Shown here: piece after piece, positions 1-64,000 of the stretch
How the letters are laid out: each line of letters opens with the position of its first letter
Position numbering within the stretch: the first letter of the stretch is position 1
Origin: Methanofervidicoccus abyssi
Lineage (GTDB): Archaea > AGJL01 > Methanococci > Methanococcales > Methanococcaceae
Direction of reading: 5' to 3'
Assembly (NCBI RefSeq): GCF_004310395.1
Contig: NZ_BFAX01000002.1
Span: forward strand, 62,001 to 126,000
DNA length: 64,000 bases
The notes under the pieces: generated by a model
The model's database searches: none
The model's input: only the letters and a program-made list of their open reading frames with translations
Told to the model about the DNA's origin: nothing
Made by a program: the position numbers and the translations under genes

Positions 1-1142
1 TCTCCTTCCTTTACTTCCCCTACTATCTTAGCACCAGTTTTTTTCATTATCTCATCTGCATATTCCTCGGGAGTTATTATCAACAGACTGTCTATGGAGA
101 CTCCTAAGGGATCTATATTTAACTTTTTCAACATCTCTAATACCTTGGGATTTATAACATCAATTACTTTATCCATATAGAACTCCAAGGAAACGTTAGC
201 AGATCTTGAGATCTCATAGGCATCCCCTCTAAGTCCTCCATTTGTCACATCTGTCATAACATGAATATACTTCAGTAGATCATTCTCAAATATCTTTTTA
301 CATGCTTTCAAAAAATCTATATTGAGAGTTTCATAAACTACTGAGAACATCCCATGGTATATGGCAGTTGTTGCTATGGTGCCTCCTCCACTTCCCTTAG
401 TCATAAGTATCAAATCTCCAACCTTGGCTCTCTTTCTTGCAGTGGGAGTGTCACCTTTTATAACTCCAATAGCTCCCACTGCACTTACCATCCTCTCCCC
501 TAATACCATATCTCCTCCTACCCTAAGAGTACTTCCTGCAACCAGTGGCACCCCTATACTTTCAGATACTGCACATATACCTGCTGTAAAGTCCAGTATC
601 TTGGACACATCTCCATCATCTGCCAGATGGACATCACTTATAAGGGCAACAGGTTCTGCACCCATTACATACACATCCCTTAGACATGCTCTTGTCACAT
701 GAAAACCTGCTAAGAAGGGAAATTCACTTAACCTGGAGTGGGTGCCGTCCACTGTAGCCACTATATACCTACCCTCTGCCTCCACAACTCCACCGTCATC
801 CTGATCCCTACTATCTACAACTGCCCTCTGATTTGTACTCTCGATAATCTTCCCTATCTGCTGATGTAAGAAAAAATCACCTTCTCCCCTACTACCTCCA
901 CCTATCCCCCCCATAGTAACTCCAGATCTCTTGTATTCCAGAAGATACTTCAGTTTTGAGTCTTCAATATCTTTATAAGATTCTACAGTTTTTACCTCCT
1001 TTAGAACTGCCTCAACGAATTCCCTCGCCACTTTTCTATCTATTCTTTTAAATTCTGTAACTATTTTAACACCTTCTTCGATAATAACATCCTCAGGTAT
1101 ATTCTTCCTTAGACACCTTCTTACAAATTCTTCTATATCCAT
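1..1142 (-). CDS. AIR synthase (PurM/HypE/SelD) superfamily protein, C-terminus cut by window edge
   Basis: This is an ATP-dependent enzyme-like protein of the PurM/HypE/SelD/ThiL superfamily. I read the reverse strand myself: translation starts at the ATG whose first base is 1142 (protein MDIEEFVRR...) and stays open to the window edge, giving about 380 residues. Superfamily marks are a glycine-rich stretch (GGIGGGSRGEGD), the phosphate/metal-type motif VATVDGTHSR, then TRACLRDVYVMGAEP and SDVHLADDGD, followed by a GSTLRVGGDM segment and a second glycine-rich loop (TKGSGGGTIATT). It lies divergent to cbiD with a 199 bp shared upstream region. Possible identities include the methanogen-specific AIR-synthase-related families (methanogenesis marker 2 or HypE-like); substrate unknown. 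The family call is secure, the exact member is not. Confidence 0.75.
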   Translation of the reverse strand, partial: MDIEEFVRRCLRKNIPEDVIIEEGVKIVTEFKRIDRKVAREFVEAVLKEVKTVESYKDIEDSKLKYLLEYKRSGVTMGGIGGGSRGEGDFFLHQQIGKIIESTNQRAVVDSRDQDDGGVVEAEGRYIVATVDGTHSRLSEFPFLAGFHVTRACLRDVYVMGAEPVALISDVHLADDGDVSKILDFTAGICAVSESIGVPLVAGSTLRVGGDMVLGERMVSAVGAIGVIKGDTPTARKRAKVGDLILMTKGSGGGTIATTAIYHGMFSVVYETLNIDFLKACKKIFENDLLKYIHVMTDVTNGGLRGDAYEISRSANVSLEFYMDKVIDVINPKVLEMLKKLNIDPLGVSIDSLLIITPEEYADEIMKKTGAKIVGEVKEG

Positions 1143-1341
1143 GATGTCACCAATATTTTAGTATGATAGAAAAAATTGAGATAGTAATTGAAAAATAATA
1201 AAAAATTTAGAAACTATTGTTTATTTTAAATCTAGTTTTTTTAAGATTCCCTCTTCCATTTTAATACTTTTTTCTATAATTTCATTATATTTTTTATCTT
1301 TTTTGATAGAATTAAAAATATATCAAAAATAGTGATTAAAT

Positions 1342-2457
1342 ATGATATACGACTTTAGAAGGGAAAAGAAGTATGGATACACCACAGGTGCCTGTGCTGC
1401 AGCAGGAGCTTATTCTGGTATTTACTATCTAAAGAAAGGTGTAAAGTTGGATTATGTGAAGATAGAGAACGATAAGGGAGATATACTTATAATACCTGTG
1501 GAGAAGATAGAAGGAGATATTCCCTCCAGAAGTGCCACAGTTACTGTTAGGAAATTTGCAGGTGAAGATATAGATATTACAGATGGGGTGGAAGTTATCG
1601 TTGATACCAAGATTGTAAAGTGGAAAGGGGGAGAGAGAATTAAAATAGTAGGTGGAAAAGGTGTAGGTGTTGTTACAAAGGAGGGATTACAGGTTAAAAA
1701 AGGAGATTGGGCTATAAATCCAAAACCTCGAGAACTTATCATTAGAAATATAACCCCTCTTCTCGATAGAGATGAAGGAGCTATAGTGAAAATCTCCGTT
1801 CCCAGAGGTGAAGAGTTGTATAAAAAAACACTTAATCCTAAACTTGGTATAGTAGGAGGTATATCTATCCTTGGAACTACAGGTATAGTCAGGCCCATGT
1901 CCAATGAGGCTTATAGAGAGTCGTTAGTGCCACAGATAGATATTGCCCTGGCGAAGAATCACAAGATGTTGGTATATACGCCTGGAAATATAGGGACGAA
2001 CTATGCAAGGAAACTCCTAAATGTAGATGAAGATCAGATAGTAGAAGTTTCCAACTTCTGGGATTTTATGATAGATAAGGCAGAGGAGAAAGGTGTTGAA
2101 GATATACTTATATTTGGACATGCTGGGAAGATCGTGAAACTTGCTGGAGGCATATACAATACCCACTCTAAGGTTGCAGATGGAAGGAACGAAATATTAA
2201 CAGCCTACAGTTCTCTGTACATAGAGAGCAAGGATATTTTAAGAGAGATACTTTACGGAAATACTACAGAAGAGATCATAGATATCCTAAGAAGAAAAAG
2301 GGTCCTTCATAATGTGTTTAACGATATAGCGAGGAGAGTTGTTGAGAGGGCCAAGAATAGGTGGAGGAAGATAAACTTCAGTTGTATTATAATAGATATG
2401 AGAGGAAATATCTTAGGTAGTTTTATGGAAGATAGATTTTTACCACTGTTAAAGTAA
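1342..2457 (+). CDS. cbiD: Cobalt-precorrin-5B C1-methyltransferase CbiD
   Basis: CbiD is the SAM-dependent methyltransferase that methylates C-1 of the corrin ring in the anaerobic (cobalt-early) cobamide pathway, needed in methanogens for the corrinoid of the Mtr methyltransferase. The 371-residue protein has the usual family length and shows the N-terminal signature GYTTGACAAAGAYSG (about residues 12-26), the central VGGISILGTTGIVRPMS segment (about 171-187) and the C-terminal FGHAGKIVKLAGG motif (about 258-270). It is transcribed alone. A second cobamide gene, cbiH, lies 33 kb away in this window, so the pathway genes are scattered, as is normal for Methanococcales. Confidence 0.95.
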   Translation: MIYDFRREKKYGYTTGACAAAGAYSGIYYLKKGVKLDYVKIENDKGDILIIPVEKIEGDIPSRSATVTVRKFAGEDIDITDGVEVIVDTKIVKWKGGERIKIVGGKGVGVVTKEGLQVKKGDWAINPKPRELIIRNITPLLDRDEGAIVKISVPRGEELYKKTLNPKLGIVGGISILGTTGIVRPMSNEAYRESLVPQIDIALAKNHKMLVYTPGNIGTNYARKLLNVDEDQIVEVSNFWDFMIDKAEEKGVEDILIFGHAGKIVKLAGGIYNTHSKVADGRNEILTAYSSLYIESKDILREILYGNTTEEIIDILRRKRVLHNVFNDIARRVVERAKNRWRKINFSCIIIDMRGNILGSFMEDRFLPLLK

Positions 2458-2991
2458 AAAACACTTATTATTTTTCATATATTTCCTTACGCACTTCTAT
2501 TTATATAGATAGCCAGTATATCTAAGATCTTGAATAAAAATTGAATAAAAATTAAAACAAATAAAATTTAAAAAAAAAATAAATTATAAAATAAAAAAAT
2601 AGAAACTCTTAAAAAAGATTAACGGAAATCCTGCAGTACTTCCTTTAGTGCATTTGAGAATAGGGGATTTTCTAAAAATTGATAAACTCCGATTTATCTT
2701 TACTTTTAGTTTAAAAATTGTGTCTATGAAATTAAAAATATCAATACTTAACAGTAATTTAATATACAAATAAAAGCAAATATAATCCTCCTCTAGGTTA
2801 CATTAATACTGGAGAACTATAACGGAAATTCTGGTAAAACCTTTTTCTTAAATTTTTTTTTATTTTACTTCTTTTTATTATTATTTTTGTTATTTTTACT
2901 CTAATTGTTTATATTATTTCTAAAATGAAACCAGAGTTATTTTTTTATTAGGCTGGGATTCATTCTTAAATTAGATATCAAATTATCTGTA
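2458..2991. other. Convergent intergenic gap between cbiD and nrpR
   Basis: This 534 bp gap separates two convergent genes and carries no credible gene. Most of it is the long intergenic repeat copy 1 (2588-2900). T-rich stretches on both strands could serve as transcription terminators for both neighbours. Confidence 0.7.
2588..2900 (+). repeat. Long intergenic repeat, copy 1 (about 0.3 kb)
   Basis: This stretch is repeated almost unchanged at 15720-16030 in the same orientation. The shared block begins with AATAGAAACTC, runs through GATTTATCTTTACTTTTAG and ends in a T-rich tract after AACGGAAATTCTGGTAAA. By eye only around ten to fifteen substitutions and a few one-base gaps separate the two copies. 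Both copies sit in convergent intergenic regions. A 61-codon reverse-strand reading frame inside it is not conserved as a start or protein in copy 2, so I treat it as non-coding. It has no recognisable transposase or terminal inverted repeats. Confidence 0.9.
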
Positions 2992-4608
2992 CTATACTAA
3001 CTCCTCTACAGGAATTAACTCACTGTACTCTACAACCCCATGAAGGGCTGAAACTTCTACTGGTATACCCCTACTTTTAAGTATAGCGAAGGGATTCATA
3101 CCTCCAAAACATATATATCCAAACATATTTTTTTCAACTTTAACCCCACATACGTCGTTATTAGGTTTTCCTACCTTGTATATACCTTTCCAATTTAGAT
3201 ATTTCACTATCTCTATTAACTTCTCCCGACCAACCATTGGGGCTTTTCTAACACCTGATAATACTGTATTTTCACCATCTACCCTGTTAAGAAATATCTC
3301 ATGGGGATCTAAGGATGTACCATCATAGGAGATGATCTCTATAAACCTATCCTTCGAGAGTTCCAATATACCTCCGCAATATGGAATCACGGGAATACCG
3401 TGTTTTATAAGTATTCCATCCACTGTAGAAGAACATATAGTGGACATTATTAATCTATCTCCCCTATGTTCAAAACCCACCCTGTCAGATACCATAATCC
3501 CCATCTTATAACATCTATCAAGCGCTTCTAACACTTCATCTTCATACTTCCTATTTATACAACACCTATTTACTAAAACCTTACCCTTTCTATCTTCTAT
3601 ACTGTAATCCACCTTATGTACCATAGAAAGCATCTTGGAGAACACTGATACTATCTTAACTTTCCCCTTCTTCTTCACAGGCTTTAAATGTTTTTTACTT
3701 ACCGTTTTTACATTGGAAATATCTATAATATCACTTGCTGCACTGATCTTAACTGGATATCCCATTTCCACTAAGGGACATATGGGAGACAACCCCCCCA
3801 CAAGGGCTATCCCTACCTCACCATCGTTTAAACTTAACCCTAATACATTCTCCTCCCCATAACTGAGTATCCCATTGAGTTTATCCTCTTTTATAATGTT
3901 TTCAAATCTATCTAAGGTTGTCTTTGGAATAATCCTGAAGTTTGCAGGTAGGTGTCCTTCTCCATTCTCTATAATCCCCATTACATCTGTCTTTCCCCTT
4001 GTTATAAATGCTTCTAAGGGATCTATAGATGACTTACTGAAATCTATAACCCCCTCAAATGCCACAGGCTCGTAGTCTTCGAATTTAACTATTCCTCCAT
4101 ATTTTATTATAGGATATATCCCTTCCTTCATAAGATAGTTATCGAAGGTTATGGAACATAGGGTTTCAACTGTGATAGAACTCTTATTTCTCCTGATATT
4201 TATAAAATCACCTATGGAGAAACCATTATCTACAACTTTCAACACTAACTCCTTAACCTCCGAGTAATTTCCCTCAATTACAGTCCTGTTGATTATAACA
4301 CTCCTTGGGAAGTCTGACAAGTATATCTTCTCCAACATCTTGGAAAATACAAATCCTACTCTATAAGATATATTTGCCTTATTTAGCTCTTCTAATCCTT
4401 TCTCCGTTATAACTCTACCATAGTATCCTATCTTTTCAGTTAGATTTCTTTCATCTAATAGTTGAAGGTGATACCTAACAGCCCTTTCTCCTAACTCATA
4501 ACCTCGTTTCTTAAGTTCATTTGCTATTATCTTAGCACCTACAGGCCTATCGTACTGGGCTAAGATATTCAGAATCTCTATAAGTTTATCATCTAAATTG
4601 TTTTCCAA
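2992..4608 (-). CDS. nrpR: NrpR, transcriptional repressor of nitrogen assimilation genes
   Basis: NrpR represses nif and glnA promoters in Methanococcales and is released by 2-oxoglutarate. The protein (538 residues from the start chosen here) has an N-terminal winged helix (about residues 5-70, with ILNILAQYDRPVGAKIIA and RAVRYHLQLL) followed by two tandem NrpR effector domains (about 75-310 and 325-538), each with the repeated SSTVDGILIKHG-type and GGI-type patterns. Start choice: the longest frame begins at an ATG at 4641 that overlaps a TATA-like TTTATATA, whereas a TTG at 4608 is preceded by GGTGGT with a 3-base spacer, which matches other starts here. I saw no GGAA-N6-TTCC operator in its short upstream region. 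It is transcribed alone. Confidence 0.93.
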   Translation of the reverse strand: MENNLDDKLIEILNILAQYDRPVGAKIIANELKKRGYELGERAVRYHLQLLDERNLTEKIGYYGRVITEKGLEELNKANISYRVGFVFSKMLEKIYLSDFPRSVIINRTVIEGNYSEVKELVLKVVDNGFSIGDFINIRRNKSSITVETLCSITFDNYLMKEGIYPIIKYGGIVKFEDYEPVAFEGVIDFSKSSIDPLEAFITRGKTDVMGIIENGEGHLPANFRIIPKTTLDRFENIIKEDKLNGILSYGEENVLGLSLNDGEVGIALVGGLSPICPLVEMGYPVKISAASDIIDISNVKTVSKKHLKPVKKKGKVKIVSVFSKMLSMVHKVDYSIEDRKGKVLVNRCCINRKYEDEVLEALDRCYKMGIMVSDRVGFEHRGDRLIMSTICSSTVDGILIKHGIPVIPYCGGILELSKDRFIEIISYDGTSLDPHEIFLNRVDGENTVLSGVRKAPMVGREKLIEIVKYLNWKGIYKVGKPNNDVCGVKVEKNMFGYICFGGMNPFAILKSRGIPVEVSALHGVVEYSELIPVEELV

Positions 4609-4717
4609 GCTACCACCGTTGTAATTTTGATATATAAACAAAAAAATGTAAATTAAATTATTAATTAAATTATTATTTGATATAAAAATTAAAAAAAGTA
4701 ATAAAAATACCTTACAT

Positions 4718-4743
4718 ACATTTTATCTAGACATTTTATCTAG
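4718..4743. repeat. 13 bp perfect tandem duplication at the 3' end of the FIST gene
   Basis: ACATTTTATCTAG occurs twice head to tail. The second unit contains the stop region of the FIST-domain gene, so the duplication lies exactly at its C-terminus and first downstream bases. Confidence 0.85.
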
Positions 4744-5974
4744 AGATTATTTCGTTACTAAGTAGCAAGACAGTAGAAGTTTGATTATAGTGACCTATAG
4801 ATCCTCCTAAAGTGCTTCCCTGCTCTCCATAGGTGTTAAATCCAATTACTGGAACTTCACCTACTAACTCTTTTATTATCTTGAGATCGTTTATTCCCTC
4901 TTTTTCAGTAAGTAAATATCTCAATATACAGTTAAATATAATAATTGCACCTATCTCTTCTGGATTTCCTGCATCCTGTATAGCATTAAGTATAGTTTTC
5001 TTAAAAGATTCGACGATATGTTCTTTGTCAGTATCCATGATAGTTAGATAACACCCTTTAGGCACTTCAGAGTAAAAGGTTATACTACCATCTGGATTTA
5101 CATTTGCAGGACTTTTTATAATATACTCCCCATAAACATCTGAAGATTTAACACCTATAGGTGTCTGGGAAAATACTTCAGGGGTCAGTTCATCTACTCC
5201 AAGTAATTCCCTCATAACTTCAGAAGCAGGTCTATCATCTAATTCATAAACTACCCTCCCATTGGACTTGGTAACAACAGCACCTGCATCTGTGGGGTAG
5301 AAAGGATGGCCGTATCCAGTACCTATCTTTAGAGCACTACTCAAGGTAGCCACTACACCAGCATCCGTATATACACCGTTTCCAAACTGATAGGTTCTTT
5401 TAAACTTTAAGTCATCACCAGTGGATCCACCTATGATACAGTGGTTATATCCAACAGCTGATAATATTCCCTTTATAAATTCTTCTTCAACCCTTGCCAA
5501 ACCATCTGGAATAATGATATTAATAAAAGGTTTCATCTTCAAAAGATCTAAACCCTTTTTCTTCATAAAGGCGATGGATATTACTGCAGATGCTGTAGGA
5601 TTATCCTTTAAAGAGGCATAAGCTTTACTAATTGCCTCTCTTCCACATTCGAAGGGATTCTTAGATATCCCCTCACTTACACCAACACCAACTTTAAGGT
5701 AAGGACTTTTCAGTGTTATCACCGCTACAGTACCTTTCTGTGGTTTCTCAACTATACTGGAGAACTCCCCTGCAGTAGTTCCTCCTATGATATGAGAATC
5801 TTCAACTTTTTCTTTTATTTCCCTGTAAACCCAGTTAGGATCTAAGTCAGAGGATGCAAATACTATGGTTAAATCAGGTTTTCTACAACCCTCTAGAGCT
5901 TCTTCAATAGCTTCGGTAGGATCTGTGGATTGACCTATTCCAACTTCCAGTATTTTTCTTCTATCTGTTATCAT
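4736..5974 (-). CDS. FIST-domain (FIST_N plus FIST_C) sensory protein
   Basis: FIST proteins are predicted small-ligand-binding sensory modules, often fused to signalling outputs in bacteria; here the domain stands alone (412 residues). The N-terminal FIST domain is marked by DLTIVFASSDLD and HIIGGTTAGEF (about residues 35-90) and the IIPDGLARVEEEFIKGI and CIIGGSTGDD segments (about 155-195); the C-terminal FIST_C part includes IGFNTYGEQG (about 375-384). No transmembrane segment or kinase, cyclase or methyl-accepting domain is attached, so any output partner must be separate. The longest frame begins with TTG at 5980; the ATG at 5974 is the more economical start. Monocistronic by spacing. 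Confidence 0.85.
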   Translation of the reverse strand: MITDRRKILEVGIGQSTDPTEAIEEALEGCRKPDLTIVFASSDLDPNWVYREIKEKVEDSHIIGGTTAGEFSSIVEKPQKGTVAVITLKSPYLKVGVGVSEGISKNPFECGREAISKAYASLKDNPTASAVISIAFMKKKGLDLLKMKPFINIIIPDGLARVEEEFIKGILSAVGYNHCIIGGSTGDDLKFKRTYQFGNGVYTDAGVVATLSSALKIGTGYGHPFYPTDAGAVVTKSNGRVVYELDDRPASEVMRELLGVDELTPEVFSQTPIGVKSSDVYGEYIIKSPANVNPDGSITFYSEVPKGCYLTIMDTDKEHIVESFKKTILNAIQDAGNPEEIGAIIIFNCILRYLLTEKEGINDLKIIKELVGEVPVIGFNTYGEQGSTLGGSIGHYNQTSTVLLLSNEIISR

Positions 5975-6070
5975 GTTCAAAACCCTTTTATTTTATGTAA
6001 TCTTTTATAAAACAACTTTTATAAATTTTAAATAAATATTTATAGATTTTACATTGATTTATCATTATAT

Positions 6071-6988
6071 TCAAATTATATCTAATCTTCTTAAAATTTC
6101 ACATACCTTACATATACCAGATGCAGAAGGATTACCACAGTATTTACATATACTTTTATCCTTTTCAAGGGGTAGGTACTTCACCAATCTCTCAAAACCT
6201 GCAACAATGGAGTACTTCTTCCCCGGATGTTTCTTCTCTAAGAGATTTAGTATCTCGGAGATCTCATTCCTATAGGATAGAGAGGAATATGGACAGGGTT
6301 CACTGTGGTATTTAATACCTACGAGATCTGCAAAGAGTTTTACCTCAATTTCTGGAATATACTTTAAAGGTTTGATCCTTCTGACAAATTTAGGATGCTC
6401 AATACTCTTCCCCAGTATAACCAATTTTTTAATATCTCCTTCTATATAATTCATCATTACTGCCTGGGCAACATCATCTAAGTTATGTCCTATTGCCAAG
6501 TAATTACAACTTCTCTCTAAAGCCATACTGTTTAATATTCTTCTTCTGATAATACCACAGAAAGTACAGGGATTTGCTGTAATATTTTTCTCCTTAGCCC
6601 TTTCTACTATACGGTCCAAGGTATATCCTATATGGTCTTCGAAGGTATCGATATAGTAAGGTATATCATACTTCTTACAGAATTCTACTGCTATTTTTAT
6701 TCCTCTTTTTCTAAACCCCTCTATACCTTCGTCTACTATCAACCCAATAATCTCTGAGTTAGGTATTGGATCGTAGTATTCCCTCAGTAAATAGGCCATT
6801 ACTAAACTGTCTTTTCCTCCACTTAGCCCCATACCAATTTTAACATTCTGCTTTATTATCTTTTTACCTAGCGTTTTCCTAACCTTCTTTTTTATATACT
6901 TTATAAAACATTCCCTACAGAACTTTAAACCTGAGTGACGCTGGTAGTAGATAGGTTCCTCTTCTTTACAGATACTACATACTTCCAT
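6071..6988 (-). CDS. ncsA: tRNA 2-thiolation ATP pyrophosphatase NcsA/TtuA family
   Basis: This cytosolic enzyme adenylates and thiolates a tRNA uridine (Ncs6/Ctu1/TtuA family). In 305 residues it shows the order expected: an N-terminal zinc finger (CSICKEEE and CRECF, residues about 4-27), the PP-loop SGGKDSLV (about 55-62), the PCTFCG motif that supplies Fe-S or catalytic cysteines (about 142-147), a HNLDD motif (about 167-171) and a second C-terminal zinc finger (CKYCG ... CKVCE, about 282-296). The start has AGGGAT with a 4-base spacer. A perfect 6 bp inverted repeat lies just upstream (7007-7025). Whether the target is U34 or U54 cannot be told from sequence. Confidence 0.92.
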   Translation of the reverse strand: MEVCSICKEEEPIYYQRHSGLKFCRECFIKYIKKKVRKTLGKKIIKQNVKIGMGLSGGKDSLVMAYLLREYYDPIPNSEIIGLIVDEGIEGFRKRGIKIAVEFCKKYDIPYYIDTFEDHIGYTLDRIVERAKEKNITANPCTFCGIIRRRILNSMALERSCNYLAIGHNLDDVAQAVMMNYIEGDIKKLVILGKSIEHPKFVRRIKPLKYIPEIEVKLFADLVGIKYHSEPCPYSSLSYRNEISEILNLLEKKHPGKKYSIVAGFERLVKYLPLEKDKSICKYCGNPSASGICKVCEILRRLDII

Positions 6989-7006
6989 GTTTATCCCTAA
7001 ATGTTT

Positions 7007-7025
7007 CCGTTATCCAGAGTAACGG
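7007..7025. promoter_or_regulatory. Short palindrome upstream of ncsA
   Basis: CCGTTA-TCCAGAG-TAACGG is a perfect 6 bp inverted repeat with a 7-base loop, placed 19-37 bases before the ncsA start codon, in a gap that is otherwise AT-rich. It could be an operator or a leader hairpin. Confidence 0.4.
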
Positions 7026-7224
7026 TCATGAATACTATTTATGCTATAATGACGATCTCTGAAATTTCTATAAAAGTAGTAATAATCTAAAGGTATGGAT
7101 ATAGTTTCATTATTTGTATGATTGTCTTTAATTGGGATCTTTATTATTTTTATAATCCTTATTATTCTTTTTAAAATAAAGTAAAAATAATAAAAGATGA
7201 ATATTTTTAGTATTTATTTGGAAA

Positions 7225-8211
7225 TTAAGTTCTTATTCTCTTATCTTTTTCGTTGTATATTATTCCCTTTTCTGTAATAATTCCAGTAATCAACTCAAAA
7301 GGCGTTATATCAAATGCGTAGTTGTAGGCTTTCACACCTTCAGGTGCTATCCTCCTTCCATCTATATAGAGCACCTCCTTCTCATCCCTTTCCTCAATTA
7401 TAACATCCTCTATGGAGCTCTCGAAATCAAAGGTGGAAGTTGGAGAAGCTACATAGAAAGGTATATTGTGATACTTGGCGAGTACAGCTAAAGAGTAGGT
7501 ACCTATTTTATTGAAAACTGTATAATCCCTTAAAACCCTATCTGCTCCAACTATAACCTTATCTATCATCCCTCTCTTCATCAAAAAACCTGCTGTGCTG
7601 TCAGTTATTATTTTTACAGGGATGCCTTCGTATTTTAACTCAAAGCTTGTTAATTTTGCCCCCTGTAATCTTGGCCTTGTTTCATCCACTATAACCTTTA
7701 TATTTTTCCCCCTGTAGTGTGCAAATCTTATAACACTTAGGGCAGTACCATAAATAGAAGTTGCAAGGGCTCCAGCATTACAGTGAGTCAATATAGTATC
7801 TCCATCTTCAATAACTCTCTCCCCTATTTCACCTATCTTCTTACACGCTTCTCTATCTTCTTCATGGATAAGTTTAGCTTCACTGAGGATAGATCTATTA
7901 TTATTGTAAGCCTTCATACACCTATCTAAGGCCCAGAATAGATTTACAGCAGTAGGTCTCGTATTTTTTAACCTATGATAAGCTTTTTCAATATCATCTC
8001 CTTTTATTTCTGCAAGTGCCATCCCGTAGGCTGCACTTATCCCTATCGCAGGAGCACCCCTTACAACCATATCTTCAATAGCAAAGGCCACATCTTCGTA
8101 GTTATTGCATATAAAGTACTCCAACTTATGGGGGAGTTTTCTCTGATCTATCAATATCAATTGACTGTTTTTATCATCCCATATTATAGGTTTTAAGGTG
8201 TCTCTTTCCAT
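7225..8211 (-). CDS. mtnA: S-methyl-5-thioribose-1-phosphate isomerase (MtnA), eIF-2B-like
   Basis: MtnA interconverts methylthioribose-1-phosphate and methylthioribulose-1-phosphate; methanogen homologues may also act on the 5-deoxyribose-1-phosphate formed from radical-SAM by-products. The 328-residue protein has the family motifs VVRGAPAIGISAAYG (about residues 46-60), the catalytic-cysteine motif LTHCNAGALAT (about 139-149) and the catalytic-aspartate motif VGADRV (about 220-225) followed by NKIGTY. The segment between the last two motifs (LRDYTVF) departs from the usual small-residue pattern. The related ribose-1,5-bisphosphate isomerase is less likely given the THCNAG and NKIGTY context. 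Start has AGGGAT plus a 3-base spacer. No other methionine salvage gene is adjacent. Confidence 0.85.
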   Translation of the reverse strand: MERDTLKPIIWDDKNSQLILIDQRKLPHKLEYFICNNYEDVAFAIEDMVVRGAPAIGISAAYGMALAEIKGDDIEKAYHRLKNTRPTAVNLFWALDRCMKAYNNNRSILSEAKLIHEEDREACKKIGEIGERVIEDGDTILTHCNAGALATSIYGTALSVIRFAHYRGKNIKVIVDETRPRLQGAKLTSFELKYEGIPVKIITDSTAGFLMKRGMIDKVIVGADRVLRDYTVFNKIGTYSLAVLAKYHNIPFYVASPTSTFDFESSIEDVIIEERDEKEVLYIDGRRIAPEGVKAYNYAFDITPFELITGIITEKGIIYNEKDKRIRT

Positions 8212-8529
8212 TCTATCCCTTTGTTGATGTTATAATAAGGAGAAATATAAAAATACTATCAAATCTGTTAGAAAAAAGAATAAACAACTTCGATAAGATT
8301 TAAAAATACAATATATAGGTGGAAAGTAAGATTAATAACTTATGTAATTTAGTTTGAAATAATTAATAATTAAAATAATATTTATTTAATTTTACATAAT
8401 AAAAAGACGTTGATAATAGCAATAGGAACAATTCATTGGAATATTCATATTTATTGATATTCAGAATCGAAAGTTATATATACTACATACTGTGTATTAT
8501 AGATACTGCTAAATTGAGTAGGTTGCGGT
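8212..8529. other. Divergent intergenic gap between mtnA and tRNA-Ser
   Basis: This 318 bp AT-rich gap holds no gene. Its right part contains the promoter for tRNA-Ser and the ribosomal operon (8466-8482). Nothing else recognisable was seen. Confidence 0.6.
8466..8482 (+). promoter_or_regulatory. Archaeal BRE/TATA promoter for tRNA-Ser and the rps13 operon
   Basis: A purine-rich CGAAAG (BRE-like) runs into TTATATATA (8474-8482). With the usual TATA-to-start distance, transcription would begin near 8503-8508, about 25 bases before the mature tRNA 5' end. Confidence 0.7.
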
Positions 8530-8617
8530 GCAGAGGTAGTCTAGCCCGGTAAGGCGTGGGACTGGAGATCCCATGGGGCTTTGCCCCGCGGGGGTTCAAA
8601 TCCCCCCCTCTGCGCCA
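8530..8617 (+). tRNA. tRNA-Ser, anticodon GGA
   Basis: A complete class II tRNA of 88 bases with encoded CCA. Acceptor GCAGAGG pairs with CCTCTGC; the anticodon stem TGGGA/TCCCA closes the loop CTGGAGA, giving anticodon GGA (reads UCC/UCU). The long variable arm (TGGGGCTTTGCCCC region) and the all-G:C T stem (GGGGG-TTCAAAT-CCCCC) confirm tRNA-Ser. It lies 57 bases before rps13 and is probably the first gene of that transcript. Confidence 0.96.
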
Positions 8618-8641
8618 TTTTTTTGTTTATTTTTTCTTTTT
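8618..8641 (+). terminator. T-rich tract directly after tRNA-Ser
   Basis: Immediately after the CCA are runs TTTTTTT, TTTATTTTTT and CTTTTTT. Archaeal RNA polymerase stops at such U-tracts, so this may be a partial terminator between the tRNA and rps13. I see no well-placed promoter between the tract and the rps13 Shine-Dalgarno, which implies read-through. Confidence 0.45.
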
Positions 8642-8674
8642 TATAAACACGACTATTTTTTGGAGGTGCTTATA

Positions 8675-9130
8675 TTGACTCAGGGGGAATTTAGGTATAG
8701 ATTGAGAATCTCTAAAACAGACATAGATGGAAATGCTCCCTTAGAGTATGCTTTACAGGATATTAAAGGTATAGGTAAAGCCATGGCTAAGGCTATAGTT
8801 AGAGTTGCAAAATTGGATGGACAGATGCGTGCAGGTTATCTAACTGATGAAGATGTTAAAAGAATAGAAGAAATTTTAAAAGATCCTGCAAAACACGGAA
8901 TCCCATCCTGGATGTTCAACAGAAAGAGAGACCCTTATTCAGGAGAGGATAAACACCTTATAGAGAGTGATTGGATACTTGCAGTCCAACAGGATATAAC
9001 TACTATGAAGAAAATCAAATGTTATAGAGGAATAAGACACGAGTTAGGTTTACCATGTAGAGGGCAGAGAACTAGAAGTACATTTAGAAGAGGTCCTACA
9101 GTTGGTGTTAGTAGGAAGAAGAAAAAGTAA
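8675..9130 (+). CDS. rps13: 30S ribosomal protein S13 (uS13)
   Basis: uS13 sits in the head of the small subunit and contacts the P-site tRNA and the inter-subunit bridge. The 151-residue protein shows the helix-two-turn-helix ALQDIKGIGKAMAKAI (about residues 24-39) and the conserved tail RHELGLPCRGQRTRST (about 126-141). The longest frame starts inside tRNA-Ser and is wrong: GGAGGTG at 8662-8668 precedes a TTG at 8675 (protein MTQGEFRYR...), matching other archaeal S13 N-termini. First protein gene of the operon. Confidence 0.95.
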   Translation: MTQGEFRYRLRISKTDIDGNAPLEYALQDIKGIGKAMAKAIVRVAKLDGQMRAGYLTDEDVKRIEEILKDPAKHGIPSWMFNRKRDPYSGEDKHLIESDWILAVQQDITTMKKIKCYRGIRHELGLPCRGQRTRSTFRRGPTVGVSRKKKK

Positions 9131-9144
9131 TGTAAGGTGAAAAG

Positions 9145-9684
9145 ATGGGAGATCCTAGAAGGTTGAAAAAGAAGTACGATACCCCTAATCATCCCTGGAT
9201 TGGAGAGAGGATTAAAAGGGAGAAAGAACTTTTAAACAAATACGGTCTTGTAAATAAGAGGGAACTTTGGAAGATGGAGACGATGTTGAGGAAGTTCAGA
9301 AGACAGGCTAGGAAGTTAATAAGTGATACTTCTAAACAGGGAGAGAAGGAAGCTAAGCAGTTGTTTAACATCCTAAGAAGATACGGAATATTAGTTAAGG
9401 AAAATCCAACGTTAGATGATGTCCTCTCACTGACCGTAGAAGATATACTGGAGAGAAGGTTACAGACTATAGTATTTAGAAAGGGACTGGCTAGGACTAT
9501 AAAGCAAGCCAGACAATTTATAGTCCATAGACATATCGCCATTAAAGGTAGAAGGGTTACTGCACCTAGTTATTTAGTACCAGTTGACGAAGAAGATCAC
9601 ATTACCTATGCTCCAACTTCTCCATTAGCTTCCAAGGATCACCCTGAGAGGGTGAAAGTGGTAACTACTGAGGAGAGTAATTAA
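9145..9684 (+). CDS. rps4: 30S ribosomal protein S4 (uS4)
   Basis: uS4 nucleates assembly of the 16S 5' domain. The 179-residue archaeal form starts with MGDPRRLKKKYDTP and contains the S4 RNA-binding domain in its C-terminal half (LQTIVFRKGLARTIKQAR and FIVHRHIAIKGRRV, about residues 112-148). AAGGTGAAAAG gives a Shine-Dalgarno with a 3-base spacer before ATG 9145; the gene follows rps13 by 14 bases. Confidence 0.96.
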   Translation: MGDPRRLKKKYDTPNHPWIGERIKREKELLNKYGLVNKRELWKMETMLRKFRRQARKLISDTSKQGEKEAKQLFNILRRYGILVKENPTLDDVLSLTVEDILERRLQTIVFRKGLARTIKQARQFIVHRHIAIKGRRVTAPSYLVPVDEEDHITYAPTSPLASKDHPERVKVVTTEESN

Positions 9685-9704
9685 AAAATCGATAAGGTGG
9701 TAAG

Positions 9705-10079
9705 ATGGGTGGAAGATGGGGGGTTGTCCATATCTATGCCTCCTACAACAACACTATAATACACGTTACAGATATAACAGGAGCAGAGACAATAGCTAGG
9801 ATCTCTGGAGGTATGATTGTAAAGAACCAGAAGGATGAAGCTTCTCCATATGCAGCTATGCAGGCGGCATTTAAAATAGCAGAGATGATAAGGGAGAAAG
9901 GCATTGATAAGGTCCATATAAAGGTAAGGGCTCCTGGAGGCAGTGGTCCAAAGAACCCTGGACCTGGTGCCCAGGCAGCAATTAGGGCTTTAGCAAGAGC
10001 AGGGATACAGATCGGTAGGATAGAGGATGTAACACCAATACCTCACGATGGAACCACACCAAAGAAGAAATACAGGTAA
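9705..10079 (+). CDS. rps11: 30S ribosomal protein S11 (uS11)
   Basis: uS11 lies on the small-subunit platform near the E site. The 124-residue protein begins [17 protein letters not shown] and carries the signature [19 protein letters not shown] (about residues 78-96) and the C-terminal [17 protein letters not shown] tail. AAGGTGGTAAG precedes the ATG with a 3-base spacer. Third protein gene of the operon. Confidence 0.97.
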
Positions 10080-10113
10080 AACACTTTTTTAACTTGGTGG
10101 CTTGGTGGTAATC

Positions 10114-10689
10114 TTGATAGATGATATCCAAAAGGAAAAAACACGAATAGGGGATATCCTCAGATTTAAATTAAAGGGGCCTATCTCCTTCTCCAACGCC
10201 CTAAGGAGAATAATGATATCTGAGGTACCTACATATGCTATCGAGTACGTATATGTCTATGAAAACACATCCTCTATGTACGACGAATTGATAGCCCATA
10301 GGTTGGGACTGATTCCAATAAAAGGAAAACCTCTTAGTGAGGATGAAGTTATTACCTTTACCCTCAATAAGGAAGGTCCCTGTACAGTATACTCGGGGGA
10401 TTTAAAATCTGAAACAGGAGAAGTTGCATTTAAAAATATACCTATTGTTAAATTAAAGGAAGGGCAAAAATTAAAGTTGGAATGTGAAGCTGTGGTAGGT
10501 ATAGGAAAGGTACATGCAAAATGGCAACCTTGTAACAGCATATACAAACAGATAGATGAAGAGGAAGTCGAGTTCTTAGTGGAATCTCATGGTAATATGG
10601 AACCAGAGGAAATACTAATTTCATCTATTGAGATATTAAAGAACAAAGCTGAAAAACTTTTAAAGGAGTTGGAAACACTTGAAAGATAA
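10114..10689 (+). CDS. rpoD: DNA-directed RNA polymerase subunit D (Rpo3)
   Basis: Subunit D is the alpha-like assembly platform of archaeal RNA polymerase together with L. The 191-residue form shows the alpha-motif [18 protein letters not shown] (about residues 23-40) and the GLIPIKG turn (about 67-73). There is no cysteine-rich ferredoxin-like insert (only three widely spaced cysteines), so it is the cluster-free type. Start: two in-frame codons upstream are possible, but TTG at 10114 is the one with GGTGGT and a 4-base spacer. The next gene's Shine-Dalgarno overlaps its stop region. Confidence 0.95.
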
Positions 10690-10699
10690 GGTGGGGTCT

Positions 10700-11062
10700 A
10701 TGAGAGAACCTAAGGCAACTAACCCAAAGATCTTAAAATTGATAGAGACACTTAAATTTGAATCCTATAGGACTAATAGGAAGATCTGGAAAGATTTGGC
10801 AAGGAGACTATCAAAACCTGCGAGGAGGAGAGCAGAAGTTAATATAAGTAAGATAAATAGATATACAAAAGAGGGTGAGATTGTAGTTGTTCCAGGAAAG
10901 GTGTTAGGTGCTGGAAGATTGGACCATAAGGTAGTTGTTGCTGCACTCTCCTTCTCAGAAGGTGCTAAAAGGGCTATTGAAGAAGTAGGAGGGAGATGTA
11001 TAACTATCGAGGAGTTGGTTAAAGAAAATCCTAAAGGTGTCCAGATAAGGATTATGTCATAA
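10700..11062 (+). CDS. rpl18e: 50S ribosomal protein L18e (eL18)
   Basis: eL18 is an archaeal/eukaryotic large-subunit protein related in fold to bacterial L15. The 120-residue protein ([10 protein letters not shown]...) contains the L15/L18e-type segment [19 protein letters not shown] (about residues 61-79) and a GVQIRIMS end. ATG 10700 follows AAGGTGGGG with a 4-base spacer; the longer frame seven codons upstream would overlap rpoD without a Shine-Dalgarno. Operon position between rpoD and rpl13 is the standard archaeal order. Confidence 0.95.
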
Positions 11063-11085
11063 AGATTGAAACACAGGTGGAAGGT

Positions 11086-11499
11086 ATGGTAGTTATAGAC
11101 GCTAAAAATGCAGTGGCTGGAAGGTTGGCATCTTACGCTGCAAAATTGGCTCTTTCTGGAGAAGAAGTATTGATTATAAACGCAGAGAAAGCAATAATAA
11201 CTGGAAATAGAGATTACATTTTTAAAAAATTTCTCCAAAGAAGACATAGGAAAAGTATAAGCAATCCAAGGAGGATGGGTCCAAAGTATCCAAGGAGACC
11301 TGATGAAATTCTTAGGAGAATGATAAGAGGGATGCTACCATACAAGAAAGCCAAAGGAAGGCAGGCATTTAAGAGGGTTAAGGTTACAGTAGGAACCCCA
11401 GAAGGTATAACACCAGATATCACCTATACAAAGATGCCAAATACTCATAAGTTTGTAACTATTGGAGAAATTAGTAGATTCTTAGGTGCTAAATTTTAA
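11086..11499 (+). CDS. rpl13: 50S ribosomal protein L13 (uL13)
   Basis: uL13 is an early-assembly large-subunit protein. The 137-residue protein starts MVVIDAKNAVAGRLASYAA and keeps the central GPKYPRRPDEILRRMIRGM block (about residues 65-83) and the PYKKAKGR motif. An in-frame GTG at 11077 is part of the Shine-Dalgarno AGGTGGA; ATG 11086 has the 4-base spacer used elsewhere. It is followed by rps9 after 12 bases. Confidence 0.96.
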   Translation: MVVIDAKNAVAGRLASYAAKLALSGEEVLIINAEKAIITGNRDYIFKKFLQRRHRKSISNPRRMGPKYPRRPDEILRRMIRGMLPYKKAKGRQAFKRVKVTVGTPEGITPDITYTKMPNTHKFVTIGEISRFLGAKF

Positions 11500-11511
11500 A
11501 GAGGTGATCCT

Positions 11512-11916
11512 GTGAAGATAGTACATACTGTAGGTAAAAGAAAAACTGCCATTGCAAGGGCTACTGTAAGGGAGGGAAAGGGTAGAATTAGGATAAACAA
11601 AATACCTATCGAACTCTTTGGACCGAAATATTTAAATATGAAGTTGATGGAACCTGTTATATTGGCAGGTGATGTAATCAAAACCATGGACATAGACATT
11701 ACAGTTAAAGGAGGAGGGGTTGCTGGGCAGATAGATGCAGCAAGAACGGCCTTAGGTAAGGCTATCGTAGAATTTACAGGAGATATGGAGATAAAGAAGA
11801 AGTTCTTAGAGTACGACAGAACGTTGTTAGTCAGTGATGCAAGGAGAACTGAACCACACAAACCAAGTAGATCTACTAAGGGACCAAGAGCTAAGAGACA
11901 GAAATCTTACAGATAA
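11512..11916 (+). CDS. rps9: 30S ribosomal protein S9 (uS9)
   Basis: uS9 reaches the P-site tRNA with its C-terminal tail. The 134-residue protein begins with [19 protein letters not shown], has [14 protein letters not shown] (about residues 65-78) and the family-typical tail [20 protein letters not shown]-like end with terminal Arg that contacts the anticodon. GTG start with GAGGTGAT and a 3-base spacer. Confidence 0.96.
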
Positions 11917-11942
11917 ATTTCTATTATTTTTTCGGTGATATT

Positions 11943-12161
11943 GTGGTGATGTTTCCCATTAGATGCTTTTCCTGTGGTTCTGTAATATCTGAGGTATATG
12001 AAGAGTATCGCTCACGGTTGTTAAAGGGAGAGAACCCCAAAGACATCCTCGATGACTTAGGGATTAAGAAGTACTGTTGTAGGAGGATGTTTATATCCCA
12101 TAGGATAGAGGAAGATGGAAGAGAATTATTTGATGACATGATGGAACATGAATCCTACTAA
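11943..12161 (+). CDS. rpoN: DNA-directed RNA polymerase subunit N (Rpo10)
   Basis: Subunit N is the zinc-binding counterpart of eukaryotic RPB10 in the D-L-N-P assembly platform. The protein (72 residues) has the two zinc-ligand pairs CFSCG (about residues 7-11) and YCCRRM (about 44-49). Three in-frame start codons stand in a row, GTG-GTG-ATG (11943, 11946, 11949). GGTGAT ends at 11939, so GTG 11943 has the 3-base spacer seen for neighbouring genes and is my choice; an ATG start would only remove two residues. This is not bacterial sigma-54 despite the shared symbol. Confidence 0.93.
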   Translation: MVMFPIRCFSCGSVISEVYEEYRSRLLKGENPKDILDDLGIKKYCCRRMFISHRIEEDGRELFDDMMEHESY

Positions 12162-12172
12162 GTTTTTCACGT

Positions 12173-12250
12173 GGGACTGTGGGGTAGCCTGGTCCATCCT
12201 GCGCGTCTGGGGGGCGCGCGACCCGAGTTCAAATCTCGGCAGTCCCACCA
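12173..12250 (+). tRNA. tRNA-Pro, anticodon GGG
   Basis: A 78-base tRNA with encoded CCA. Acceptor GGGACTG pairs with CAGTCCC; the GC-rich anticodon stem CGCGT/GCGCG closes the loop CTGGGGG, anticodon GGG. T arm CCGAG-TTCAAAT-CTCGG. It lies 11 bases after rpoN and 45 bases before rpoK, inside the polymerase/ribosomal operon. Confidence 0.93.
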
Positions 12251-12264
12251 TTTTTTTATTTTTT
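12251..12264 (+). terminator. T-rich tract directly after tRNA-Pro
   Basis: TTTTTTTATTTTTT follows the CCA at once, the same arrangement as after tRNA-Ser. It may cause partial termination before rpoK. Confidence 0.4.
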
Positions 12265-12295
12265 ATCATGTTTAGCAGTATCTTTGGTGTTTTTT

Positions 12296-12469
12296 ATGAG
12301 ATATACCAGGTTTGAAAAAGCTAGACTCATTGGGGCTAGATCTCTACAGATCTCAGATGGGGCTTATTTAACCGTAGATACAGAGAGAGAGTCTTCCTTA
12401 GATATCGCAAAGGAGGAATTTGAAAAGGGAAAGATACCCTTAGTAGCAAAACCTAAAAAGAGAAACTAA
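12296..12469 (+). CDS. rpoK: DNA-directed RNA polymerase subunit K (Rpo6)
   Basis: Subunit K is the counterpart of RPB6/omega and stabilises the large subunit. The 57-residue protein shows YTRFEKARLIGARSLQIS (about residues 3-20) and the IPLVAKPKK end typical for archaeal RpoK. The frame is open four codons earlier, but TTTGGTGTT with a 4-base spacer points to ATG 12296. It follows tRNA-Pro in the same transcript. Confidence 0.94.
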   Translation: MRYTRFEKARLIGARSLQISDGAYLTVDTERESSLDIAKEEFEKGKIPLVAKPKKRN

Positions 12470-12506
12470 TTCTTTTTTTAATATAACTACTTAGAGGTAG
12501 ATTTCT

Positions 12507-13466
12507 GTGGATGGAGAGATTCTAATAGAGAGGATCACTACAAAGAAAGTTTTTAAAAACTCCAAAATAGGAATTAAGATAACGACATTAACACCAGTTG
12601 GTATAGGATATCACATACTTCCAGTGGAAAATCCTGACTACGTCATATCTGATATCGAGAATATAATAGCACCAGAACTTGTTGGACACTCTGCATCGGA
12701 TCAAGATCTTGTGGACTCTATAATATGTAGTACTCCAATAGAAGATACGGCTACAACTATGGGAGTTTCTCTAAGTGTCTCCCAGGCAGCAGCCAACGCC
12801 CTCGAATTACCACTGTTTAAATATATTGGAGGTGCTCTATCTACCCAGTTACCTCCTGTAGGCTGTCCTCTACTCTCGGACGGCGAGAGGGACCTTATAG
12901 TAATACCTATGACTGAATCCATAGAAGAGATGGTATATATTTACAAGAGAATATTAGAACACCTCTCCTTTACATATAAAAATACAGTTATAGATATAGA
13001 AGGGAGGTATAGGTGTAAAAATATTTTTGAGGAGATAGATAGATTTAAAGAGATAGTGTCTGAGGTATCTGAAGAAGAAGATGTTAAGATACTGGTAGGT
13101 GCCTCAGTAAAGGAAAATATAGAAGATGATAAGATATACGAAAGAATATCCGACTTAGATTATTTTGAAAGTCCTAAAATTGTAGAATTTGACGGTATTT
13201 TAACTACGGAGGGTATAGATGAGGTGGCAGACTTCTCAAAGGTAGAACCCTATACAGTAAGTACATTAAGTGAATTGTACTACTATGTAGAGTACATACT
13301 TGAAAGAGGGTTGGATCCTCTAATATCAGGTAACAATCCTACATTCTCACATATCGCAGTAGGTTTAAGAATACCTCTGATAAGGTGTAATATAAACTCT
13401 AATATTTTAAATGAACTGTGGGATATAGAAAGAGTACTAAATAACCCTTATATAAACAAATTTTAA
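12507..13466 (+). CDS. Enolase-like protein without catalytic residues (probable pseudoenzyme)
   Basis: The 319-residue protein is clearly related to enolase but shorter (enolases are about 420-430 residues). The N-terminal half keeps the enolase pattern TMGVSLSVSQAAANALELP plus LFKYIGG (about residues 88-114), and the C-terminal region can be laid on enolase around LSELYYYVEYILERGLDP and LISGNN (about 248-271). In that alignment the SHRSGE active-site loop of enolase is replaced by SGNNPT, and the catalytic lysine and magnesium-ligand motifs are not visible. It occupies the place after rpoK where many archaea have the eno gene before rps2. GTG start at 12507 after GAGGTAGAT. Function unknown; a structural or regulatory role is possible. 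Confidence 0.8.
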   Translation: MDGEILIERITTKKVFKNSKIGIKITTLTPVGIGYHILPVENPDYVISDIENIIAPELVGHSASDQDLVDSIICSTPIEDTATTMGVSLSVSQAAANALELPLFKYIGGALSTQLPPVGCPLLSDGERDLIVIPMTESIEEMVYIYKRILEHLSFTYKNTVIDIEGRYRCKNIFEEIDRFKEIVSEVSEEEDVKILVGASVKENIEDDKIYERISDLDYFESPKIVEFDGILTTEGIDEVADFSKVEPYTVSTLSELYYYVEYILERGLDPLISGNNPTFSHIAVGLRIPLIRCNINSNILNELWDIERVLNNPYINKF

Positions 13467-13861
13467 ATGAATAACTTCTCATAGACAAAAATCAGATGTT
13501 CTCTTTTAAATGGTTTTAAACTATAGCAAGAAGGAATGAGTTGTTAGTTTTTTGATTTCTATCTTTATGGACGGGGTTTTTTAAATAATCATTAAAATCA
13601 CTTAATAATGACACATCAATAATCCCACTATTAAATACATTACTGTTGCTAATCATTAAATCATTAATATGTCATTAATTTATCACTGTAATATATATAG
13701 ACTTTTTCACACAATCCTTCAGAAATATTTATATCATTACACCTTTAATCAATATTACTTCCTGAAAATGGTATTATCCTTTTAATAAAATCCATCATAT
13801 AACCATTACTTTTTATCATCGCCAGATCTTTTTTGAAACAATATTTAATTAAATCAAAACC
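13467..13861. other. AT-rich convergent intergenic gap
   Basis: This 395 bp gap between the enolase-like gene and the small membrane-protein gene is very AT-rich, with many dispersed ATTAAT/CATTAA words (13590-13690). I see no gene, tRNA or clear hairpin in it. Confidence 0.5.
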
Positions 13862-14176
13862 TTATGTATGACCATTTTTTTCTAACTCTCTTTTGGATGC
13901 TAATGTTATTATTCTTGCAACGTATATGACTATTACCATAATTATTCCTGGAATAATATCATTTAAAAATCCTGCTAATATAAATGGAAACATAATAATC
14001 CAACAATATTTGCTTACTAATATTTTATAAAATACATACAACAAATATGCTATTTCTAATATACCCAATAATATCGACAAAATTATTATCAATACCTGAT
14101 TATGCAAATGTAATATCAACCATACTAACAAACATGCAATCACAAAGAATATCACTGTATACTTTATAAATCCCAT
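13862..14176 (-). CDS. Small membrane protein of unknown function
   Basis: I do not recognise this protein. The 104-residue product (109 from the longest frame) is strongly hydrophobic with about four predicted membrane spans (roughly residues 4-21, 24-47, 56-70 and 72-92) and ends in a charged cytosolic-type tail SKRELEKNG. ATG 14176 is preceded by a GATGATGAT stretch that could act as Shine-Dalgarno. It stands alone in a 1.1 kb AT-rich region between the ribosomal operon and carA. Reality of the gene is likely but not certain; function is unknown. Confidence 0.5.
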   Translation of the reverse strand: MGFIKYTVIFFVIACLLVWLILHLHNQVLIIILSILLGILEIAYLLYVFYKILVSKYCWIIMFPFILAGFLNDIIPGIIMVIVIYVARIITLASKRELEKNGHT

Positions 14177-14608
14177 ATTTATCATCATCAAATTTATTAA
14201 ATTTTCATTTTGTATTACATAAAACTAATTATATATATGTTTTTCATTACTATTACCACTCATAACCTATAATATTTCAAATCAAATTATATACTATTTT
14301 TTTAAAAAATACTTCATTTTTTACTCCTTTTATTTTCACTCTTTATGATCCTAAACAAAAATAATTTTAAAATAATAATTATTTATCACTACAATTACCA
14401 TCACTTTCAAGAATATTATACTCAATACCATTCATTTTTTATAAGCATCACAATGTTTTTTAAATGGACAATATTCTACTAATAAAGATTATTATCAATA
14501 TAAACTATAATTATAGTAAAAATGAAGGAGTAATTATTTTAATTATAATTAAGATTAAATATAATAAAAAATAACAGGTAAAAAATAACGGATTAACTTG
14601 GTGATATC
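14177..14608. other. AT-rich divergent intergenic gap upstream of carA
   Basis: This 432 bp region contains only AT-rich sequence with several TATA-like stretches (for example TTATATATATG near 14229). Promoters for carA and for the small membrane protein must lie here, but none can be singled out. Confidence 0.5.
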
Positions 14609-15682
14609 TTGTATGGAGTGCTGGTATTAGAAGATGGGACTGTATTGAAAGGTAAAGGATTTGGTGCTGAAAAGGAGGTTTTAGGAGAACTTGTGTTTAA
14701 CACAAGTATGACAGGATACGTTGAAGTACTTACAGATCCCTCTTACAAGGGGCAGATTGTTACTATGACCTACCCCCTTATTGGAAACTATGGAGTAGAA
14801 GAAAGGTGGTACGAGTCAGATGGTATTAAAGTGGAAGGTTTTGTTATAAAGAATCTAACTGGGAAAGAGTTAGATGATTTTTTAAAAGAGTACGATATCC
14901 CAGGTATTTACTATGTAGATACCAGATTTATAACTAGGAAAATCAGATCTAAGGGAGTTGTAAAGGCCTTCTTAAAAACCTCCTCTGAGCCTATAGATGA
15001 TAAAGAGATTAAGAGATATATAGAGCTGGCAAAAGAACATAAGGATCTTTCGGAGATAGATCTCGTACCTATAGTGTCCACAAAGAAGGTTGTTGTCCAC
15101 AGGGCTGAGAATGAAGTTGCCAGGTGTGTTCTCATAGACTGTGGAGTCAAGAAAAGTATTATCAGATGTCTCCTTGAGAGAGATTGTACAGTTATCCAGG
15201 TGCCTTACAACACACCTATAGAAAAAGTACTGAAATACAATCCAGACTTTGTACTGGTCTCCAACGGTCCTGGGGATCCTGTAGCAGTTAAAGAAACCGT
15301 GAAGACCGTGAAATCTCTTATAGGAAAAGTTCCTATTACAGGTATTTGCCTAGGCCATCAGATAATAACCTTAGCTCTAGGAGGGGAGACCTACAAGATG
15401 AAGTTTGGACATAGGGGAGGAAACCAACCTGTGAAGGATCTAAATAGGGATATGGTATATATTACATCTCAAAACCATGGTTATGCAACAAGGAGTGGAA
15501 CACTACCTAAAGATATTACAGTGTGGAATATCAATCTGAACGACAACACCGTAGAGGGGTTGATATCCAAAGATAAGAATATCCTCTGTGTCCAGTACCA
15601 TCCAGAAGGAGGTCCAGGACCTCATGATGCAAAGGGTCTCTTTGATGAAATGATAAAGTTAGGATTGGAGAAGAGTTTGTAA
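14609..15682 (+). CDS. carA: Carbamoyl-phosphate synthase small (glutaminase) subunit
   Basis: CarA hydrolyses glutamine and passes ammonia to CarB for carbamoyl phosphate (arginine and pyrimidines). In 357 residues the N-terminal CPSase domain holds [19 protein letters not shown] (about residues 32-50) and the C-terminal class I amidotransferase domain holds the nucleophile elbow GICLGHQ (about 244-250), the NHGYA segment (about 290) and the His/Glu pair in [10 protein letters not shown] (about 329-338). TTG start with GGTGAT and a 3-base spacer. The large-subunit genes carB1/carB2 lie 8 kb downstream on the other strand, so carA is not co-transcribed with them. Confidence 0.96.
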
Positions 15683-16126
15683 TATATTATGATAATGAAA
15701 ACGGTAGATAAAAAATGAATAAAATAAAAAAATAGAAACTCTTAAAAAAGATTAGCAAAAATCCTGCAGTACTTCCTTTAGTGCATTTGAGAAGAGGGGA
15801 TTTTCTGAACATTGATAAACTCCGATTTATCTTTACTTTTAGTTTAAAAATTGTGTCTATGAAATTAAAAATATCAATACTTAACAGTAATTTAATATAC
15901 AGATAAAAGCAAATATAATCCCTCCTCTAGGCTACATTAATACTGGAAAACTATAACGGAAATTCTGGTAAATCCTTTTTCTTAATTTTTTTTTATTTTA
16001 CTTTTTATTGTTATTTTTGTTATTTTTAAATTAATTACAGTTATTAGTTTAAAAAAGTTACTATAATTCTTAATCTTTAACGGAAATGAACTTTTTTCTT
16101 AAAGGTTGCTGATAGAGTCTAAGATA
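15683..16126. other. Convergent intergenic gap between carA and the M24 peptidase
   Basis: This 444 bp gap is mostly long intergenic repeat copy 2 (15720-16030). A further word TTTAACGGAAATGAAC followed by CTTTTTTCTTA (16076-16099) repeats the end motif of the element in worn form. No gene seen. Confidence 0.6.
15720..16030 (+). repeat. Long intergenic repeat, copy 2 (about 0.3 kb)
   Basis: Nearly identical to 2588-2900, same orientation, again located between a forward gene (carA) and a reverse gene (M24 peptidase), that is, between two 3' ends. Differences from copy 1 are scattered single-base changes (for example AGCAAAAATCC for AACGGAAATCC) and small length changes in T tracts, which indicates duplication followed by drift without coding constraint. 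Confidence 0.9.
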
Positions 16127-17167
16127 TTATAATCTTTTAAATCCATCCTTCTTTATAAGATACATATCCTCTATTCTAACTCCAAAATCTTCCAGGTATA
16201 TACCTGGTTCAACAGTTATCACCATATTTTTCTTCAAGATTAAGTTCTTCTCTGCTTTTGAACTTATAGAAGGCTCTTCGTGGACATTTACACCTACACC
16301 ATGTCCCAATGAGTGTATAAAGTATTTCTTATACTCCCCCATAGATTCTCTTGCCAACCTGTCCAACTCCCTTACTGAAGTGCCCTCTCTAAGGTGGTCC
16401 TCCACCTCTTCCTTTACATCACTGACTAACTGATGGATCTCCCTGTATCTTCTATCTTCCTTCAGTAGTATCGTCCTTGTAATATCTGAACAGTACCCCC
16501 TATAAACTGCTCCAATATCTATCAACACTATATTTTTAACAACGTCTTCAGAAGGCATACCATGAGGGAGTGTTGTTTTTCTATCTGATAGTACTATAGA
16601 GTCAAAGGCAGGTTTTATACTACCCATCTTCTTCATCATATACTCTATCTCTCCTGCCAACTCCATCTCTGTAATACCTTCCTTACTTAGACAGTCTATT
16701 CCATATTCTAGCGCCCTTTTACTAATCTTAGATGCTCTTTTGATAAACTCTATCTCTCTCTCTGTTTTTATACTCCTCATCTCCATCAACTTCCTAGATA
16801 CTATCTTGTAGTCTTCAGGGAGATACTTGATGTACCTTAGTGGAAATGTCTCCTCAACACCATCACATCCTTTAATTACATCCTTTACACTTTTCATTAA
16901 GGAAATTTCTATCTTTCCATGTAATCCCTGGAAACTTCTATATTCTAACTTTGAAAGATGAAGTACAGTGCGTTCATTTTCTACATCGAAGGTTAGAAGG
17001 GAGTTGTGAGGTGGATACCTCTCTAAGAAGTAGTTTATATTTTCCCTACTTAACAGTATGCATCTCTTTATACCCTTCTCCTCTAAATACTCTAGAAAAG
17101 TTTTTATCTTATCCACAGTCTCACCAAAAAACCTATTAATAAGTGTATTTAACATTACAAACTTCAA
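16127..17167 (-). CDS. Xaa-Pro dipeptidase/aminopeptidase (M24 metallopeptidase)
   Basis: The 346-residue protein has an N-terminal creatinase/prolidase-type domain (about residues 15-125) and a C-terminal pita-bread domain with the five metal-ligand motifs: the two aspartates in DIGAVYRGYCSDITRT (about 218-233), the histidine in HSLGHGVGVNVHEEP (about 282-296), and the glutamates in VEPGIY and RIEDMYL (about 317-336). This pattern indicates cleavage of X-Pro bonds in the cytosol. The start is uncertain: TTG 17167 or ATG 17155, neither with a strong Shine-Dalgarno. Its 3' end faces the intergenic repeat. Confidence 0.9.
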   Translation of the reverse strand: MKFVMLNTLINRFFGETVDKIKTFLEYLEEKGIKRCILLSRENINYFLERYPPHNSLLTFDVENERTVLHLSKLEYRSFQGLHGKIEISLMKSVKDVIKGCDGVEETFPLRYIKYLPEDYKIVSRKLMEMRSIKTEREIEFIKRASKISKRALEYGIDCLSKEGITEMELAGEIEYMMKKMGSIKPAFDSIVLSDRKTTLPHGMPSEDVVKNIVLIDIGAVYRGYCSDITRTILLKEDRRYREIHQLVSDVKEEVEDHLREGTSVRELDRLARESMGEYKKYFIHSLGHGVGVNVHEEPSISSKAEKNLILKKNMVITVEPGIYLEDFGVRIEDMYLIKKDGFKRL

Positions 17168-17373
17168 TATTCATCAATAAATAAAAATTTTATATTTAAA
17201 ATGATTGCTAACAATAAATGCTAAAGATGCAAATATTAAAAAATATATACGGTAAATTTAATTCTTAGATATTTTGGCTCAATATCTCTAAGATCTGCTG
17301 AAATATGGATAAGTTAATTCTCGGAATAAGGATTGATTATTCTATCCTACATTTGTTAGATAAACTTAAGAAT

Positions 17374-17388
17374 GGAAAGATTTAAATA
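17374..17388 (+). promoter_or_regulatory. BRE/TATA promoter for the structured RNA
   Basis: GGAAAGA followed by TTTAAATA (17381-17388) has the layout of an archaeal BRE/TATA promoter. The expected transcription start falls on 17411, exactly where the GC-rich RNA begins. Confidence 0.65.
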
Positions 17389-17410
17389 CCGACTACTTAA
17401 ACAATATTTA

Positions 17411-17530
17411 AGGGACGTTCCCTAATAGAGATAAGGTTTGTATGTTAATTGGGATAAGGGAGTTGTGAATCCCCTACTCCTATCCATGAGGCCGAAATCG
17501 TAAAAAAGTCGGCTGAACGGAGGGAACTTT
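17411..17530 (+). ncRNA. Structured RNA of unknown family upstream of rps8e
   Basis: A GC-rich island in AT-rich DNA that folds well by eye. Pairings seen: a 5' hairpin AGGGA-CGT-TCCCT (17411-17423); an alternative long-range stem in which GTTCCCT (17417-17423) pairs with AGGGAAC (17521-17527); a hairpin of GGATA/TATCC plus GGAGT/ACTCC (17452-17485); and a hairpin GCCGA/TCGGC (17491-17513) flanked by ATGAG and TGAAC, an internal loop that could form a kink-turn. The first two pairings exclude each other. It may be an independent small RNA or a switch-like leader of rps8e. It is not a tRNA, SRP RNA or RNase P RNA; I cannot place it in a family. Confidence 0.6.
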
Positions 17531-17618
17531 ACTAACTGTTTTAGAGTAAGGTATTCATAAATAAAATTAAGATTATTGTCCAAAACAATAACACAGAGAG
17601 TATTGAATTGGTGATACG

Positions 17619-18002
17619 ATGGGAGTATGGCAGGGTAGAAGCAGAAGAAAACCTTCAGGAGGTAAGTACAAGTTAGTTGTTAAGAAACGTAAAAGAGAAA
17701 TGGGAAGAGAACCTACAGAAACTCTCTTAACAGATGAAGTTAGAATAAAAATGATAAGAACGAGAGGAGGGAATAGAAAAGTAAGACTACTGAGAACAAA
17801 CTACGCCAATGTAATGGACCCTAAAAAAGGTATCTGTAAGAAGGTAGCAATATTGAATGTAGTGGAAAACGAGGCCAACAGACACTATATCAGAAGAAAT
17901 ATCATTACAAAGGGAGCAATTATTGAAACTGAAATTGGTAAAGCAAAGGTTACTTCAAGACCTGGGCAGGATGGTGTAGTTAATGCAGTTCTAATAGAGT
18001 AA
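17619..18002 (+). CDS. rps8e: 30S ribosomal protein S8e (eS8)
   Basis: eS8 is an archaeal/eukaryotic small-subunit protein. The 127-residue archaeal form has the basic N-terminus [13 protein letters not shown] (about residues 6-18), the [13 protein letters not shown] block (about 49-61) and ends [15 protein letters not shown] follows GGTGAT with a 3-base spacer. It is monocistronic; the upstream structured RNA could be part of its leader if transcription reads through. Confidence 0.95.
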
Positions 18003-18583
18003 TTTATCTCTTTTTTATGAGATAACTAAGATTCTACTATTTTAAAATGAAGGGATTGGAAATCCTTTAAAAATCTCTTTTTTTCTTCTTACTAAGAAAT
18101 ATTGAGTCTATTTTAGGTTTAACCATGAAATTTTGATTAATTGTTGTAACTCTAGTTCCCATCAAAGTAGATTATAACCATAAAATTAAATAATAATTAA
18201 GGGTATTTTCCCTGTTTAGAATTTTATTATTTATTATACATATTGTAGTTCTAAATTAGCAATAATAGCTAGAGAATACCTTCCTCCAACGTATACTCTT
18301 AATAATTTGGAAAAGTATGAAGAAGCAATAAAATACTATGATAAAGCGAGTATGAAAAGAGAATAATGAATACAACATTTGGTCAGGGTCTATGAGCCTG
18401 TGGTGATAGGAGAAATTTTTCGCTGGTTTAATAAAAATAGGGGAGATTATTATTTGTTAGAGAGATTGCCAGGGCAAGATAAAATAATATTAAAAAATAA
18501 AAATAAATAAAAAATATAATTAAAATTATTTTAAAATAAAAAATAATAAAAATCGTTAAATAAAATCAAAGGGTGTTGAATAT
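18003..18583. other. Gap at the left edge of the propeller-kinase island
   Basis: This 581 bp stretch holds a TPR-gene remnant (18259-18366) and a second short open stretch from GTG 18400 (36 codons, protein VVIGEIFRWFNKN... with no relative I recognise). The remaining sequence is AT-rich spacer and probably the promoter of the kinase gene. Confidence 0.5.
18259..18366 (+). pseudogene. Fragment of a TPR-repeat protein gene
   Basis: A 35-codon stretch ending in TAA encodes NLEKYEEAIKYYDKAS, a typical tetratricopeptide helix pair with the family's Tyr/Ala/Ala pattern. No start codon with Shine-Dalgarno precedes it. The downstream paralog (21933) has an intact TPR at its N-terminus (YNQGRYKEAIECFDKSL), so this is likely a leftover of a related N-terminal module or gene. 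Confidence 0.5.
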
Positions 18584-21500
18584 ATGTTTTCCAATATCCT
18601 TAGGATCTTTAAAAAGAATAAGCAGGCTGAGGCTGAAAGATCTATAGAGGATGCTAAATCAATAATCTCACAGATAAAATCAAAGTATAACATTAAAGAG
18701 GCTGAATCCCTACTTTCCCTACTATCTCAGGCTGAGGAGGCATTTAATAAGGGAGATTACCTTAAAGCAAAGGAACTTGCTTTAGAGGCTAAGGAGAAAG
18801 CCATTAGTGTGATAGATTATTTCACATTGTGGAAGTATGAGACAGGTGGCCCTGTTACTTCAGTATCAATAACTTCTGATGGGAATTATATAGTTGCAGG
18901 GAGTGGGCATTATGTTTATCTCCTCAACAAAGAAGGGAGGTTATTGTGGAAGTATGAGACAGGTGGCCCTGTTACTTCAGTATCAATAACTCCTGATGGG
19001 AATTATATAGTTGCAGGGAGTGGGCATTATGTTTATCTCCTCAACAAAGAAGGGAGGTTATTGTGGATGTATACGACAGGTCGTGATGTTAAATCAGTAT
19101 CAATAACTCCTGATGGGAATTATATAGTTGCAGGGAGTGGGTATTATGTCTATCTCCTCAACAAAGAAGGGAGGTTATTGTGGATGTATGCGACACGTGG
19201 TGCTGTTCATTCAGTATCAATAACTCCTGATGGGAATTATATAGTTGCAGGGAGTGAGGATGATAATGTCTATCTCCTCAACAGAGAAGGATGGTTATTG
19301 TGGATGTATACGACAGGTCGTGATGTTAAATCAGTATCAATAACTCCTGATGGAGAGTATATAGTGGCAGGTAGTTGGGATGAGAATGTCTATCTCTTCA
19401 ACAAAGAAGGGAGGTTATTGTGGAAATATGAGACAGGTAGTATTGTTTGGTCAGTATCAATAACTCCTGATGGGAATTATATAGTTGCAGGGAATGGTTT
19501 TATTTTGGGTGGTGGTAATGTTTATCTCCTCAACAAAGAAGGGAGGTTATTGTGGAAGTATGAGACAGGTGGCCCTGTTACTTCAGTATCAATAACTCCT
19601 GATGGGAATTATATAGTTGCAGGGAGTAAGGATGATAATGTCTATCTCTTTGCTTCATTAGAAGTAATACCGAAAATAATAGAAAAAATAATAGAAAATA
19701 CCAAGAAAATAATCTCACAGATAAAATCAAAGTATAACATTAAAGAGGCTGAATCCCTACTTTCCCTACTATCTCAGGCTGAGGAGGCATTTAATAAGGG
19801 AGATTACCTTAAAGCAAAGGAACTTGCTTTAAATGCTAAAGAAAGAGCAATAGAAATAAATAATCATGCTGAGGCTGAAAGATCTATAGAGGATGCTAAA
19901 TCAATAATCTCACAGATAAAATCAAAGTATAACATTAAAGAGGCTGAGGATATTCTATCTCAGGCTGAGGAGGCATTTAATAAGGGAGATTACCTTAAAG
20001 CAAAGGAACTTGCTTTAAATGCTAAAGAAAGAGCAATAGAAATAAATAAGCAGGCTGAAGAATTAGAAAAAATAATAAAAAAACTTAACTCAAAAGTAGA
20101 ACTAATCTCCGACTTAGATAAACTACTGGAATCTGCAAAAAAAGAATTCAAAGAAGGAAACTACGAGAATGTTTCACAGTACTTAAATAAATGTGATGAA
20201 TTAATTAATAACGCAAAACCAAAATTAAAAATCAAACTTCTAAATACTTCATTCACTTACAATAAATGGGATAAAGTTAAGATGGAAATAATAAATGAAG
20301 GAAATGCCATAGCAAAGAACATAATATTTGAATTCTCAGAGGATGTTACCGTAAGAAATCTGCCAGAAATTGAAGTTAAACTAAAGAATAAAAAGATAGT
20401 AGAATTCCATCTCAAGCCCAATGTTTTGGGAGAGGTTCCTCTCGAGATTAAAGTAAAATGTAAAGATCACTTAAACAGAGAGTACGAATTCAAGGAAACA
20501 ATAACACTTGAAGTTAAGGAAATAACTGGAGAAATAACTCCAACTCCAGAAACCCCAGAAAAAGGAATATCTCCAGCAGAATTCACTCCAAAGCCAACAA
20601 CTCCAAAAACATTCCCCCCAGAACTTTCAGATAGATATATAGAAGTAGAGTTCATAGGAAAGGGAGGATTTGCAAGGGTATTCAAGGCAAAACGTAAAGA
20701 TGGAAAAGAAGTTGCAGTTAAAATACCAATCTCATTAGACGAATCCACTGGAAAATCCTTCCTCAAAGAAATAGAGAATTGGACTAAGTTAAACCACAAC
20801 AACATTGTAAAGATCTACGACTACAACATCCTCCCAATTCCCTACTTTGAAATGGAGTTATGTGATAAATCATTGGCAGATCTAAAGAAACCCTTAGATC
20901 CAGAGAGGGCAGCATGGATTATATTCAATACAGCAGAGGGATTAAAATACGCCCATTCTCAAAAAATCATACATCGAGATTTAAAGCCTCAAAACATCCT
21001 ACTTAAGGAGGGAGTTCCAAAGATCAGTGATTGGGGATTGAGTAAGGTTGTGGCAGATTCCTCCTCGGCAACTACAACTAAGGCATTCACACCCTACTAT
21101 GCCTCTCCAGAACAGATAAATGGTAAAAGTACAGACAATAGAACAGATATATGGCAATTAGGAGTAATATTCTATGAACTTGTTACTGGAGAACTCCCAT
21201 TTAAGGGCGATACCCTTGTTGAAATAGGAATGGCTATAGTCACAAAGGACCCAACTCCACCTTCAAAAATCAATCCAGAGGCAAAGGAAGTTGAAAAAAT
21301 AATAATGAAATGTTTAGAAAAAGATAAAAAAGAGCGTTATCAATCTGTTATAGATCTACAAAGGGATTTAGCTGAATATCTTGGAATTAAATACAAAGAA
21401 TCCTTAAAGTTAAGTGTAAGTAGAAAGGACTTCAAGAGATCAGTCTACTACTGTTGCGAACTTCTTCTATTAAATATGAAGATTAACAACATGATAGAAG

Positions 21501-21673
21501 CCTACAAATATGCCTCAGATCTACTGAATTATACCAGTGGTGAAGTTAAACAGGAAGTTCAAGAATTATGCGGGGGTTTAAAGTTCAGAATAGAAAATGG
21601 AATAAATACTGTCCCAGAGGAGCTTATCAAAAAGGCTGAGGTCATGGTCCATAAAATAAGGATGGGATTCTGA
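18584..21673 (+). CDS. Ser/Thr protein kinase with seven-repeat beta-propeller and helical modules
   Basis: A 1029-residue multidomain signalling protein, apparently cytosolic (no signal peptide or membrane span). Order: helical hairpin module about residues 8-78 (IISQIKSKYNIKEAE ... AFNKGDYLKAKELAL); seven propeller repeats of about 39 residues, 80-357 (each with SVSITPDGNYIVAGS, VYLLNKEGRLLW); two more helical modules, 360-490; a coiled helical stretch to about 545; a beta-sandwich (CARDB/Ig-like) about 548-645; a Pro/Thr-rich linker about 646-682; and a Hanks-type kinase about 684-935. Catalytic residues are complete: Gly loop GKGGFARV (692-699), Lys713, alpha-C Glu729, HRDLKPQN (797-804), Asp816 in DWG (Trp replaces the usual Phe), and SPE in the activation segment. 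A helical tail follows. ATG start after GGGTGTT. The repeats are near-identical in DNA, which indicates recent amplification or gene conversion. Substrate unknown. Confidence 0.88.
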   Translation: MFSNILRIFKKNKQAEAERSIEDAKSIISQIKSKYNIKEAESLLSLLSQAEEAFNKGDYLKAKELALEAKEKAISVIDYFTLWKYETGGPVTSVSITSDGNYIVAGSGHYVYLLNKEGRLLWKYETGGPVTSVSITPDGNYIVAGSGHYVYLLNKEGRLLWMYTTGRDVKSVSITPDGNYIVAGSGYYVYLLNKEGRLLWMYATRGAVHSVSITPDGNYIVAGSEDDNVYLLNREGWLLWMYTTGRDVKSVSITPDGEYIVAGSWDENVYLFNKEGRLLWKYETGSIVWSVSITPDGNYIVAGNGFILGGGNVYLLNKEGRLLWKYETGGPVTSVSITPDGNYIVAGSKDDNVYLFASLEVIPKIIEKIIENTKKIISQIKSKYNIKEAESLLSLLSQAEEAFNKGDYLKAKELALNAKERAIEINNHAEAERSIEDAKSIISQIKSKYNIKEAEDILSQAEEAFNKGDYLKAKELALNAKERAIEINKQAEELEKIIKKLNSKVELISDLDKLLESAKKEFKEGNYENVSQYLNKCDELINNAKPKLKIKLLNTSFTYNKWDKVKMEIINEGNAIAKNIIFEFSEDVTVRNLPEIEVKLKNKKIVEFHLKPNVLGEVPLEIKVKCKDHLNREYEFKETITLEVKEITGEITPTPETPEKGISPAEFTPKPTTPKTFPPELSDRYIEVEFIGKGGFARVFKAKRKDGKEVAVKIPISLDESTGKSFLKEIENWTKLNHNNIVKIYDYNILPIPYFEMELCDKSLADLKKPLDPERAAWIIFNTAEGLKYAHSQKIIHRDLKPQNILLKEGVPKISDWGLSKVVADSSSATTTKAFTPYYASPEQINGKSTDNRTDIWQLGVIFYELVTGELPFKGDTLVEIGMAIVTKDPTPPSKINPEAKEVEKIIMKCLEKDKKERYQSVIDLQRDLAEYLGIKYKESLKLSVSRKDFKRSVYYCCELLLLNMKINNMIEAYKYASDLLNYTSGEVKQEVQELCGGLKFRIENGINTVPEELIKKAEVMVHKIRMGF
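18832..19660 (+). repeat. Seven near-identical propeller-encoding repeats (about 117 bp each)
   Basis: Inside the kinase gene, a unit of about 117 bp containing TCAATAACTCCTGATGGGAA and GGGAGGTTATTGTGG recurs seven times with few changes, many of them shared with the downstream paralog's repeats. These are coding propeller blades, not a CRISPR array. Confidence 0.9.
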
Positions 21674-21932
21674 GGGAGTGGATGTATGGAGTATCTTTTA
21701 CATTCAAAGGGGAGGTAAAATCCTATATCTTGCTTTAACCTTTAGATGGTATTACTCTTTTATTATTTGGGTCTTTCTTTGTAAATTTTAGATGAGGAAT
21801 TATCAAAGAATTATTAATGGAGATTTAAATGGATAAATTAAAGAATATAACTAAGTAAAGATAAATTTAAATAAAATAGAAAATAATTTTAAAATAAAAG
21901 AATAAAAAATATAATTAAAGGGTGATGAATAT

Positions 21933-23588
21933 ATGTCTTCCAATATACTCAGGACCTCTAAAAAGAAAATTGATGGTAAAACAGATGAAGAATGGTTCAA
22001 TGAAGGAGTTGCCCTCTACAATCAGGGAAGATATAAAGAGGCAATAGAATGCTTTGATAAATCTCTGGCTATAAAGGAAGATCCTAAGGTAAGAAAGATT
22101 AGGGAGAAGGCTATAGAAATAAATAAGCAGGCTGAGGAGGCTGAGAGATCTATAGAAAGTGCTAAATCAATAATCTCACAGATAAAATCAAAGTATATCA
22201 TTAAAGATGCTAAGGATATTCTATCTCAGGCTGAGGAGGCATTTAATAAGGGAGATTACCTCAAAGCAAAGAAACTTGCTTTAGAGGCTAAGGAGAAAGC
22301 CATTAGTGTAATAGATTATTTCACATTGTGGAAGTATAAGACAAGTGATGATGTTCTTTCAGTATCAATAACTCCTGATGGGAATTATATAGTTGCGGGG
22401 AGTAAGGATAATAATGTTTACCTCTTCAACAGAGAAGGGAGGTTATTGTGGAAATATGAGACAGGAGATCATGTTTATTCAGTATCAATAACTCCTGATG
22501 GGAATTATGTAGTTGCGGGGAGTAAGGATAATAATGTTTACCTCTTCAACAGAGAAGGGAGGTTATTGTGGAAGTATAAGACAGGTGGTAATGTTTATTC
22601 AGTATCAATAACTTCTGATGGGAATTATATAGTTGCGGGGAGTAAGGATAATGTTGTTCATTCAGTATTAATAACTCCTGATGGGAATTATATAGTTGTA
22701 GGTAGTATGAATATAGCAGGTAGTAAGAATAAGAATGTTTACCTCTTCAACAGAAAAGGGAGGTTATTGTGGAAGTATTATACAGATAGTGATGTTGAAT
22801 CAGTATCAATAACTCCTGATGGGAATTATGTAGTTGCGGGGTGGGGGTATAATATTTACTTCTTCAACAGAGAAGGGAAGTTATTGTGGAAGTATAAGAC
22901 ACGTGGTGCTGTTGAATCAGTATCAATAACTCCTGATGGGAATTATGTAGTTGCGGGGAGTGGGTATTGTGTTTACCTCTTCAACAAAGAAGGGAGGTTA
23001 TTGTGGAAGTATAATACAGGTAGTGTTGTTCCTTCAGTATCAATAACTCCTGATGGGAATTATATAGTTGCAGGTCGTTGGGGTGGTAATGTTTACCTCT
23101 TCAACAGAGAAGGGAAGTTATTGTGGAAGTATAAGACAGGTGGTCGGGTTTATTCAGTATCAATAACTCCTGATGGGAATTATATAGTTGCAGGTAGTTG
23201 GGATAAGAATGTTTATCTCTTCAACAAAGAAGGGAGGTTATTGTGGAAGTATTATACAGGTAGTGATGTTGAATCAGTATCAATAACTCCTGATGGGAAT
23301 TATATAGTTGCGGGGAGTGATTATATTTGGAGTGGTAATGTTTATCTCTTTGCTTCATTACAAGGAATACAAAAAATAATAGAAAATACCAAGAAAATAA
23401 TCTCACAGATAAAATCAAAGTATAACATTAAAGAGGCTGAATCTCTACTTTCCCTACTATCTCAGGCTGAGGAGGCATTTAATAAGGGAGATTACCTCAA
23501 AGCAAAGAAACTTGCTTTAGAGGCTAAAGAAAGAGCAATAGAAATAAATAAGCAGGTTGAAGAATTAGAAAACTTAATCCAAAAGTAG
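21933..23588 (+). CDS. Kinase-less beta-propeller/TPR paralog, truncated at its 3' end
   Basis: A 551-residue tandem relative of the upstream kinase. Domains: a TPR at about residues 15-55, a helical module about 65-125, a propeller about 130-475 with nine SVSITPDGNY-type starts (the third repeat is cut short after AGSKDN and runs straight into the fourth, and the second Ser of the fourth start is Leu), and a last helical module about 478-545. The frame ends at a TAG created by a small deletion; beyond it the sequence still matches the kinase gene's helical and beta-sandwich parts but in broken frames (23589-23954). So the present protein is a cut-down version of a formerly longer one. ATG start after GGGTGATGAATAT, nearly the same leader as the kinase gene. 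It may still be made as a scaffold or decoy, or be an expressed pseudogene. Confidence 0.75.
   Translation: MSSNILRTSKKKIDGKTDEEWFNEGVALYNQGRYKEAIECFDKSLAIKEDPKVRKIREKAIEINKQAEEAERSIESAKSIISQIKSKYIIKDAKDILSQAEEAFNKGDYLKAKKLALEAKEKAISVIDYFTLWKYKTSDDVLSVSITPDGNYIVAGSKDNNVYLFNREGRLLWKYETGDHVYSVSITPDGNYVVAGSKDNNVYLFNREGRLLWKYKTGGNVYSVSITSDGNYIVAGSKDNVVHSVLITPDGNYIVVGSMNIAGSKNKNVYLFNRKGRLLWKYYTDSDVESVSITPDGNYVVAGWGYNIYFFNREGKLLWKYKTRGAVESVSITPDGNYVVAGSGYCVYLFNKEGRLLWKYNTGSVVPSVSITPDGNYIVAGRWGGNVYLFNREGKLLWKYKTGGRVYSVSITPDGNYIVAGSWDKNVYLFNKEGRLLWKYYTGSDVESVSITPDGNYIVAGSDYIWSGNVYLFASLQGIQKIIENTKKIISQIKSKYNIKEAESLLSLLSQAEEAFNKGDYLKAKKLALEAKERAIEINKQVEELENLIQK
22320..23350 (+). repeat. Propeller-encoding repeat array of the paralog
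   Basis: Nine starts of the same unit as in the kinase gene (most about 117 bp), eight of them essentially full length. The join between repeats three and four (about 22640-22690) looks like an internal deletion within one unit, the expected product of unequal recombination between identical repeats. Confidence 0.85.
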
Positions 23589-23954
23589 AACTAATCTCTG
23601 ACTTAGATAAACTACTGGAATCTGCAAAAAAAGAATTCAAAGAAGGAAACTACGAGAATGTTTCACAGTACTTAAATAAATGTAAGGAATTAATTAATAA
23701 CGCAAAAAATAAATGAAGGAAATGCCATAGCAAAGAACATAATATTTGAATTCTCAGAGGATGTTACCGTAAGAAATCTGCCAGAAATTGAAGTTAAACT
23801 AAAGAATAAAAAGATAGTAGAATTCTATCTCAAGCCCAATGTTCTGGGAGAGGTTCCTCTCGAGATTAAAGTAAAATGTAAAGACCACTTAAACAGAGAG
23901 TACGAATTCAAGGAAACAATAATACTTGAAGTTAAGGAAATATTTATGGTTTAA
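23589..23954 (+). pseudogene. Decayed helical/beta-sandwich remnant of the paralog
   Basis: This stretch is almost identical to 20098-20520 of the kinase gene but lacks an intact frame. A deletion relative to GAATTAGAAAAAATAATAAA in the kinase gene brings a TAG into frame; a second deletion of roughly 80 bp after AACGCAAAA removes the start of the beta-sandwich and gives a TGA (AATAAATGA). After that the reading frame continues through DVTVRNLPEIEVKL and KCKDHLNREYEF to a TAA at 23952-23954. Reference residues and order are the same as in the intact copy. Confidence 0.85.
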
Positions 23955-24010
23955 CTTAATCCAATTCTCTATTTCTTTAAGGAAGGATTTTCCTGTGGAT
24001 TCATCTAATT
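23948..24010 (-). pseudogene. Inverted fragment of the kinase domain
   Basis: Read on the reverse strand, this 63-base piece matches 20734-20795 of the kinase gene (the LDESTGKSFLKEIENWTKLN region that carries the alpha-C glutamate) with only a handful of mismatches. It abuts the decayed forward remnant, so the paralog once had a kinase domain that was lost through an inversion with deletion. It lies just 25 bases from the carB2 stop codon. Confidence 0.85.
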
Positions 24011-24034
24011 AGCGAAGATGGAGAGAACAGACTC

Positions 24035-25888
24035 CTATTCTCTATCTTCTTCAACCTCTATTTTTTCTATACTACATTCTATCTCATCTAAGGAATAAAC
24101 TCCAATACTTCCATCCTTAACAGATTTTATAGCCTCAATAGCTGAAAGTGCTCCTCTTATAGTGGTTATATATGGTATATTGAATTCTACTGCAGCTCTC
24201 CTTATGTAGTATCCCTCAGATTTAGCCTTGCCTCCAGAAGCTGTATTTATAATTAGATCTATCTCTCTTTTCTGGATCAACTGAAGTATATTAGCTGTAG
24301 AACCCTCAGATATTTTCTTAACCACCTTTACCTCTATCCCTTCCCTTCTAATTACCTCTGCAGTGCCTCTAGTAGCCGCTATGTTGAAGCCTAACTCCTT
24401 AAATTTCCTGGCAATATGTGGTGCATACTTTTTATCCTTATCCTTTAAACTGATGAACACAGTGCCAGAAATTGGGAGTTTCATATTTGCTGAGAGTTGT
24501 GCTTTGTAATACGCTTTACCAAAATCTACATCTATTCCTATTGCCTCTCCAGTGGATTTCATCTCTGGGCCTAAGACAGGATCCACTCCAGGTAACTTCT
24601 GGAAGGGAAAGACCGCTTCCTTTACACTTACATACTTACTCCTTACAAAGCCTACATATCCCATACTCCTTAATTTCTCTCCCATTATAACTCTTGTGGC
24701 GATTTTAGCCAGAGGTATTCCTATGGATTTACTTACATAAGGTATAGTTCTACTTGCCCTCGGGTTGGCCTCCAACACATAGACGGTATCATCCTTAATA
24801 GCAAATTGGATATTTATCAGTCCAATTACTCCCAACCCCTTACTTATCTTTACAGTATACTTTACTATCTTCTTTATAATATCCTCTGAGAGGTTCTGAG
24901 GTGGTAGAACACAGGCACTGTCTCCACTGTGCACCCCTGCCTCTTCTATATGTTCCATTATACCTCCTATAAATACATCTTCCCCATCACATACAGCATC
25001 CACATCTACCTCTATAGCATCCTCTAAGAACTTGTCTATCAGTATGGGATGTTCAGGAGATACCTTAACCGCTTCTCTTATGTAGTCTCTCAATCCCTCC
25101 TCACTATACACAATCTCCATAGCTCTACCTCCCAATACATAGGAAGGTCTGACAAGGACGGGGTAACCTATCCTTCTTGCAACTTCTATAGCCTCCTTCT
25201 CGTTATATACTGTAGCACCCTCTGGTTGTGGTATTCCCAATCTCTTTAAAAATTTCGAGAACTCCTCCCTGTCCTCAGCTAGATGGATGGATTCAGGAGA
25301 TGTACCCAGTATCTTCACATCTGTTTTACGGTACAACTCCATAGCGAGGTTTATGGCAGTCTGCCCTCCAAATTGCACTATAATACCTAAGAGGTTTCCA
25401 TCCCTATTCTCATTTTCAATAACGTTCATTACCTCTTCAAATGTTAAGGGTTCAAAGTAGAGTTTATCTGAGGTATCGTAATCTGTGGAGACTGTCTCAG
25501 GGTTGTTGTTTATTATTATAGCCTCAATCCCCATCTCCTTCAGTGCCCATACTGCATGAACTGTGGAGTAGTCAAACTCTACTCCCTGTCCTATTCTGAT
25601 AGGCCCTGAACCTAAGATTATTACCTTCTCCTTCTTTGATGGAATACTTTCGTTCTGTTCCTCGTAGAATAACTGTTCATAACAGGAGTAGAAGTAAGGA
25701 GTTTTAGCCTCAAACTCTGCTGCACAGGTATCTACCATCTTATATACAGGGAGAATGTTTAGTTCCTTTCTTAATTCTCTGATCTCCATTTCATCTTTCT
25801 TCAGGAGATGGGCTATCTGTTTATCTGAAAAACCTAACATTTTACACTCTAAAAGTATCTCCTTAAGTGAATCTTTATCTATACCCAT
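24035..25888 (-). CDS. carB2: Carbamoyl-phosphate synthase large subunit, C-terminal part
   Basis: CarB2 (617 residues) carries the second ATP-grasp unit, which phosphorylates carbamate, and the MGS-like allosteric domain. A helical oligomerisation segment (about 1-75) precedes ILGSGPIRIGQGVEFDYS (about 90-107), the grasp motifs VRPSYVLGGRAMEIV (about 245-259) and EANPRASRTIP (about 375-385), and the MGS domain (about 480-610, with ATRGTAEVIRREG and TASGGKAKSEGYYIRR). Together with CarB1 it equals one bacterial CarB; the split is known from Methanocaldococcus jannaschii and relatives. ATG with GGTGAT and a 3-base spacer; 18 bases downstream of carB1, so co-transcribed. Confidence 0.95.
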   Translation of the reverse strand: MGIDKDSLKEILLECKMLGFSDKQIAHLLKKDEMEIRELRKELNILPVYKMVDTCAAEFEAKTPYFYSCYEQLFYEEQNESIPSKKEKVIILGSGPIRIGQGVEFDYSTVHAVWALKEMGIEAIIINNNPETVSTDYDTSDKLYFEPLTFEEVMNVIENENRDGNLLGIIVQFGGQTAINLAMELYRKTDVKILGTSPESIHLAEDREEFSKFLKRLGIPQPEGATVYNEKEAIEVARRIGYPVLVRPSYVLGGRAMEIVYSEEGLRDYIREAVKVSPEHPILIDKFLEDAIEVDVDAVCDGEDVFIGGIMEHIEEAGVHSGDSACVLPPQNLSEDIIKKIVKYTVKISKGLGVIGLINIQFAIKDDTVYVLEANPRASRTIPYVSKSIGIPLAKIATRVIMGEKLRSMGYVGFVRSKYVSVKEAVFPFQKLPGVDPVLGPEMKSTGEAIGIDVDFGKAYYKAQLSANMKLPISGTVFISLKDKDKKYAPHIARKFKELGFNIAATRGTAEVIRREGIEVKVVKKISEGSTANILQLIQKREIDLIINTASGGKAKSEGYYIRRAAVEFNIPYITTIRGALSAIEAIKSVKDGSIGVYSLDEIECSIEKIEVEEDRE

Positions 25889-25906
25889 AATATCACCTGA
25901 ATGAAC

Positions 25907-27346
25907 CTATATCAGATTCGCTAGATATTCCAACTTCTTCTTCATATCAACGATCTTTTTTATTCTCTCTATAAAGAATGGATGTATAGAGGTTAATTCA
26001 GATATCTCTGAGACTGTCCAGCCTCTATCTAATGCCTCTGCAATTACGAAAATCCTCTCATCTGTTGGATTCTTTAGTAGATACTCTATCTCCTCGTTGC
26101 TGTATCTTTTCTCCTTCCCATCTCCAATAATACCATCCCTTCCAATATCTAAACTCCTGATAGCTTTCTGGAGGGCCTCCTCGAAGGTCCTACCTATCGC
26201 CATAACTTCTCCAGTAGATTTCATAGAAGTTCCTAAGGTTCTATCTACGGTCCTAAATTTGTCAAAGGGCCACCTTGGGATCTTTACAACTACATAGTCT
26301 ATTGTAGGCTCAAAGACTGCAGGTGTCTCCTTAGTTATATCGTTCATAATCTCGTCTAATGTCATACCTATTGCTATCTTGGCTGCTATCTTTGCAATGG
26401 GATACCCTGTTGCCTTACTTGCCAGTGCAGAACTCCTACTTACCCTGGGATTAACTTCTATAATTCTATACTCTGTCATATCTTCATTAACTGCAAACTG
26501 TATATTACAACCTCCTTCTATGGAGAGATGCCTGATAACATTCAAGGAGGCATTTCTCAGTATTTGGTGCATCTCATCACTAAGTGTCTGGGAAGGTGCA
26601 GTAACTATACTCTCTCCTGTGTGTATCCCCATAGGATCTATATTCTCCATATTACATACAACAATACAGTTGTCTTTACTGTCTCTCATAACCTCGTACT
26701 CGTACTCCCTCCACCCGAGAACACTCTCGTCTATTAACACCTGATTTATCAGGGAGTACGTCAAACCTCTCTTCACTATCTCCTTCAACTCTTCTTCGTT
26801 ATAAGCAATTCCTCCTCCAGTACCTCCTAAGGTAAAGGCAGGCCTTACAATCACAGGATAACCTAACTCAGAGACTACTTCCAATGCTTCCTCTAGGGAA
26901 TTTATAGCATAACATTTAGTTGTGGGTTCTTCTATTTCATCCATCGCTTTCTTAAATAAATCCCTGTCTTCACAGGTTTCTATGGTTTTAATCCCTGAGC
27001 CTAGAAGTTCTACATCGTACTTCTCCAGAATACCTCTACTGTGTAGTTCCATCGCCAAGTTTAAGGCAGTTTGTCCTCCCATAGTTGGAAGTATTGCATC
27101 AGGTCTCTCTTTCTCTATGATCTTCTCTACAATATTCACATCTAGGGGTTCCAGATAAACTTTATCGGCAATACTTTTATCTGTCTGAATAGAGGCAGGG
27201 TTAGAATTTACTAAAATAGTATATATTCCCTCTTCTCTTAGAGATTTACAGGCCTGAGAACCTGAATAGTCAAACTCTGCAGCCTGACCGATTACAATAG
27301 GGCCAGATCCTAATATCATCACACGCTTAATATCCTCCCTTTTCAA
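25907..27346 (-). CDS. carB1: Carbamoyl-phosphate synthase large subunit, N-terminal part
   Basis: CarB1 (479 residues) is the first ATP-grasp unit, which forms carboxyphosphate. It shows [19 protein letters not shown] (about residues 9-27), [20 protein letters not shown] (about 155-174), EYEYEVMRD and [20 protein letters not shown] (about 290-310). The longest frame is 14 codons longer, but TTG 27346 is preceded by GAGGTGAA with a 3-base spacer and gives the natural N-terminus MKREDIKRV. Unlike in M. jannaschii, where the halves are separated by other genes, carB1 and carB2 are adjacent here. Confidence 0.95.
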
Positions 27347-27720
27347 AATTTCACCTCTAAAAAATAGAGTAATTAAGTTATTTATCACTATAGTTAATAT
27401 ATTTATAAATCTTAGTTTCTACCGAAGTAATAGTTTAAAATAATAAATAAGGGCATATAAATAATGATAAAATTAGGAAAAGATGAAAAAGATTTTTAAA
27501 ATATAATTAAAGAAAAGTTTATGTTTCTCCATAAAACTATTGTAGGTTAAAATATAAGAACTATTTTACTATTTTAGGACGATTTTCTGATAATCTTTCA
27601 TAATATCACAATAAATTTCTGTCTCTTTAGTGTCCAGAATTTTTGTCTGTTTTATTTTAATTCTCCCAAGATTTTTATTATTATATTTATTATTAACTTT
27701 TAATCTCTCTAAATTTTATC
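27347..27720. other. Intergenic gap between sucC and carB1
   Basis: The 374 bp are AT-rich and contain no gene. TCTGTCTCTTTAGTGTCCAG (about 27618-27637) resembles one segment of the long intergenic repeat family in worn form. The promoter of the carB operon should lie near 27370-27430. Confidence 0.45.
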
Positions 27721-28806
27721 CTAATCTAACATCTCTATCAACTTCCTAGCAGCCTCCTCCATAGAATCTTCAATAGATATACCATTTTCTATAAGTATTT
27801 TTCTACCTTCCTCTTCGTTGGTACCTGTCATCCTAACTGAGAGTTTTACATTAGGATGTTTTTTCAGTACATCCACTATACCTCTTGCAACTTCATCACA
27901 CCTAGTAATCCCAGCCATTATATTTATAAACACCCCTCTGATATCCTCCCTCTCAAGAACCTTCTCAAGAGCCTTTTTGACGATATCTTCACTGGCTCCC
28001 CCTCCAATATCTAGAAAACATGCGGGATTGCCACCGTATTCCTTTATTATATCCATGCTTGCCAAAGTTAGACCTGCTCCGTTCCCTATAACTCCAATAT
28101 CACCTTCGAGTTCCACATAGGCAAAAGGCAGGTTTTTCCTCTTTCTGTACTCCTCAAATCTACTGTAATCCTGTCTGAAGTAGGCATCATCGTCTAGGTG
28201 TATCACTCCATCTGCGGCTATAACTTTTCCATCTTCTGTGATTACTAATGGATTTATCTCCACAAGAGTGGCATCTTTCTCCTCGAATATCTTATATACT
28301 CTATATATAACATCTGCGACCTTAGGTATCTCCTGAGAAGATAAACCAAGATCCTTCAACGTCCCTCTGATCATATAGGGTAGAAATTCTCCCTGTGGAT
28401 CTACGTAGTATCTTAATATCTTTTCAGGGTTTTTCTGAGCAACTTCCTCTATATCTACTCCTCCCTCTGTGGAAAATAGTATAAGGGGTTTTTTCTCCTC
28501 CCTATCTATAACTACACTTAGATAGCACTCCTTCTTAATAGGCAGTTTTTCCTCTACAAGTACTTTCTCCACCTTCTCTCCCTTTATACTACTATTCAGC
28601 AACTTCTGAATTTTCTTATTTGCCTCCTCCAAGGTGTCGGCAAATAATACTCCTCCAGCCTTACCTCTACCTCCCACTAAAACCTGGGCTTTAATCACAA
28701 CTGGACCATCTATTTCTTTAACCTTTTCTGAAGTTATAAAACCCTTCGGAACTGGTATTCCATACTCTTTAAAAATCTCCTTAGCCTCGTACTCGTGTAA
28801 CTTCAT
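27721..28806 (-). CDS. sucC: Succinyl-CoA ligase (ADP-forming) beta subunit
   Basis: SucC with SucD interconverts succinate and succinyl-CoA; in methanococci it belongs to the incomplete reductive citrate pathway leading to 2-oxoglutarate. The 361-residue protein begins MKLHEYEAKEIFKEYGIP and has the ATP-grasp motif KAQVLVGGRGKAGGV (about residues 34-48), VEINPLVIT (about 190-198) and the C-terminal CoA-ligase part with CFLDIGGGAS (about 261-270) and the NIMAGITRCDE segment. ATG after GGTGAA with a 3-base spacer. The alpha subunit gene is not adjacent, so the two subunits are encoded apart. Confidence 0.95.
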   Translation of the reverse strand: MKLHEYEAKEIFKEYGIPVPKGFITSEKVKEIDGPVVIKAQVLVGGRGKAGGVLFADTLEEANKKIQKLLNSSIKGEKVEKVLVEEKLPIKKECYLSVVIDREEKKPLILFSTEGGVDIEEVAQKNPEKILRYYVDPQGEFLPYMIRGTLKDLGLSSQEIPKVADVIYRVYKIFEEKDATLVEINPLVITEDGKVIAADGVIHLDDDAYFRQDYSRFEEYRKRKNLPFAYVELEGDIGVIGNGAGLTLASMDIIKEYGGNPACFLDIGGGASEDIVKKALEKVLEREDIRGVFINIMAGITRCDEVARGIVDVLKKHPNVKLSVRMTGTNEEEGRKILIENGISIEDSMEEAARKLIEMLD

Positions 28807-28927
28807 ACCTTCACCTAATTATTAATTAGTTAAAAATATTAGTTAAAAATAATAAGAGTTATGAAATCATTATTTTTTTATTAATTTTAACCTTTAGAAA
28901 CAGGTAGAGATAGTAAAAGGTAATATC

Positions 28928-29629
28928 ATGATGTGGAAGGGACATACAATTCTTGGACTGGCTATGGGATTACCTTTTATATCCTCTCCAGAACAGGTAT
29001 TTCTCTTAGTTGCAGGTGCCCTTTATCCAGATTTAGATCATGACGTAAAGACGGAGATTGTAAATAGAGGAATATACCTTTCAGGAAGTTTAGTACTAAT
29101 TAATATATTACTCTATCTTTTTAAACCTTCCTACTTCAATATAGGTTTCTTTATAGTATCTACTGCAGTACTAATACTTTACCTAATACCGTACTTTGCC
29201 AACCATAGGGGTATAACCCACACCTTCCTATGTATGTTTGTAGTCTCTACTATCTTGGGATTTTTAACCTATAAACTTTCAGTATTCTCTCCAACAATTG
29301 CAGGAATAATCGCCCTGAGTATAGTGAGTAGTGAGAAGATCTTAGGTAAGGTAATTCCAATATGTATCTTCGTGTGGATTGTGATCTATCTAATCTTTTC
29401 AGGTGTGGAATATCCTCTAATAGATTTTCCCGGGGTGTACCACTATATAGTGCCTGTAGGTATAGGTTACTTCTCCCATATTTTAGGGGACTCTTTAACA
29501 CCTGCTGGATGCAACGCCCTGTATCCTCTAAATTATAAACTTTACAGAAGAGAAGGGATAATACTTATGGGAGTATGGATCTTTCTGTTACTGCTGGTTA
29601 TTTATAACTTTGTAAGTAGAGTATATTAA
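28928..29629 (+). CDS. YdjM/DUF457-type membrane-bound metal-dependent hydrolase
   Basis: The 233-residue protein has five to six hydrophobic spans (roughly residues 20-33, 50-65, 75-95, 105-125, 128-160, 205-228) and conserved polar residues typical of the YdjM (LexA-regulated, DUF457) family: His6 in KGHTILG, the YPDLDHD motif (about 36-42), HRGITHTF (about 93-100) and a later HILGDSLTPAG (about 179-189). The pattern suggests a membrane-embedded metal hydrolase; the substrate is unknown. ATG after AAGGTAAT. Monocistronic and divergent from sucC. Confidence 0.8.
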   Translation: MMWKGHTILGLAMGLPFISSPEQVFLLVAGALYPDLDHDVKTEIVNRGIYLSGSLVLINILLYLFKPSYFNIGFFIVSTAVLILYLIPYFANHRGITHTFLCMFVVSTILGFLTYKLSVFSPTIAGIIALSIVSSEKILGKVIPICIFVWIVIYLIFSGVEYPLIDFPGVYHYIVPVGIGYFSHILGDSLTPAGCNALYPLNYKLYRREGIILMGVWIFLLLLVIYNFVSRVY

Positions 29630-30229
29630 GGGAGACAGTATCTATTTCCATAAAAATTTCAAAAATTACAAGTTAAAAAATTATCTAACTTCCATCAGAA
29701 ATCTTATAAAATATTAAAGTAATATTAAAGTAATTAAAGTAACTAATTTAAAAAATGATTGGAGTAAAAATAGTAAATAAAATCTCAGTTTCATTAAAGT
29801 AATGGTAAAAAAATTCATATATTATTACTTTCCTGAAATTACCCTTATCTGAAAAATATGAAATTTCTTACTGATTAATATAATATCTTTAAACAGAAAA
29901 TTGGAGAAGATTCACCTCTGCTTCCATTAGTGTCCAGGATATATGGCTGTATTCGAGACTAAAGGAGATTTATTTTTAAATTATTTTTAATATTTAATAT
30001 TCTTTATTCTTATATAGTAATTACTATGTATATCAGGATTTTTAATGAAAGAAGATTAAAAAGGGGATTAAACAAAGATACGTTTGATTAAGGACTAAGA
30101 GTAAAATATATTTAAAATTTTAATTATATTATTTTGTTTATTGCAATTATTTTTCAATTATTTTATCTATCAAAAACTCCATATAAGTAAAAAAGACTGT
30201 ATAACATAGATTTTTTGCCTGGTGAGTAA
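29630..30229. other. AT-rich gap between the YdjM-like gene and aksF
   Basis: This 600 bp gap has no gene. It contains a short tandem of ATTAAAGTA words (29711-29741) and the string CTTCCATTAGTGTCCAGGAT (29921-29940), which resembles a segment of the long intergenic repeat. Promoter of aksF likely near 30130-30200. Confidence 0.5.
29711..29741. repeat. Short imperfect tandem of ATTAAAGTA
   Basis: Three head-to-tail copies of ATTAAAGTA (with small spacers) occur here and a fourth at 29791-29800. Low-complexity AT sequence; significance doubtful. Confidence 0.5.
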
Positions 30230-31252
30230 ATGAAGAAGTACAAGATATGCGTTATAGAGGGAGATGGAGTAGGTAAGGAAGTAATACCTGAAACTGTTAG
30301 AGTGCTTAAGAACCTTGGAGATTTCCAATTTATAAAGGAATATGCAGGATACGAATGTTTTAAGAAATACGGTGATGCTATACCCAGTAAGACAGTAGAA
30401 ACTGCAAAGGAGTGTGATGCTATACTCTTTGGGGCAGTAACTACTCCGAAACCTCATGAGTTAGAGGGTAAGGTATACAGGAGCCCTATTCTTACCTTAA
30501 GGAGGGAGTTAGATCTCTATGCAAATATTCGGCCTATATCCAACTTTAGGGATATTGATTTTGTAATAATAAGGGAGAATACCGAGGGGCTCTATGTAGG
30601 TAGGGAGTACTACAACCCATGCACTGAAGAAGCTGTTGCAGAGAGGGTTATATCCAAGAAGGGGTGCTACAGGGTAGTGAAATTTGCATTTGAGTATGCA
30701 CTGAAACATCATAGGAAAAAGGTAACATGCGTCCATAAGGCTAATGTCCTGAGGGTAACAGACGGGCTGTTTTTAAAGATATTTTACCAGGTAAGTGAAG
30801 AATATAAAGAGTATAACATAGAAGTTAATGATTATCTGGTAGATACTACAGCCATGTATATTGTAAAAAATCCTAAGATCTTTGACGTTATAGTTACTAC
30901 TAACCTATTTGGTGATATACTCTCCGATGAAGCGTCAGGATTGATAGGGGGTCTTGGCTTAGCACCTTCTGCAAATATTGGAGATAGATATGGACTATTT
31001 GAACCTGTACATGGCTCTGCACCAGATATAGCAGGGAAAGGCATAGCGAATCCCTTAGCGACAATACTAAGTGGAGCCATGATGCTCTACTATCTTGGGA
31101 TGAAAAAGGAGAGTAAGATCTTGAGGATGGCAGTTAAATCTGTAGTTGAGAAGGGATATACAACACCTGATTTAGGAGGTAATTTAAAAACCAGGGAGGT
31201 TACAGATAAGGTTATAGAGGAGGTAAAGAAGTACTCCGAGGTGCTACTGTGA
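30230..31252 (+). CDS. aksF: Homoisocitrate dehydrogenase AksF (isopropylmalate dehydrogenase family)
   Basis: Oxidative decarboxylation of homo(n)isocitrates in chain elongation to 2-oxosuberate, the precursor of coenzyme B. The 340-residue beta-decarboxylating dehydrogenase shows CVIEGDGVGKEVIPE (about residues 6-20), the substrate loop SPILTLRRELDLYANIRP (about 84-101), IRENTEGLYVG (about 111-121), the lysine/tyrosine region, TTNLFGDILSDEAS (about 222-235) and the NAD-type motif EPVHGSAPDIAGKGIANP (about 256-273). The TPKPHELEGKVYRSP insert resembles AksF (MJ1596) rather than LeuB, from memory of those sequences; LeuB is the alternative. Its stop overlaps the GTG of pcc1 by four bases. Confidence 0.85.
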   Translation: MKKYKICVIEGDGVGKEVIPETVRVLKNLGDFQFIKEYAGYECFKKYGDAIPSKTVETAKECDAILFGAVTTPKPHELEGKVYRSPILTLRRELDLYANIRPISNFRDIDFVIIRENTEGLYVGREYYNPCTEEAVAERVISKKGCYRVVKFAFEYALKHHRKKVTCVHKANVLRVTDGLFLKIFYQVSEEYKEYNIEVNDYLVDTTAMYIVKNPKIFDVIVTTNLFGDILSDEASGLIGGLGLAPSANIGDRYGLFEPVHGSAPDIAGKGIANPLATILSGAMMLYYLGMKKESKILRMAVKSVVEKGYTTPDLGGNLKTREVTDKVIEEVKKYSEVLL

Positions 31253-31500
31253 GAGTTAAATACAGAATGAGAATACCTGGGGATGAGGTAGTATATAGGA
31301 GTTTAAAGGTAGATGATGTTGATGAAGGACTTGTAATAGAGACATCCTATCAGAAAAAATATAATATGTTGGAACTCTACGTAGAGACCGACTCAATAGG
31401 CTCCCTGAAGAACGTATTAAACGATTACTTTAAAAACTACGAGATGTCCCTTAAGATCTTAAAGTTAGTTAGAGAAAGATACAAGGGGGATAGCCAGTGA
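31249..31500 (+). CDS. pcc1: KEOPS complex subunit Pcc1-like
   Basis: Pcc1 is the small dimerisation subunit of KEOPS, which makes N6-threonylcarbamoyladenosine at position 37 of ANN-decoding tRNAs. The 83-residue protein has the Pcc1 layout: strand KYRMRIPGDE, VYRSLKVDD (about residues 14-22), a second strand and the C-terminal helix SIGSLKNVLNDYFKNYEMS (about 50-68). GTG start overlaps the aksF stop (GTGA), and its own stop overlaps the next GTG the same way, so the three genes are translationally coupled. Confidence 0.8.
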   Translation: MRVKYRMRIPGDEVVYRSLKVDDVDEGLVIETSYQKKYNMLELYVETDSIGSLKNVLNDYFKNYEMSLKILKLVRERYKGDSQ

Positions 31501-32054
31501 ATTTGAAGGATATTAGTAGATATTTCACTGAAAACTTCGATATAAGATATATAATAAGAGGAATTATCGATGGATCTCTTTCTTCTCTTGGGGTTATAAT
31601 AGGAGCCAGTGGAGGTGATATCTCCCTTATAATTACAGCAGGTATAGGTGGAGGAGTGGCAAATGGTATCTCCAATATCTTAGGGGCGTTGACTGCGGAG
31701 AGGGCTATAGTGGAGAGCGTTAGGATATCCCAGGAGAAGGTACTTCTAAAGGAGGATGGTTATTTAAAATCTTCCCTAGCCTATAGAGAGGCACTGAACA
31801 GGACAACTATAAGTGGCATATGGGACGGCCTATCTACCACTTTCGGTTCCATAATACCTATAACTCCCTTTTTCATCTTTCCAAAAGAAGTTGCCCTTAT
31901 CTTTGCAGTTGGAATAACTACGGCTATTCTCTTTGTCTTGGGTGTCTTTATAGGAAAAATATCCAAGGAAAACCTTGTATACTCAGGGTTTAAAATGGCT
32001 GTAGCTGGTTTGTTAGTTGCCCTGATAAGTTTTGTAATTGAACATATGCTATAG
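31497..32054 (+). CDS. VIT1/CCC1-family membrane transporter
   Basis: The 185-residue protein belongs to the VIT1/CCC1 family, which moves Fe2+ or Mn2+ in eukaryotic vacuoles. Marks: DGSLSSLGVIIGASGG in the first membrane helix (about residues 25-40), GVANGISNILGALTAERA (about 53-70), and further hydrophobic helices about 110-125, 130-155 and 163-183. Metal specificity in archaea is not established. GTG overlaps the pcc1 stop. The FeoA-like gene nearby fits an iron context, though that is inference. Confidence 0.8.
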   Translation: MNLKDISRYFTENFDIRYIIRGIIDGSLSSLGVIIGASGGDISLIITAGIGGGVANGISNILGALTAERAIVESVRISQEKVLLKEDGYLKSSLAYREALNRTTISGIWDGLSTTFGSIIPITPFFIFPKEVALIFAVGITTAILFVLGVFIGKISKENLVYSGFKMAVAGLLVALISFVIEHML

Positions 32055-32061
32055 TGGAAGT

Positions 32062-32541
32062 ATGAGAAGTAGGGAGTTATTTAAGAGACTTAAGAGGATG
32101 GCTAAGGATTTCAGTATCCAGGATCTTATGAATGTAAGGGTATTCTTAGAAGAGGATATGAAGTATCTACCAGAAGGTTATAAGGAACAATATCTTAGAA
32201 ATCAGATTATGTACTTTATAAATACGTTGAAAGAAATAAAGGAGAAGAAGGAAAGTAATATCAAAGATTATCCCATAAATGAGGGAAAATTAAGGACTCT
32301 CCTTGGGAGGATAGAGGGTTTTAAAAGAGGGGTTAAGGGAGAAGATTCATTTATTAAACTCTCCAAGATCGTAGTACCATATTTGGTATTTATAGACAAA
32401 AAACCACTACATCCAGTGGGAACAAAGTTTCCAGGGGGGTTGTATATAGTTAAGAGAGAGGATAAATACTACTGCCCGATTAAAAACAGGCAGAATAATG
32501 AATATTCTTTATGTGAGTTCTGTGTATGTGAGGGATTATGA
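32062..32541 (+). CDS. Conserved methanogen protein, UPF0305/DUF2115-like
   Basis: No function known. The 159-residue protein has a helical N-terminal two thirds and a conserved C-terminal block: KPLHPVGTKFPGG (about residues 113-125), KYYCPIKNRQ (about 134-143) and LCEFCVCEG (about 149-157). The cysteine pairs may bind a metal. This block matches what I remember of the DUF2115/UPF0305 family of methanogens. ATG 32062 lies seven bases after the VIT1-like gene; the frame opens eight codons earlier inside that gene. Last gene of the aksF-pcc1 group. Confidence 0.7.
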   Translation: MRSRELFKRLKRMAKDFSIQDLMNVRVFLEEDMKYLPEGYKEQYLRNQIMYFINTLKEIKEKKESNIKDYPINEGKLRTLLGRIEGFKRGVKGEDSFIKLSKIVVPYLVFIDKKPLHPVGTKFPGGLYIVKREDKYYCPIKNRQNNEYSLCEFCVCEGL

Positions 32542-32748
32542 ACAAAATTTATTTCTTAATTTTTATCCTTATCTGTAAAAATAATAGGTATAAAAATTAT
32601 TTATAAAGGTAATAAAAAATAAGAGAATTAAAAACTAAAATTACAAAATATGGAGATTTAATTATATTTTAAATTTTCTATTGCTATTAGCTAGGTTTAG
32701 GAAGTTATACATAACTATTAAAATAAAATTTTTACTATGGGTGATAAC

Positions 32749-32952
32749 GTGGAAAGTCTCGCAGATAAAGGTCCAGGTACCTACACTGTTGTAAAAATAA
32801 CCAGGCCCTGTAGTAAGTTCTACCACCTGGGAATAGTGCCAGGCTCAAAAATAACTGTGATCTCAAATGACAGAGGTCCAATTATAGCAAGGGTTGGGAA
32901 CTGTAAGATAGCCTTAGGGCGAGGTTTGGCAAGATTTATAATTGTGGAGTAA
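32749..32952 (+). CDS. FeoA-domain protein
   Basis: A 67-residue SH3-like FeoA protein. FeoA partners the Fe2+ transporter FeoB, and the same fold occurs in DtxR regulators. Typical elements are YTVVKITRPCSKFYHLGIVPGS-like first strands (with HLGIVPGSKITV about residues 25-36) and NCKIALGRGLARFIIV at the end. The ATG at 32737 lies within the Shine-Dalgarno; GGTGAT plus a 3-base spacer selects GTG 32749. No feoB is adjacent. Confidence 0.8.
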   Translation: MESLADKGPGTYTVVKITRPCSKFYHLGIVPGSKITVISNDRGPIIARVGNCKIALGRGLARFIIVE

Positions 32953-32971
32953 AAGATACAATGGGATTATT

Positions 32972-33664
32972 ATGGACAAAAGAGATATCTATGTAGTCGT
33001 GCCTGCGTACAACGAGGAGAAGGTAATTAGGGATACCTTAAGGAAGTTGAAGAATGAAGGATACCATAATATCATTGTAGTTGATGACGGTAGTAAAGAT
33101 AACACATACAATATAGCTAAGGAAGAAGAAGTTATTCTCTGTAGGCATATTATTAACAGGGGTCTAGGAGGAGCCTTAGGTACAGGTATAAGATGTGCTT
33201 TGGAGTATAACCCAAAGGTAATAGTAACCTTCGATGCAGATGGACAACACGATCCCAAAGATATAGAGAAGGTGGTGAAACCTATACTTTACGAAGGTTA
33301 CGATATGGTAGTAGGTAGTAGGCTGATGGATAAGGAGGAGTTAAAAAACATGCCCATGGTAAAGAGGATAGGAAACATATTACTAAATTTTATAACATAC
33401 TTCCTTGGAGGTTATCTCGTTACAGACAGTCAAAGTGGTTTGAGGGCGTTCTCCAAGAGGGCTGCAGAGGTAATATTATCTAACTTAAAGAGTAATAGAT
33501 ACGAGATTTCTTCGGAGTTTATAATAATAGCCAAAAGGGAGAAGTTGAAATTTAAGGAAGTGCCTATAAAGACGATATATACAGAGTACTCCATATCAAG
33601 GGGTACAAATGTAGTTACAGGTATCAAGATATTTATTAAGTTGATAATCCAGAGGTTGATATAA
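32972..33664 (+). CDS. Family 2 glycosyltransferase (dolichyl-phosphate sugar synthase type)
   Basis: Transfers a sugar from a nucleotide donor, probably to a polyprenyl/dolichyl phosphate at the membrane face, for glycan or glycolipid synthesis. The GT-A fold is shown by VVPAYNEEKVIRDTL (about residues 8-22), VVDDGSKDNT (about 37-46), the metal-binding FDADGQHDP (about 88-96) and SDSQSGLRAFSK-type acceptor motif (about 149-160). The 230-residue protein has no C-terminal membrane helices, so it is the soluble or peripheral DPM1-like form. ATG 32972 chosen; the frame opens ten codons earlier within feoA. The methyltransferase gene follows after 10 bases. Confidence 0.85.
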   Translation: MDKRDIYVVVPAYNEEKVIRDTLRKLKNEGYHNIIVVDDGSKDNTYNIAKEEEVILCRHIINRGLGGALGTGIRCALEYNPKVIVTFDADGQHDPKDIEKVVKPILYEGYDMVVGSRLMDKEELKNMPMVKRIGNILLNFITYFLGGYLVTDSQSGLRAFSKRAAEVILSNLKSNRYEISSEFIIIAKREKLKFKEVPIKTIYTEYSISRGTNVVTGIKIFIKLIIQRLI

Positions 33665-33674
33665 AAGTGATATC

Positions 33675-34271
33675 ATGCACTACTTCTCTGAAAAACCAAC
33701 ATCTGCCCATAAGGAGAGATTAATTGAAGCTATCTTAAGGGGTAGAAAGTTTATATTTAAAACAGACAGTGGTGTATTTTCACCTAAAAAAGTAGATAAG
33801 GGCACTAAGATACTTGTAGAAACTTTGGAGTTAGATAAGAAGGATAAATTGTTAGATGTTGGTTGTGGATATGGAGTTATAGGTATAAGTGTATGTGATG
33901 AGGTAGATACTGTAGTTATGACGGATATAAACAGGAGAGCTGTGAAACTTGCAAAGGAGAATATAAAAATAAATAACTTAGAAGATAGGAACATAGAGGT
34001 ACTCCACAGCGATTTATATGAGAAGGTGAAGGATAGAAGATTTACAAAGATCGTATCAAATCCCCCAATAAAGGCGGGAAAGGAAGTTGTTCATAGAATA
34101 GTTAGAGAAGGTAAAGAATTATTGGAGAAGGGAGGTAGTATATGGCTTGTAGTCCAGAGAAAGCATGGGGCAAAATCCCTTGCAAAGTATATGGAAGATA
34201 CATTTGACAACGTTAGAACTGTTACTGTGAAGGGGGGGTACAGAGTACTTACTTCTAGGAGGGAGGATTAA
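33675..34271 (+). CDS. SAM-dependent methyltransferase, RsmC/MJ0882-like
   Basis: The 198-residue class I methyltransferase has motif I LLDVGCGYGVIGIS (about residues 57-70), motif II VVMTDINRRAV (about 78-88) and the NPPIK motif (about 121-125) of N-methyltransferases acting on planar amino groups, as in RsmC/RsmD rRNA guanine methyltransferases. This composition corresponds to MJ0882-type proteins. The substrate, most likely rRNA, is inferred. ATG after AGTGAT with a 3-base spacer. Confidence 0.85.
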   Translation: MHYFSEKPTSAHKERLIEAILRGRKFIFKTDSGVFSPKKVDKGTKILVETLELDKKDKLLDVGCGYGVIGISVCDEVDTVVMTDINRRAVKLAKENIKINNLEDRNIEVLHSDLYEKVKDRRFTKIVSNPPIKAGKEVVHRIVREGKELLEKGGSIWLVVQRKHGAKSLAKYMEDTFDNVRTVTVKGGYRVLTSRRED

Positions 34272-34642
34272 AATAAAAAATAAAACCATTTAACTATGTT
34301 TCTATCTCGAGGATGTTTTCTGAACAGTGATAGATGAAAAAAAAATTCTGTATGTCATGGTATAAAGAGTAATCTTCCAGTGGGGTAGTTAGAAGATATT
34401 ATAAGAATCCTTTTTTCAATCTTCAGAAGTAGAGGAGAGGTATATATTGAAGTGAATAGAGGTTTTTTTTATTTTAAAAAACATTTTATTTTATTTATCT
34501 TTATATAATTATTATTATCTTATTGATGGTAACTGGTTTTTCATTGTTTTATCGAGATTCTCCATATACTTATATTATTATGATTAGAAACTAAATTTAT
34601 ATTAAGATTGAAAAATACTGAATAAAACTATTTAGTGAGACT
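34272..34642. other. Intergenic gap before the DUF2100-like gene
   Basis: This 371 bp gap holds no gene. AATCCTTTTTTCAATCTTCAGAAG (34404-34427) and nearby words recall the end motif of the long intergenic repeat, but too loosely to count as a copy. Confidence 0.4.
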
Positions 34643-35302
34643 ATGGATAGAATGGAAGATTCAAAGTTACTGATAAAAAAAGCTATATCTACCATACACA
34701 CTCTAAATACCGGGGGTAGAAGTGTCCCAGTAGTAGAATCTTTAGTATCCTACAAAGATGCAAAATCAGGTAAAATAAATGTAAAGGAATTCAAAAATGC
34801 AATGTACTCCCTTATAGAAGCTGACGACTTCCTCTACAGGAAAGCTCCTCACCATAAACTGGATGAAAGTGAGGCTAAGGAGTTCTGTAAGTTGATATTC
34901 AAGTGTAAAAGACACTTAGATAAGGTACTTGAAGAGTTTGGTTTTAAATTCCAGGAAGAGGTTAAGTTAAGGGGAGATGTATTGTACATTGTTAGTAGCA
35001 AGAAACTACTGAGAAGTTTAAAAAGTAAGATGCCAGAGATAAACGTAGTGTCTACAGATGGTGTCTTACATCCAGAGGATATTAAAGTGATAAGACCTGA
35101 TATAAATGAAAAGGCTCTTAAGGGAATTTCTAAAAAATGTGAGATTGTAAAAAATCAGATAAATAAATTGATAGATACGTTGAAACCTCGTGAGGTAGTA
35201 GTTATAGTGGATGAAAACAACAAAGGAGATCAGTTGGTGTATCTAAGGGCCAAGGAGTTGTATGGTGCCAAGAAAATAAATATAGAAGATCTCGATCTGT
35301 AG
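34643..35302 (+). CDS. Conserved methanogen protein, DUF2100-like
   Basis: I do not know the function. The 219-residue protein is soluble and charged, with an alpha-helical N-terminal half (LLIKKAISTIHTLNTGG at about residues 8-24, CKRHLDKVLEEFGF at about 89-102) and a mixed C-terminal half ending in VVVIVDENNKGDQLVYLRAK (about 186-205). It resembles, from memory, the DUF2100 family restricted to methanogens. cbiH follows after eight bases, suggesting co-transcription and perhaps a cobamide link, which is only inference. Confidence 0.65.
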   Translation: MDRMEDSKLLIKKAISTIHTLNTGGRSVPVVESLVSYKDAKSGKINVKEFKNAMYSLIEADDFLYRKAPHHKLDESEAKEFCKLIFKCKRHLDKVLEEFGFKFQEEVKLRGDVLYIVSSKKLLRSLKSKMPEINVVSTDGVLHPEDIKVIRPDINEKALKGISKKCEIVKNQINKLIDTLKPREVVVIVDENNKGDQLVYLRAKELYGAKKINIEDLDL

Positions 35303-35310
35303 GGGTAATT

Positions 35311-36066
35311 ATGCTCTATGTAGTAGGAATTGGCCCAGGTGGGGAAAGATACTTTACAAGAGAGGCTGAGGAAGTGTTGAAGAGTGTAGATCTTATAGTA
35401 TGTTACAGGGGGTATAGGAAGTATATAGAAAGATTCAAGAAGGAAGTCTATACAACTGGGATGAAAAAGGAGATAGAGCGTGTAAGATATGCCCTGAAGG
35501 AGGCGGAAAGAAGGGATGTTGCACTGGTATCCAGTGGGGATGCTACCATATACGGGATGGCTTCTTTGGTTTATGAGTTAGCAGTGAAGGATGGCTGTAG
35601 GGTACCTATAAAGGTAGTAAGTGGTATTACTGCCGCCAGTATATCTTCTGGGCTCTTAGGAGCCCCTCTAAATCACGACTTTGCAGTTGTTAGTCTAAGT
35701 GATCTACTTACACCTATAGAGGTGATACTAAAAAGGGTAAGGTGTGCCTTAGAGGGAGATTTTGTTTTAGTGTTGTACAATCCTCTAAGTAGATCTAGGA
35801 AAGAGCCTTTCTTAAGGACTATAGATATTATAAAAGAGTATAGAGAAAAGAGAGGTTTGGATTATATAGTAGGGATCGTTAAAAATGCTGGAAGAGAAGG
35901 TGAAGAGTGTAGAATTACAACCATAAGGGATATATGCGACAACTTAGGAGAGTATATGAAATTCATAGATATGAATACCACTTTGATAGTAGGAAATTCC
36001 AACACTAAAATAATCTGTAATAAGATGGTTACACCTAGGGGATATTTAGATAAATATAAAATATAA
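35311..36066 (+). CDS. cbiH: Cobalt-precorrin-3 C17-methyltransferase CbiH/CobJ
   Basis: Methylates C-17 and drives ring contraction in anaerobic cobamide synthesis. The 251-residue tetrapyrrole methylase has the family start LYVVGIGPGGERYFTREAEE (about residues 2-21), the SSGDATIYGMASL motif (about 74-86), VVSGITAASISSGLLGAPL (about 100-118) and VLYNPLSRSRKEP (about 153-165), all typical of CobJ/CbiH rather than the other methylases of the pathway. ATG after GGGGTAATT. Confidence 0.93.
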   Translation: MLYVVGIGPGGERYFTREAEEVLKSVDLIVCYRGYRKYIERFKKEVYTTGMKKEIERVRYALKEAERRDVALVSSGDATIYGMASLVYELAVKDGCRVPIKVVSGITAASISSGLLGAPLNHDFAVVSLSDLLTPIEVILKRVRCALEGDFVLVLYNPLSRSRKEPFLRTIDIIKEYREKRGLDYIVGIVKNAGREGEECRITTIRDICDNLGEYMKFIDMNTTLIVGNSNTKIICNKMVTPRGYLDKYKI

Positions 36067-36239
36067 TCTAAAAAATTACTCCACTACTGTACATTTAATA
36101 TTCTAACAGTATTACAAGACATACGACTGAAATTTATAAGAGCTTTGAATAGGAAGACGTTGTGTTTAAGGTTGTAATAGTTGGTAAGAAGTAGAATATA
36201 GTTAATATTTGTCCAAAAAATTAAAAAAGGATGAATATG

Positions 36240-36806
36240 ATGGAAATATACTTCGCCACTGGAAATTCCAACAAGGTAAAAGAAGCAGAGATCATCTTAA
36301 AAGACTTGAAAGGTATAAAGATAAAGGCAATAAATCTCCCTTACCCTGAAATCCAAGGTACCTTAGAAGAGGTTTCAGAATTTGGTGTAAAGTATCTCTA
36401 CAGTAAGATAAAGAAACCTGTATTTGTAGAAGACAGTGGATTTTTTATAGAGGTGTTAAAGGGCTTTCCAGGTACCTATTCAAGGTACGTCCAGGAAACC
36501 ATAGGAAATGAAGGTATATTGAAACTCATGGAGGGTTTTAAAGGGGAGGAGAGGAGGGCTTACTTTAAGAGTGTAGTAGGTTACTGTGACGAAGACGGCA
36601 TAAAGTTGTTTAAAGGTATTGTAAGAGGAAATGTATCCCATGAAATAAGGGATAAAGGGCATGGTTTTGCATACGACAGTATATTTATTCCAGAAGGGGA
36701 GAACAGGACCTTTGCGGAGATGACAAGAGAGGAAAAAAGTAGAATATCCCATAGGAGAAAAGCTCTAGAAAAATTTAAAGAATACATAGAGAAAAAGTTA
36801 CCTTAG
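36240..36806 (+). CDS. rdgB: XTP/dITP diphosphatase (Ham1/RdgB)
   Basis: Hydrolyses non-canonical purine nucleoside triphosphates (ITP, XTP) to keep them out of DNA and RNA. The 188-residue protein has [14 protein letters not shown] (about residues 3-16), the [19 protein letters not shown] motif (about 61-79), and SFDxxF-type [11 protein letters not shown] plus SHRRKAL at the end (about 137-147 and 169-175). It closely follows MJ0226, a structurally known member. Two ATGs precede (36231, 36237); ATG 36240 gives the MJ0226-like N-terminus. Confidence 0.95.
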
Positions 36807-37120
36807 TCTCATTATAGAGATAGATACCTTCCTTTTAACTTCTGAAGATTGGAGGAGATAGAGATTCCACTTCTCTATATTATCTATAGAATAATCCTAT
36901 ATCATACAGTAAAAATTTTTTCACAGTATTCTAATGTCCAGAAAAACATCTGAGATATGACATAGTTATATTATTTATCCTAGCACTCATTTTTAATTTT
37001 TTATCTTTTTTATTTTTTTATAATAATTTATTGAATAATTAAATTACAAGTTATAAATTATATCCAGTCGTTAATAGAAGTTCTATAAACTTTTATATTT
37101 TTTATAAAACAGGAATAAAA
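36807..37120. other. Convergent intergenic gap
   Basis: The 314 bp between rdgB and the FAH-family gene are AT-rich and contain no gene or clear structured element. T tracts on both strands can serve as terminators. Confidence 0.5.
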
Positions 37121-37732
37121 TTACACTACATAATTTCTCAAGATTCCTATTCCCTCGATTTCACACTCTACAACATCCCCCCTCTTCAACCTACCAACCC
37201 CTGGTGGAGTCCCAGTGGAAATGATATCATGAGGATAAAGAGTCATAACTTCTGATATAAACTCTATCAACTCTTCTACACTAAATATCATATTCTTGGT
37301 GTTAGATTTTTGTCTAATCTCTTTGTTAACCCTCAACTGGATATCCAAGTTCCCTGGGTCTATATCTTTTACTATCTTTGGACCTATAGGACAGAAGGTG
37401 TCGAAGGATTTGGCCCTTGTCCACTGGCCGTCTCTCTTTTGAATATCCCGGGCGGTAACGTCGTTTAGTATAGTGTATCCCATAATGTAGTCGAGAGCAT
37501 CCTCTTTTTTCACATCCTTGCATTTCTTGCCTATCACAATAGCCAATTCCACTTCGTGATCCACCCTTTTAGACTGCTTAGGTAATACAATCTTCTCTTC
37601 ATGGTAGATGATAGAAGATGTAGGTTTTAGAAATATAACAGGCTCTTCTGGTATTTCCATGTTAAGTTCCTCTGCATGATCCCTATAGTTTAAACCTACA
37701 CAGACAACCTTCGTTGGATTTATATTTAACAT
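37121..37732 (-). CDS. Fumarylacetoacetate hydrolase (FAH) family protein
   Basis: FAH-fold metal-dependent enzymes hydrolyse C-C bonds, decarboxylate or isomerise small oxo acids. In 203 residues the core motifs are CVGLNYRDHAEE (about residues 11-22), the metal-ligand region DHEVELAIVIGKKCKDV (about 58-74), GYTILNDVTARDIQ (about 85-98) and DIISTGTPPGVG (about 169-180). It lacks the N-terminal extension of longer relatives, and is similar in layout to MJ1656. Substrate unknown. It starts 10 bases after the upstream DUF2226-like gene, so the two are probably co-transcribed. Confidence 0.85.
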   Translation of the reverse strand: MLNINPTKVVCVGLNYRDHAEELNMEIPEEPVIFLKPTSSIIYHEEKIVLPKQSKRVDHEVELAIVIGKKCKDVKKEDALDYIMGYTILNDVTARDIQKRDGQWTRAKSFDTFCPIGPKIVKDIDPGNLDIQLRVNKEIRQKSNTKNMIFSVEELIEFISEVMTLYPHDIISTGTPPGVGRLKRGDVVECEIEGIGILRNYVV

Positions 37733-37741
37733 GTTTTCCCT

Positions 37742-38974
37742 TTATAGAATACTTATAGATATATTTAAAGAGTATTCTGTAGGTATATACTTCTTTATAA
37801 TGTTATCTATATTCCTCTTTATTGATTCTGGGTTTATGATTATATTCATTAAATTCAAACCAAAGAGTTTTTTTGTCTCTACTGTTACGTATCCTCTTAT
37901 CCAATAAATTCCATCCTCCCAACTTATCTCCAGTGATACATTAACTTTTTTAACTCTCTTCATATTACTACATATTTTAACAATCTCCTCTTCTATTCTC
38001 CTTTTTAGACTGAACAATTCATCAAAAGAAGGAGCATAATATTCTTTCAATATATTTTCAACCCACTCTTCATCCGGGTCTTTTAATCCTAATTTTTTCA
38101 GTAATTCCTCCCTGGAATATGTGAGATCTTCTTCTGACAGTATTTCTTCTACGGTGGCACTTTCTATATCGATATCGATATCATTAATATCAAAGATGCT
38201 CTCTTCCATATCCTCTTCAGCGGCAGTGTCGTCATTATTTCTATCTATGGTTTTTTCTTCATGAAGTATCCTCATACCTGGATAACTGTTTAATAGAGAT
38301 TTTACATAATCTTCCCTATATTCATAGATATGAACGGTAGATATGTACTTCTCTAGTAACTTTTTTATTTTCCTGTATGCTATACTTCCATATAAGATAC
38401 CATAGTTATCTTCATAGGCAGCCATTAAAGGTTCCCTACCCTTATATACCAAATATCCATTTCTATAGATATTCAGAACAGAAATATTAATATGTACGAG
38501 ATAGTATTTATCTTCTTTTAAATAACTTTCAAAATTCCTTACTTTGTTTTTATCTACACTTTGGATATATTTGATATGGGAAGTGTTAAGATAGATATCG
38601 TTACAGCACCCTATCAGTATATTTCTATTTTTATTAAGAAATTTATCAATCTCTTTAGTATCACCTTTTATCCTTATAGAACTCCTACTTATAAATAACT
38701 GTCCCATAATTCTCTCATCTTCTAAAATATAGAGAAGTACTTTCTTATTAATATCTTGAAGTATCTCATAAGCTATCTCAGTATCTCCATAGATGTTCCA
38801 CAATTCTCCATCTGTGTATATGTTACTTACAATCTCTCCATCCTTAACAGTAAATATATGGACTTCATCAACATCATTCTTATTCATGAAGACAAAATAA
38901 ATACATCCTTTATCCAACTCTTTTAAAACATCTTTTAAATTAATATCAGCGATATTACTTACAATTTTTGTCAT
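37742..38974 (-). CDS. Uncharacterised methanogen protein, DUF2226-like
   Basis: Function unknown. The 410-residue protein has an N-terminal alpha/beta region (about 1-235, with CIYFVFMNKNDVDEVHIF), an acidic low-complexity linker rich in Asp/Glu/Ile (about 240-275), and a C-terminal region with repeated beta-strand pattern (VKKVNVSLEISWEDGIYWI, about 340-358). It resembles, from memory, the DUF2226 proteins of Methanococcales. The frame opens 13 codons earlier, but GGTGTT with a 3-base spacer selects ATG 38974. No membrane spans. Confidence 0.65.
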   Translation of the reverse strand: MTKIVSNIADINLKDVLKELDKGCIYFVFMNKNDVDEVHIFTVKDGEIVSNIYTDGELWNIYGDTEIAYEILQDINKKVLLYILEDERIMGQLFISRSSIRIKGDTKEIDKFLNKNRNILIGCCNDIYLNTSHIKYIQSVDKNKVRNFESYLKEDKYYLVHINISVLNIYRNGYLVYKGREPLMAAYEDNYGILYGSIAYRKIKKLLEKYISTVHIYEYREDYVKSLLNSYPGMRILHEEKTIDRNNDDTAAEEDMEESIFDINDIDIDIESATVEEILSEEDLTYSREELLKKLGLKDPDEEWVENILKEYYAPSFDELFSLKRRIEEEIVKICSNMKRVKKVNVSLEISWEDGIYWIRGYVTVETKKLFGLNLMNIIINPESIKRNIDNIIKKYIPTEYSLNISISIL

Positions 38975-39389
38975 ATTAACACCAAATTTAAAGGGAAAGA
39001 CTGTTCTATTCAATATATTATTATTTCATATTTAGGTAATTAATATTTATATATTTTGAACTTTTTCAATCCTATCAAAAAACAGTAAAATTAGTTAAAA
39101 AAGTTATGAAATAAAAAAATAAAGAAAAAGAAAAGATTTTAAAATAAAAAACCTTATTACTTCGAATATAAATTTTTGAAAGTATTGGGTATTACCGATT
39201 CCTTTGGGTATTCTTTATACAATGGTAGAATTTTCTTATCCTATCCCAGTATAGTTAATGGTTTTATTTTTTTTACTAAATATTTTTTATTTATTATAAG
39301 GTTGGAATTTTTTTTAATAATATCTCTTTTTAATCACTAAGTTTGGTAAGTGCTGGGAGATATTAAAATAAAATTAAATAAAAATGAGA
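38975..39389. other. Intergenic gap between egsA and the DUF2226-like gene
   Basis: The 415 bp are AT-rich and without a gene; they must hold the terminator of egsA (T-rich on the reverse strand, for example the A-runs at 39110-39150) and the promoter of the DUF2226-like gene. Nothing else seen. Confidence 0.5.
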
Positions 39390-40391
39390 TTATATAACTT
39401 CACACTCCTTTAATATCTCTTCAGCTCTCTCCTTAGAGATACCTTTCCTCAATATTGTATACCTTTTCCTAATAGCATGGGCTATTGTCAGTGCCTCGAT
39501 GAGAATCTCCTCTTCAAAACCTAATTTCTTCCCTGTAGTAGGTGCTCCAACTCTTTTCAAGGATAATCTGATATTTTCCATATCTTCATAGCTGAGATTA
39601 TCTTCTTTATAGTGCAGATAGGAAGAGATAATAGTACCCACTCCACACTGCTCCCCATGGAGACTATCTACATCTAACTCGTACTTTTTCTTTAAGTAAT
39701 CTAAGGCATGGGAAAAGAGATGTTCACTTCCAGAGGCAGGCCTGGTAGAACCTGCTATAGATATAGTGATTCCACTACCTATAAGAGCCTTTACAAGCTT
39801 TTCAGGGTAGTGGGATAGATGGATATCTCTTAATACGTAATCCATCAACTCCTCTGCAATGGTTTTTGAGAAGATAGCAGAACTCTCACTGTAACCTTCT
39901 CCTATCTCTCTATGGGCGAGTTTCCAATCCAACACAGCTGTTATGTTAGATACCATATCCCCAAAACCTGCACTTAGTAGTCTCTTAGGAGATTTTCTTA
40001 TGATATTTAAATCCACTACTACAGCTATTGGGGGATCTACCAAAATAGAAGGCTGTCTTAGAGATACGACAGGTGATGCTATACCGTCGTTTGATGCCGT
40101 GGTAGGCATGGATATAAATGGGATTCCTGTTTGATATGCGATATATTTACCTATATCTATAGATCTCCCACCCCCTACCCCTATCACAGAGTCGTATCCT
40201 TTTGTAATATTTTTAATATCACTATCTTCGAGATTTATATCACTGTAGTATATATATTCAAAATCTGGAGCATATTTTTTGGTACTTTTACCCACTACAA
40301 CTAAGGGATTTTTCAGGTTAAGTTTTGAAAGAATTTCATATATGGCATTTCTATCCTCATCTACCACTATATATCTCGGTATTGTAATCAT
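39390..40391 (-). CDS. egsA: sn-glycerol-1-phosphate dehydrogenase
   Basis: Reduces dihydroxyacetone phosphate to sn-glycerol-1-phosphate, the archaeal lipid backbone. The 333-residue protein belongs to the iron-containing/glycerol-dehydrogenase fold: [13 protein letters not shown] (about residues 78-90) for NAD(P), [13 protein letters not shown] (about 99-111), [10 protein letters not shown] with a metal-ligand Asp (about 145-154), and [10 protein letters not shown] and [10 protein letters not shown] with the metal-ligand histidines (about 226-256). Start ATG 40391 preferred over GTG 40400. It overlaps nothing and follows the phosphoesterase gene after 16 bases. Confidence 0.95.
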
Positions 40392-40407
40392 TTTTTCCAC
40401 ATCGTCG

Positions 40408-40905
40408 TTATTTTAAAGATATTAAAGTTGGATTTATACGGTTATCTTCAATTTCAACTTTCATTATACTCTTCTCAAATACTCTTGGCACTGTAGGACT
40501 CCCTGGATTTAGTAGGAGGATCTTTTTATTTAACTTCTCAATATAGATTTCTTTAATAAGTGGTATATGGGTATGTCCTGAAATCAGTGCGTCTAAATTT
40601 TTTTCTAGGGAGTAATATTTCATCATTAATACATTTCCCCTTGGGTATATAATATCTCCATGTATAATTCCAATATTAAAACCTTCAATATTCAACACTA
40701 TTTCCCTTGGAAGGTCTAGATAATCCATATTACCTCTTACAGCGACAGTTTTACTGATGTCTCTTAAATCTTCTAATACACACTCCGATGTTATATCACC
40801 ACAATGTATGATTAGATCTACATCTGAAAAATGTTGAAATATCTTTTTAGGAACCTTATCTGCCCTGTCGTATACGTGAGTATCCGAGATAACCCCTAAG
40901 ATCAA
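40408..40905 (-). CDS. Calcineurin-like phosphoesterase, YfcE/MJ0936 family
   Basis: A small two-metal phosphodiesterase of about 165 residues. Metal-binding motifs are in order: [10 protein letters not shown] (about residues 4-13), IIHCGDI (about 32-38), VRGNMDY (about 55-61), GIIHGD (about 79-84) and SGHTHIP (about 111-117). Such proteins hydrolyse model phosphodiesters; the natural substrate is unknown. GTG 40914 and ATG 40911 fall inside the GGTGAT Shine-Dalgarno, so TTG 40905 with a 4-base spacer is my start. Likely co-transcribed with egsA. Confidence 0.85.
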
Positions 40906-41080
40906 TTTCATCACCTATATTTATTATTTTATGTTATAATCATTTTTTAAAGTTATTATTAAAATTTAAAATATTATTAAAATTATTAAAAAAAATTATT
41001 AAAAATAAAACGAAAACTATTCATTTAAATGTATAAATTTTTTCTTTATTAATAAATACATAAATTTTTATTAAAACAAT

Positions 41081-41088
41081 AAAAAAAG
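41081..41088 (-). terminator. U-tract terminator of SRP RNA
   Basis: On the reverse strand the SRP RNA 3' end AGCCAC is followed by ACC and TTTTTTT (41081-41087), a standard archaeal U-tract terminator. Confidence 0.65.
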
Positions 41089-41090
41089 GT

Positions 41091-41398
41091 GTGGCTTCCT
41101 TGGGGTGGACATGGATCTCTTCTACCCATTGCCCCCAAGTCCTACTCCATTCCGCTCCCCTGTGAGCGTCGACGTCCTACCTACCGCTGCTCCCTTCCGG
41201 GCCTGACGGGGTTCGGTAGGTAAAGGAGGTTACCTACTTCCTCCGAAGTAGGCCCCTCCACCGTCTTACCCCACAGGACGAAATATCATTATAGGACTTG
41301 GGGATGGATAGAAAAGATCCATGCCGCCCCCAAGTTTTCGGCCCCCGCATAAGGCGATTTCGGGTTACAGGGGACGCCTAACCCCCCGGCCTAGCCAC
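41091..41398 (-). ncRNA. ffs: SRP RNA (7S RNA)
   Basis: A 308-nt very GC-rich RNA in AT-rich surroundings. On the reverse strand it begins GUGGCU and ends AGCCAC, which pair (helix 1). The S domain contains the universal helix 8 sequence with GUCAGGCCCGGAAGGGAGCA, including the GNAR tetraloop side and the asymmetric loop that binds SRP54; long complementary blocks (GGACUUGGGGGC with GCCCCCAAGUCC-like partners) form the helix 5 rod. It guides membrane and secretory proteins co-translationally with SRP54/SRP19. Confidence 0.96.
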
Positions 41399-41418
41399 AG
41401 ATAGTTATTAATATAAGG

Positions 41419-41434
41419 TAGTATATATATTTTA
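41419..41434 (-). promoter_or_regulatory. BRE/TATA promoter of SRP RNA
   Basis: On the reverse strand AAAATATATATAC (about 41421-41433) lies 25-30 bases before the RNA's first base at 41398, the standard archaeal distance. Confidence 0.7.
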
Positions 41435-41507
41435 CTCTTTTATATAGAAAAAGATGGGATACTGGTAGAGATGAGAGAAAAAAAGGAGTGTAATTTATTA
41501 CTCTTTT

Positions 41508-42365
41508 TTAAAACACAGGTATATTTTCTTTCAAAAACTTAGGCACTGCTAAGAATACACCTCTATGGACATCTTCATCGTAGTACTTAGTCTCTATATT
41601 TTTAAGTCTCTCTCTGATCTTCTCAGGAGATACTTCTAAAGGATCATATTTTTTCGAAGCTAGGGTGAAGCTCCAGAACCCACTTGGATATGTTGGTATG
41701 GCATACACCATAAGTTTTACGATGTTAAACCCTGCATCTTCCAGGTATCTTTTAATATTGAGAATGAGGTCTCTGTTGAATATAGGACTCTCTGTTTGCT
41801 GTACCATCACTCCATCTTCCTCTAAACACTTGTATACATTCTTGTAGAAATCCTTCTCAAAAAGACCCTTTGCAGGCCCTACAGGATCTGGACAATCTAC
41901 GATGATAACGTCATACTTCTCCTTACATTGAGCAACGTACTCTATCCCGTCTGTGAATATGGTAGTTACCTTTTCGTTGTCTATCTGGCAACTAAGAGTA
42001 GGTAGATACTTCTTACATACCTCTACAACCATTTCGTCCAACTCTACAAAATCCACCCTCTCCACAGTGTCATGTTTAAGTACCTCCCTTATGGTACCTC
42101 CATCCCCCCCTCCGATAACTAGTATCTTCTTAGGATCTGGATGGGTAAACATGGCAGGGTGAGTTATAAGTTCATGGTATATAAACTCGTCCTTCTCTGT
42201 AGTTTGAAAGGTGTTATCCAGTACAAGCGCTCTACCGAATGTAACGGTATCTAAGATTTGTATCTCCTGATACTTAGATCTTCCTGTAAATAGAACGTCC
42301 TTTACCTTAACGGATATCTTGAGATCTTTTGTCTGATATTCTGAAAACCACAATTCACAGGGCAA
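41508..42365 (-). CDS. speE: Polyamine aminopropyltransferase (spermidine synthase)
   Basis: Transfers an aminopropyl group from decarboxylated SAM to putrescine or agmatine. The 285-residue protein has the family motifs ALVLDNTFQTTEKDEFIYHE (about residues 46-65), the dcSAM-binding VIGGGDGGTIREV (about 84-96), the catalytic IIVDCPDPVGPA (about 153-164) and a C-terminal FWSFTLASKK. TTG start after GGAGGGATATC. It is the third gene of the polyamine run pdaD-speD-speE, which lies on one strand with short spacers. Acceptor preference cannot be read from sequence. Confidence 0.94.
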   Translation of the reverse strand: MPCELWFSEYQTKDLKISVKVKDVLFTGRSKYQEIQILDTVTFGRALVLDNTFQTTEKDEFIYHELITHPAMFTHPDPKKILVIGGGDGGTIREVLKHDTVERVDFVELDEMVVEVCKKYLPTLSCQIDNEKVTTIFTDGIEYVAQCKEKYDVIIVDCPDPVGPAKGLFEKDFYKNVYKCLEEDGVMVQQTESPIFNRDLILNIKRYLEDAGFNIVKLMVYAIPTYPSGFWSFTLASKKYDPLEVSPEKIRERLKNIETKYYDEDVHRGVFLAVPKFLKENIPVF

Positions 42366-42406
42366 GATATCCCTCCAAGATTATTATTCCTGTGAATAAC
42401 TGATAG

Positions 42407-42760
42407 TCAATCCACTATATTACCTCTCTTTATATCTATCACTTCGAAGTTACTTGGTTTTAGAAAGGACTTTATTGTAGGGAGGGCATCTTCTGGATTT
42501 ACATGCTCACCACAGGTAAATACATCTATTGCAGCGTATCCCAACTCAGGCCAAGTATGAATGGATATATGACTCTCCGCCAGAACTGCAACCCCCGTAA
42601 CTCCTTGAGGGGAGAATTTATGGGTTTTTACACATATCAAAGTTGCTCCACAGGCTTTTACAGCATCTATTAACATCTTCTCAATACCCTTCTGATCGTC
42701 GAGAGCCTTACTATCACAGCCCCAAAGTTCCAGTATCAGGTGCTTTCCCAAGTGTTTCAA
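42407..42760 (-). CDS. speD: S-adenosylmethionine decarboxylase proenzyme
   Basis: Makes the aminopropyl donor. This short prokaryotic class proenzyme (117 residues) self-cleaves at the serine of [11 protein letters not shown] (about residues 61-71) to form a pyruvoyl group; [11 protein letters not shown] (about 5-15) and IDVFTCGEH (about 78-86) hold the catalytic cysteine and histidine. A GTG at 42769 is part of the GGGGTGGG Shine-Dalgarno; TTG 42760 with a 4-base spacer gives MKHLGKHL, as in related proteins. Confidence 0.95.
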
Positions 42761-42863
42761 TAGTCCCACCCCCTTTTAAATTTTTATAAATTTTATCATC
42801 AATAATTTTATGTTATTTCTTTAACTAAATATTTTTATTATTATTTTTAAGATTTATCTTATT

Positions 42864-43364
42864 TTATTTATACCATAGAACTGCTCCTGCAAAGGCACAT
42901 CCTACTTTCTCTACAGTGTGTTCTGAAGATATAGAGATTATTTTGTCAATTTCCCACCCTCTCATCTCAAATCCTTCTTTCGCCATCTCCACAACTTTAT
43001 TTTCAGCCTCTCTTTTACTACAGATACCTTCGTATTCCATTATAAGACCACACAACTCCTTGTCCCTTGGAAGAGCAACACTCACTGCTGCCGCTATTGT
43101 CTCCCCTTTTACATCACTTGTGTAGTACCCGTAGGCTATTGGCACTAAGGAACCCATAGGTATCCTAGGTAGTGGAATGACATCTACCTTAGGTGGTACA
43201 ATACTACTGATCCTGATTAAATTTAAATTACCTACTCCTGCATTAAGAAGGGCTCTATCGAAGGCATTTAGTGAATTACTCCCTTCTCCATTCCCTGCAA
43301 CTAAGGAGAGAGTATTTGGTAAGGAAGGAAATATAAAACCACTATTTACTTCCCCTTTTTCCAC
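42864..43364 (-). CDS. pdaD: Pyruvoyl-dependent arginine decarboxylase
   Basis: Converts arginine to agmatine, the entry to archaeal polyamines. The 166-residue proenzyme cleaves between the serines of IRISSIVPP (about residues 50-58) to give the beta chain and the pyruvoyl alpha chain. Other family marks are [16 protein letters not shown] (about 34-49) and [12 protein letters not shown] at the end. GTG start after GGAGGTGTC with a 3-base spacer. First gene of the polyamine run; whether agmatine goes through agmatinase or aminopropylagmatine is not shown here. Confidence 0.95.
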
Positions 43365-43532
43365 AGAGACACCTCCTAAGGCTATAAAAACGAATAAAAA
43401 ATATTATTTATGAAAATAGATATTTTTATAATAAATAAAAATAGTTTTTGTTAAAATATCTCTACAATAATAAAACCTACTAATATATAAAATATTCGGT
43501 TAAAGTAAAAAATGATTTAAACGGTTTAAACT

Positions 43533-45104
43533 ATGAGAATACTTATAATTACTGGGAAACAGGCCTATCAAAAGGTAAAGGAGGCTGTAAAAAAGTACAA
43601 CTACGTAGATGTGCATATGGCCAACATCTCTATAGCTGCATTTTTAACGCCGAGGATGATAATAAGAGAAATAAAATCCTTGGAGAGGAGTTTCAACAAG
43701 TCTCTCTCAGAGATATATGATTTTGTACTGGTCACTGGATTAATTAGACACGATCTAAAAGTAGTTGAGGAAGAGACTGGAATAAGGTGTTACAAATCAA
43801 CGAGAGAGGCTTCGGATATTCCACTACTTTTGGATAATTTGGAGAGTATAGAGTTATCTACAAAGGACTATGCAGATACCCAGATATTAAAGTATCTAAG
43901 TGAAGAAGCTGAAAATCTAATAAGGGAGTACGAAGAGAGATCTCTGTCTTTAGGAGATATTAAAATAGGTTCCTTAAAGGTAGGAGATAACTACCCTATG
44001 AGGATACTTGGGGAAATAGTCCATGTCCCATGGCTGAAAGATAAGGAGTTGGAAAAGAGGGTTATATATTATGTAGAGAGTGGAGCAGATATGATAGATC
44101 TGGGAATGGTATCCAACGAAGATCACTCCAAGGATCTAGAAAGAATCCTGAAGATAGTCAGGGATGTTACAGATAAACCTGTTAGTATAGACACTATGAA
44201 CACTAAGGAATTAATCCAGGGTATAAAGTTAGATGTGGACATGATACTCAGTGTAGATGGAGGAAATCTAGAGGAATTACTACCTTATTTGAAGGATGGA
44301 AATACCGTCCCAGTAATACTCCCCACAAACTACAAGTTGAATATAGTGCCAAGGAGTGCAACAGAGAGGGTAGAGATGTTGGAGAAGAATATAAGCAAAT
44401 TGATAGAAGAAGGTGTAAAAGTTGTTGGAGATCTTATATTAGAGCCTATAAACAACAACTTCGTGGAGAGTGTAATAGCCTATAAAGTCTTTAAGGAGAG
44501 AAACAGGATACCAACGTTCTTCGGTGTAGGCAATGTAAGTGAGTTGTTAGATGCAGACAGTAATGGGGTCAATGCCCTCCTTGCAGCTATAGGATCTGAA
44601 GTTGGTGCCAATATACTATTTACTCCGGAGGCATCTTCTAAGTGTAGGTTTTCGATAAAGGAGTTGAAGATCGCCTCCAAGATGATGTTCTTAGCAAAGA
44701 TAAGAAACTCAATACCAAAGGATGTAGGATTCCACCTGATAAACTACAAGGATAAGAAGTTCGATGAAATTGTAACATATAAAAACTACGATGTACCTAT
44801 CATAACTGCGAAGGAGAATCCAAAAGTAGTATTAGATAGAGTAAGTTTTAAGATAGAGTTAGACAGGGAGAATAAATATATAGTAGTGATTGTTTTTGAT
44901 AAGAGAAAAAAACCTATATGTATAGTTAAAGGGAAGAAGGCTAAGGAAATATACGATACCCTCATAAGGAAGAATCTCATTGGTATGATGGACCATGCCG
45001 CTTATATAGGCAGAGAACTTCAGAAAGCTGAAATAGCCTTGAGGATAGGCAAGAAGTATATTCAAGATTTTGAACTCTTTTATAATGAGTTTTGGGAAAG
45101 TTGA
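43533..45104 (+). CDS. Dihydropteroate synthase-related protein (MJ0107 type)
   Basis: A methanogen-specific relative of dihydropteroate synthase with an extra N-terminal domain (about residues 1-150). The TIM-barrel DHPS-like part is about 155-390, with GADMIDLGMVS (about 184-194), PVSIDTMNT (about 220-228), ILSVDGGNLEEL (about 237-248) and LILEPINNN (about 301-309); a third domain follows to residue 523. The usual pterin-binding lysine/arginine pattern of DHPS is only partly present. A role in methanopterin synthesis has been considered for this family, but the reaction is not certain. ATG with weak Shine-Dalgarno; divergent from pdaD. Confidence 0.8.
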   Translation: MRILIITGKQAYQKVKEAVKKYNYVDVHMANISIAAFLTPRMIIREIKSLERSFNKSLSEIYDFVLVTGLIRHDLKVVEEETGIRCYKSTREASDIPLLLDNLESIELSTKDYADTQILKYLSEEAENLIREYEERSLSLGDIKIGSLKVGDNYPMRILGEIVHVPWLKDKELEKRVIYYVESGADMIDLGMVSNEDHSKDLERILKIVRDVTDKPVSIDTMNTKELIQGIKLDVDMILSVDGGNLEELLPYLKDGNTVPVILPTNYKLNIVPRSATERVEMLEKNISKLIEEGVKVVGDLILEPINNNFVESVIAYKVFKERNRIPTFFGVGNVSELLDADSNGVNALLAAIGSEVGANILFTPEASSKCRFSIKELKIASKMMFLAKIRNSIPKDVGFHLINYKDKKFDEIVTYKNYDVPIITAKENPKVVLDRVSFKIELDRENKYIVVIVFDKRKKPICIVKGKKAKEIYDTLIRKNLIGMMDHAAYIGRELQKAEIALRIGKKYIQDFELFYNEFWES

Positions 45105-45273
45105 AAAAAATAATTTATATAACAACTAATGGGACTTTTAAAGAGACGAAGGTTCTAGAGTGTCTTCTAACTACAATATTGAAAATAAAACTAAATGCTA
45201 TATGCTATAAAACTTAAATAATTATTATTTATATTTTCTTTAGAAAAATAAAGCGTAAGATTATGTGGTAATT

Positions 45274-46407
45274 ATGAATACCTTAGGGAAGGTTTTTAGG
45301 GTTACAACTTGGGGGGAGAGTCATGGGAAGGCGCTTGGGGCTGTAATAGATGGCTGTCCAGCGAACCTCCCCCTCTCAGAAGAGGATATTCAGAAGGAGC
45401 TGAACAGGAGAAGGCCTGGTTATGGTATTTTCTCCACACTTCGAAGGGAGCCCGATAAGGTAGAGATACTCTCAGGAGTTTTTGAAGGTAGAACCACAGG
45501 CACTCCTATATCTGCCCTAGTATACAATAGAAATCAGAGGTCCAAAGATTACACTAAGTTGAGGTATACACCTAGGCCTGGACATGGAGATTATACCTAC
45601 TATAAGAAGTACGGCAACTACGACTACAGGGGAGGAGGAAGGGCAAGTGGCAGAACTACAGTGGGTCTTGTAATTGGGGGAAGTATTGCAAAGAGACTTT
45701 TAGAGTACACCTACAATATCAAGATAGTTGGATACACTGTAAAAGTTGGGAAGATCGAGGGGGATTTTACGTACTACTCAAATCCAGAGGAGTTTAATAT
45801 CAAGGAGATAGAGAAAATTATTGAGAGGATAGAGAATGATCCTCTGAGATGCCCATCCTCAAATTCCCAGGAGATGGTAGAGTATGTTAAGGAGGCTATG
45901 AAAAGAGGAGATAGTGTAGGAGGTGTGGTGGAGTTGGTAGCATTGAATATTCCTGTAGGTGTGGGAAATCCACTATTTTCTAAGTTAAGTGGGGAGTTAG
46001 CAGGAGGGATTATGAGCGTGAATGCTATTAAAGGCGTGGAGATAGGAAAGGGATTTCAGTCTTCCGAACTCTACGGCAGTGAGATGAACGACGAGTATAT
46101 TTTCTACAACAACGAAGTATATCTCAAGACTAACAACTGTGGAGGAGTACTTGCAGGTATCAGTTGTGGCACTCCCTTAGTTCTAAGAGTCGCAGTTAAA
46201 CCTACTCCATCTATCTCTATACCCCAGAGGACCGTAAATTTAAAGACTGGGGAAGAGGTGGATATTAAGATAGAAGGGAGGCATGATCCTACCATTCTAC
46301 CTAGAGTAATACCTGTATTGGAGTCTGTAGTTGCTATAGTTTTGGCAGATCTTATGATAAGAGGAGGCTTTATACATCCCTGTAACTTAGAGTTTAATCT
46401 GCAGTAG
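45274..46407 (+). CDS. aroC: Chorismate synthase
   Basis: Last step of the shikimate pathway (EPSP to chorismate, needs reduced flavin). The 377-residue protein shows TTWGESHGKALGAVIDGCP (about residues 9-27), the RRRPGYG motif (about 43-49), the DYRGGGRASGRTT FMN/substrate loop (about 121-133) and RHDPTILPRVIPVLE (about 337-351). GTG 45265 in the longest frame is part of the TGTGGTA Shine-Dalgarno; ATG 45274 has a 3-base spacer. Followed by tmk after eight bases. Confidence 0.96.
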   Translation: MNTLGKVFRVTTWGESHGKALGAVIDGCPANLPLSEEDIQKELNRRRPGYGIFSTLRREPDKVEILSGVFEGRTTGTPISALVYNRNQRSKDYTKLRYTPRPGHGDYTYYKKYGNYDYRGGGRASGRTTVGLVIGGSIAKRLLEYTYNIKIVGYTVKVGKIEGDFTYYSNPEEFNIKEIEKIIERIENDPLRCPSSNSQEMVEYVKEAMKRGDSVGGVVELVALNIPVGVGNPLFSKLSGELAGGIMSVNAIKGVEIGKGFQSSELYGSEMNDEYIFYNNEVYLKTNNCGGVLAGISCGTPLVLRVAVKPTPSISIPQRTVNLKTGEEVDIKIEGRHDPTILPRVIPVLESVVAIVLADLMIRGGFIHPCNLEFNLQ

Positions 46408-46415
46408 GTGGAAAG

Positions 46416-47012
46416 GTGGGAAAATATAAATTTATAGTATTTGAAGGTATAGATGGCTGTGGTAAGACGGTGCAGTCTAAGAAACTCTCAGAGAGTATCC
46501 ATGGATACTACACCTACGAGCCAACAGAGGGGGATGTTGGAAAACTTATAAGGAAGATCCTTAGAGGTGAAGTGAACTACAGTGATGAAACACTAGCTTT
46601 ACTCTTTGCCGCAGATAGAAGGGAACATATATCAACTATAAGTAGGGAATTAAAGTGTAGGTATGTAGTCTCAGATAGATACATCTATTCCTCCATAGTT
46701 TATCAGACCATCCAAGGGGTTGATTTAGATTTTATACTAAGTATTAACAGATTTGCTATAAAACCTGATGTTCTTGTATATTTAGATGTAGATGTTGAAG
46801 AGGCTCTTAGAAGAATAGGAAAAAATAGAAAGGATATATTTGAGAATAGAGAGATGTTGAAATTAGTAAAGAAGAGGTATTGGGATATCATAGAGAATGA
46901 AATATTTAAACCAAGACATGGCTACGTTGTTATAGATACTACTAAAAAGTCTATTGAGGAAACCCATAGGGAGATAGTAAGAGCTCTGAAGGAGAAAGGA
47001 GTGATAGGATAA
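46416..47012 (+). CDS. tmk: Thymidylate kinase
   Basis: Phosphorylates dTMP to dTDP. The 198-residue P-loop kinase has FEGIDGCGKTVQSKKL (about residues 9-24), YEPTEGDVGKLIR (about 34-46), the DRR/lid helper RREHISTI (about 69-76), SDRYIYSSIVYQ (about 89-100) and the lid. GTG start after AGGTGGAAAG with a 3-base spacer. Co-transcribed with aroC by spacing. Confidence 0.94.
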   Translation: MGKYKFIVFEGIDGCGKTVQSKKLSESIHGYYTYEPTEGDVGKLIRKILRGEVNYSDETLALLFAADRREHISTISRELKCRYVVSDRYIYSSIVYQTIQGVDLDFILSINRFAIKPDVLVYLDVDVEEALRRIGKNRKDIFENREMLKLVKKRYWDIIENEIFKPRHGYVVIDTTKKSIEETHREIVRALKEKGVIG

Positions 47013-47322
47013 ACAAGTATTAAACATTTAAAAGGATAATAAAAAATTATTTACAGTAACAAAATAAATTAACAACAATTATCTAAGATCTTGGATAAAA
47101 ATAATAAAAAAGAAAAATTAATAAATAAAAATATTATAAATAAAAATATTAAACTGTTATAAATAAAGAATATATTTCTGTTAAATCCTTCTTCTTAGAG
47201 GTTTTTCTGTTCCTTTCTCTGTTATAGTTTTATTCAATTTTTATTAATTACCTTATATGGTTGTTATTTTTTATATTTTACTAGTCCTTGATTTTTATTA
47301 AATTTAGATTTTTTATCTTCTA
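47013..47322. other. Convergent intergenic gap between tmk and lysC
   Basis: The 310 bp hold no gene. TTTCTGTTAAATCCTTCTTCTTAGAGG (about 47175-47201) matches the end motif of the long intergenic repeat family in reverse orientation. Confidence 0.5.
47173..47201 (-). repeat. Worn relative of the long intergenic repeat (end motif)
   Basis: On the reverse strand this reads TAAGAAGAAGGATTTAACAG followed by AAAT, close to the motif at 50928-50950 and to the ends of the two long copies. Again located in a convergent gap. Confidence 0.45.
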
Positions 47323-48732
<1,410 letters not shown>

Positions 48733-48809
48733 TTATAAAATAGTCAAGTAAGAAAATAAAATTATGAAAATATTTAAAAACTTTACCATATTGATAAAAG
48801 AGGGATAGT

Positions 48810-49127
48810 ATGGAATATATCATTGTCTTTATAACTGTCCCAAACTTGGAAGTTGGAGAGAAGATAGGAAATACACTTGTTGAGGAGAAACTTGCCGCCT
48901 GTGTAAATATAATCCCTGAGATTAAATCTGTGTATTTTTGGAAGGGAAATGTAGAAAACGACAACGAGCATCTACTTATTATTAAAACAAGAAAGGATAA
49001 ATTCAAAAGTTTGGAAAAGAAGATAAAGGAAATCCACCCCTATGAAGTACCAGAAATCGTCGCTATACCTATTGTCTTAGGTTCTACGGACTATTTAAAC
49101 TGGATAGATGAGACTCTAGAAGAGTAA
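48810..49127 (+). CDS. cutA: CutA1 divalent-cation tolerance protein
   Basis: A 105-residue trimeric ferredoxin-like-fold protein found in nearly all life; linked to divalent metal tolerance in bacteria, role in archaea uncertain. Family motifs are EEKLAACVNIIPEIKSVYFWKG (split: LAACVNIIPEI about residues 28-38; VYFWKG about 41-46), LIIKTRKDKF (about 55-64) and HPYEVPEIVAIP (about 76-87). ATG after AGGGATAGT. Confidence 0.93.
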   Translation: MEYIIVFITVPNLEVGEKIGNTLVEEKLAACVNIIPEIKSVYFWKGNVENDNEHLLIIKTRKDKFKSLEKKIKEIHPYEVPEIVAIPIVLGSTDYLNWIDETLEE

Positions 49128-49381
49128 GAGTTTCGTACTTTAAATATGCAATAATAATAACTATAAAAAATAAAAAATTCTTAAAACTGTAAGTACATAA
49201 AAACATAAACACTGTTTTTTATTTTTCATTATTTTATAATATTTTATATTATTTTATTTTAACGTTTAAGATAATTATTAATATTATTCTTATAAAATCC
49301 ATTTTTTTGGATAAACTATATATAACAATCTACAGTTATCCTTAAACAGTGATTTATAAAACCTATTAAAAAGTGATCTCT

Positions 49382-50857
49382 ATGGTGAAGATCTTAGATA
49401 CAACTTTGAGAGATGGAGAGCAAACTCCAGGTGTATCCCTAAACCCCCATGAGAAGTTAGAGATAGCCATAAAACTCGACGACTTAGGAGTAGATATAAT
49501 AGAGGCTGGAAGTGCTATAACCTCTAAAGGAGAGAGGGAAGGAATAAAAGCGATAACTTCTCAGGGATTGAAGGCTGAGATATGTTCCTTTACCAGGGCC
49601 ATGACTGTGGACATAGATTATGCCTTGGAGTGTAATGTAGATGGTGTCCATCTCGTAGTTCCTGTGTCAGATATACATATAAAGCACAAACTGAGAAAAA
49701 CGAGAGAGGAAACCCTTAAATGCGCATTAGATGCTGTAGAGTATGCGAAGGATCACGGTCTAATTGTGGAACTCTCAGGGGAAGACGCTACTAGAAGTGA
49801 TATTGATTTTCTAATAGAGTTGTTCAAGAAAGGTGTAGAGGTAGGTGCAGATAGGGTCTGTGTATGTGATACTGTAGGAGTACTTACTCCAGAGAGATCC
49901 TACGATCTCTTTAAAAGAATATGTGGGGAGATATCCGTACCTGTATCTGTCCACTGTCATAACGACTTCGGTATGGCAACTGCAAATACTCTATCTGCAA
50001 TACGAGGAGGTGCTCAAGAGTGTCATTTAACTATCAACGGTATAGGGGAGAGGGCCGGAAATGCCTCCTTAGAGGAGGTTGTAATGGCACTCCATATACT
50101 TTATAATATAAAAACCAATATAAAAACTGAGAAACTATACGAGGTATCAAGAGTGGTATCTAGACTTATGAAAATACCTGTACCTCCAAATAAGGCTATA
50201 GTAGGAGACAATGCCTTTGCTCATGAGGCAGGAATACATGTAGATGGACTTATAAAGAACAATCAGACTTATGAACCTATACCTCCTGAGATGGTTGGAA
50301 ATAGAAGGAGAATCATACTTGGGAAGCACAGTGGTAAGGCGGCACTTAAGTATAAATTGGATCTTATGGGAGTGTCTTTAAGTAAGGAGGAGTTTGAGAA
50401 GGTGTATGAGAGGATAAAGAACCTTGGAGATCTTGGTAAGTATATATCTGATGTAGATCTTAAGACTATAATAAACGAGGTCAGAGGGGAGTCTCCTGAA
50501 AGGAAGATACAGTTAGATGAACTTACAGTGGTATCAGGTAACAAGATAACACCTGTTGCATCCATTAGATTGAAGTTCTCTGGAGATAGAAAAGAGGAAC
50601 AACTTATAGAGACATCATTTGGAGTAGGTCCGGTGGATGCGGCAATAAATGCTATTAGGAAGGCTCTAAGTAGCGTTGCAGATATAACCCTTGAGGAGTA
50701 CCACGTTAGATCTATAGGTAGTGGAACAGATGCCTTTGTAGAGGTAACAGTTAAACTTAGGAGGGGGCATGAAGTAGTTGAAGTAAAGAGCCAGCAGGAA
50801 GATATAATAAGGGCTTCAGTGGATGCAGTGATGGAAGGAATAAATCTTCTTATTTAA
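49382..50857 (+). CDS. cimA: (R)-citramalate synthase CimA
   Basis: Condenses acetyl-CoA with pyruvate to citramalate, the route to 2-oxobutyrate and isoleucine in methanogens. The 491-residue protein has the LeuA-family signatures LDTTLRDGEQTPGVSL (about residues 5-20), VHCHNDFGMATAN (about 197-209) and the C-terminal regulatory LeuA domain (about 370-491, with SSVADITLEEYHVRSIGSG-type region). Length and the linker ISDVDLKTIINEV fit CimA (MJ1392) better than homocitrate synthase AksA, which is shorter, or LeuA; those remain alternatives. GTG 49373 lies in the Shine-Dalgarno, so ATG 49382 is used. With aksF it ties this window to oxo-acid chain chemistry. Confidence 0.88.
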   Translation: MVKILDTTLRDGEQTPGVSLNPHEKLEIAIKLDDLGVDIIEAGSAITSKGEREGIKAITSQGLKAEICSFTRAMTVDIDYALECNVDGVHLVVPVSDIHIKHKLRKTREETLKCALDAVEYAKDHGLIVELSGEDATRSDIDFLIELFKKGVEVGADRVCVCDTVGVLTPERSYDLFKRICGEISVPVSVHCHNDFGMATANTLSAIRGGAQECHLTINGIGERAGNASLEEVVMALHILYNIKTNIKTEKLYEVSRVVSRLMKIPVPPNKAIVGDNAFAHEAGIHVDGLIKNNQTYEPIPPEMVGNRRRIILGKHSGKAALKYKLDLMGVSLSKEEFEKVYERIKNLGDLGKYISDVDLKTIINEVRGESPERKIQLDELTVVSGNKITPVASIRLKFSGDRKEEQLIETSFGVGPVDAAINAIRKALSSVADITLEEYHVRSIGSGTDAFVEVTVKLRRGHEVVEVKSQQEDIIRASVDAVMEGINLLI

Positions 50858-50927
50858 AAAAATAGTCAAGGATATAACGTTTTAAATTTATGATCAAAAA
50901 TATTAAATAAAAAAGAGATAAAATTCC

Positions 50928-50984
50928 TAAGAAGAAAGATTAATAGAACTTCCATTCTACTTCTTCAGTATTAATGTAGTTAGA
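50928..50984 (-). repeat. Worn relative of the long intergenic repeat
   Basis: About 34 aligned bases, including TTCTTCAGTATTAATGTA, match the reverse complement of the repeat's right part (TACATTAATACTGGAGAAC-type sequence) with roughly six mismatches; the outer end TAAGAAGAAAGATT also fits the repeat's end motif. Confidence 0.5.
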
Positions 50985-51256
50985 AAATAAGAACTTATCA
51001 TGTTTTACCAGTTTAATATTTTTTATTTTTTAATATTTAGTCAAGAGTAAAAGTAATTTTATGGTTATTGTATCAATTTTATAATATATTATTAAAAATT
51101 AAAGACTGTAGAATCTGAAAAAGAACATTTTATGATCTTGAGAAATAGGATTCTTATATTCCTAGAGTATAACTTCGAATAATTTTTATTTATATTTTTT
51201 TATCACTATCTCGATGAGAACTATGGTTTTTATAGCTACTATCCTGATAATTGGTT

Positions 51257-51275
51257 GCATTTGAGAATAGAGGAG
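51257..51275 (+). repeat. Worn relative of the long intergenic repeat (inner motif)
   Basis: GCATTTGAGAATAGAGGAG differs at one base from GCATTTGAGAATAGGGGA in copy 1. It lies 0.3 kb from the reverse-oriented piece at 50928. Confidence 0.4.
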
Positions 51276-51474
51276 TACCTACTCTCACGATTTCACCATT
51301 ATTATTATTTAAAAAGTTAAAATCTTATATGGGAAAATTATTTTTAACTCCTTTATTTTTTATTATCATTTTTATAATAATTATTTTAACGATTATATAA
51401 AACAATCGAATAATATTTATTATCAATAAAAAAATAAAATAATTATCACCAATAACAAAATGACGAGAGATAAG

Positions 51475-52305
51475 ATGAAATTTGGAGTATCCTCCTTAGT
51501 ATTCCTACCTGAACCTCTTCAGAGTTCCATGGAGAAGATCGTAGAAGCTCACTTTGAAGCCTGGGAGATTGTATGTGAGGGACATCATCAACTGACACCT
51601 GAAAATATTGCATATCTTAGGGAGTTGAAAGATAGTTACGACGTGGATATTATAGTACATGCCCCCTTTTCAGATCTCAATCCTGCCTCTATGAACAGTA
51701 GGGTAAGAAAGCTGACAGTCCAGTGTATTGTGGAGGCTATAGAAGGCGCCTCTGAACTTAATGGGAAGGTTGTAGTAGTACATCCTGGTTATGTTCCCCC
51801 ACTTTGGGCAAATTATCTCGAGGAGGTAAGAGATAACAACTACTCCACACTGATGGAGATCCTGGAAGTGGCAGAGGATTGTAGGATTGTGATAGGTTTA
51901 GAGAATATGCCTCACTACCCAGGGATGGGGATTCTGGGGACTACCTTAGAAGATATAAAGGGGATGGTGGAAGGTATAGACTCTAAGTATCTAGGTATAA
52001 CCTTTGATATAGGCCATGCTCACACTGTAGTATATAATAATGTCTCTATGTGTAAAACCTTGGAAGATTTCATATACAACTTGGATAAGGTAGGTAGGGG
52101 TATTGTACATGTCCACTGCCACGACAACAGAGGGAAGGCTGATGAACATCTCAAATTAGGAGATGGAAGTATAGACTTCTTTAGAGTATTTAAAGCTTTA
52201 AAGGATATAGGATATAGTAATATTATAACCTTCGAATCCAAGAATCTAAGGGATGCTATTAAAAGTAGAGAAATAGCCAATGAGATCATTTCAAATATCC
52301 TTTAG
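51475..52305 (+). CDS. Sugar phosphate isomerase/epimerase-like TIM-barrel protein (MJ1311 type)
   Basis: A xylose-isomerase-like/AP-endonuclease-2 fold protein of about 276 residues. Marks: AHFEAWEIVCEGHH (about residues 25-38), IIVHAPFSDLNPAS (about 59-72), VVVVHPGYVPP (about 102-112), IGLENMP (about 142-148), LGITFDIGHAHT (about 171-182) and HVHCHDNRGKADEH (about 209-222), which supply the usual Glu/His/Asp metal ligands. The substrate is unknown. ATG 51460 also possible; ATG 51475 gives the family N-terminus MKFGVSSL. The npdG start codon lies 10 bases after its stop. Confidence 0.8.
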   Translation: MKFGVSSLVFLPEPLQSSMEKIVEAHFEAWEIVCEGHHQLTPENIAYLRELKDSYDVDIIVHAPFSDLNPASMNSRVRKLTVQCIVEAIEGASELNGKVVVVHPGYVPPLWANYLEEVRDNNYSTLMEILEVAEDCRIVIGLENMPHYPGMGILGTTLEDIKGMVEGIDSKYLGITFDIGHAHTVVYNNVSMCKTLEDFIYNLDKVGRGIVHVHCHDNRGKADEHLKLGDGSIDFFRVFKALKDIGYSNIITFESKNLRDAIKSREIANEIISNIL

Positions 52306-52315
52306 GTGGGTGAAT

Positions 52316-52990
52316 ATGAAGATAGCAATACTTGGAGGTACTGGAGAGCAAGGTTTTGGACTGGCCCTTAGACTGGCAAAGAATTACGAGATAATTATTG
52401 GTTCAAGGAGTAGAGAGAAGGCAGAGGAATCTGCAGAGCGTATAAAAAAGATACTATCCTCAAAGAAGATTTCCTACAGGAATGTTATTGGTATGGAGAA
52501 TAGGGAGGCTTCTCGGGAGGGGGATATAGTTATACTCTCCATACCTTATCAGCATACAATCTCTACCATAAAGAATCTAAGAGAGGAGTTAAAGGGTAAA
52601 ATCGTCGTATCTATAGGAGTACCGCTTGCAGGTATAATTGGGGATAAACCTACAAGGGTAATACTACCTCCAGAGGGCTCAGTTGCTGAGATGGTACAAC
52701 AGTATTTAAAGGATTCTAAGGTTGTCAGTGCATTTCAGAATGTATCTGCAAAGGTGTTGGAGTGTATAGATGAACCTGTAGACTGTGATATATTGATATG
52801 TGGAGATAATGAAGAAGCGAAGAGGAAGGTAATAGAGGTTGTAAACAGTATAGAAGGATGTAAAGGAATAGACTGCGGGGAACTGGAGATGTCCAGATAT
52901 GTGGAACAGATAACACCTATTCTAATAGGTTTGAATATAAAGTATAAGTTAAAGGGTAGTGGAATAAGGATAACAGGATTAAGGATGTAG
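52316..52990 (+). CDS. npdG: F420H2:NADP+ oxidoreductase
   Basis: Transfers hydride between reduced coenzyme F420 and NADP+, the main source of NADPH in methanogens. The 224-residue protein has the N-terminal Rossmann motif KIAILGGTGEQGFGLALRL (about residues 2-20), the NADP phosphate-binding IIGSRSREKAEE (about 27-38), VILSIPYQHT (about 77-86), and the GSVAEMVQQYL and FQNVSA segments (about 120-147) of the F420 site. ATG 52316 follows AGGTGGGTGAAT. pyrI begins 10 bases downstream. Confidence 0.93.
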   Translation: MKIAILGGTGEQGFGLALRLAKNYEIIIGSRSREKAEESAERIKKILSSKKISYRNVIGMENREASREGDIVILSIPYQHTISTIKNLREELKGKIVVSIGVPLAGIIGDKPTRVILPPEGSVAEMVQQYLKDSKVVSAFQNVSAKVLECIDEPVDCDILICGDNEEAKRKVIEVVNSIEGCKGIDCGELEMSRYVEQITPILIGLNIKYKLKGSGIRITGLRM

Positions 52991-53000
52991 TTGGGATAGT

Positions 53001-53447
53001 ATGGAAAGGAGTTTGAAAGTTAGGCCTATTGAAAATGGGACTGTGATAGATCATATAACAAAAGGTAAGGCATTGAATGTCTACAGGGTACTCAACATAG
53101 GAAAGGAGACTACAGTAACTATAGCCATGTATGTGCCCTCTAAGAAGTATGGGAAGAAAGATATACTGAAGATAGAAGGAGTAGAGCTCTCAGAAGAGGA
53201 TGTGAATAAAATAGCACTTATATCCCCAAATGCCACAATCAATATAATAAAAAATAGGAATGTTGTAAAGAAGTTTAAAGTAAAGATCCCTGATTTTATA
53301 ACTGGAATTTTAAAATGTACAAACCCAAACTGTATAACTAACATTGAAAGAGTGTCTGGTAAATTCAAGGTTGAGAAAAAGAATCCTCTGAAGATAAGGT
53401 GCATATACTGTGAAAAGTTTTTGAATACCATAGAGATACCGAAATAA
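53001..53447 (+). CDS. pyrI: Aspartate carbamoyltransferase regulatory subunit
   Basis: PyrI binds nucleotides and controls PyrB. The 148-residue protein has the allosteric domain with PIENGTVIDHITKGKALNV (about residues 9-27) and the C-terminal zinc domain with the four cysteines in CTNPNCITN and CIYCEKF (about 110-139). The catalytic gene pyrB is not adjacent. Last gene of a likely three-gene run with the TIM-barrel gene and npdG. Confidence 0.95.
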   Translation: MERSLKVRPIENGTVIDHITKGKALNVYRVLNIGKETTVTIAMYVPSKKYGKKDILKIEGVELSEEDVNKIALISPNATINIIKNRNVVKKFKVKIPDFITGILKCTNPNCITNIERVSGKFKVEKKNPLKIRCIYCEKFLNTIEIPK

Positions 53448-53818
53448 TTTAACATTTTTGAATACTGTTTATATTTGGAGAATTTTTGTATTTTTTAAAA
53501 CCTTTTTCGTTATTTATTAACTTTTATTATTTATTATCTTTATTTTCTATATTATACTAAAAACTGTTAACACCTAATATAAAGAATAAATAGCGATAAG
53601 AAGTTAAAAATACAAACTTTACTCCTTAGTACTACCATATACATTTTTATTTTATTATTAATTTTTTTATATTATTATCCTGAAAATCCTATTTTCTAAT
53701 TACTTATAACAATCATTACTATTAGTATTTTATAAATATGGAGTATAGTTAAAAGAAATTAACACATAAAACACATATTTTCATAAAGTCAATAATAGAA
53801 TAAAGTAAAGAAGATAGA
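53448..53818. other. Convergent intergenic gap before the pilin-like gene
   Basis: The 371 bp are AT-rich with several long T runs on the forward strand (for example 53650-53670) that could terminate pyrI transcription. No gene or clear copy of the intergenic repeat. Confidence 0.5.
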
Positions 53819-54223
53819 TTACGTCCAGTTTATATTAATGGTGGTGTCGTTTACTTTTTCCAGATGTATTTCAATTACACTTAGATTTGTTCTATTATAA
53901 TACCTAACATTTGAATTTAGATTTATATCACATCTCGTGGATATGGTAAATCCATCACCTCTCAGGGTTATATTGTGATCATCTATTTCCCAAACCCCAG
54001 GAGGACTCCTTATATATACAACTATTCTTGAGTCTGGATCTAATACCGATAACATTTCTATGTTCGTCTTAAGTTTAGATAGGGCCCCATGTCCTAAACT
54101 TGCTAGAGAGGTTTCTACTAGTCTTCCATATCCATACATACTTGGAATTATAGTAGATATAATCACGACGATTAACAGTGCAAGAAATATTATTGAAAAC
54201 TCCAAGGATATTTGTCCTCTCAT
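53819..54223 (-). CDS. Type IV pilin-like protein with class III signal peptide
   Basis: A 134-residue surface-filament or minor pilin-like protein. The N-terminus MRGQISLEFSIIFLALL is a class III (archaellin/pilin) signal: cleavage by the EppA/FlaK-type peptidase is expected between Gly3 and Gln4, followed by the conserved Glu and a hydrophobic assembly helix to about residue 27. The rest is a beta-rich domain with N-glycosylation sequons (NRTN, NDTT). ATG 54223 has GGTGTT and a 3-base spacer. It ends a three-gene run with two other exported or membrane-anchored proteins. Confidence 0.8.
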   Translation of the reverse strand: MRGQISLEFSIIFLALLIVVIISTIIPSMYGYGRLVETSLASLGHGALSKLKTNIEMLSVLDPDSRIVVYIRSPPGVWEIDDHNITLRGDGFTISTRCDINLNSNVRYYNRTNLSVIEIHLEKVNDTTININWT

Positions 54224-54239
54224 AAAAAACACCTTATTA

Positions 54240-55055
54240 TTATTTATACATCACGTAGGAAAACTCTAAAGGTTTAATTTCCCCATTATCTGTGGTAAAC
54301 ACCATGGCTGGAACGTCAAATAGCTTTAAATTGATGTCCATATCTATGGGATCGTTGTCCATATTTGGTACTAAAGTATAGTCAATAAAGGTGTTAAGTT
54401 TAGAGTATTTCTTTAAAGTTTTATGTTTATCCACATATTTTCTATAGGAATCTGTCCAAATATCTACATCATATTTTCCAATAAATTTATAGAAAGAACT
54501 GTAATCCTTCAACACCAGTGGAGCTGGGATAATTATACTTACTGTTTTGGTATCAGGAGATTTAGTAATCTTCCCGTTTACGTAGAGTCGGTAGTTATTT
54601 ACCACAATACCATATTTGTAAAGAGATTTTAACTGGGTCTCATCAAATACTTCTGTAGTGTCCATTAGTGCAGGAGGGACAACTTTGAACTCGGCCTGGG
54701 TTTCAGAAGTACTCAAGTTATATGAGAAATTACCATCTTTATAGATTCTTACAGTGGTATAGGGTGGTATCCAGATACCAGTTTCTCCATTTAGCGTTGT
54801 GTAATAATCTTCTATGTTTTTGTTGGTAGTAACTGTTCCAATTATGTCCAACTTTAAGAAATCTCCAGAGTATCCTAAAGGTTTATTGAAAAAATATATC
54901 TCGTCAGGTACTGCTATAAATACGGTATAGGGATTTGTATTTGTAATATCAAAGGATAGTTTCCAGGTTCCTTCTATCTCACATATAATTTCAGCAGAAG
55001 TTTGTGGTAGAATAAAGAGCAAAAATAGGAGTAGTAAAGGAACAGTTTTCATCAT
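54240..55055 (-). CDS. Secreted protein of unknown function
   Basis: I do not recognise this family. The 271-residue protein has a clear Sec signal peptide (MMKTVPLLLLFLLFILP, cleavage after SA at about residue 21), and the mature part is beta-rich with several N-glycosylation sequons (NYS-free but NLST and NFSYN present) and no C-terminal anchor. ATG after AGTGAGAAT. It lies four bases after the upstream membrane protein gene and 16 bases before the pilin-like gene, so it probably works with them at the cell surface. Confidence 0.7.
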   Translation of the reverse strand: MMKTVPLLLLFLLFILPQTSAEIICEIEGTWKLSFDITNTNPYTVFIAVPDEIYFFNKPLGYSGDFLKLDIIGTVTTNKNIEDYYTTLNGETGIWIPPYTTVRIYKDGNFSYNLSTSETQAEFKVVPPALMDTTEVFDETQLKSLYKYGIVVNNYRLYVNGKITKSPDTKTVSIIIPAPLVLKDYSSFYKFIGKYDVDIWTDSYRKYVDKHKTLKKYSKLNTFIDYTLVPNMDNDPIDMDINLKLFDVPAMVFTTDNGEIKPLEFSYVMYK

Positions 55056-55059
55056 ATTC

Positions 55060-56196
55060 TCACTTTTCTATTGCTATATATATATCTTTTATAGATAGTA
55101 GTTTAGATATATCATCTGATGGGACGGAAACTATCAATAGATATTCTGCATTTTTATCAAATATCTGTGTATCTGATGTAATCTTATTTAATTTTTCCCC
55201 ATACCTACCAAATTTATTTATTATTTTGTAGTAATCTAACTTACCTGCAGCTGTTGCATAGAGCACTCCAGGAACGTTTTGCAAGGAATATTTGATTTTA
55301 GATATATCCGTGAGTGAGGTGGTATCGCCATCCTCACTTAATATACCAGATACATTTTTAATTTCTTCGTAGTTAATATCACTCAATATTACATAGGAAG
55401 AATTTACAATACCAGGTATAGGTTCCATACTGGCATTTTTTCTATCATAAATTTCTATCTTACTTCCCTCAAGAGGCATCTTTCCACACTGAGGTGCAGG
55501 AACTACAAGTGCCACCTCATTAAAAGATACTGGAGTTATTTTGAGATTTTTGATATCTTCTAAATTTAATTTTTTTACGTAATCTATAAGTTCTTTCCCA
55601 CTCATAATTATTTTCTTTCCAAATACTGGAAGAGCGTAGTATTTATCAGGACTAACGCTATTTTCAATACTTTTCAAATAGTACATCTTAGCATTTTCTT
55701 CAATATTACTCTTTTTTAGTATAAGATCTATCTCTTCAGTGGAATTAGCATTTTGTATTTTGTTAGTTATATATTGAGCATATAAACTTTCTAAATAGTA
55801 TTTTCCATAGATATTTTTAATATTTTTAATAACTTTTTCCTTATATCTCTTAAGTTTGATATAATTTTCAGCGTTATTTAGTATTTTCTTTATTTCTTCC
55901 TCAGAGTTACTGTTTTCAATATCATTTATATAGATACTAAGACGAGGATCATTAGGATAACTTGAAAACATATTTTTAAGGTTATTGATACCCGTAATTT
56001 TAGCCTCTTCCAGCTTTTTACTATTTTCAGCACGTTTCATTATCTCCGCGTGATATATATTATATGCTATAAAGGATATTAGTGCTATGGAGATGACCAT
56101 TATTATATAAATTGTAATATTTAATTTAATCTTAGGTATTCGTCTACTCTTTGTTTTTATCTTTTTTAGTTTATCTCTGAAACTGTTATTTGGCAT
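55060..56196 (-). CDS. Membrane-anchored coiled-coil protein (DUF515-like)
   Basis: A 378-residue protein with a basic cytosolic N-terminus (residues 1-24), one membrane helix (IYIIMVISIALISFIAYNIY, about 27-46) and a long helical, coiled-coil-prone exported part (about 50-185), then a mixed alpha/beta C-terminal domain. From memory it resembles DUF515 proteins found beside pilin genes in Methanocaldococcus. The frame opens 12 codons earlier, but AGGGAT with a 3-base spacer points to ATG 56196. First gene of the three-gene surface cluster. Confidence 0.65.
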   Translation of the reverse strand: MPNNSFRDKLKKIKTKSRRIPKIKLNITIYIIMVISIALISFIAYNIYHAEIMKRAENSKKLEEAKITGINNLKNMFSSYPNDPRLSIYINDIENSNSEEEIKKILNNAENYIKLKRYKEKVIKNIKNIYGKYYLESLYAQYITNKIQNANSTEEIDLILKKSNIEENAKMYYLKSIENSVSPDKYYALPVFGKKIIMSGKELIDYVKKLNLEDIKNLKITPVSFNEVALVVPAPQCGKMPLEGSKIEIYDRKNASMEPIPGIVNSSYVILSDINYEEIKNVSGILSEDGDTTSLTDISKIKYSLQNVPGVLYATAAGKLDYYKIINKFGRYGEKLNKITSDTQIFDKNAEYLLIVSVPSDDISKLLSIKDIYIAIEK

Positions 56197-56437
56197 TATA
56201 TCCCTCAAAAAATATCTAAACACTGATAACAATTATACTGGATCTTTCGGGCAGTAGTAATTTTAATTAGATTACTATTTACTGTAATCATATACTATAT
56301 ATAATTTAAGATTAAAATTTTAAAATATTTATAATTTTAATATAATTCTTATTTAGATAAAAGAGAATACTGTTGCCCTTTTATTTAGTTATAATTGTTA
56401 AATTAATTATTAATAATATTATAAATAAAGGGATATC

Positions 56438-57694
56438 ATGAATAATATAGTTAAAGAGACTGTAGAAATAGCTTCCGATTTAATCAGGATAAAATCTGTT
56501 AATCCAGCTTTCGGGGGTACTGGAGAGGAAGAAAAGGGAAAATACATATTAAATAAACTGAGAAAATATATAGAGAAGTATAAGATAGAAAACTGTCATA
56601 TCACTAACTACAATACAGTGGACGATAAAGGGATATTAAGACCGAATATTGTCGCGAAATTCGACTTTAAAAGGAGCAGAACTTTACATATCATCTCCCA
56701 TATGGATACAGTACCAGAAGGAGAGTTAAGTCTCTGGGAATCTCATCCCTATGAACCAAGAATAGAAGACGGAAAGATATACGGGAGAGGTAGCGAAGAT
56801 AACCACAAAGGAATAGTATCTTCACTGATACTTTTAAAGATGATATTTGAAAGTGAGAATTTTAATCCAAGATATAATCTAAGTTTAATATTTCTATCTG
56901 ATGAGGAGTGCGGAAGTAAATACGGTATTCAACACCTCTTGAAGCACGAGGAAGAAATATTTAGTAAAGATGATCTAATAATAGTGCCAGATTTTGGAAC
57001 TCCTGAAGGAAACTATATAGAGGTTGCAGAGAAAGGTATACTCTGGATCAGATTTAAGATAAGGGGAAACCAGTGTCATGGAAGTGCTCCACATAAGGGG
57101 ATAAATACTAATATTCTAAGTGCAAACTTTATAAGAGATTTGTATAATAAACTTTACTCCAAGTACAACAGAGAGGATCTCCTTTTTTCTCCGCCTTACT
57201 CAACCTTTGAACCTACTATAATAATCAACAATGTAGAGAATGTGAATACTATCCCTGGGTATATAGAGTTCACCTTAGACTGTAGGGTACTGCCAGATTA
57301 TAAACTTGTAGAGGTTTTAAGAGATATCGAGGAGTTTATAGAGGATTTCAGAAAAAACCTTGATAGGTATCTAATACATTACGACAGAAAATCCTTAGAT
57401 GAGGTTTCCATAGAGTATGAGATACTTCAAAGAGGAGATCCCTCAAAAACTCCTGAAGACTCCGAGATCGTCGTAGAAATAAGTAAGGCTATAAAAAAGG
57501 TACTGGATAAGGAACCTATTCTCTGTGGTATGGGGGGAGGTACTATAGGGGCATTCCTGAGGTATAAAAACTACGATACTGTGGTGTGGGGAATAGGTGA
57601 AGAAACTGCACATCAACCTAACGAGCATATAAAGATAGAGGATCTGATAAATATGGCCAAGGTTTATTATGAAGTACTTAATGATGAATCTTAA
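56438..57694 (+). CDS. M20-family metallopeptidase/deacylase (ArgE/DapE type)
   Basis: A 418-residue zinc-dependent M20 enzyme. Catalytic motifs: ISHMDTVPEG (about residues 86-95), GRGSEDNHKGIVSS (about 117-130; the usual Asp-Met-Lys is Asp-Asn-His-Lys here), SDEECGSKYG (about 153-162), FGTPEGNY with the next ligand region (about 185-192) and EETAHQPNEH (about 387-396). A dimerisation domain is inserted at about 195-320. Candidates are succinyl-diaminopimelate desuccinylase or a peptidase; methanococci make diaminopimelate through the aminotransferase DapL, so the substrate is open. ATG after AAGGGATATC. Confidence 0.85.
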   Translation: MNNIVKETVEIASDLIRIKSVNPAFGGTGEEEKGKYILNKLRKYIEKYKIENCHITNYNTVDDKGILRPNIVAKFDFKRSRTLHIISHMDTVPEGELSLWESHPYEPRIEDGKIYGRGSEDNHKGIVSSLILLKMIFESENFNPRYNLSLIFLSDEECGSKYGIQHLLKHEEEIFSKDDLIIVPDFGTPEGNYIEVAEKGILWIRFKIRGNQCHGSAPHKGINTNILSANFIRDLYNKLYSKYNREDLLFSPPYSTFEPTIIINNVENVNTIPGYIEFTLDCRVLPDYKLVEVLRDIEEFIEDFRKNLDRYLIHYDRKSLDEVSIEYEILQRGDPSKTPEDSEIVVEISKAIKKVLDKEPILCGMGGGTIGAFLRYKNYDTVVWGIGEETAHQPNEHIKIEDLINMAKVYYEVLNDES

Positions 57695-57963
57695 TGGTGA
57701 TGAAATTCAGAAAAGACAATATAAAAATAATAATAAAAATAATCATATTATCACTTTTTTGAAAAAAATATCTCCAGAATCTTAGAAGAAGAGTAACCTT
57801 TTACTAATAAGTTAAGTGTTTAGAGTATCCTAAGAATAACTTTTTAATTTTATTGATTATTTTATTTTTTAAATTTTATATAAAAATTGAAATTCCTTGA
57901 TAGTCGCTGGTTAACGTTATTTAAAAATATAAATCACATAACTTATCTAAATAAGGTGACACC

Positions 57964-60684
57964 ATGAGAACCGATCATAACTACAAGGTAAAACTTTTTG
58001 AGGAAAAGGGATTTGTAAGAAAGAAATGTGAAAAGTGCGGCCAGTACTTCTGGACGTTAGATGAGAATAGAAAAACCTGTGGAGACAGTCCCTGTGATAT
58101 GTACTCCTTCATTGGAAATCCTATAACCAATAAGAAATACTCCTATACTGAAATGGTAAGGACATTTTTAAAGTTCTTCGAGAAGCATGGACATACGCCT
58201 GTAAAGAGATACCCTGTAACTGCAAGGAGATGGAGGGATGATATACTACTAACTATAGCTTCTATTGCAGTATTTCAACCATGGGTTACAAAGGGCATAG
58301 TGGATCCTGTGGCGAACCCCTTGGTAATAGCTCAGCCCTGTATTAGGTTGAACGACATAGACAACGTTGGGAGGACTGGAAGACATCTAACATCCTTTAC
58401 AATGGGCGGACATCACGCCTTTAATAAAGAAGATAAGGAGATCTACTGGACAGATAGGACTGTAGAACTCTGTTTTAACTTTATGAAGGAGTTAGGTATT
58501 CCCGAAGAATCTTTAACCTTCGTAGAGAGTTGGTGGGAAGGAGGAGGAAATGCAGGGCCATGTTATGAGGTAATTTCCCATGGTGTAGAGTTGGCCACCT
58601 TGGTATTTATGAAATACGAGAAAGTAGGAAATACTTATAAAGAGATGCCCTTGAAGATAGTGGATACAGGATACGGGATAGAGAGATACCTCTGGGTATC
58701 CCATGGAACACCTACTGTATATGACGCCCTATTCGGTAATATTATTGAGAAGTTAAAAGAGAGTGCTAAGAATATTCCTGGAGAATCCCTGGATATGGAA
58801 GAGATATTAAAGGAGAGTGCTACACTTGCAGGCCTTATGAACATCGAAGACATAGGAGATCTGAAGGTGCTTAGAAAGGAGGTTGCTAAAAGACTCAATA
58901 TGGATGTAGAAAAGTTAGATAGGATACTTACTCCTATGGAGTATATATATGCCATAGGAGATCATACGAGATGTTTAGCCTTTATGTTGGGAGATGGTAT
59001 AGTCCCATCTAATGTTAAGGATGGCTACTTGGCAAGGCTCATCCTGAGAAAAACCCTCAGATATATGGATAGAGTGGGTATTACTCTTTCCCTTGGAGAG
59101 ATAGTAGATCTCCACCTTAAGGAGCTAAAGGAACTCTATCCAGAACTACTTGAGATGAGAGACTACATAATGGATGTAATTGAGGTAGAGGAAGAGAGGT
59201 ATAGAGAGACTGTAAGTAGAGGCAGAGGTATAGTGGAGAGACTCCTGAAATCGAAAAAGAAAATATCTACTGAGGATCTAATAGAACTGTACGACAGTAA
59301 GGGGATACCGCCAGAGGTTGTAGTTGATGTTGTCAAGGAAATCGAAAAGGATGTTAAAGTAGATATTCCAGATAACTTCTATACCTTAGTTGCTAAGAGA
59401 CATGAAAGAAAAAGATCTGAAGAGAAGGAGAAAAAGAAGAGGGATCTACCTCCAGTGGACGAAGATATCGAAAAAACCCAACTACTGTTCTACAAGTATC
59501 CAAAGATGAGTGAATTTGAAGGTAAGATATTGAAGATAGTAGGTAACTATGTTATCTTAGATAAAACCCTCTTCTATCCTGAAGGAGGAGGGCAGAAATG
59601 TGATACTGGAACTCTTGGAGATCGAAAGGTTTTAGATGTGCAAAAGAAGGACGGTATAGTATATCATAAACTCTCCAGTGTAGAGGGGCTAAAGGAGGGG
59701 GATGTAGTAAAAGGGGTTATAGATTGGGAGAGAAGAATCAACTTAATGAGAAACCATACTGCAACTCATATTATTAATGCAGCATCCCAGATGGTACTGG
59801 GAAAACATGTATGGCAGACAGGATCTGACGTAGATCTTGAGAAGGGGAGGTTGGATATAACCCACTATAAGAGAATTTCCAGAGAGGAATTAAAGAAGAT
59901 AGAAGAATTAGCAAATAAGATTGTATTGGAAAATATACCTGTAAGATCTACTTTCATGGATAGAAATGAGGCGGAACAGAAGTATGGGTTTAGGATATAT
60001 CAGGGAGGTGTTGTACCAGGAAATACGTTGAGAATAGTGGAGATAGAGAATGTTGATGTAGAAGCTTGTGGAGGTACCCACTGTGAGAGTACCTTAGAAG
60101 TAGGATATATAAAAATACTTAGAAGTGAGAGGGTACAGGACGGTGTAGAGAGGTTGGTATACACAAGCGGTATAAATACTGTTAGAGAAGTAAGTATCAT
60201 GGAGGATATATTACTTAAGTCTTCGGAAATACTTGGGATACCTGTTGAGAAGTTACCTAAGACTGTAGAGAGGTTCTTCAAGGAGTGGAAGAAACAGAAG
60301 AAGATTATAGAGGAGCTGGAAGAGAAGATCGGAGAATATAAGAGATATATGTTGATGAATAAGTTTAAAAAGATGGGAAGGTATCAGGTGTTAATAGAAG
60401 AGGTAGAGGGTACTCCAAAGGAACTTATGACAACTGCAGATAACTTAGTAGGGAAAAATTCTATTGTGATTCTCCTCAACAGAGATGGGTATATACTATG
60501 TAAATGTGGTAAAGATGTAGATATTGATATGGTTGATCTACTAAGGGTCGTTGGAAAGGGGGGAGGGAGAAAGAATTTAGCCCAGGGTAAATACTTAGGG
60601 GATATTGAAGAGGTAAAAAAGAAATTGGAAAGAGAGATAGAGAAGATGATAGGGGGACTTAGAGATTTAGCCCAGAGAATGTGA
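57964..60684 (+). CDS. alaS: Alanyl-tRNA synthetase
   Basis: Charges tRNA-Ala. The 906-residue archaeal-type protein has an extra N-terminal zinc-type segment (CEKCGQYFW ... CGDSPC, about residues 19-39), the class II core (about 60-330, with [14 protein letters not shown] and [14 protein letters not shown]), an anticodon-arm region, the editing domain with the zinc/water ligands [12 protein letters not shown] (about 598-609) and [13 protein letters not shown] (about 701-713), and the C-Ala domain (about 760-906, with [13 protein letters not shown]). ATG after AAGGTGACACC. Confidence 0.96.
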
Positions 60685-60739
60685 TAAAGAAAAATATGGA
60701 AATATAGAGACTAAGGGTAAAAATATAGAGTCTTTATAT

Positions 60740-60785
60740 CAGAGTACTGGGGAAACAGAGTGGGATTTCTGTTAATCCTTTTTTG
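60740..60785 (-). repeat. Worn relative of the long intergenic repeat (end motif)
   Basis: On the reverse strand this begins AAAAAAGGATTAACAGAAAT and continues with a TTTCCCCAGTACT stretch, close to the start of the long repeat (AAAAAAGATTAACGGAAATC ... CAGTACTTCC). It lies in the convergent gap between alaS and the RraA-like gene. Confidence 0.45.
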
Positions 60786-60944
60786 CATATATTATAATAT
60801 AATTTTGATTATCTTTATGTTATAATTAAAATATTGGTGGAGAATTAAATATTTGAGAGTTTCCAGATATTTTAAAGAGTGATGATATTATATGTTTAAT
60901 TTTTAGGCAACATCTTCTTATTTTTACTCTTTAATCTATTGTTA

Positions 60945-61526
60945 TTAATCCAGTCCCAGAATATCCTTTAGATCTATACCCCTCATTATCCTATCCCTTA
61001 TCTTAGATTCCTTTCTTTTAATCTCTTTAGCCTTCTCCAACACTTCTTCCACTCTGTCTCTTTCTATAACTACAACACCGTTGCAATCTCCAATTATTAC
61101 ATCACCAGATTTTACAGTAGTATCACCACAGTTTACAGGTATTCCCATGACACCTCTATCTAAGGGAGTCCCCGCCTTAGGTGTATATCCTCTTGAGAAC
61201 ACTGGGAACCTGATCCTTCTAATATCTTCGAGATCCCTTACATAACCATCTATCACCACTGCAACAACTCCTTTTAACTTTGCATTCAATGAGGCCAATC
61301 CACCCCATACTGCATACTCCCCCCCTTCACATTTTACAACTATCACCTTCCCCCTACTGTAGGATATGGCCTTTACAACTGTACCCCAATCATCTGAAGA
61401 AGTTTTAACTGTAAAGGCTTCTCCAAATACTACACCTTGAATGTTATCTACAGGTTTTATACCCTTAAGTACTTTTGCTCCAGCATCAGAGAGGTTTGGA
61501 ACTGAGATATCCTTTGGGATTTTCAT
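60945..61526 (-). CDS. RraA-like / HMG-aldolase-fold protein
   Basis: A 193-residue member of the RraA/4-hydroxy-4-methyl-2-oxoglutarate aldolase fold. Marks: the ISVPNLSDAGAKVL N-terminus (about residues 7-20), GVVAVVIDGYVRDLEDIR (about 86-103; the DGYVRD motif includes the Arg-Asp pair that positions pyruvate and metal) and GDVIIGDCNGVVVIE (about 138-152). In bacteria RraA binds RNase E, which is absent in archaea, so an aldolase or decarboxylase activity is more likely. Start ATG 61526 preferred over 61535; Shine-Dalgarno weak. Monocistronic. Confidence 0.85.
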   Translation of the reverse strand: MKIPKDISVPNLSDAGAKVLKGIKPVDNIQGVVFGEAFTVKTSSDDWGTVVKAISYSRGKVIVVKCEGGEYAVWGGLASLNAKLKGVVAVVIDGYVRDLEDIRRIRFPVFSRGYTPKAGTPLDRGVMGIPVNCGDTTVKSGDVIIGDCNGVVVIERDRVEEVLEKAKEIKRKESKIRDRIMRGIDLKDILGLD

Positions 61527-61698
61527 GGCAATCATTTGAGATTTTTAGGAAAAAAATAAAAAATGGAGAATATTGACACATCCTTCGATGAAATCCAATA
61601 TTGCCTGTATTCATTATTTAAGTAGAGTAATAGCTCAAGATTTTTTTATTTTTGATTTCAATCGATCTTCTTTATTAATTTTATAATAATTATAATAT

Positions 61699-62253
61699 TT
61701 ATAAAATAACAACTTTACCATCTACAACATCAACTTTAACAAGAGTTTTAACGTCATATCCGGTTTTTTCCTTTACTTCTTCCCTCCCCTTCCCCCTCTC
61801 TATTACACATACAATACCCTTTATCTCTGCTCCAGCCTTCTCCAAGGCTTTAATCATTGCCACCATGGTACCTCCCGTAGATATTACATCATCAACAATT
61901 AAAACCTTATCCCCCTTCTTAATTCCATTTAGATAGAGGTTACCTTTACTATACCCTGTCTCCTGATAAACTGGAATCTCCCCCTTTAAATTATACCTCC
62001 TTTTTCGCATTATAACATAGGGTATATCTGTATATAAAGAAAGTGTAGTTGCTAAGGGTATGCCCATAGCCTCTGCTGTGACGATCTTATCCACATCTTC
62101 AAAATCACAGACTTCTATAATACAAGTCGCCACCTCCCTAAGTATATGAGGATCTACAAGAGGTATACCGTCTGATATTGGATGTACGAAGTAATGATAA
62201 TCACCCCTCTTTATAACGGGAGAAGATTTCAACGTCTCTATCAACATTTTCAT
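61699..62253 (-). CDS. hpt: Hypoxanthine/guanine phosphoribosyltransferase
   Basis: Purine salvage. The 184-residue archaeal type I PRTase has [20 protein letters not shown]-type segment (about residues 61-80), the flexible loop, and the PRPP motif [17 protein letters not shown] (about 117-133). It is the archaeal HptA/adenine-like PRTase length and layout (as MJ1655). ATG after GAGGTAAA with a 4-base spacer. It follows mrp after five bases, so the two share a transcript. Confidence 0.92.
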
Positions 62254-62258
62254 ATTTT

Positions 62259-63131
62259 TTACCTCTCTACCTTTTTAACGATCCTTTCAACTATCTTTTT
62301 AAACTCTTTGGAAGCCGGACAGTCCAGGAGTACCATAGGTACCCCTCTATCTGATGCCTCCCTTGCCTTTATATCTAATGGTATTCTCCCTAAAAAGTCT
62401 ATACCTAACTCCTTAGCTGCCTTCTCTCCTCCCCCCCTTCCAAATATATCCACTATTTTTTTGCAGTAAGGACATACAAACCCTGCCATATTTTCTATTA
62501 ACCCCAATATTGGGATATTCAACATCTTAGCCATACCTACAGATCTCTTTGCATCTAAGAGGGCAACTTCCTCAGGTGTTGTAACTATAATTACCCCATC
62601 GATATCAGGAATGGATTGCATTATAGTAAGTTGAACATCTCCAGTCCCTGGAGGTGTATCTATAAGTAGATAATCCAGATCCCCCCATACTACATCACTT
62701 AGGAACTGTCTAATTGCACCACTTATCTTAGGACCTCTCCAGATCACGGGAGTATCCTTATTTGGTAAGAAGTAACTTATAGAGACAACCTTTATCCCTT
62801 CAGGTGTTATAATGGGATATATACCATTCTCATCTGCGTAGGGTTGAACGTCTTCTACACCTAACATCTTAGGAATATTTGGACCATGTATATCTCCGTC
62901 TAAGATACCTACCTTTTTCCCCATGGAGTTCAATGCAGTGGCTAAATTTACAGTTACAGTGGATTTCCCAACACCTCCTTTACCACTTAATACTCCTATC
63001 TTGTACTTTATTTTACTCATGTTTTTCCTTATTTTTTCATCCTGTATCTCCAATATTCTCCTGCTACAACTATCTCTTGATGGACATGTGTCATGTTTTC
63101 CATCACATTCCACTTTAACCACCTCTTTCAT
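62259..63131 (-). CDS. Mrp/NBP35-type Fe-S cluster carrier ATPase
   Basis: A P-loop deviant-Walker scaffold that carries [4Fe-4S] clusters for transfer to apoproteins. The 290-residue protein has N-terminal cysteines ([17 protein letters not shown], about residues 9-25) as in NBP35, the deviant Walker [14 protein letters not shown] (about 50-62), switch I DGDIHGPN (about 77-84), Walker B-like [14 protein letters not shown] (about 155-168) and the cluster-binding CPYC (about 218-221). ATG 63131 without clear Shine-Dalgarno. Upstream partner of hpt in the same transcript. Confidence 0.93.
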
Positions 63132-63200
63132 TTCTGTAACAACATCTAATTACTTCAGTTAATTCTTGTAATATAACTATCTTTATCATTATTAACTTAA

Positions 63201-64000
63201 TTAACTTAAAATTATTCTCCCCTCTATCATTAAAGAAGGAGATATCAACCTTCCCCTCTGAGATACATCATCCATAGGTATGGCATCTTTAAGTATTTCA
63301 AATATATTTCCAGATAACATCCCTTTCTTTACAGGTATCCGCTCTCCATCCTTAACTATATAACTATTGGATATCTCAACTGAGAAATCTCCAGTTATAG
63401 GGTTAGATGTGTGACATCCAATAAGTTCATTTACATGCAAGTATTCGTTATAGTTGTCCAACATGTCTACAGGAGTTATTATTATATTGGAAGGGGACAC
63501 GGTAGGTAAAGTGTCGTAATCCCTAACACCATGTCCAGTAGATTCCCTATTTTCTTTATTTGCCCTTTTTATATCGTAGAGATACCCTTTTAAAATCCCA
63601 TTCTCCACTAAAACTGTCCTCCGACGAGGAGTGCCTTCTCCATCTACCTTACTGGAGTATAACCCTCCATCTAAGGTACCATCATCCACTATAGTAATAT
63701 GTTCCCCCATTACTTTTTCTCCAATTTTGTCTCTCAGGATAGACCTATTTCTCTGGACATTCTCGGCACTGAAGGAAGGTAGTAAGGTATAGGTTAGTAG
63801 GGAGTTTAGCACCCTTGGTGTTAGGAGTATCTTACCTTTATATGGGATCTTGATACTTTTAGGTAGTGATAGAAGATCTTTAACATATTCTCCCAGTTCT
63901 TCCACGTTGAATCTATAGGTTCTACTTAGGTAATCGTAGGCCGTTTCACCATCCTTTATCCCAGAGATTGAAGCTGAGTAGTATGTAAATTCTTCCTCAA
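63201..64000 (-). CDS. PmbA/TldE-like protein (TldD family), N-terminus cut by window edge
   Basis: This reverse-strand frame is open to the right edge of the window (I checked the in-frame codons from 63906 to 64000), so the gene starts outside and an internal GTG at 63905 is not its start. About 266 residues are visible. The sequence SAENVQRNRSILRDKIGEKV, the IVDDGTLDGGLYSS and DGEGTPRRRTVLVENG segments and STGHGVRDY are those of the TldD/PmbA family. The HExxxH metalloprotease motif of TldD is not in the visible part, which fits the partner TldE/PmbA. TldD/TldE trims peptides and modified precursors; the role in methanogens is unknown. Confidence 0.85.
   Translation of the reverse strand, partial: EEEFTYYSASISGIKDGETAYDYLSRTYRFNVEELGEYVKDLLSLPKSIKIPYKGKILLTPRVLNSLLTYTLLPSFSAENVQRNRSILRDKIGEKVMGEHITIVDDGTLDGGLYSSKVDGEGTPRRRTVLVENGILKGYLYDIKRANKENRESTGHGVRDYDTLPTVSPSNIIITPVDMLDNYNEYLHVNELIGCHTSNPITGDFSVEISNSYIVKDGERIPVKKGMLSGNIFEILKDAIPMDDVSQRGRLISPSLMIEGRIILS

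Follow-up and report, generated by a model that had tools for sequence, protein, structure and literature searches.

Within the window, i.e. the whole stretch of 64,000 nucleotides analysed here, an intact ORF (18584..21673, + strand) encodes a 1029-aa protein, P0001, in which a propeller and an Ig-like domain are joined to a Hanks-type kinase, and the question raised by this locus is which cellular system such a kinase could belong to. The ORF has an ATG start, and the probable ribosome-binding site AAAGGGTG (18568..18575, + strand) lies 8 nt 5' of it. All the modules proposed by the sequence-only reading, namely hairpins, a seven-repeat propeller, a beta-sandwich, a Pro/Thr linker and a Hanks kinase in one protein, are recovered by Pfam and AlphaFold. 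From the N-terminus, and all on the + strand, they are a helical hairpin module (aa 2-78; 18587..18817; AlphaFold model), a seven-bladed WD40/PQQ-type propeller with near-identical blades and variable d-a and b-c loops (aa 81-360; 18824..19663; profiles, repeats and model), repeated helical hairpins (aa 362-543; 19667..20212; AlphaFold model and profile search), an Ig-like (CARDB-like) beta-sandwich (aa 547-647; 20222..20524), a Pro/Thr-rich linker predicted to be disordered in the AlphaFold model (aa 648-676; 20525..20611) and the Ser/Thr kinase domain (aa 681-930; 20624..21373; profile, PDB and alignment). Two features go beyond that reading: a conserved C-terminal helical domain (aa 931-1029; 21374..21670; alignment and AlphaFold model) and the kinship of P0001 with the neighbouring ORF.

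The AlphaFold model, based on an alignment of 10 sequences, has a pTM of 0.40, the propeller, sandwich and C-terminal domain being good and the surroundings of the active site poor. The sandwich is modelled at a pLDDT of about 85, and its match to CARDB is sub-threshold in P0001 (E=0.019) and above the cut-off in a Methanomicrobiales homologue, L085 (8.5e-5). A Kyte-Doolittle scan detects no hydrophobic, transmembrane (TM) segment in P0001, in agreement with the cytosolic location initially proposed; by contrast, the same scan does find such a segment in L085-L087 and in the TM kinase encoded by this genome.

Judged by its sequence, P0001 is a complete Hanks-type Ser/Thr kinase, the activity of which is predicted. 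PF00069 matches aa 686-920 (E=7e-51), and the catalytic set listed earlier is found in full, with Lys713, Glu729, HRDLKPQN (797-804) and Asp816, together with an APE-type motif that reads S841-P-E. The DWG triplet that replaces DFG (Asp816-Trp817-Gly818) had been pointed out as an oddity: it is indeed present, but it is found in all 12 sequences of an alignment that spans two archaeal orders, and is thus a signature of the family and no defect. The catalytic residues are, like DWG, invariant or nearly so in these 12 relatives, the paralog L083 having HLD. A pseudokinase on account of DWG is ruled out, as the triplet is family-wide and all other catalytic residues are kept. Since the catalytic region is poorly modelled with the 10-sequence alignment (pLDDT below 50 at aa 715-761, 795-799 and 813-835), it is the sequence evidence that supports the kinase fold. 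This kinase also stands outside the RIO/Bud32 set, as had been claimed: in genomes devoid of it, all Pkinase matches are weak, scoring about 18-55 bits.

Known kinases of related build differ from P0001 in several respects. In PDB and NCBIfam, the kinase domains nearest in sequence are those of PknB/Stk1 PASTA kinases, PknB chains being the nearest solved relatives (E=1.6e-45), but P0001 contains neither a TM segment nor PASTA repeats and scores 227 bits for a cut-off of 450. PkwA of Thermomonospora and the AfsK-type kinases likewise fuse a Ser/Thr kinase to a propeller, which is highly repetitive in PkwA. Their kinase is N-terminal, whereas in P0001 it is the propeller that is N-terminal, and Ig-like and C-terminal domains are present in addition; the AfsK model gives 102 bits, for a cut-off of 1300. 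A defence-system kinase was also considered and rejected, as the PADLOC matches (PD-T4-6, mad6 and Stk2) are of the generic Pkinase type and lack partner genes.

A first answer comes from the other members of the family. In the genome of the window (G000, 99.67% complete), contig 4 encodes two further family kinases and contains an ESCRT locus, whose genes are, in order, cl5, cl4, two ESCRT-III-like genes, a MIT-AAA-Vps4_C ATPase, a TM propeller kinase, a DUF4013 protein, a second kinase and PP2C. The same locus, whole or partial, is found in the Methanococcales G003, G014, G025, G028, G030, G032, G033, G034 and G035. With profiles, Vps4_C is above the cut-off in the ATPase beside the ESCRT-III-like genes, and PP2C is detected in the locus. 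We infer the ESCRT-III identity of these genes from the presence of two copies beside Vps4 and from combined scores, none of which is individually significant: Foldseek gives CdvB2, CdvB, Vipp1, CHMP and PspA as top matches, all with E of at least 0.28, a profile search gives CdvB2/CdvB at E of about 0.07, NCBIfam CdvB1/B2 has E=0.009 and Pfam Snf7 matches one protein out of 18, with E=0.06. A 593-aa ORF of the ESCRT region of G014 (L059:14762-16543), near two kinase genes, contains the C-terminal helical domain and has no recognised kinase match.

This locus corresponds to the main-clade archaeal ESCRT loci, all of which contain Vps4, ESCRT-III, arCOG09748 and arCOG08177 and many of which, including those of Methanococcales, contain an STK and an STP (Makarova et al., 2024; PMC10936438); we match cl4 and cl5 to these two arCOGs from where they lie, how long they are and which domain layout has been published. 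The same work describes STK/STP genes associated with ESCRT whose products have an Ig-like domain and a helical domain at the C-terminus, among them those of Methanococcales. P0001 resembles these STKs by its Hanks kinase, by the Ig-like domain, here the modelled beta-sandwich, that precedes it, and by its small C-terminal helical domain, and its relatives adjoin ESCRT-III, Vps4, arCOG09748/08177-like and PP2C genes in the same taxa. The C-terminal helical domain is common to in-locus and orphan kinases, as seen by alignment and search. A PCI-like domain has been described at the same place in ESCRT-linked archaeal STKs (PMC10936438); PCI kinship of aa 931-1029 was not recovered here. The initial view of an isolated, undescribed signalling system has therefore to be amended: no phosphatase adjoins this copy of the gene, as had been noted, but its clade is found elsewhere in ESCRT-III/Vps4/PP2C loci, and this association is published (PMC10936438).

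The position of P0001 within the family is given by a midpoint-rooted kinase tree of 34 rows, some of which have long branches. The TM kinases of the locus form group A, the short second kinases group B, and the window kinase falls in clade C (support 96/90), which comprises in-locus kinases of G014, G034 and the Methanomicrobiales MAG L085, as well as an orphan expansion in the genus of the window. On the evidence of this tree, P0001 is phylogenetic kin of in-locus ESCRT kinases. It is 63% identical, across kinase and C-terminus, to the protein of L085, where the gene order is kinase, ESCRT-III a, ESCRT-III b and Vps4.

The distribution of the family points in the same direction. When strong Pkinase or P0001 matches are taken as presence of the kinase family, 10 of the 27 Methanococcales genomes with a completeness of at least 90% contain this family together with ESCRT-III, and the other 17 contain neither (Fisher p=1.2e-7, ignoring shared ancestry); among all 36 Methanococcales genomes, the kinase is found without ESCRT-III only in G026, which is 81% complete. 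A phylum-level homologue search gives matches in the same Methanococcales genomes only. In the order of L085 (80 genomes), ESCRT-III is present in 6 genomes, the C-terminal domain in 10 and both in 5 (p=6e-5, again ignoring shared ancestry), and in all five double-positive genomes a C-terminal-domain copy lies on the same contig as ESCRT-III, within about 13 kb. ESCRT-III was not found in the other five of the 10 C-terminal-domain genomes of this order, two of which show short frames only, indicating that the link of the family to ESCRT is not a strict one.

P0001 itself lies outside the ESCRT locus, on another contig and between an S8e-like gene and carB, and contains no TM segment, in both respects unlike most described ESCRT STKs, which counts against its attribution to ESCRT. 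One alternative is that P0001 is an independent cytosolic sensor kinase, sharing its ancestry with the ESCRT-locus kinases but acting on other targets, such as metabolism or envelope stress, with no ESCRT coupling. Its orphan position, its soluble nature, the existence of several orphan paralogs per genome (G028, G030 and G031) and the fact that, in the order of L085, some genomes have the C-terminal domain but no ESCRT-III would all be consistent with it. We nevertheless consider this alternative rather unlikely, as the family never occurs without an ESCRT locus in Methanococcales that are at least 90% complete, and as its kinase and C-terminal domain still share about 60% identity with in-operon homologues of another order. 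The reading that we favour, and to which we give an even chance, is that P0001 is a detached, soluble Ser/Thr kinase of the main-clade ESCRT-locus family, functionally coupled to ESCRT and bearing a fast-evolving recognition propeller.

Downstream genes that are common to L078, a 97%-identical relative of P0001, and to L083, the next closest one, are absent from the window, so that the P0001 gene has moved or has been duplicated. The following ORF (21933..23588, + strand; 551 aa, propeller only) is, from its profiles and blastn matches, a recent truncated duplicate of the kinase gene, the leaders of both being near-identical, AAAGGGTG(T/A)TGAATATATG. The decayed rest of the duplicate (23589..24012, + strand; blastn and sequence) contains, after the stop, out-of-frame hairpin and Ig sequence (23704-23942, 97.9% identical at the DNA level to 20286-20524) and an inverted 69-bp kinase-derived fragment (23944-24012, 91% identical; both by blastn). 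Beside it, carB is split into two adjacent ORFs of 617 and 493 aa that are 18 nt apart (window 24035-27388).

This duplicate, with its decayed tail and inverted fragment, as well as numerous partial copies in G030 and G034, could also be the signs of a decaying repeat-rich gene family, in which near-identical blades would result from recent duplication without functional diversification; highly repetitive propellers are indeed known to arise continually (PMC9218822). This explanation is very improbable, since the kinase core is strongly constrained and the changes gather at few blade positions and are not spread across the blade.

The propeller itself consists of seven repeats of 39-44 aa, with 28 modelled strands (pLDDT of about 95), and its best solved structural match is a 7-bladed WRAP design (TM-score of 0.91 on target). 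When 68 blades are aligned, from ten proteins of G000 and of three genomes of the same genus, W3, Y5, T17, D19, G20, Y22 and A25 never vary, and the most variable positions, 10 and 12, flank an invariant V11. In the b-c loop, the variable positions 28 and 30 flank D29 (39 of the 46 loops that have five residues). In the standard WD40 topology, d-a and b-c loops lie on one face and a-b and c-d loops on the opposite one. With faces assigned from this general topology, the variable loops share one face of the propeller and the invariant a-b and c-d loops the other. Furthermore, pN/pS (uncorrected counts) is 1.66 at positions 8, 9, 10 and 12 (1.33-2.10 by bootstrap over genes) versus 0.40 in the core, an excess that is suggestive and not a clean test, because these positions were picked from the same data and it is thus partly selected for.

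Paralogs of one genome also appear to exchange blades, which thus undergo concerted evolution: blade cores resemble each other more between different genes of one genome (0.90) than between genomes (0.86; permutation p=0.004). In G000, the TM kinase has a secreted propeller whose blade cores share 0.93 with those of the cytosolic propeller of P0001, although the kinases are just 44% identical. Homogenised blades with one face kept diverse would make the propeller a renewable recognition surface. Diverse hotspots on otherwise conserved repeats have been described in prokaryotic highly repetitive WD40 proteins (PMC5587647). P0001 had been proposed to be a receptor whose propeller senses a ligand or partner and controls the kinase; in the reading favoured here, a partner would bind at the variable face, and the activation of the kinase by a ligand is a step that we infer.

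The same pattern, with near-identical repeats, diversifying positions (here chosen post hoc) on one face and exchange among paralogs, is that of the HET-D/HET-E NWD family of Podospora, where variable pairs also flank a constrained residue (PMC1805685). P0001 could accordingly be a non-self or partner receptor of HET-D/E type, with a propeller that detects a surface protein of foreign, viral or variable nature and a kinase that triggers ESCRT-based vesicle release, membrane repair or cell exclusion. HET-D and HET-E are, however, fungal NACHT NTPase receptors, whereas P0001 is an archaeal protein kinase with blades of about 40 aa, known here from its sequence, and no NACHT domain is present among its Pfam matches. 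In the ESCRT locus of L085, the gene directly 3' of Vps4 (L085:13698-14462) encodes a TIR domain (PF13676, 3e-20) preceded by an MIT-like N-terminus, which is 27% identical to the neighbouring Vps4 (E=2e-7); a TrkA_N-RyR protein follows. This MIT-TIR fusion is a possible immune link. It would speak for such a receptor, but TIR adjoins ESCRT genes in only one of 10 genomes checked, no defence genes are recognised at the window locus, the defence-library matches are the generic ones mentioned above, and the variable positions could as well reflect the sorting of many endogenous partners. We regard a HET-type receptor as distinctly improbable.

Under the favoured reading of a detached ESCRT-family kinase, the propeller of P0001 would bind a protein or surface partner via its variable face, and the helical hairpins and the Ig-like domain would relay or scaffold this binding. 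The kinase would then phosphorylate proteins of the ESCRT-III/Vps4 module, or factors associated with it, whose genes lie elsewhere (contig 4 of G000), and the PP2C phosphatase of the ESCRT locus would oppose it, making the reaction reversible. The C-terminal helical domain might dock P0001 to the ESCRT module or to itself. Recombination within and between paralogs would homogenise the blades, only few positions on one face staying diverse. A broader proposal, which we consider unlikely, is that methanogens possess a set of propeller receptors, located inside as well as outside the membrane, that diversifies itself by recombining blades; it would serve to recognise variable proteins of viruses, neighbouring cells or cargo and to switch ESCRT-III/Vps4 membrane remodelling by reversible phosphorylation. 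If true, archaea would have a counterpart of HET-type recognition that is connected to ESCRT.

The STK-ESCRT association is already published (PMC10936438), and our results suggest that the new elements are the diversifying, blade-exchanging propeller, cytosolic in P0001, and the soluble orphan expansion in the genus of the window. No publication on either was found in the open-licence literature, and a search of the literature on Methanothermococcus gave none on such proteins. Methanogens that divide with FtsZ carry ESCRT loci of no known trigger or function, and a kinase family that co-occurs with ESCRT, with a phosphatase in the locus and a fast-evolving binding face, offers a concrete handle on these loci; a diversifying propeller would extend the HET-E-like evolution of recognition to archaea.

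Two other arrangements of these domains are observed. In the paralog of L063 (7130-11011), 14 repeat anchors, i.e. about two tandem propellers, precede the hairpins, Ig-like domain and kinase. Finally, a second type of operon (L064:6655-11272 and L071:9585-14681), devoid of ESCRT genes, encodes a divergent soluble kinase, a propeller-only protein and PP2C, which suggests that the two modules can reside on separate subunits.

Follow-up and report, generated by a model that had tools for sequence, protein, structure and literature searches.

Propellers assembled from highly similar units are known from both fungi and bacteria. In the HNWD receptors (HET-D, HET-E and HET-R) of Podospora anserina, diversifying selection has been reported at four codons (Paoletti 2007, PMC1805685). 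The bacterial WRAP proteins, which are highly repetitive WD40 propellers such as PDB 2ymu, have near-identical blades like those of the genes considered here, but they are described as the result of continual amplification from one blade (PMC9218822), and neither "gene conversion" nor "positive selection" appears in the main text of that paper. The 2ymu entry was the second sequence match for the gene A propeller (7.5e-75) and the first Foldseek row by E-value for the gene B model (1.4e-26), but with a TM of 0.26 and an rmsd of 16. A Ser/Thr kinase joined to a propeller is also found in PkwA of Thermomonospora (WD40 match, 5e-14) and AfsK of Streptomyces (model match, 4e-29); unlike these proteins, gene A carries an extra Ig-like domain and helical modules, and it misses the curated AfsK cut-off (101.9 compared to 1300 bits).

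In this study, two propeller genes, A and B, were analysed in a stretch of 64,000 nucleotides of Methanofervidicoccus abyssi (the window), together with gene C on another contig of the same genome and with genes of relatives. On the strength of their sequences, A, B and C probably represent an archaeal receptor-kinase family (B being kinase-less) with HNWD-like propeller evolution, in which the framework is homogenised and the loops are selected and shuffled. Such an archaeal case is undescribed among the literature matches listed, which consisted of titles, starts of abstracts and some passages, with few subscription papers.

Layout of the A+B block

The features of the locus are as follows (window coordinates).

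18025..24044, strand not assigned: A+B block (6.0 kb), inserted or kept between rps8e and carB (blastn of window 17001-25000)
18292..18348, +: TPR-like coding fragment before gene A; 74% identical over 19 residues to the TPR region of the L056 relative
18584..21673, +: gene A (1029 aa); ORF, Pfam (Pkinase 7e-51, WD40 4e-33) and model
18662..18805, +: helical module A1
18818..19657, +: gene A propeller, seven units starting at 18818, 18935, 19052, 19169, 19289, 19409 and 19541
19709..19852, +: helical module A2
19904..20038, +: helical module A3
20225..20521, +: Ig/CARDB-like beta sandwich, gene A residues 548-646 (strands in the model)
20639..21343, +: Ser/Thr kinase domain, gene A residues 686-920 (Pfam PF00069, 173.5 bits)
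21933..23588, +: gene B, kinase-less paralog of A; ORF, Pfam and model (pLDDT 85.7 overall)
22170..22304, +: helical module B1
22317..23348, +: gene B propeller units
22557..22757, +: fused third/fourth unit of gene B (a full unit and a half unit)
23397..23540, +: helical module B2
23543..23942, +: helical/Ig-like remnant of a gene-A-like gene, mostly past the stop of B; frameshifted, with a deletion
23944..24012, -: inverted 69-bp scrap of a gene-A-like kinase; blastn 91.3% to 20731-20799 reversed, and a tblastn match

The blastn matches of window 17001-25000 to L085/L095 stop at 18024 and restart at 24045, and at the syntenic site of relative G004 the matched ends are about 0.28 kb apart, with the block absent. 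Gene A encodes a helical module, a 7-blade propeller, two helical modules, the beta sandwich, the kinase and C-terminal helices in this order, and gene B encodes a TPR part, a helical module, an 8-blade propeller with one half unit and a helical module. The sandwich was named Ig/CARDB-like from a reading of the modelled strands; no Ig/CARDB profile match was obtained for gene A among the best 25 of 34 Pfam families. The kinase is of the Hanks type (173.5 bits against a Pkinase cut-off of 31.7), with an HRDLKPxN catalytic loop, IIHRDLKPQNIL. The kinase part of the gene A model, where the pLDDT is below 50 over residues 714-851, was not used.

The initial annotation had put the propeller units at about 117 bp in both genes, which agrees with the 117-120 bp found (one unit of A has 132 bp). 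Its helical modules of about 150 bp are indeed near-identical (87-97%, pS 0.06-0.29; three in A and two in B), but measure 135-144 bp. The propeller of gene A contains seven units, and that of gene B eight "LWKY" starts and one internal partial unit (Pfam WD40, 4e-33 and 3e-43, respectively). As seen in the models, A has 28 strands forming seven blades of four strands each (pLDDT 83-97 up to residue 300, then 72-90 in the final blades), and B has 34 strands, namely eight blades and two extra strands (pLDDT 90-97 over most of the propeller). The extra strands come from the fused third/fourth unit, which the initial annotation had noticed and which both the unit table and the model confirm, with a pLDDT of 64 at residues 261-270. 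The order of the strands and the Foldseek matches suggest that these WD40/PQQ blades close a ring. Of 12 other full arrays scored, excluding the partial arrays L060, L078, L079 and L081, ten consist of 7 or 8 units and one of 16, and G007C99 scored 6, which is a lower bound since the unit table may miss degenerate blades. With repeats as similar as these, assembly may be imperfect, and contigs of relatives start inside these genes (e.g., G002:C17:1 and G014:C55:16).

Homogenisation and exchange between loci

The initial annotation had claimed that the units are homogenised within and between the two genes and had proposed their pairwise identity and synonymous divergence as a check. The claim is borne out by this comparison: the unit pS is low, at 0.138 within A (21 pairs), 0.105 within B (36 pairs) and 0.18 between A and B, compared to 0.53-0.58 in three genes from the same genus and propeller family that show no homogenisation of their blades. 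A fourth same-genus gene, G008C78, gave 0.68. A constraint on codon usage or on the DNA itself could also lower synonymous divergence; the sequence appears AT-rich, and its variable codons often end in T. However, this reading is contradicted by the same-family controls and by gene C of this genome, whose units 1-3 differ at a pS of 0.48, and we regard it as scarcely credible.

Gene C indicates that the process is not confined to neighbouring copies. Its kinase is saturated relative to that of gene A (pS 0.76), while its blades 4-7 differ from the gene A units at a pS of only 0.15, which indicates exchange between loci. Homogenisation thus extends past the window to another contig, with a unit pS of 0.10-0.19 whether units of one gene or of different genes are compared among A, B and blades 4-7 of C. 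It might instead be supposed that each propeller was recently copied from one blade and then diverged without continuing exchange between genes, as single-blade amplification has been reported for every major lineage of propellers, also in Euryarchaeota (Pereira and Lupas, PMC9218822). The nearest unit lies in the same gene for 5 of 7 units of A, 8 of 8 of G004b and 8 of 8 of G007C115, as this would predict. However, it lies in another gene of the same genome for 5 of 7 units of G004c and 4 of 7 tested units of B (B_3 and B_4 were omitted), loop variants are reassorted as described below, and gene C has three diverged blades beside the four that match A. Recent amplification only is therefore judged unlikely. 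In blastn, the flanking DNA of A and B shares 97.9% identity over 239 bp (the remnant at 23543..23942, which also matches gene A at 89.3% over 178 columns), so that a recent duplication could explain part of the likeness between A and B.

The history of the block also departs from that of its neighbours. Among eight relatives' kinases, the nearest to that of gene A is in G002 (pS 0.106, on a contig starting inside the gene), a genome whose carB is saturated (0.77), and the kinase of G004 is far (0.59) despite a near carB (0.39). The disagreement of the kinase phylogeny with the neighbouring genes, together with the absence of the block in a close relative, indicates horizontal transfer. Carriage by viruses was also considered; a single scan of viral_contigs yielded no relative of gene A.

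Variation and selection in two loops

The units had been described as almost identical in DNA. This holds for the framework codons but not for the variable loops, and the 39-codon unit cores have a nucleotide identity of 78-95% in A, of 76-91% in B and of 76-89% across the two genes. The variation is concentrated in two loops on one face of the propeller. Here, the four HNWD codons were taken from Paoletti 2007 and placed on the units by their V and D anchors; this set has an independent source but was chosen once the variable columns were known, so that the test is not blind, and a further loop set of nine columns was picked post hoc from the data. According to the strand maps of the A and B models, the four codons are in or beside the d-a loop and the b-c turn.

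With intervals that are bootstraps over units and ignore shared ancestry, the pN/pS of the four codons is 2.66 [1.75-5.88] over the 21 units of the window genome (framework 0.30), 2.17 [1.05-13.2] in gene A alone (framework 0.40) and 3.32 [1.97-15.5] in gene B alone (framework 0.42 [0.18-0.99]). They are the top four of 35 columns by pN, both in the 21 units and in B; the same four rank 1-4 in the unhomogenised G008C78, so that the ranking alone is no proof. In the relatives, where G004b and G008C78 were excluded from the pN/pS runs, the excess is absent in the three G007 genes (1.00, 1.18 and 0.70), a clear excess is absent in G004c (0.64) and G004a (1.33 [0.84-2.52]), and one unhomogenised control gave 1.17. 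The d-a and b-c loop codons are thus under diversifying selection in the window genome, without an excess in several relatives.

The loop codons could also be written by a targeted mutator, for instance a diversity-generating retroelement, and the restriction of the variation to two short codon clusters, with many NNT codons, would suit it. However, no RVT_1 reverse transcriptase matched in the genome, which is 99.67% complete, while 3 of 14 control genomes do match; a two-unit DNA query matched the genome 13 times, always within A, B or C and never in a template copy elsewhere; and the loop pS (0.20) is close to the framework pS (0.15-0.17), which gives no sign of a locally raised mutation rate. 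A mutator is accordingly considered extremely improbable. Nor does decay account well for the pattern. A decaying gene B, together with relaxed selection on the loops of A, would fit the missing kinase of B and the frameshifted and inverted fragments behind it; but the propeller frame of B is open and well modelled, and because its framework is constrained while its loops exceed 1, relaxation alone is insufficient, and we consider this explanation very unlikely.

The loop variants are also reassorted between units. The run-length recombination test, which took 13 of the 21 window-genome units (without edge and partial units) and 16 of the 23 units of G004a and G004c, gave p ≤ 0.004 for the former. 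Of 171 pairs (B_3 and B_4 omitted), 4 combine identical loop-1 DNA with different loop-2 DNA, and 2 share loop 2 but differ in loop 1; loop-2 sharing is seen in one control as well (3 of 28 pairs in G005). The initial annotation had regarded the repeats as a route to vary blade number and surface. The surface part is upheld by the single varied face, the pN/pS above 1 and the mosaic loops; blade number as the main variable is not, as 10 of the 12 arrays scored above are 7 or 8 units long, and surface variation is far clearer. Its further suggestion, that gene conversion or unequal recombination is still under way, may hold, whereas the third locus, the restriction to one face and the horizontal origin go beyond what it had proposed.

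Possible signalling context and comparison with known systems

Gene C shares its locus with a Vps4-type AAA ATPase (Vps4_C and AAA profiles match), a PP2C, a second kinase and a coiled-coil protein that occupies the position of ESCRT-III. Archaeal ESCRT-type loci have been described to contain membrane-bound kinases that combine Ig-like repeats with a PCI-like C-terminal domain, and in adaptin-type systems, propeller or Ig-like domains are likely cargo binders (Makarova 2024, PMC10936438). The "main clade" membrane kinases of such loci resemble gene C in its setting beside Vps4, the second kinase and PP2C, and gene A in its Ig-like domain, kinase and C-terminal helices. The propeller kinases might thus be cargo adaptors of the Vps4 membrane machinery, with loops that track changing cargo or vesicle partners rather than serving an immune-type function; a weak MIT-domain match in a kinase of one relative's propeller operon points the same way. 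However, that match is below the cut-off, genes A and B adjoin rps8e and carB rather than ESCRT genes, and Pfam Snf7 matched neither the coiled-coil protein nor any other protein of the genome, leaving the ESCRT-III identity a positional guess. We regard the adaptor role as possible but rather doubtful. Membership of gene A among the antiphage PD-T4-6 / MAD6 kinases was rejected, with MADS6 at 129 bits against a cut-off of 460 and the PADLOC matches shown covering the kinase domain only.

In the receptor reading preferred here, A, B and C would be receptor-like signalling proteins that sense a ligand through their WD40/PQQ-type propeller, and the kinase in the same chain would pass the signal on in A and C. 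Recombination inside each gene and from gene to gene, whether gene conversion or unequal exchange, would hold the blade framework near-identical, which would keep the blades competent for more exchange and produce new combinations of loop variants, while selection favours change at a few d-a and b-c loop codons on one face. That face would be the ligand-binding one, and the ligand may be a changing partner such as a virus, a mobile element or a competing cell; gene B may be a truncated variant and a possible donor of units. A wider proposal, which is speculative and on balance improbable, is that thermophilic methanogens horizontally trade receptor kinases with a shared blade pool, in which one face is diversified and shuffled between loci, kinase-less copies such as B act as donors, and kinase and PP2C lead to ESCRT-type membrane remodelling; this would be a non-NLR innate recognition, antiviral or allorecognition, converged on the four loop codons of HNWD.

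The comparison with the HNWD/NWD genes shows likenesses and differences. In both, the WD units are in concerted evolution within and between genes, broken copies included, and there are two selected codon pairs, each around a conserved residue, the two residues being 18 positions apart (PMC1805685); the fungal codons 7/9 and 25/27 are equivalent to the archaeal 12/14 and 30/32 in the d-a loop and b-c turn. However, the archaeal output would be a Ser/Thr kinase and the fungal one is a NACHT/STAND ATPase with a HET domain; NACHT and HET were absent among the best 25 of 34 Pfam families, where kinase and propeller were found instead. The archaeal arrays mostly have 7-8 units, whereas fungal incompatibility activity is reported to need 10 or more, and the host is an archaeon. 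By analogy with the fungal self/non-self receptors, the uniform scaffold with varied loops suggests a fast-changing recognition system. Homogenised units, exchange between loci and selection on one face, the signature of the fungal non-self receptors, appear here in an archaeon at homologous codons, with a protein kinase in place of the STAND ATPase; should strains confirm this, shuffled propellers would be a general means of recognition that does not depend on NLRs.

Propeller genes and homogenisation of their units

The window's source genome is archaeal, with a size of 1.31 Mb in 5 contigs and a completeness of 99.67%. Three propeller genes, A to C, are listed below.

Propeller genes of the window genome
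Gene A, 18584-21673: helical module, seven blades, two helical modules, Ig-like beta sandwich, Ser/Thr kinase and C-terminal helices
Gene B, 21933-23588: TPR, helical module, propeller, helical module, then stop
Gene C, L063:4906-7821, minus strand, contig C4 (A and B lie on C2): propeller, two PEGA domains and kinase

Two gene fragments lie 3' of gene B, a remnant of the gene-A Ig region with a frameshift (97.9% identity over 239 bp) and 69 bp of kinase sequence in inverted orientation, from which gene B is taken to be a truncated paralog. Four places in the genome exceed the Pkinase cut-off, and long kinases account for three of them: those of A and C, and the second kinase of the C locus. 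Among named sources, the gene family is represented in Methanothermococcus single cells, one M. okinawensis MAG and one Thermococcus MAG; the family thus extends past methanogens, the Thermococcus relative of gene A (L059) having a best-segment identity of 35% and a kinase identity of 57%.

The synonymous difference (pS) between blade units was calculated on a 39-codon core. Gene A has an internal pS of 0.138 and gene B one of 0.105, and units of A compared with those of B give 0.18; within three genes of the same genus and family (G005, G008C65 and G010), the value is 0.53-0.58. The near-identity of units described in the initial annotation, within and between the two genes, was therefore confirmed at synonymous sites, and the helical modules are likewise homogenised, with a pS of 0.06-0.29 and a pN of just 0.02-0.09. 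A fourth same-genus gene, G008C78, has a within-gene pS of 0.68.

In G005, G008C65 and G010, the pN between species is 0.12-0.13 for units at the same position versus 0.24-0.26 at different positions, and the same position in another genome provides the nearest unit for 18 of 24 units; judged from these distances, position orthology is retained. In A, B, C and the genes of the relatives G004, G006 (contig C38) and G007, 76 of 82 units (B_3 and B_4 excluded) have their closest counterpart in their own genome, which indicates that these genes evolve in concert. Some of them are less uniform than A and B, with a within-gene pS of 0.25 in G004b and G007C48, 0.28 in G006C38 and 0.30 over all of C. 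In the G004a kinase homologue (L064:3130-7011), the homogenised units number 16, double the usual eight.

Recombination and variation at the loop codons

Recombination between units, also proposed in the initial annotation, is supported by identity runs longer than column-shuffled ones, both in 13 window-genome units (p ≤ 0.004) and in 16 G004 units (p ≤ 0.023), and by the separate sharing of loop variants. Identical loop-1 DNA with different loop-2 DNA occurs in 4 of 171 window-genome pairs, and the reverse in 2; the corresponding counts are 12 and 11 of 253 in G004a and G004c, 0 and 3 of 28 in the control G005, 0 and 0 in G010, and 1 and 0 in G008C65. The longest exact tract within A (124 bp) lies between helical modules, and two propeller stretches, one from 18912 and the other from 19518, share an exact tract of 110 bp.

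Variation is strongest in two codon clusters. In the repeats of HNWD, a fungal WD-repeat receptor family, positive selection is described at codons 7, 9, 25 and 27, beside the conserved codons 8 and 26 (Paoletti 2007, PMC1805685). By our reading of the motif spacing (an offset of plus 5), these correspond to columns 12, 14, 30 and 32 here, flanking V13 and D31. By pN, the four columns take the first four of 35 ranks both in B and across the 21 window-genome units, and all fall among the top 6 in A. They are also the top four in the unhomogenised G008C78, so that their position does not by itself speak for selection.

The four-codon pN/pS in the 21 units is 2.66 (1.75-5.88), compared with 0.30 for the framework. 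The minimum nonsynonymous and synonymous changes are 52:4 at nine loop columns, picked after the data were seen, versus 23:14 elsewhere (Fisher p = 0.0004). Among the relatives, G006C38 has a four-codon ratio of 1.61 (1.01-5.05) and G004a one of 1.33 (0.84-2.52); G004c has 0.64, and the three G007 genes have 1.00, 1.18 and 0.70. Values in the unhomogenised controls are 0.61, 1.17 and 0.76. The nine-column ratio exceeds 1 in the window genome, G004a (1.79, 1.21-2.92) and G006C38 (2.00, 1.33-4.58), but not in the G007 genes. Selection on the loops is therefore clear for the window genome, for which the suggested diversification of the propeller surface holds; in the other genomes it is modest or lacking, and the G007 genes and G004c have no clear excess. 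In the predicted structure, columns 8-12 form the end of strand d and the d-a loop, column 14 the start of strand a, and columns 30-32 the b-c turn (model strands of B_2: 171-176, 181-186, 192-197 and 201-206). The location of the d-a and b-c loops on a common top face is established for WD40, as stated in PMC1805685.

Exchange between genomes and loci

The stretch behind rps8e (18025-24044) is variable. A 6.0-kb block separates rps8e from carB in the window, while their matched ends are ~0.28 kb apart in the close relative G004; rps8e is followed in G001 by an aminotransferase-like gene (named from our reading of its translation), and in G007 a gene-A relative lies ~3.4 kb from rps8e. By carB and rps8e, G004 is near the window genome (pS 0.39 and 0.40) and G002 is far from it (0.77 and 0.59). 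The gene-A kinase has the opposite pattern, with a pS of 0.106 to G002 and 0.59 to G004a, which argues that the A+B block was exchanged with the G002/G006/G007 group; most likely, it was received from that group.

Besides gene C, its locus has genes for PP2C, a DUF4013 membrane protein and a Vps4-type ATPase, the last with matches to AAA and Vps4_C. The kinases of A and C are saturated relative to each other (45% amino acid identity, pS 0.76), and the pS against the blades of A is 0.15 for blades 4-7 of C and 0.39 for its blades 1-3. The neighbours of C are close to those in G012, which belongs to another genus, with pS values of 0.18 (Vps4), 0.20 (coiled-coil protein), 0.12 (membrane protein), 0.11 (second kinase) and 0.27 (PP2C), but gene C itself reaches 0.42 in the kinase and 0.64-0.68 in the propeller. 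These values indicate that the propeller of C has changed much more rapidly than the sequence around it, and it would most simply have been overwritten by A-type blades.

The putative membrane-remodelling Vps4/kinase/PP2C locus itself (L063:1499-9880 in the window genome, L116:1140-10329 in G012) seems to have been traded between genera, the pS of Vps4 being 0.18 to G012 and 0.74 to G004. The G012 propeller gene consists of two overlapping frames (L116:3916-4545 and 4475-5485) with an apparent frameshift.

Proposed signalling and comparison with known systems

Kinases and phosphatases are described for ESCRT loci comparable to the C locus (Makarova 2024, PMC10936438). In G004 and G007, a propeller gene whose product probably contains a membrane segment adjoins genes for a kinase and a PP2C-like protein; Pfam was applied to the G004 propeller and kinase, and the other names are our reading. 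Given this context and that of the C locus, the propeller may be read as a putative sensor and the kinase as a putative output. The G004 kinase adjoining a propeller gene (L076:2804-5272) matches the MIT domain weakly (2e-4, below the cut-off), which may link it to ESCRT-III.

Highly repetitive propellers are already known, Euryarchaeota included (PMC9218822), as are bacterial conflict systems with kinase and propeller parts (Kaur 2020, PMC7159879). The terms 'kinase' and 'beta-propeller' are absent from the main text of the single-cell genomes paper (PMC8417812). The HNWD receptors show the same evolutionary behaviour as the present genes (Chevanne 2010, PMC2873952; Dyrka 2014, PMC4986451); however, the NACHT/HET feature of HNWD is not among the 25 best of 34 Pfam families matched here, and the present propeller kinases would therefore work like HNWD and yet not be members. 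The apparent novelty lies in the combination of these features in an archaeal kinase, in exchange with another locus and in the loop codons common with HNWD.
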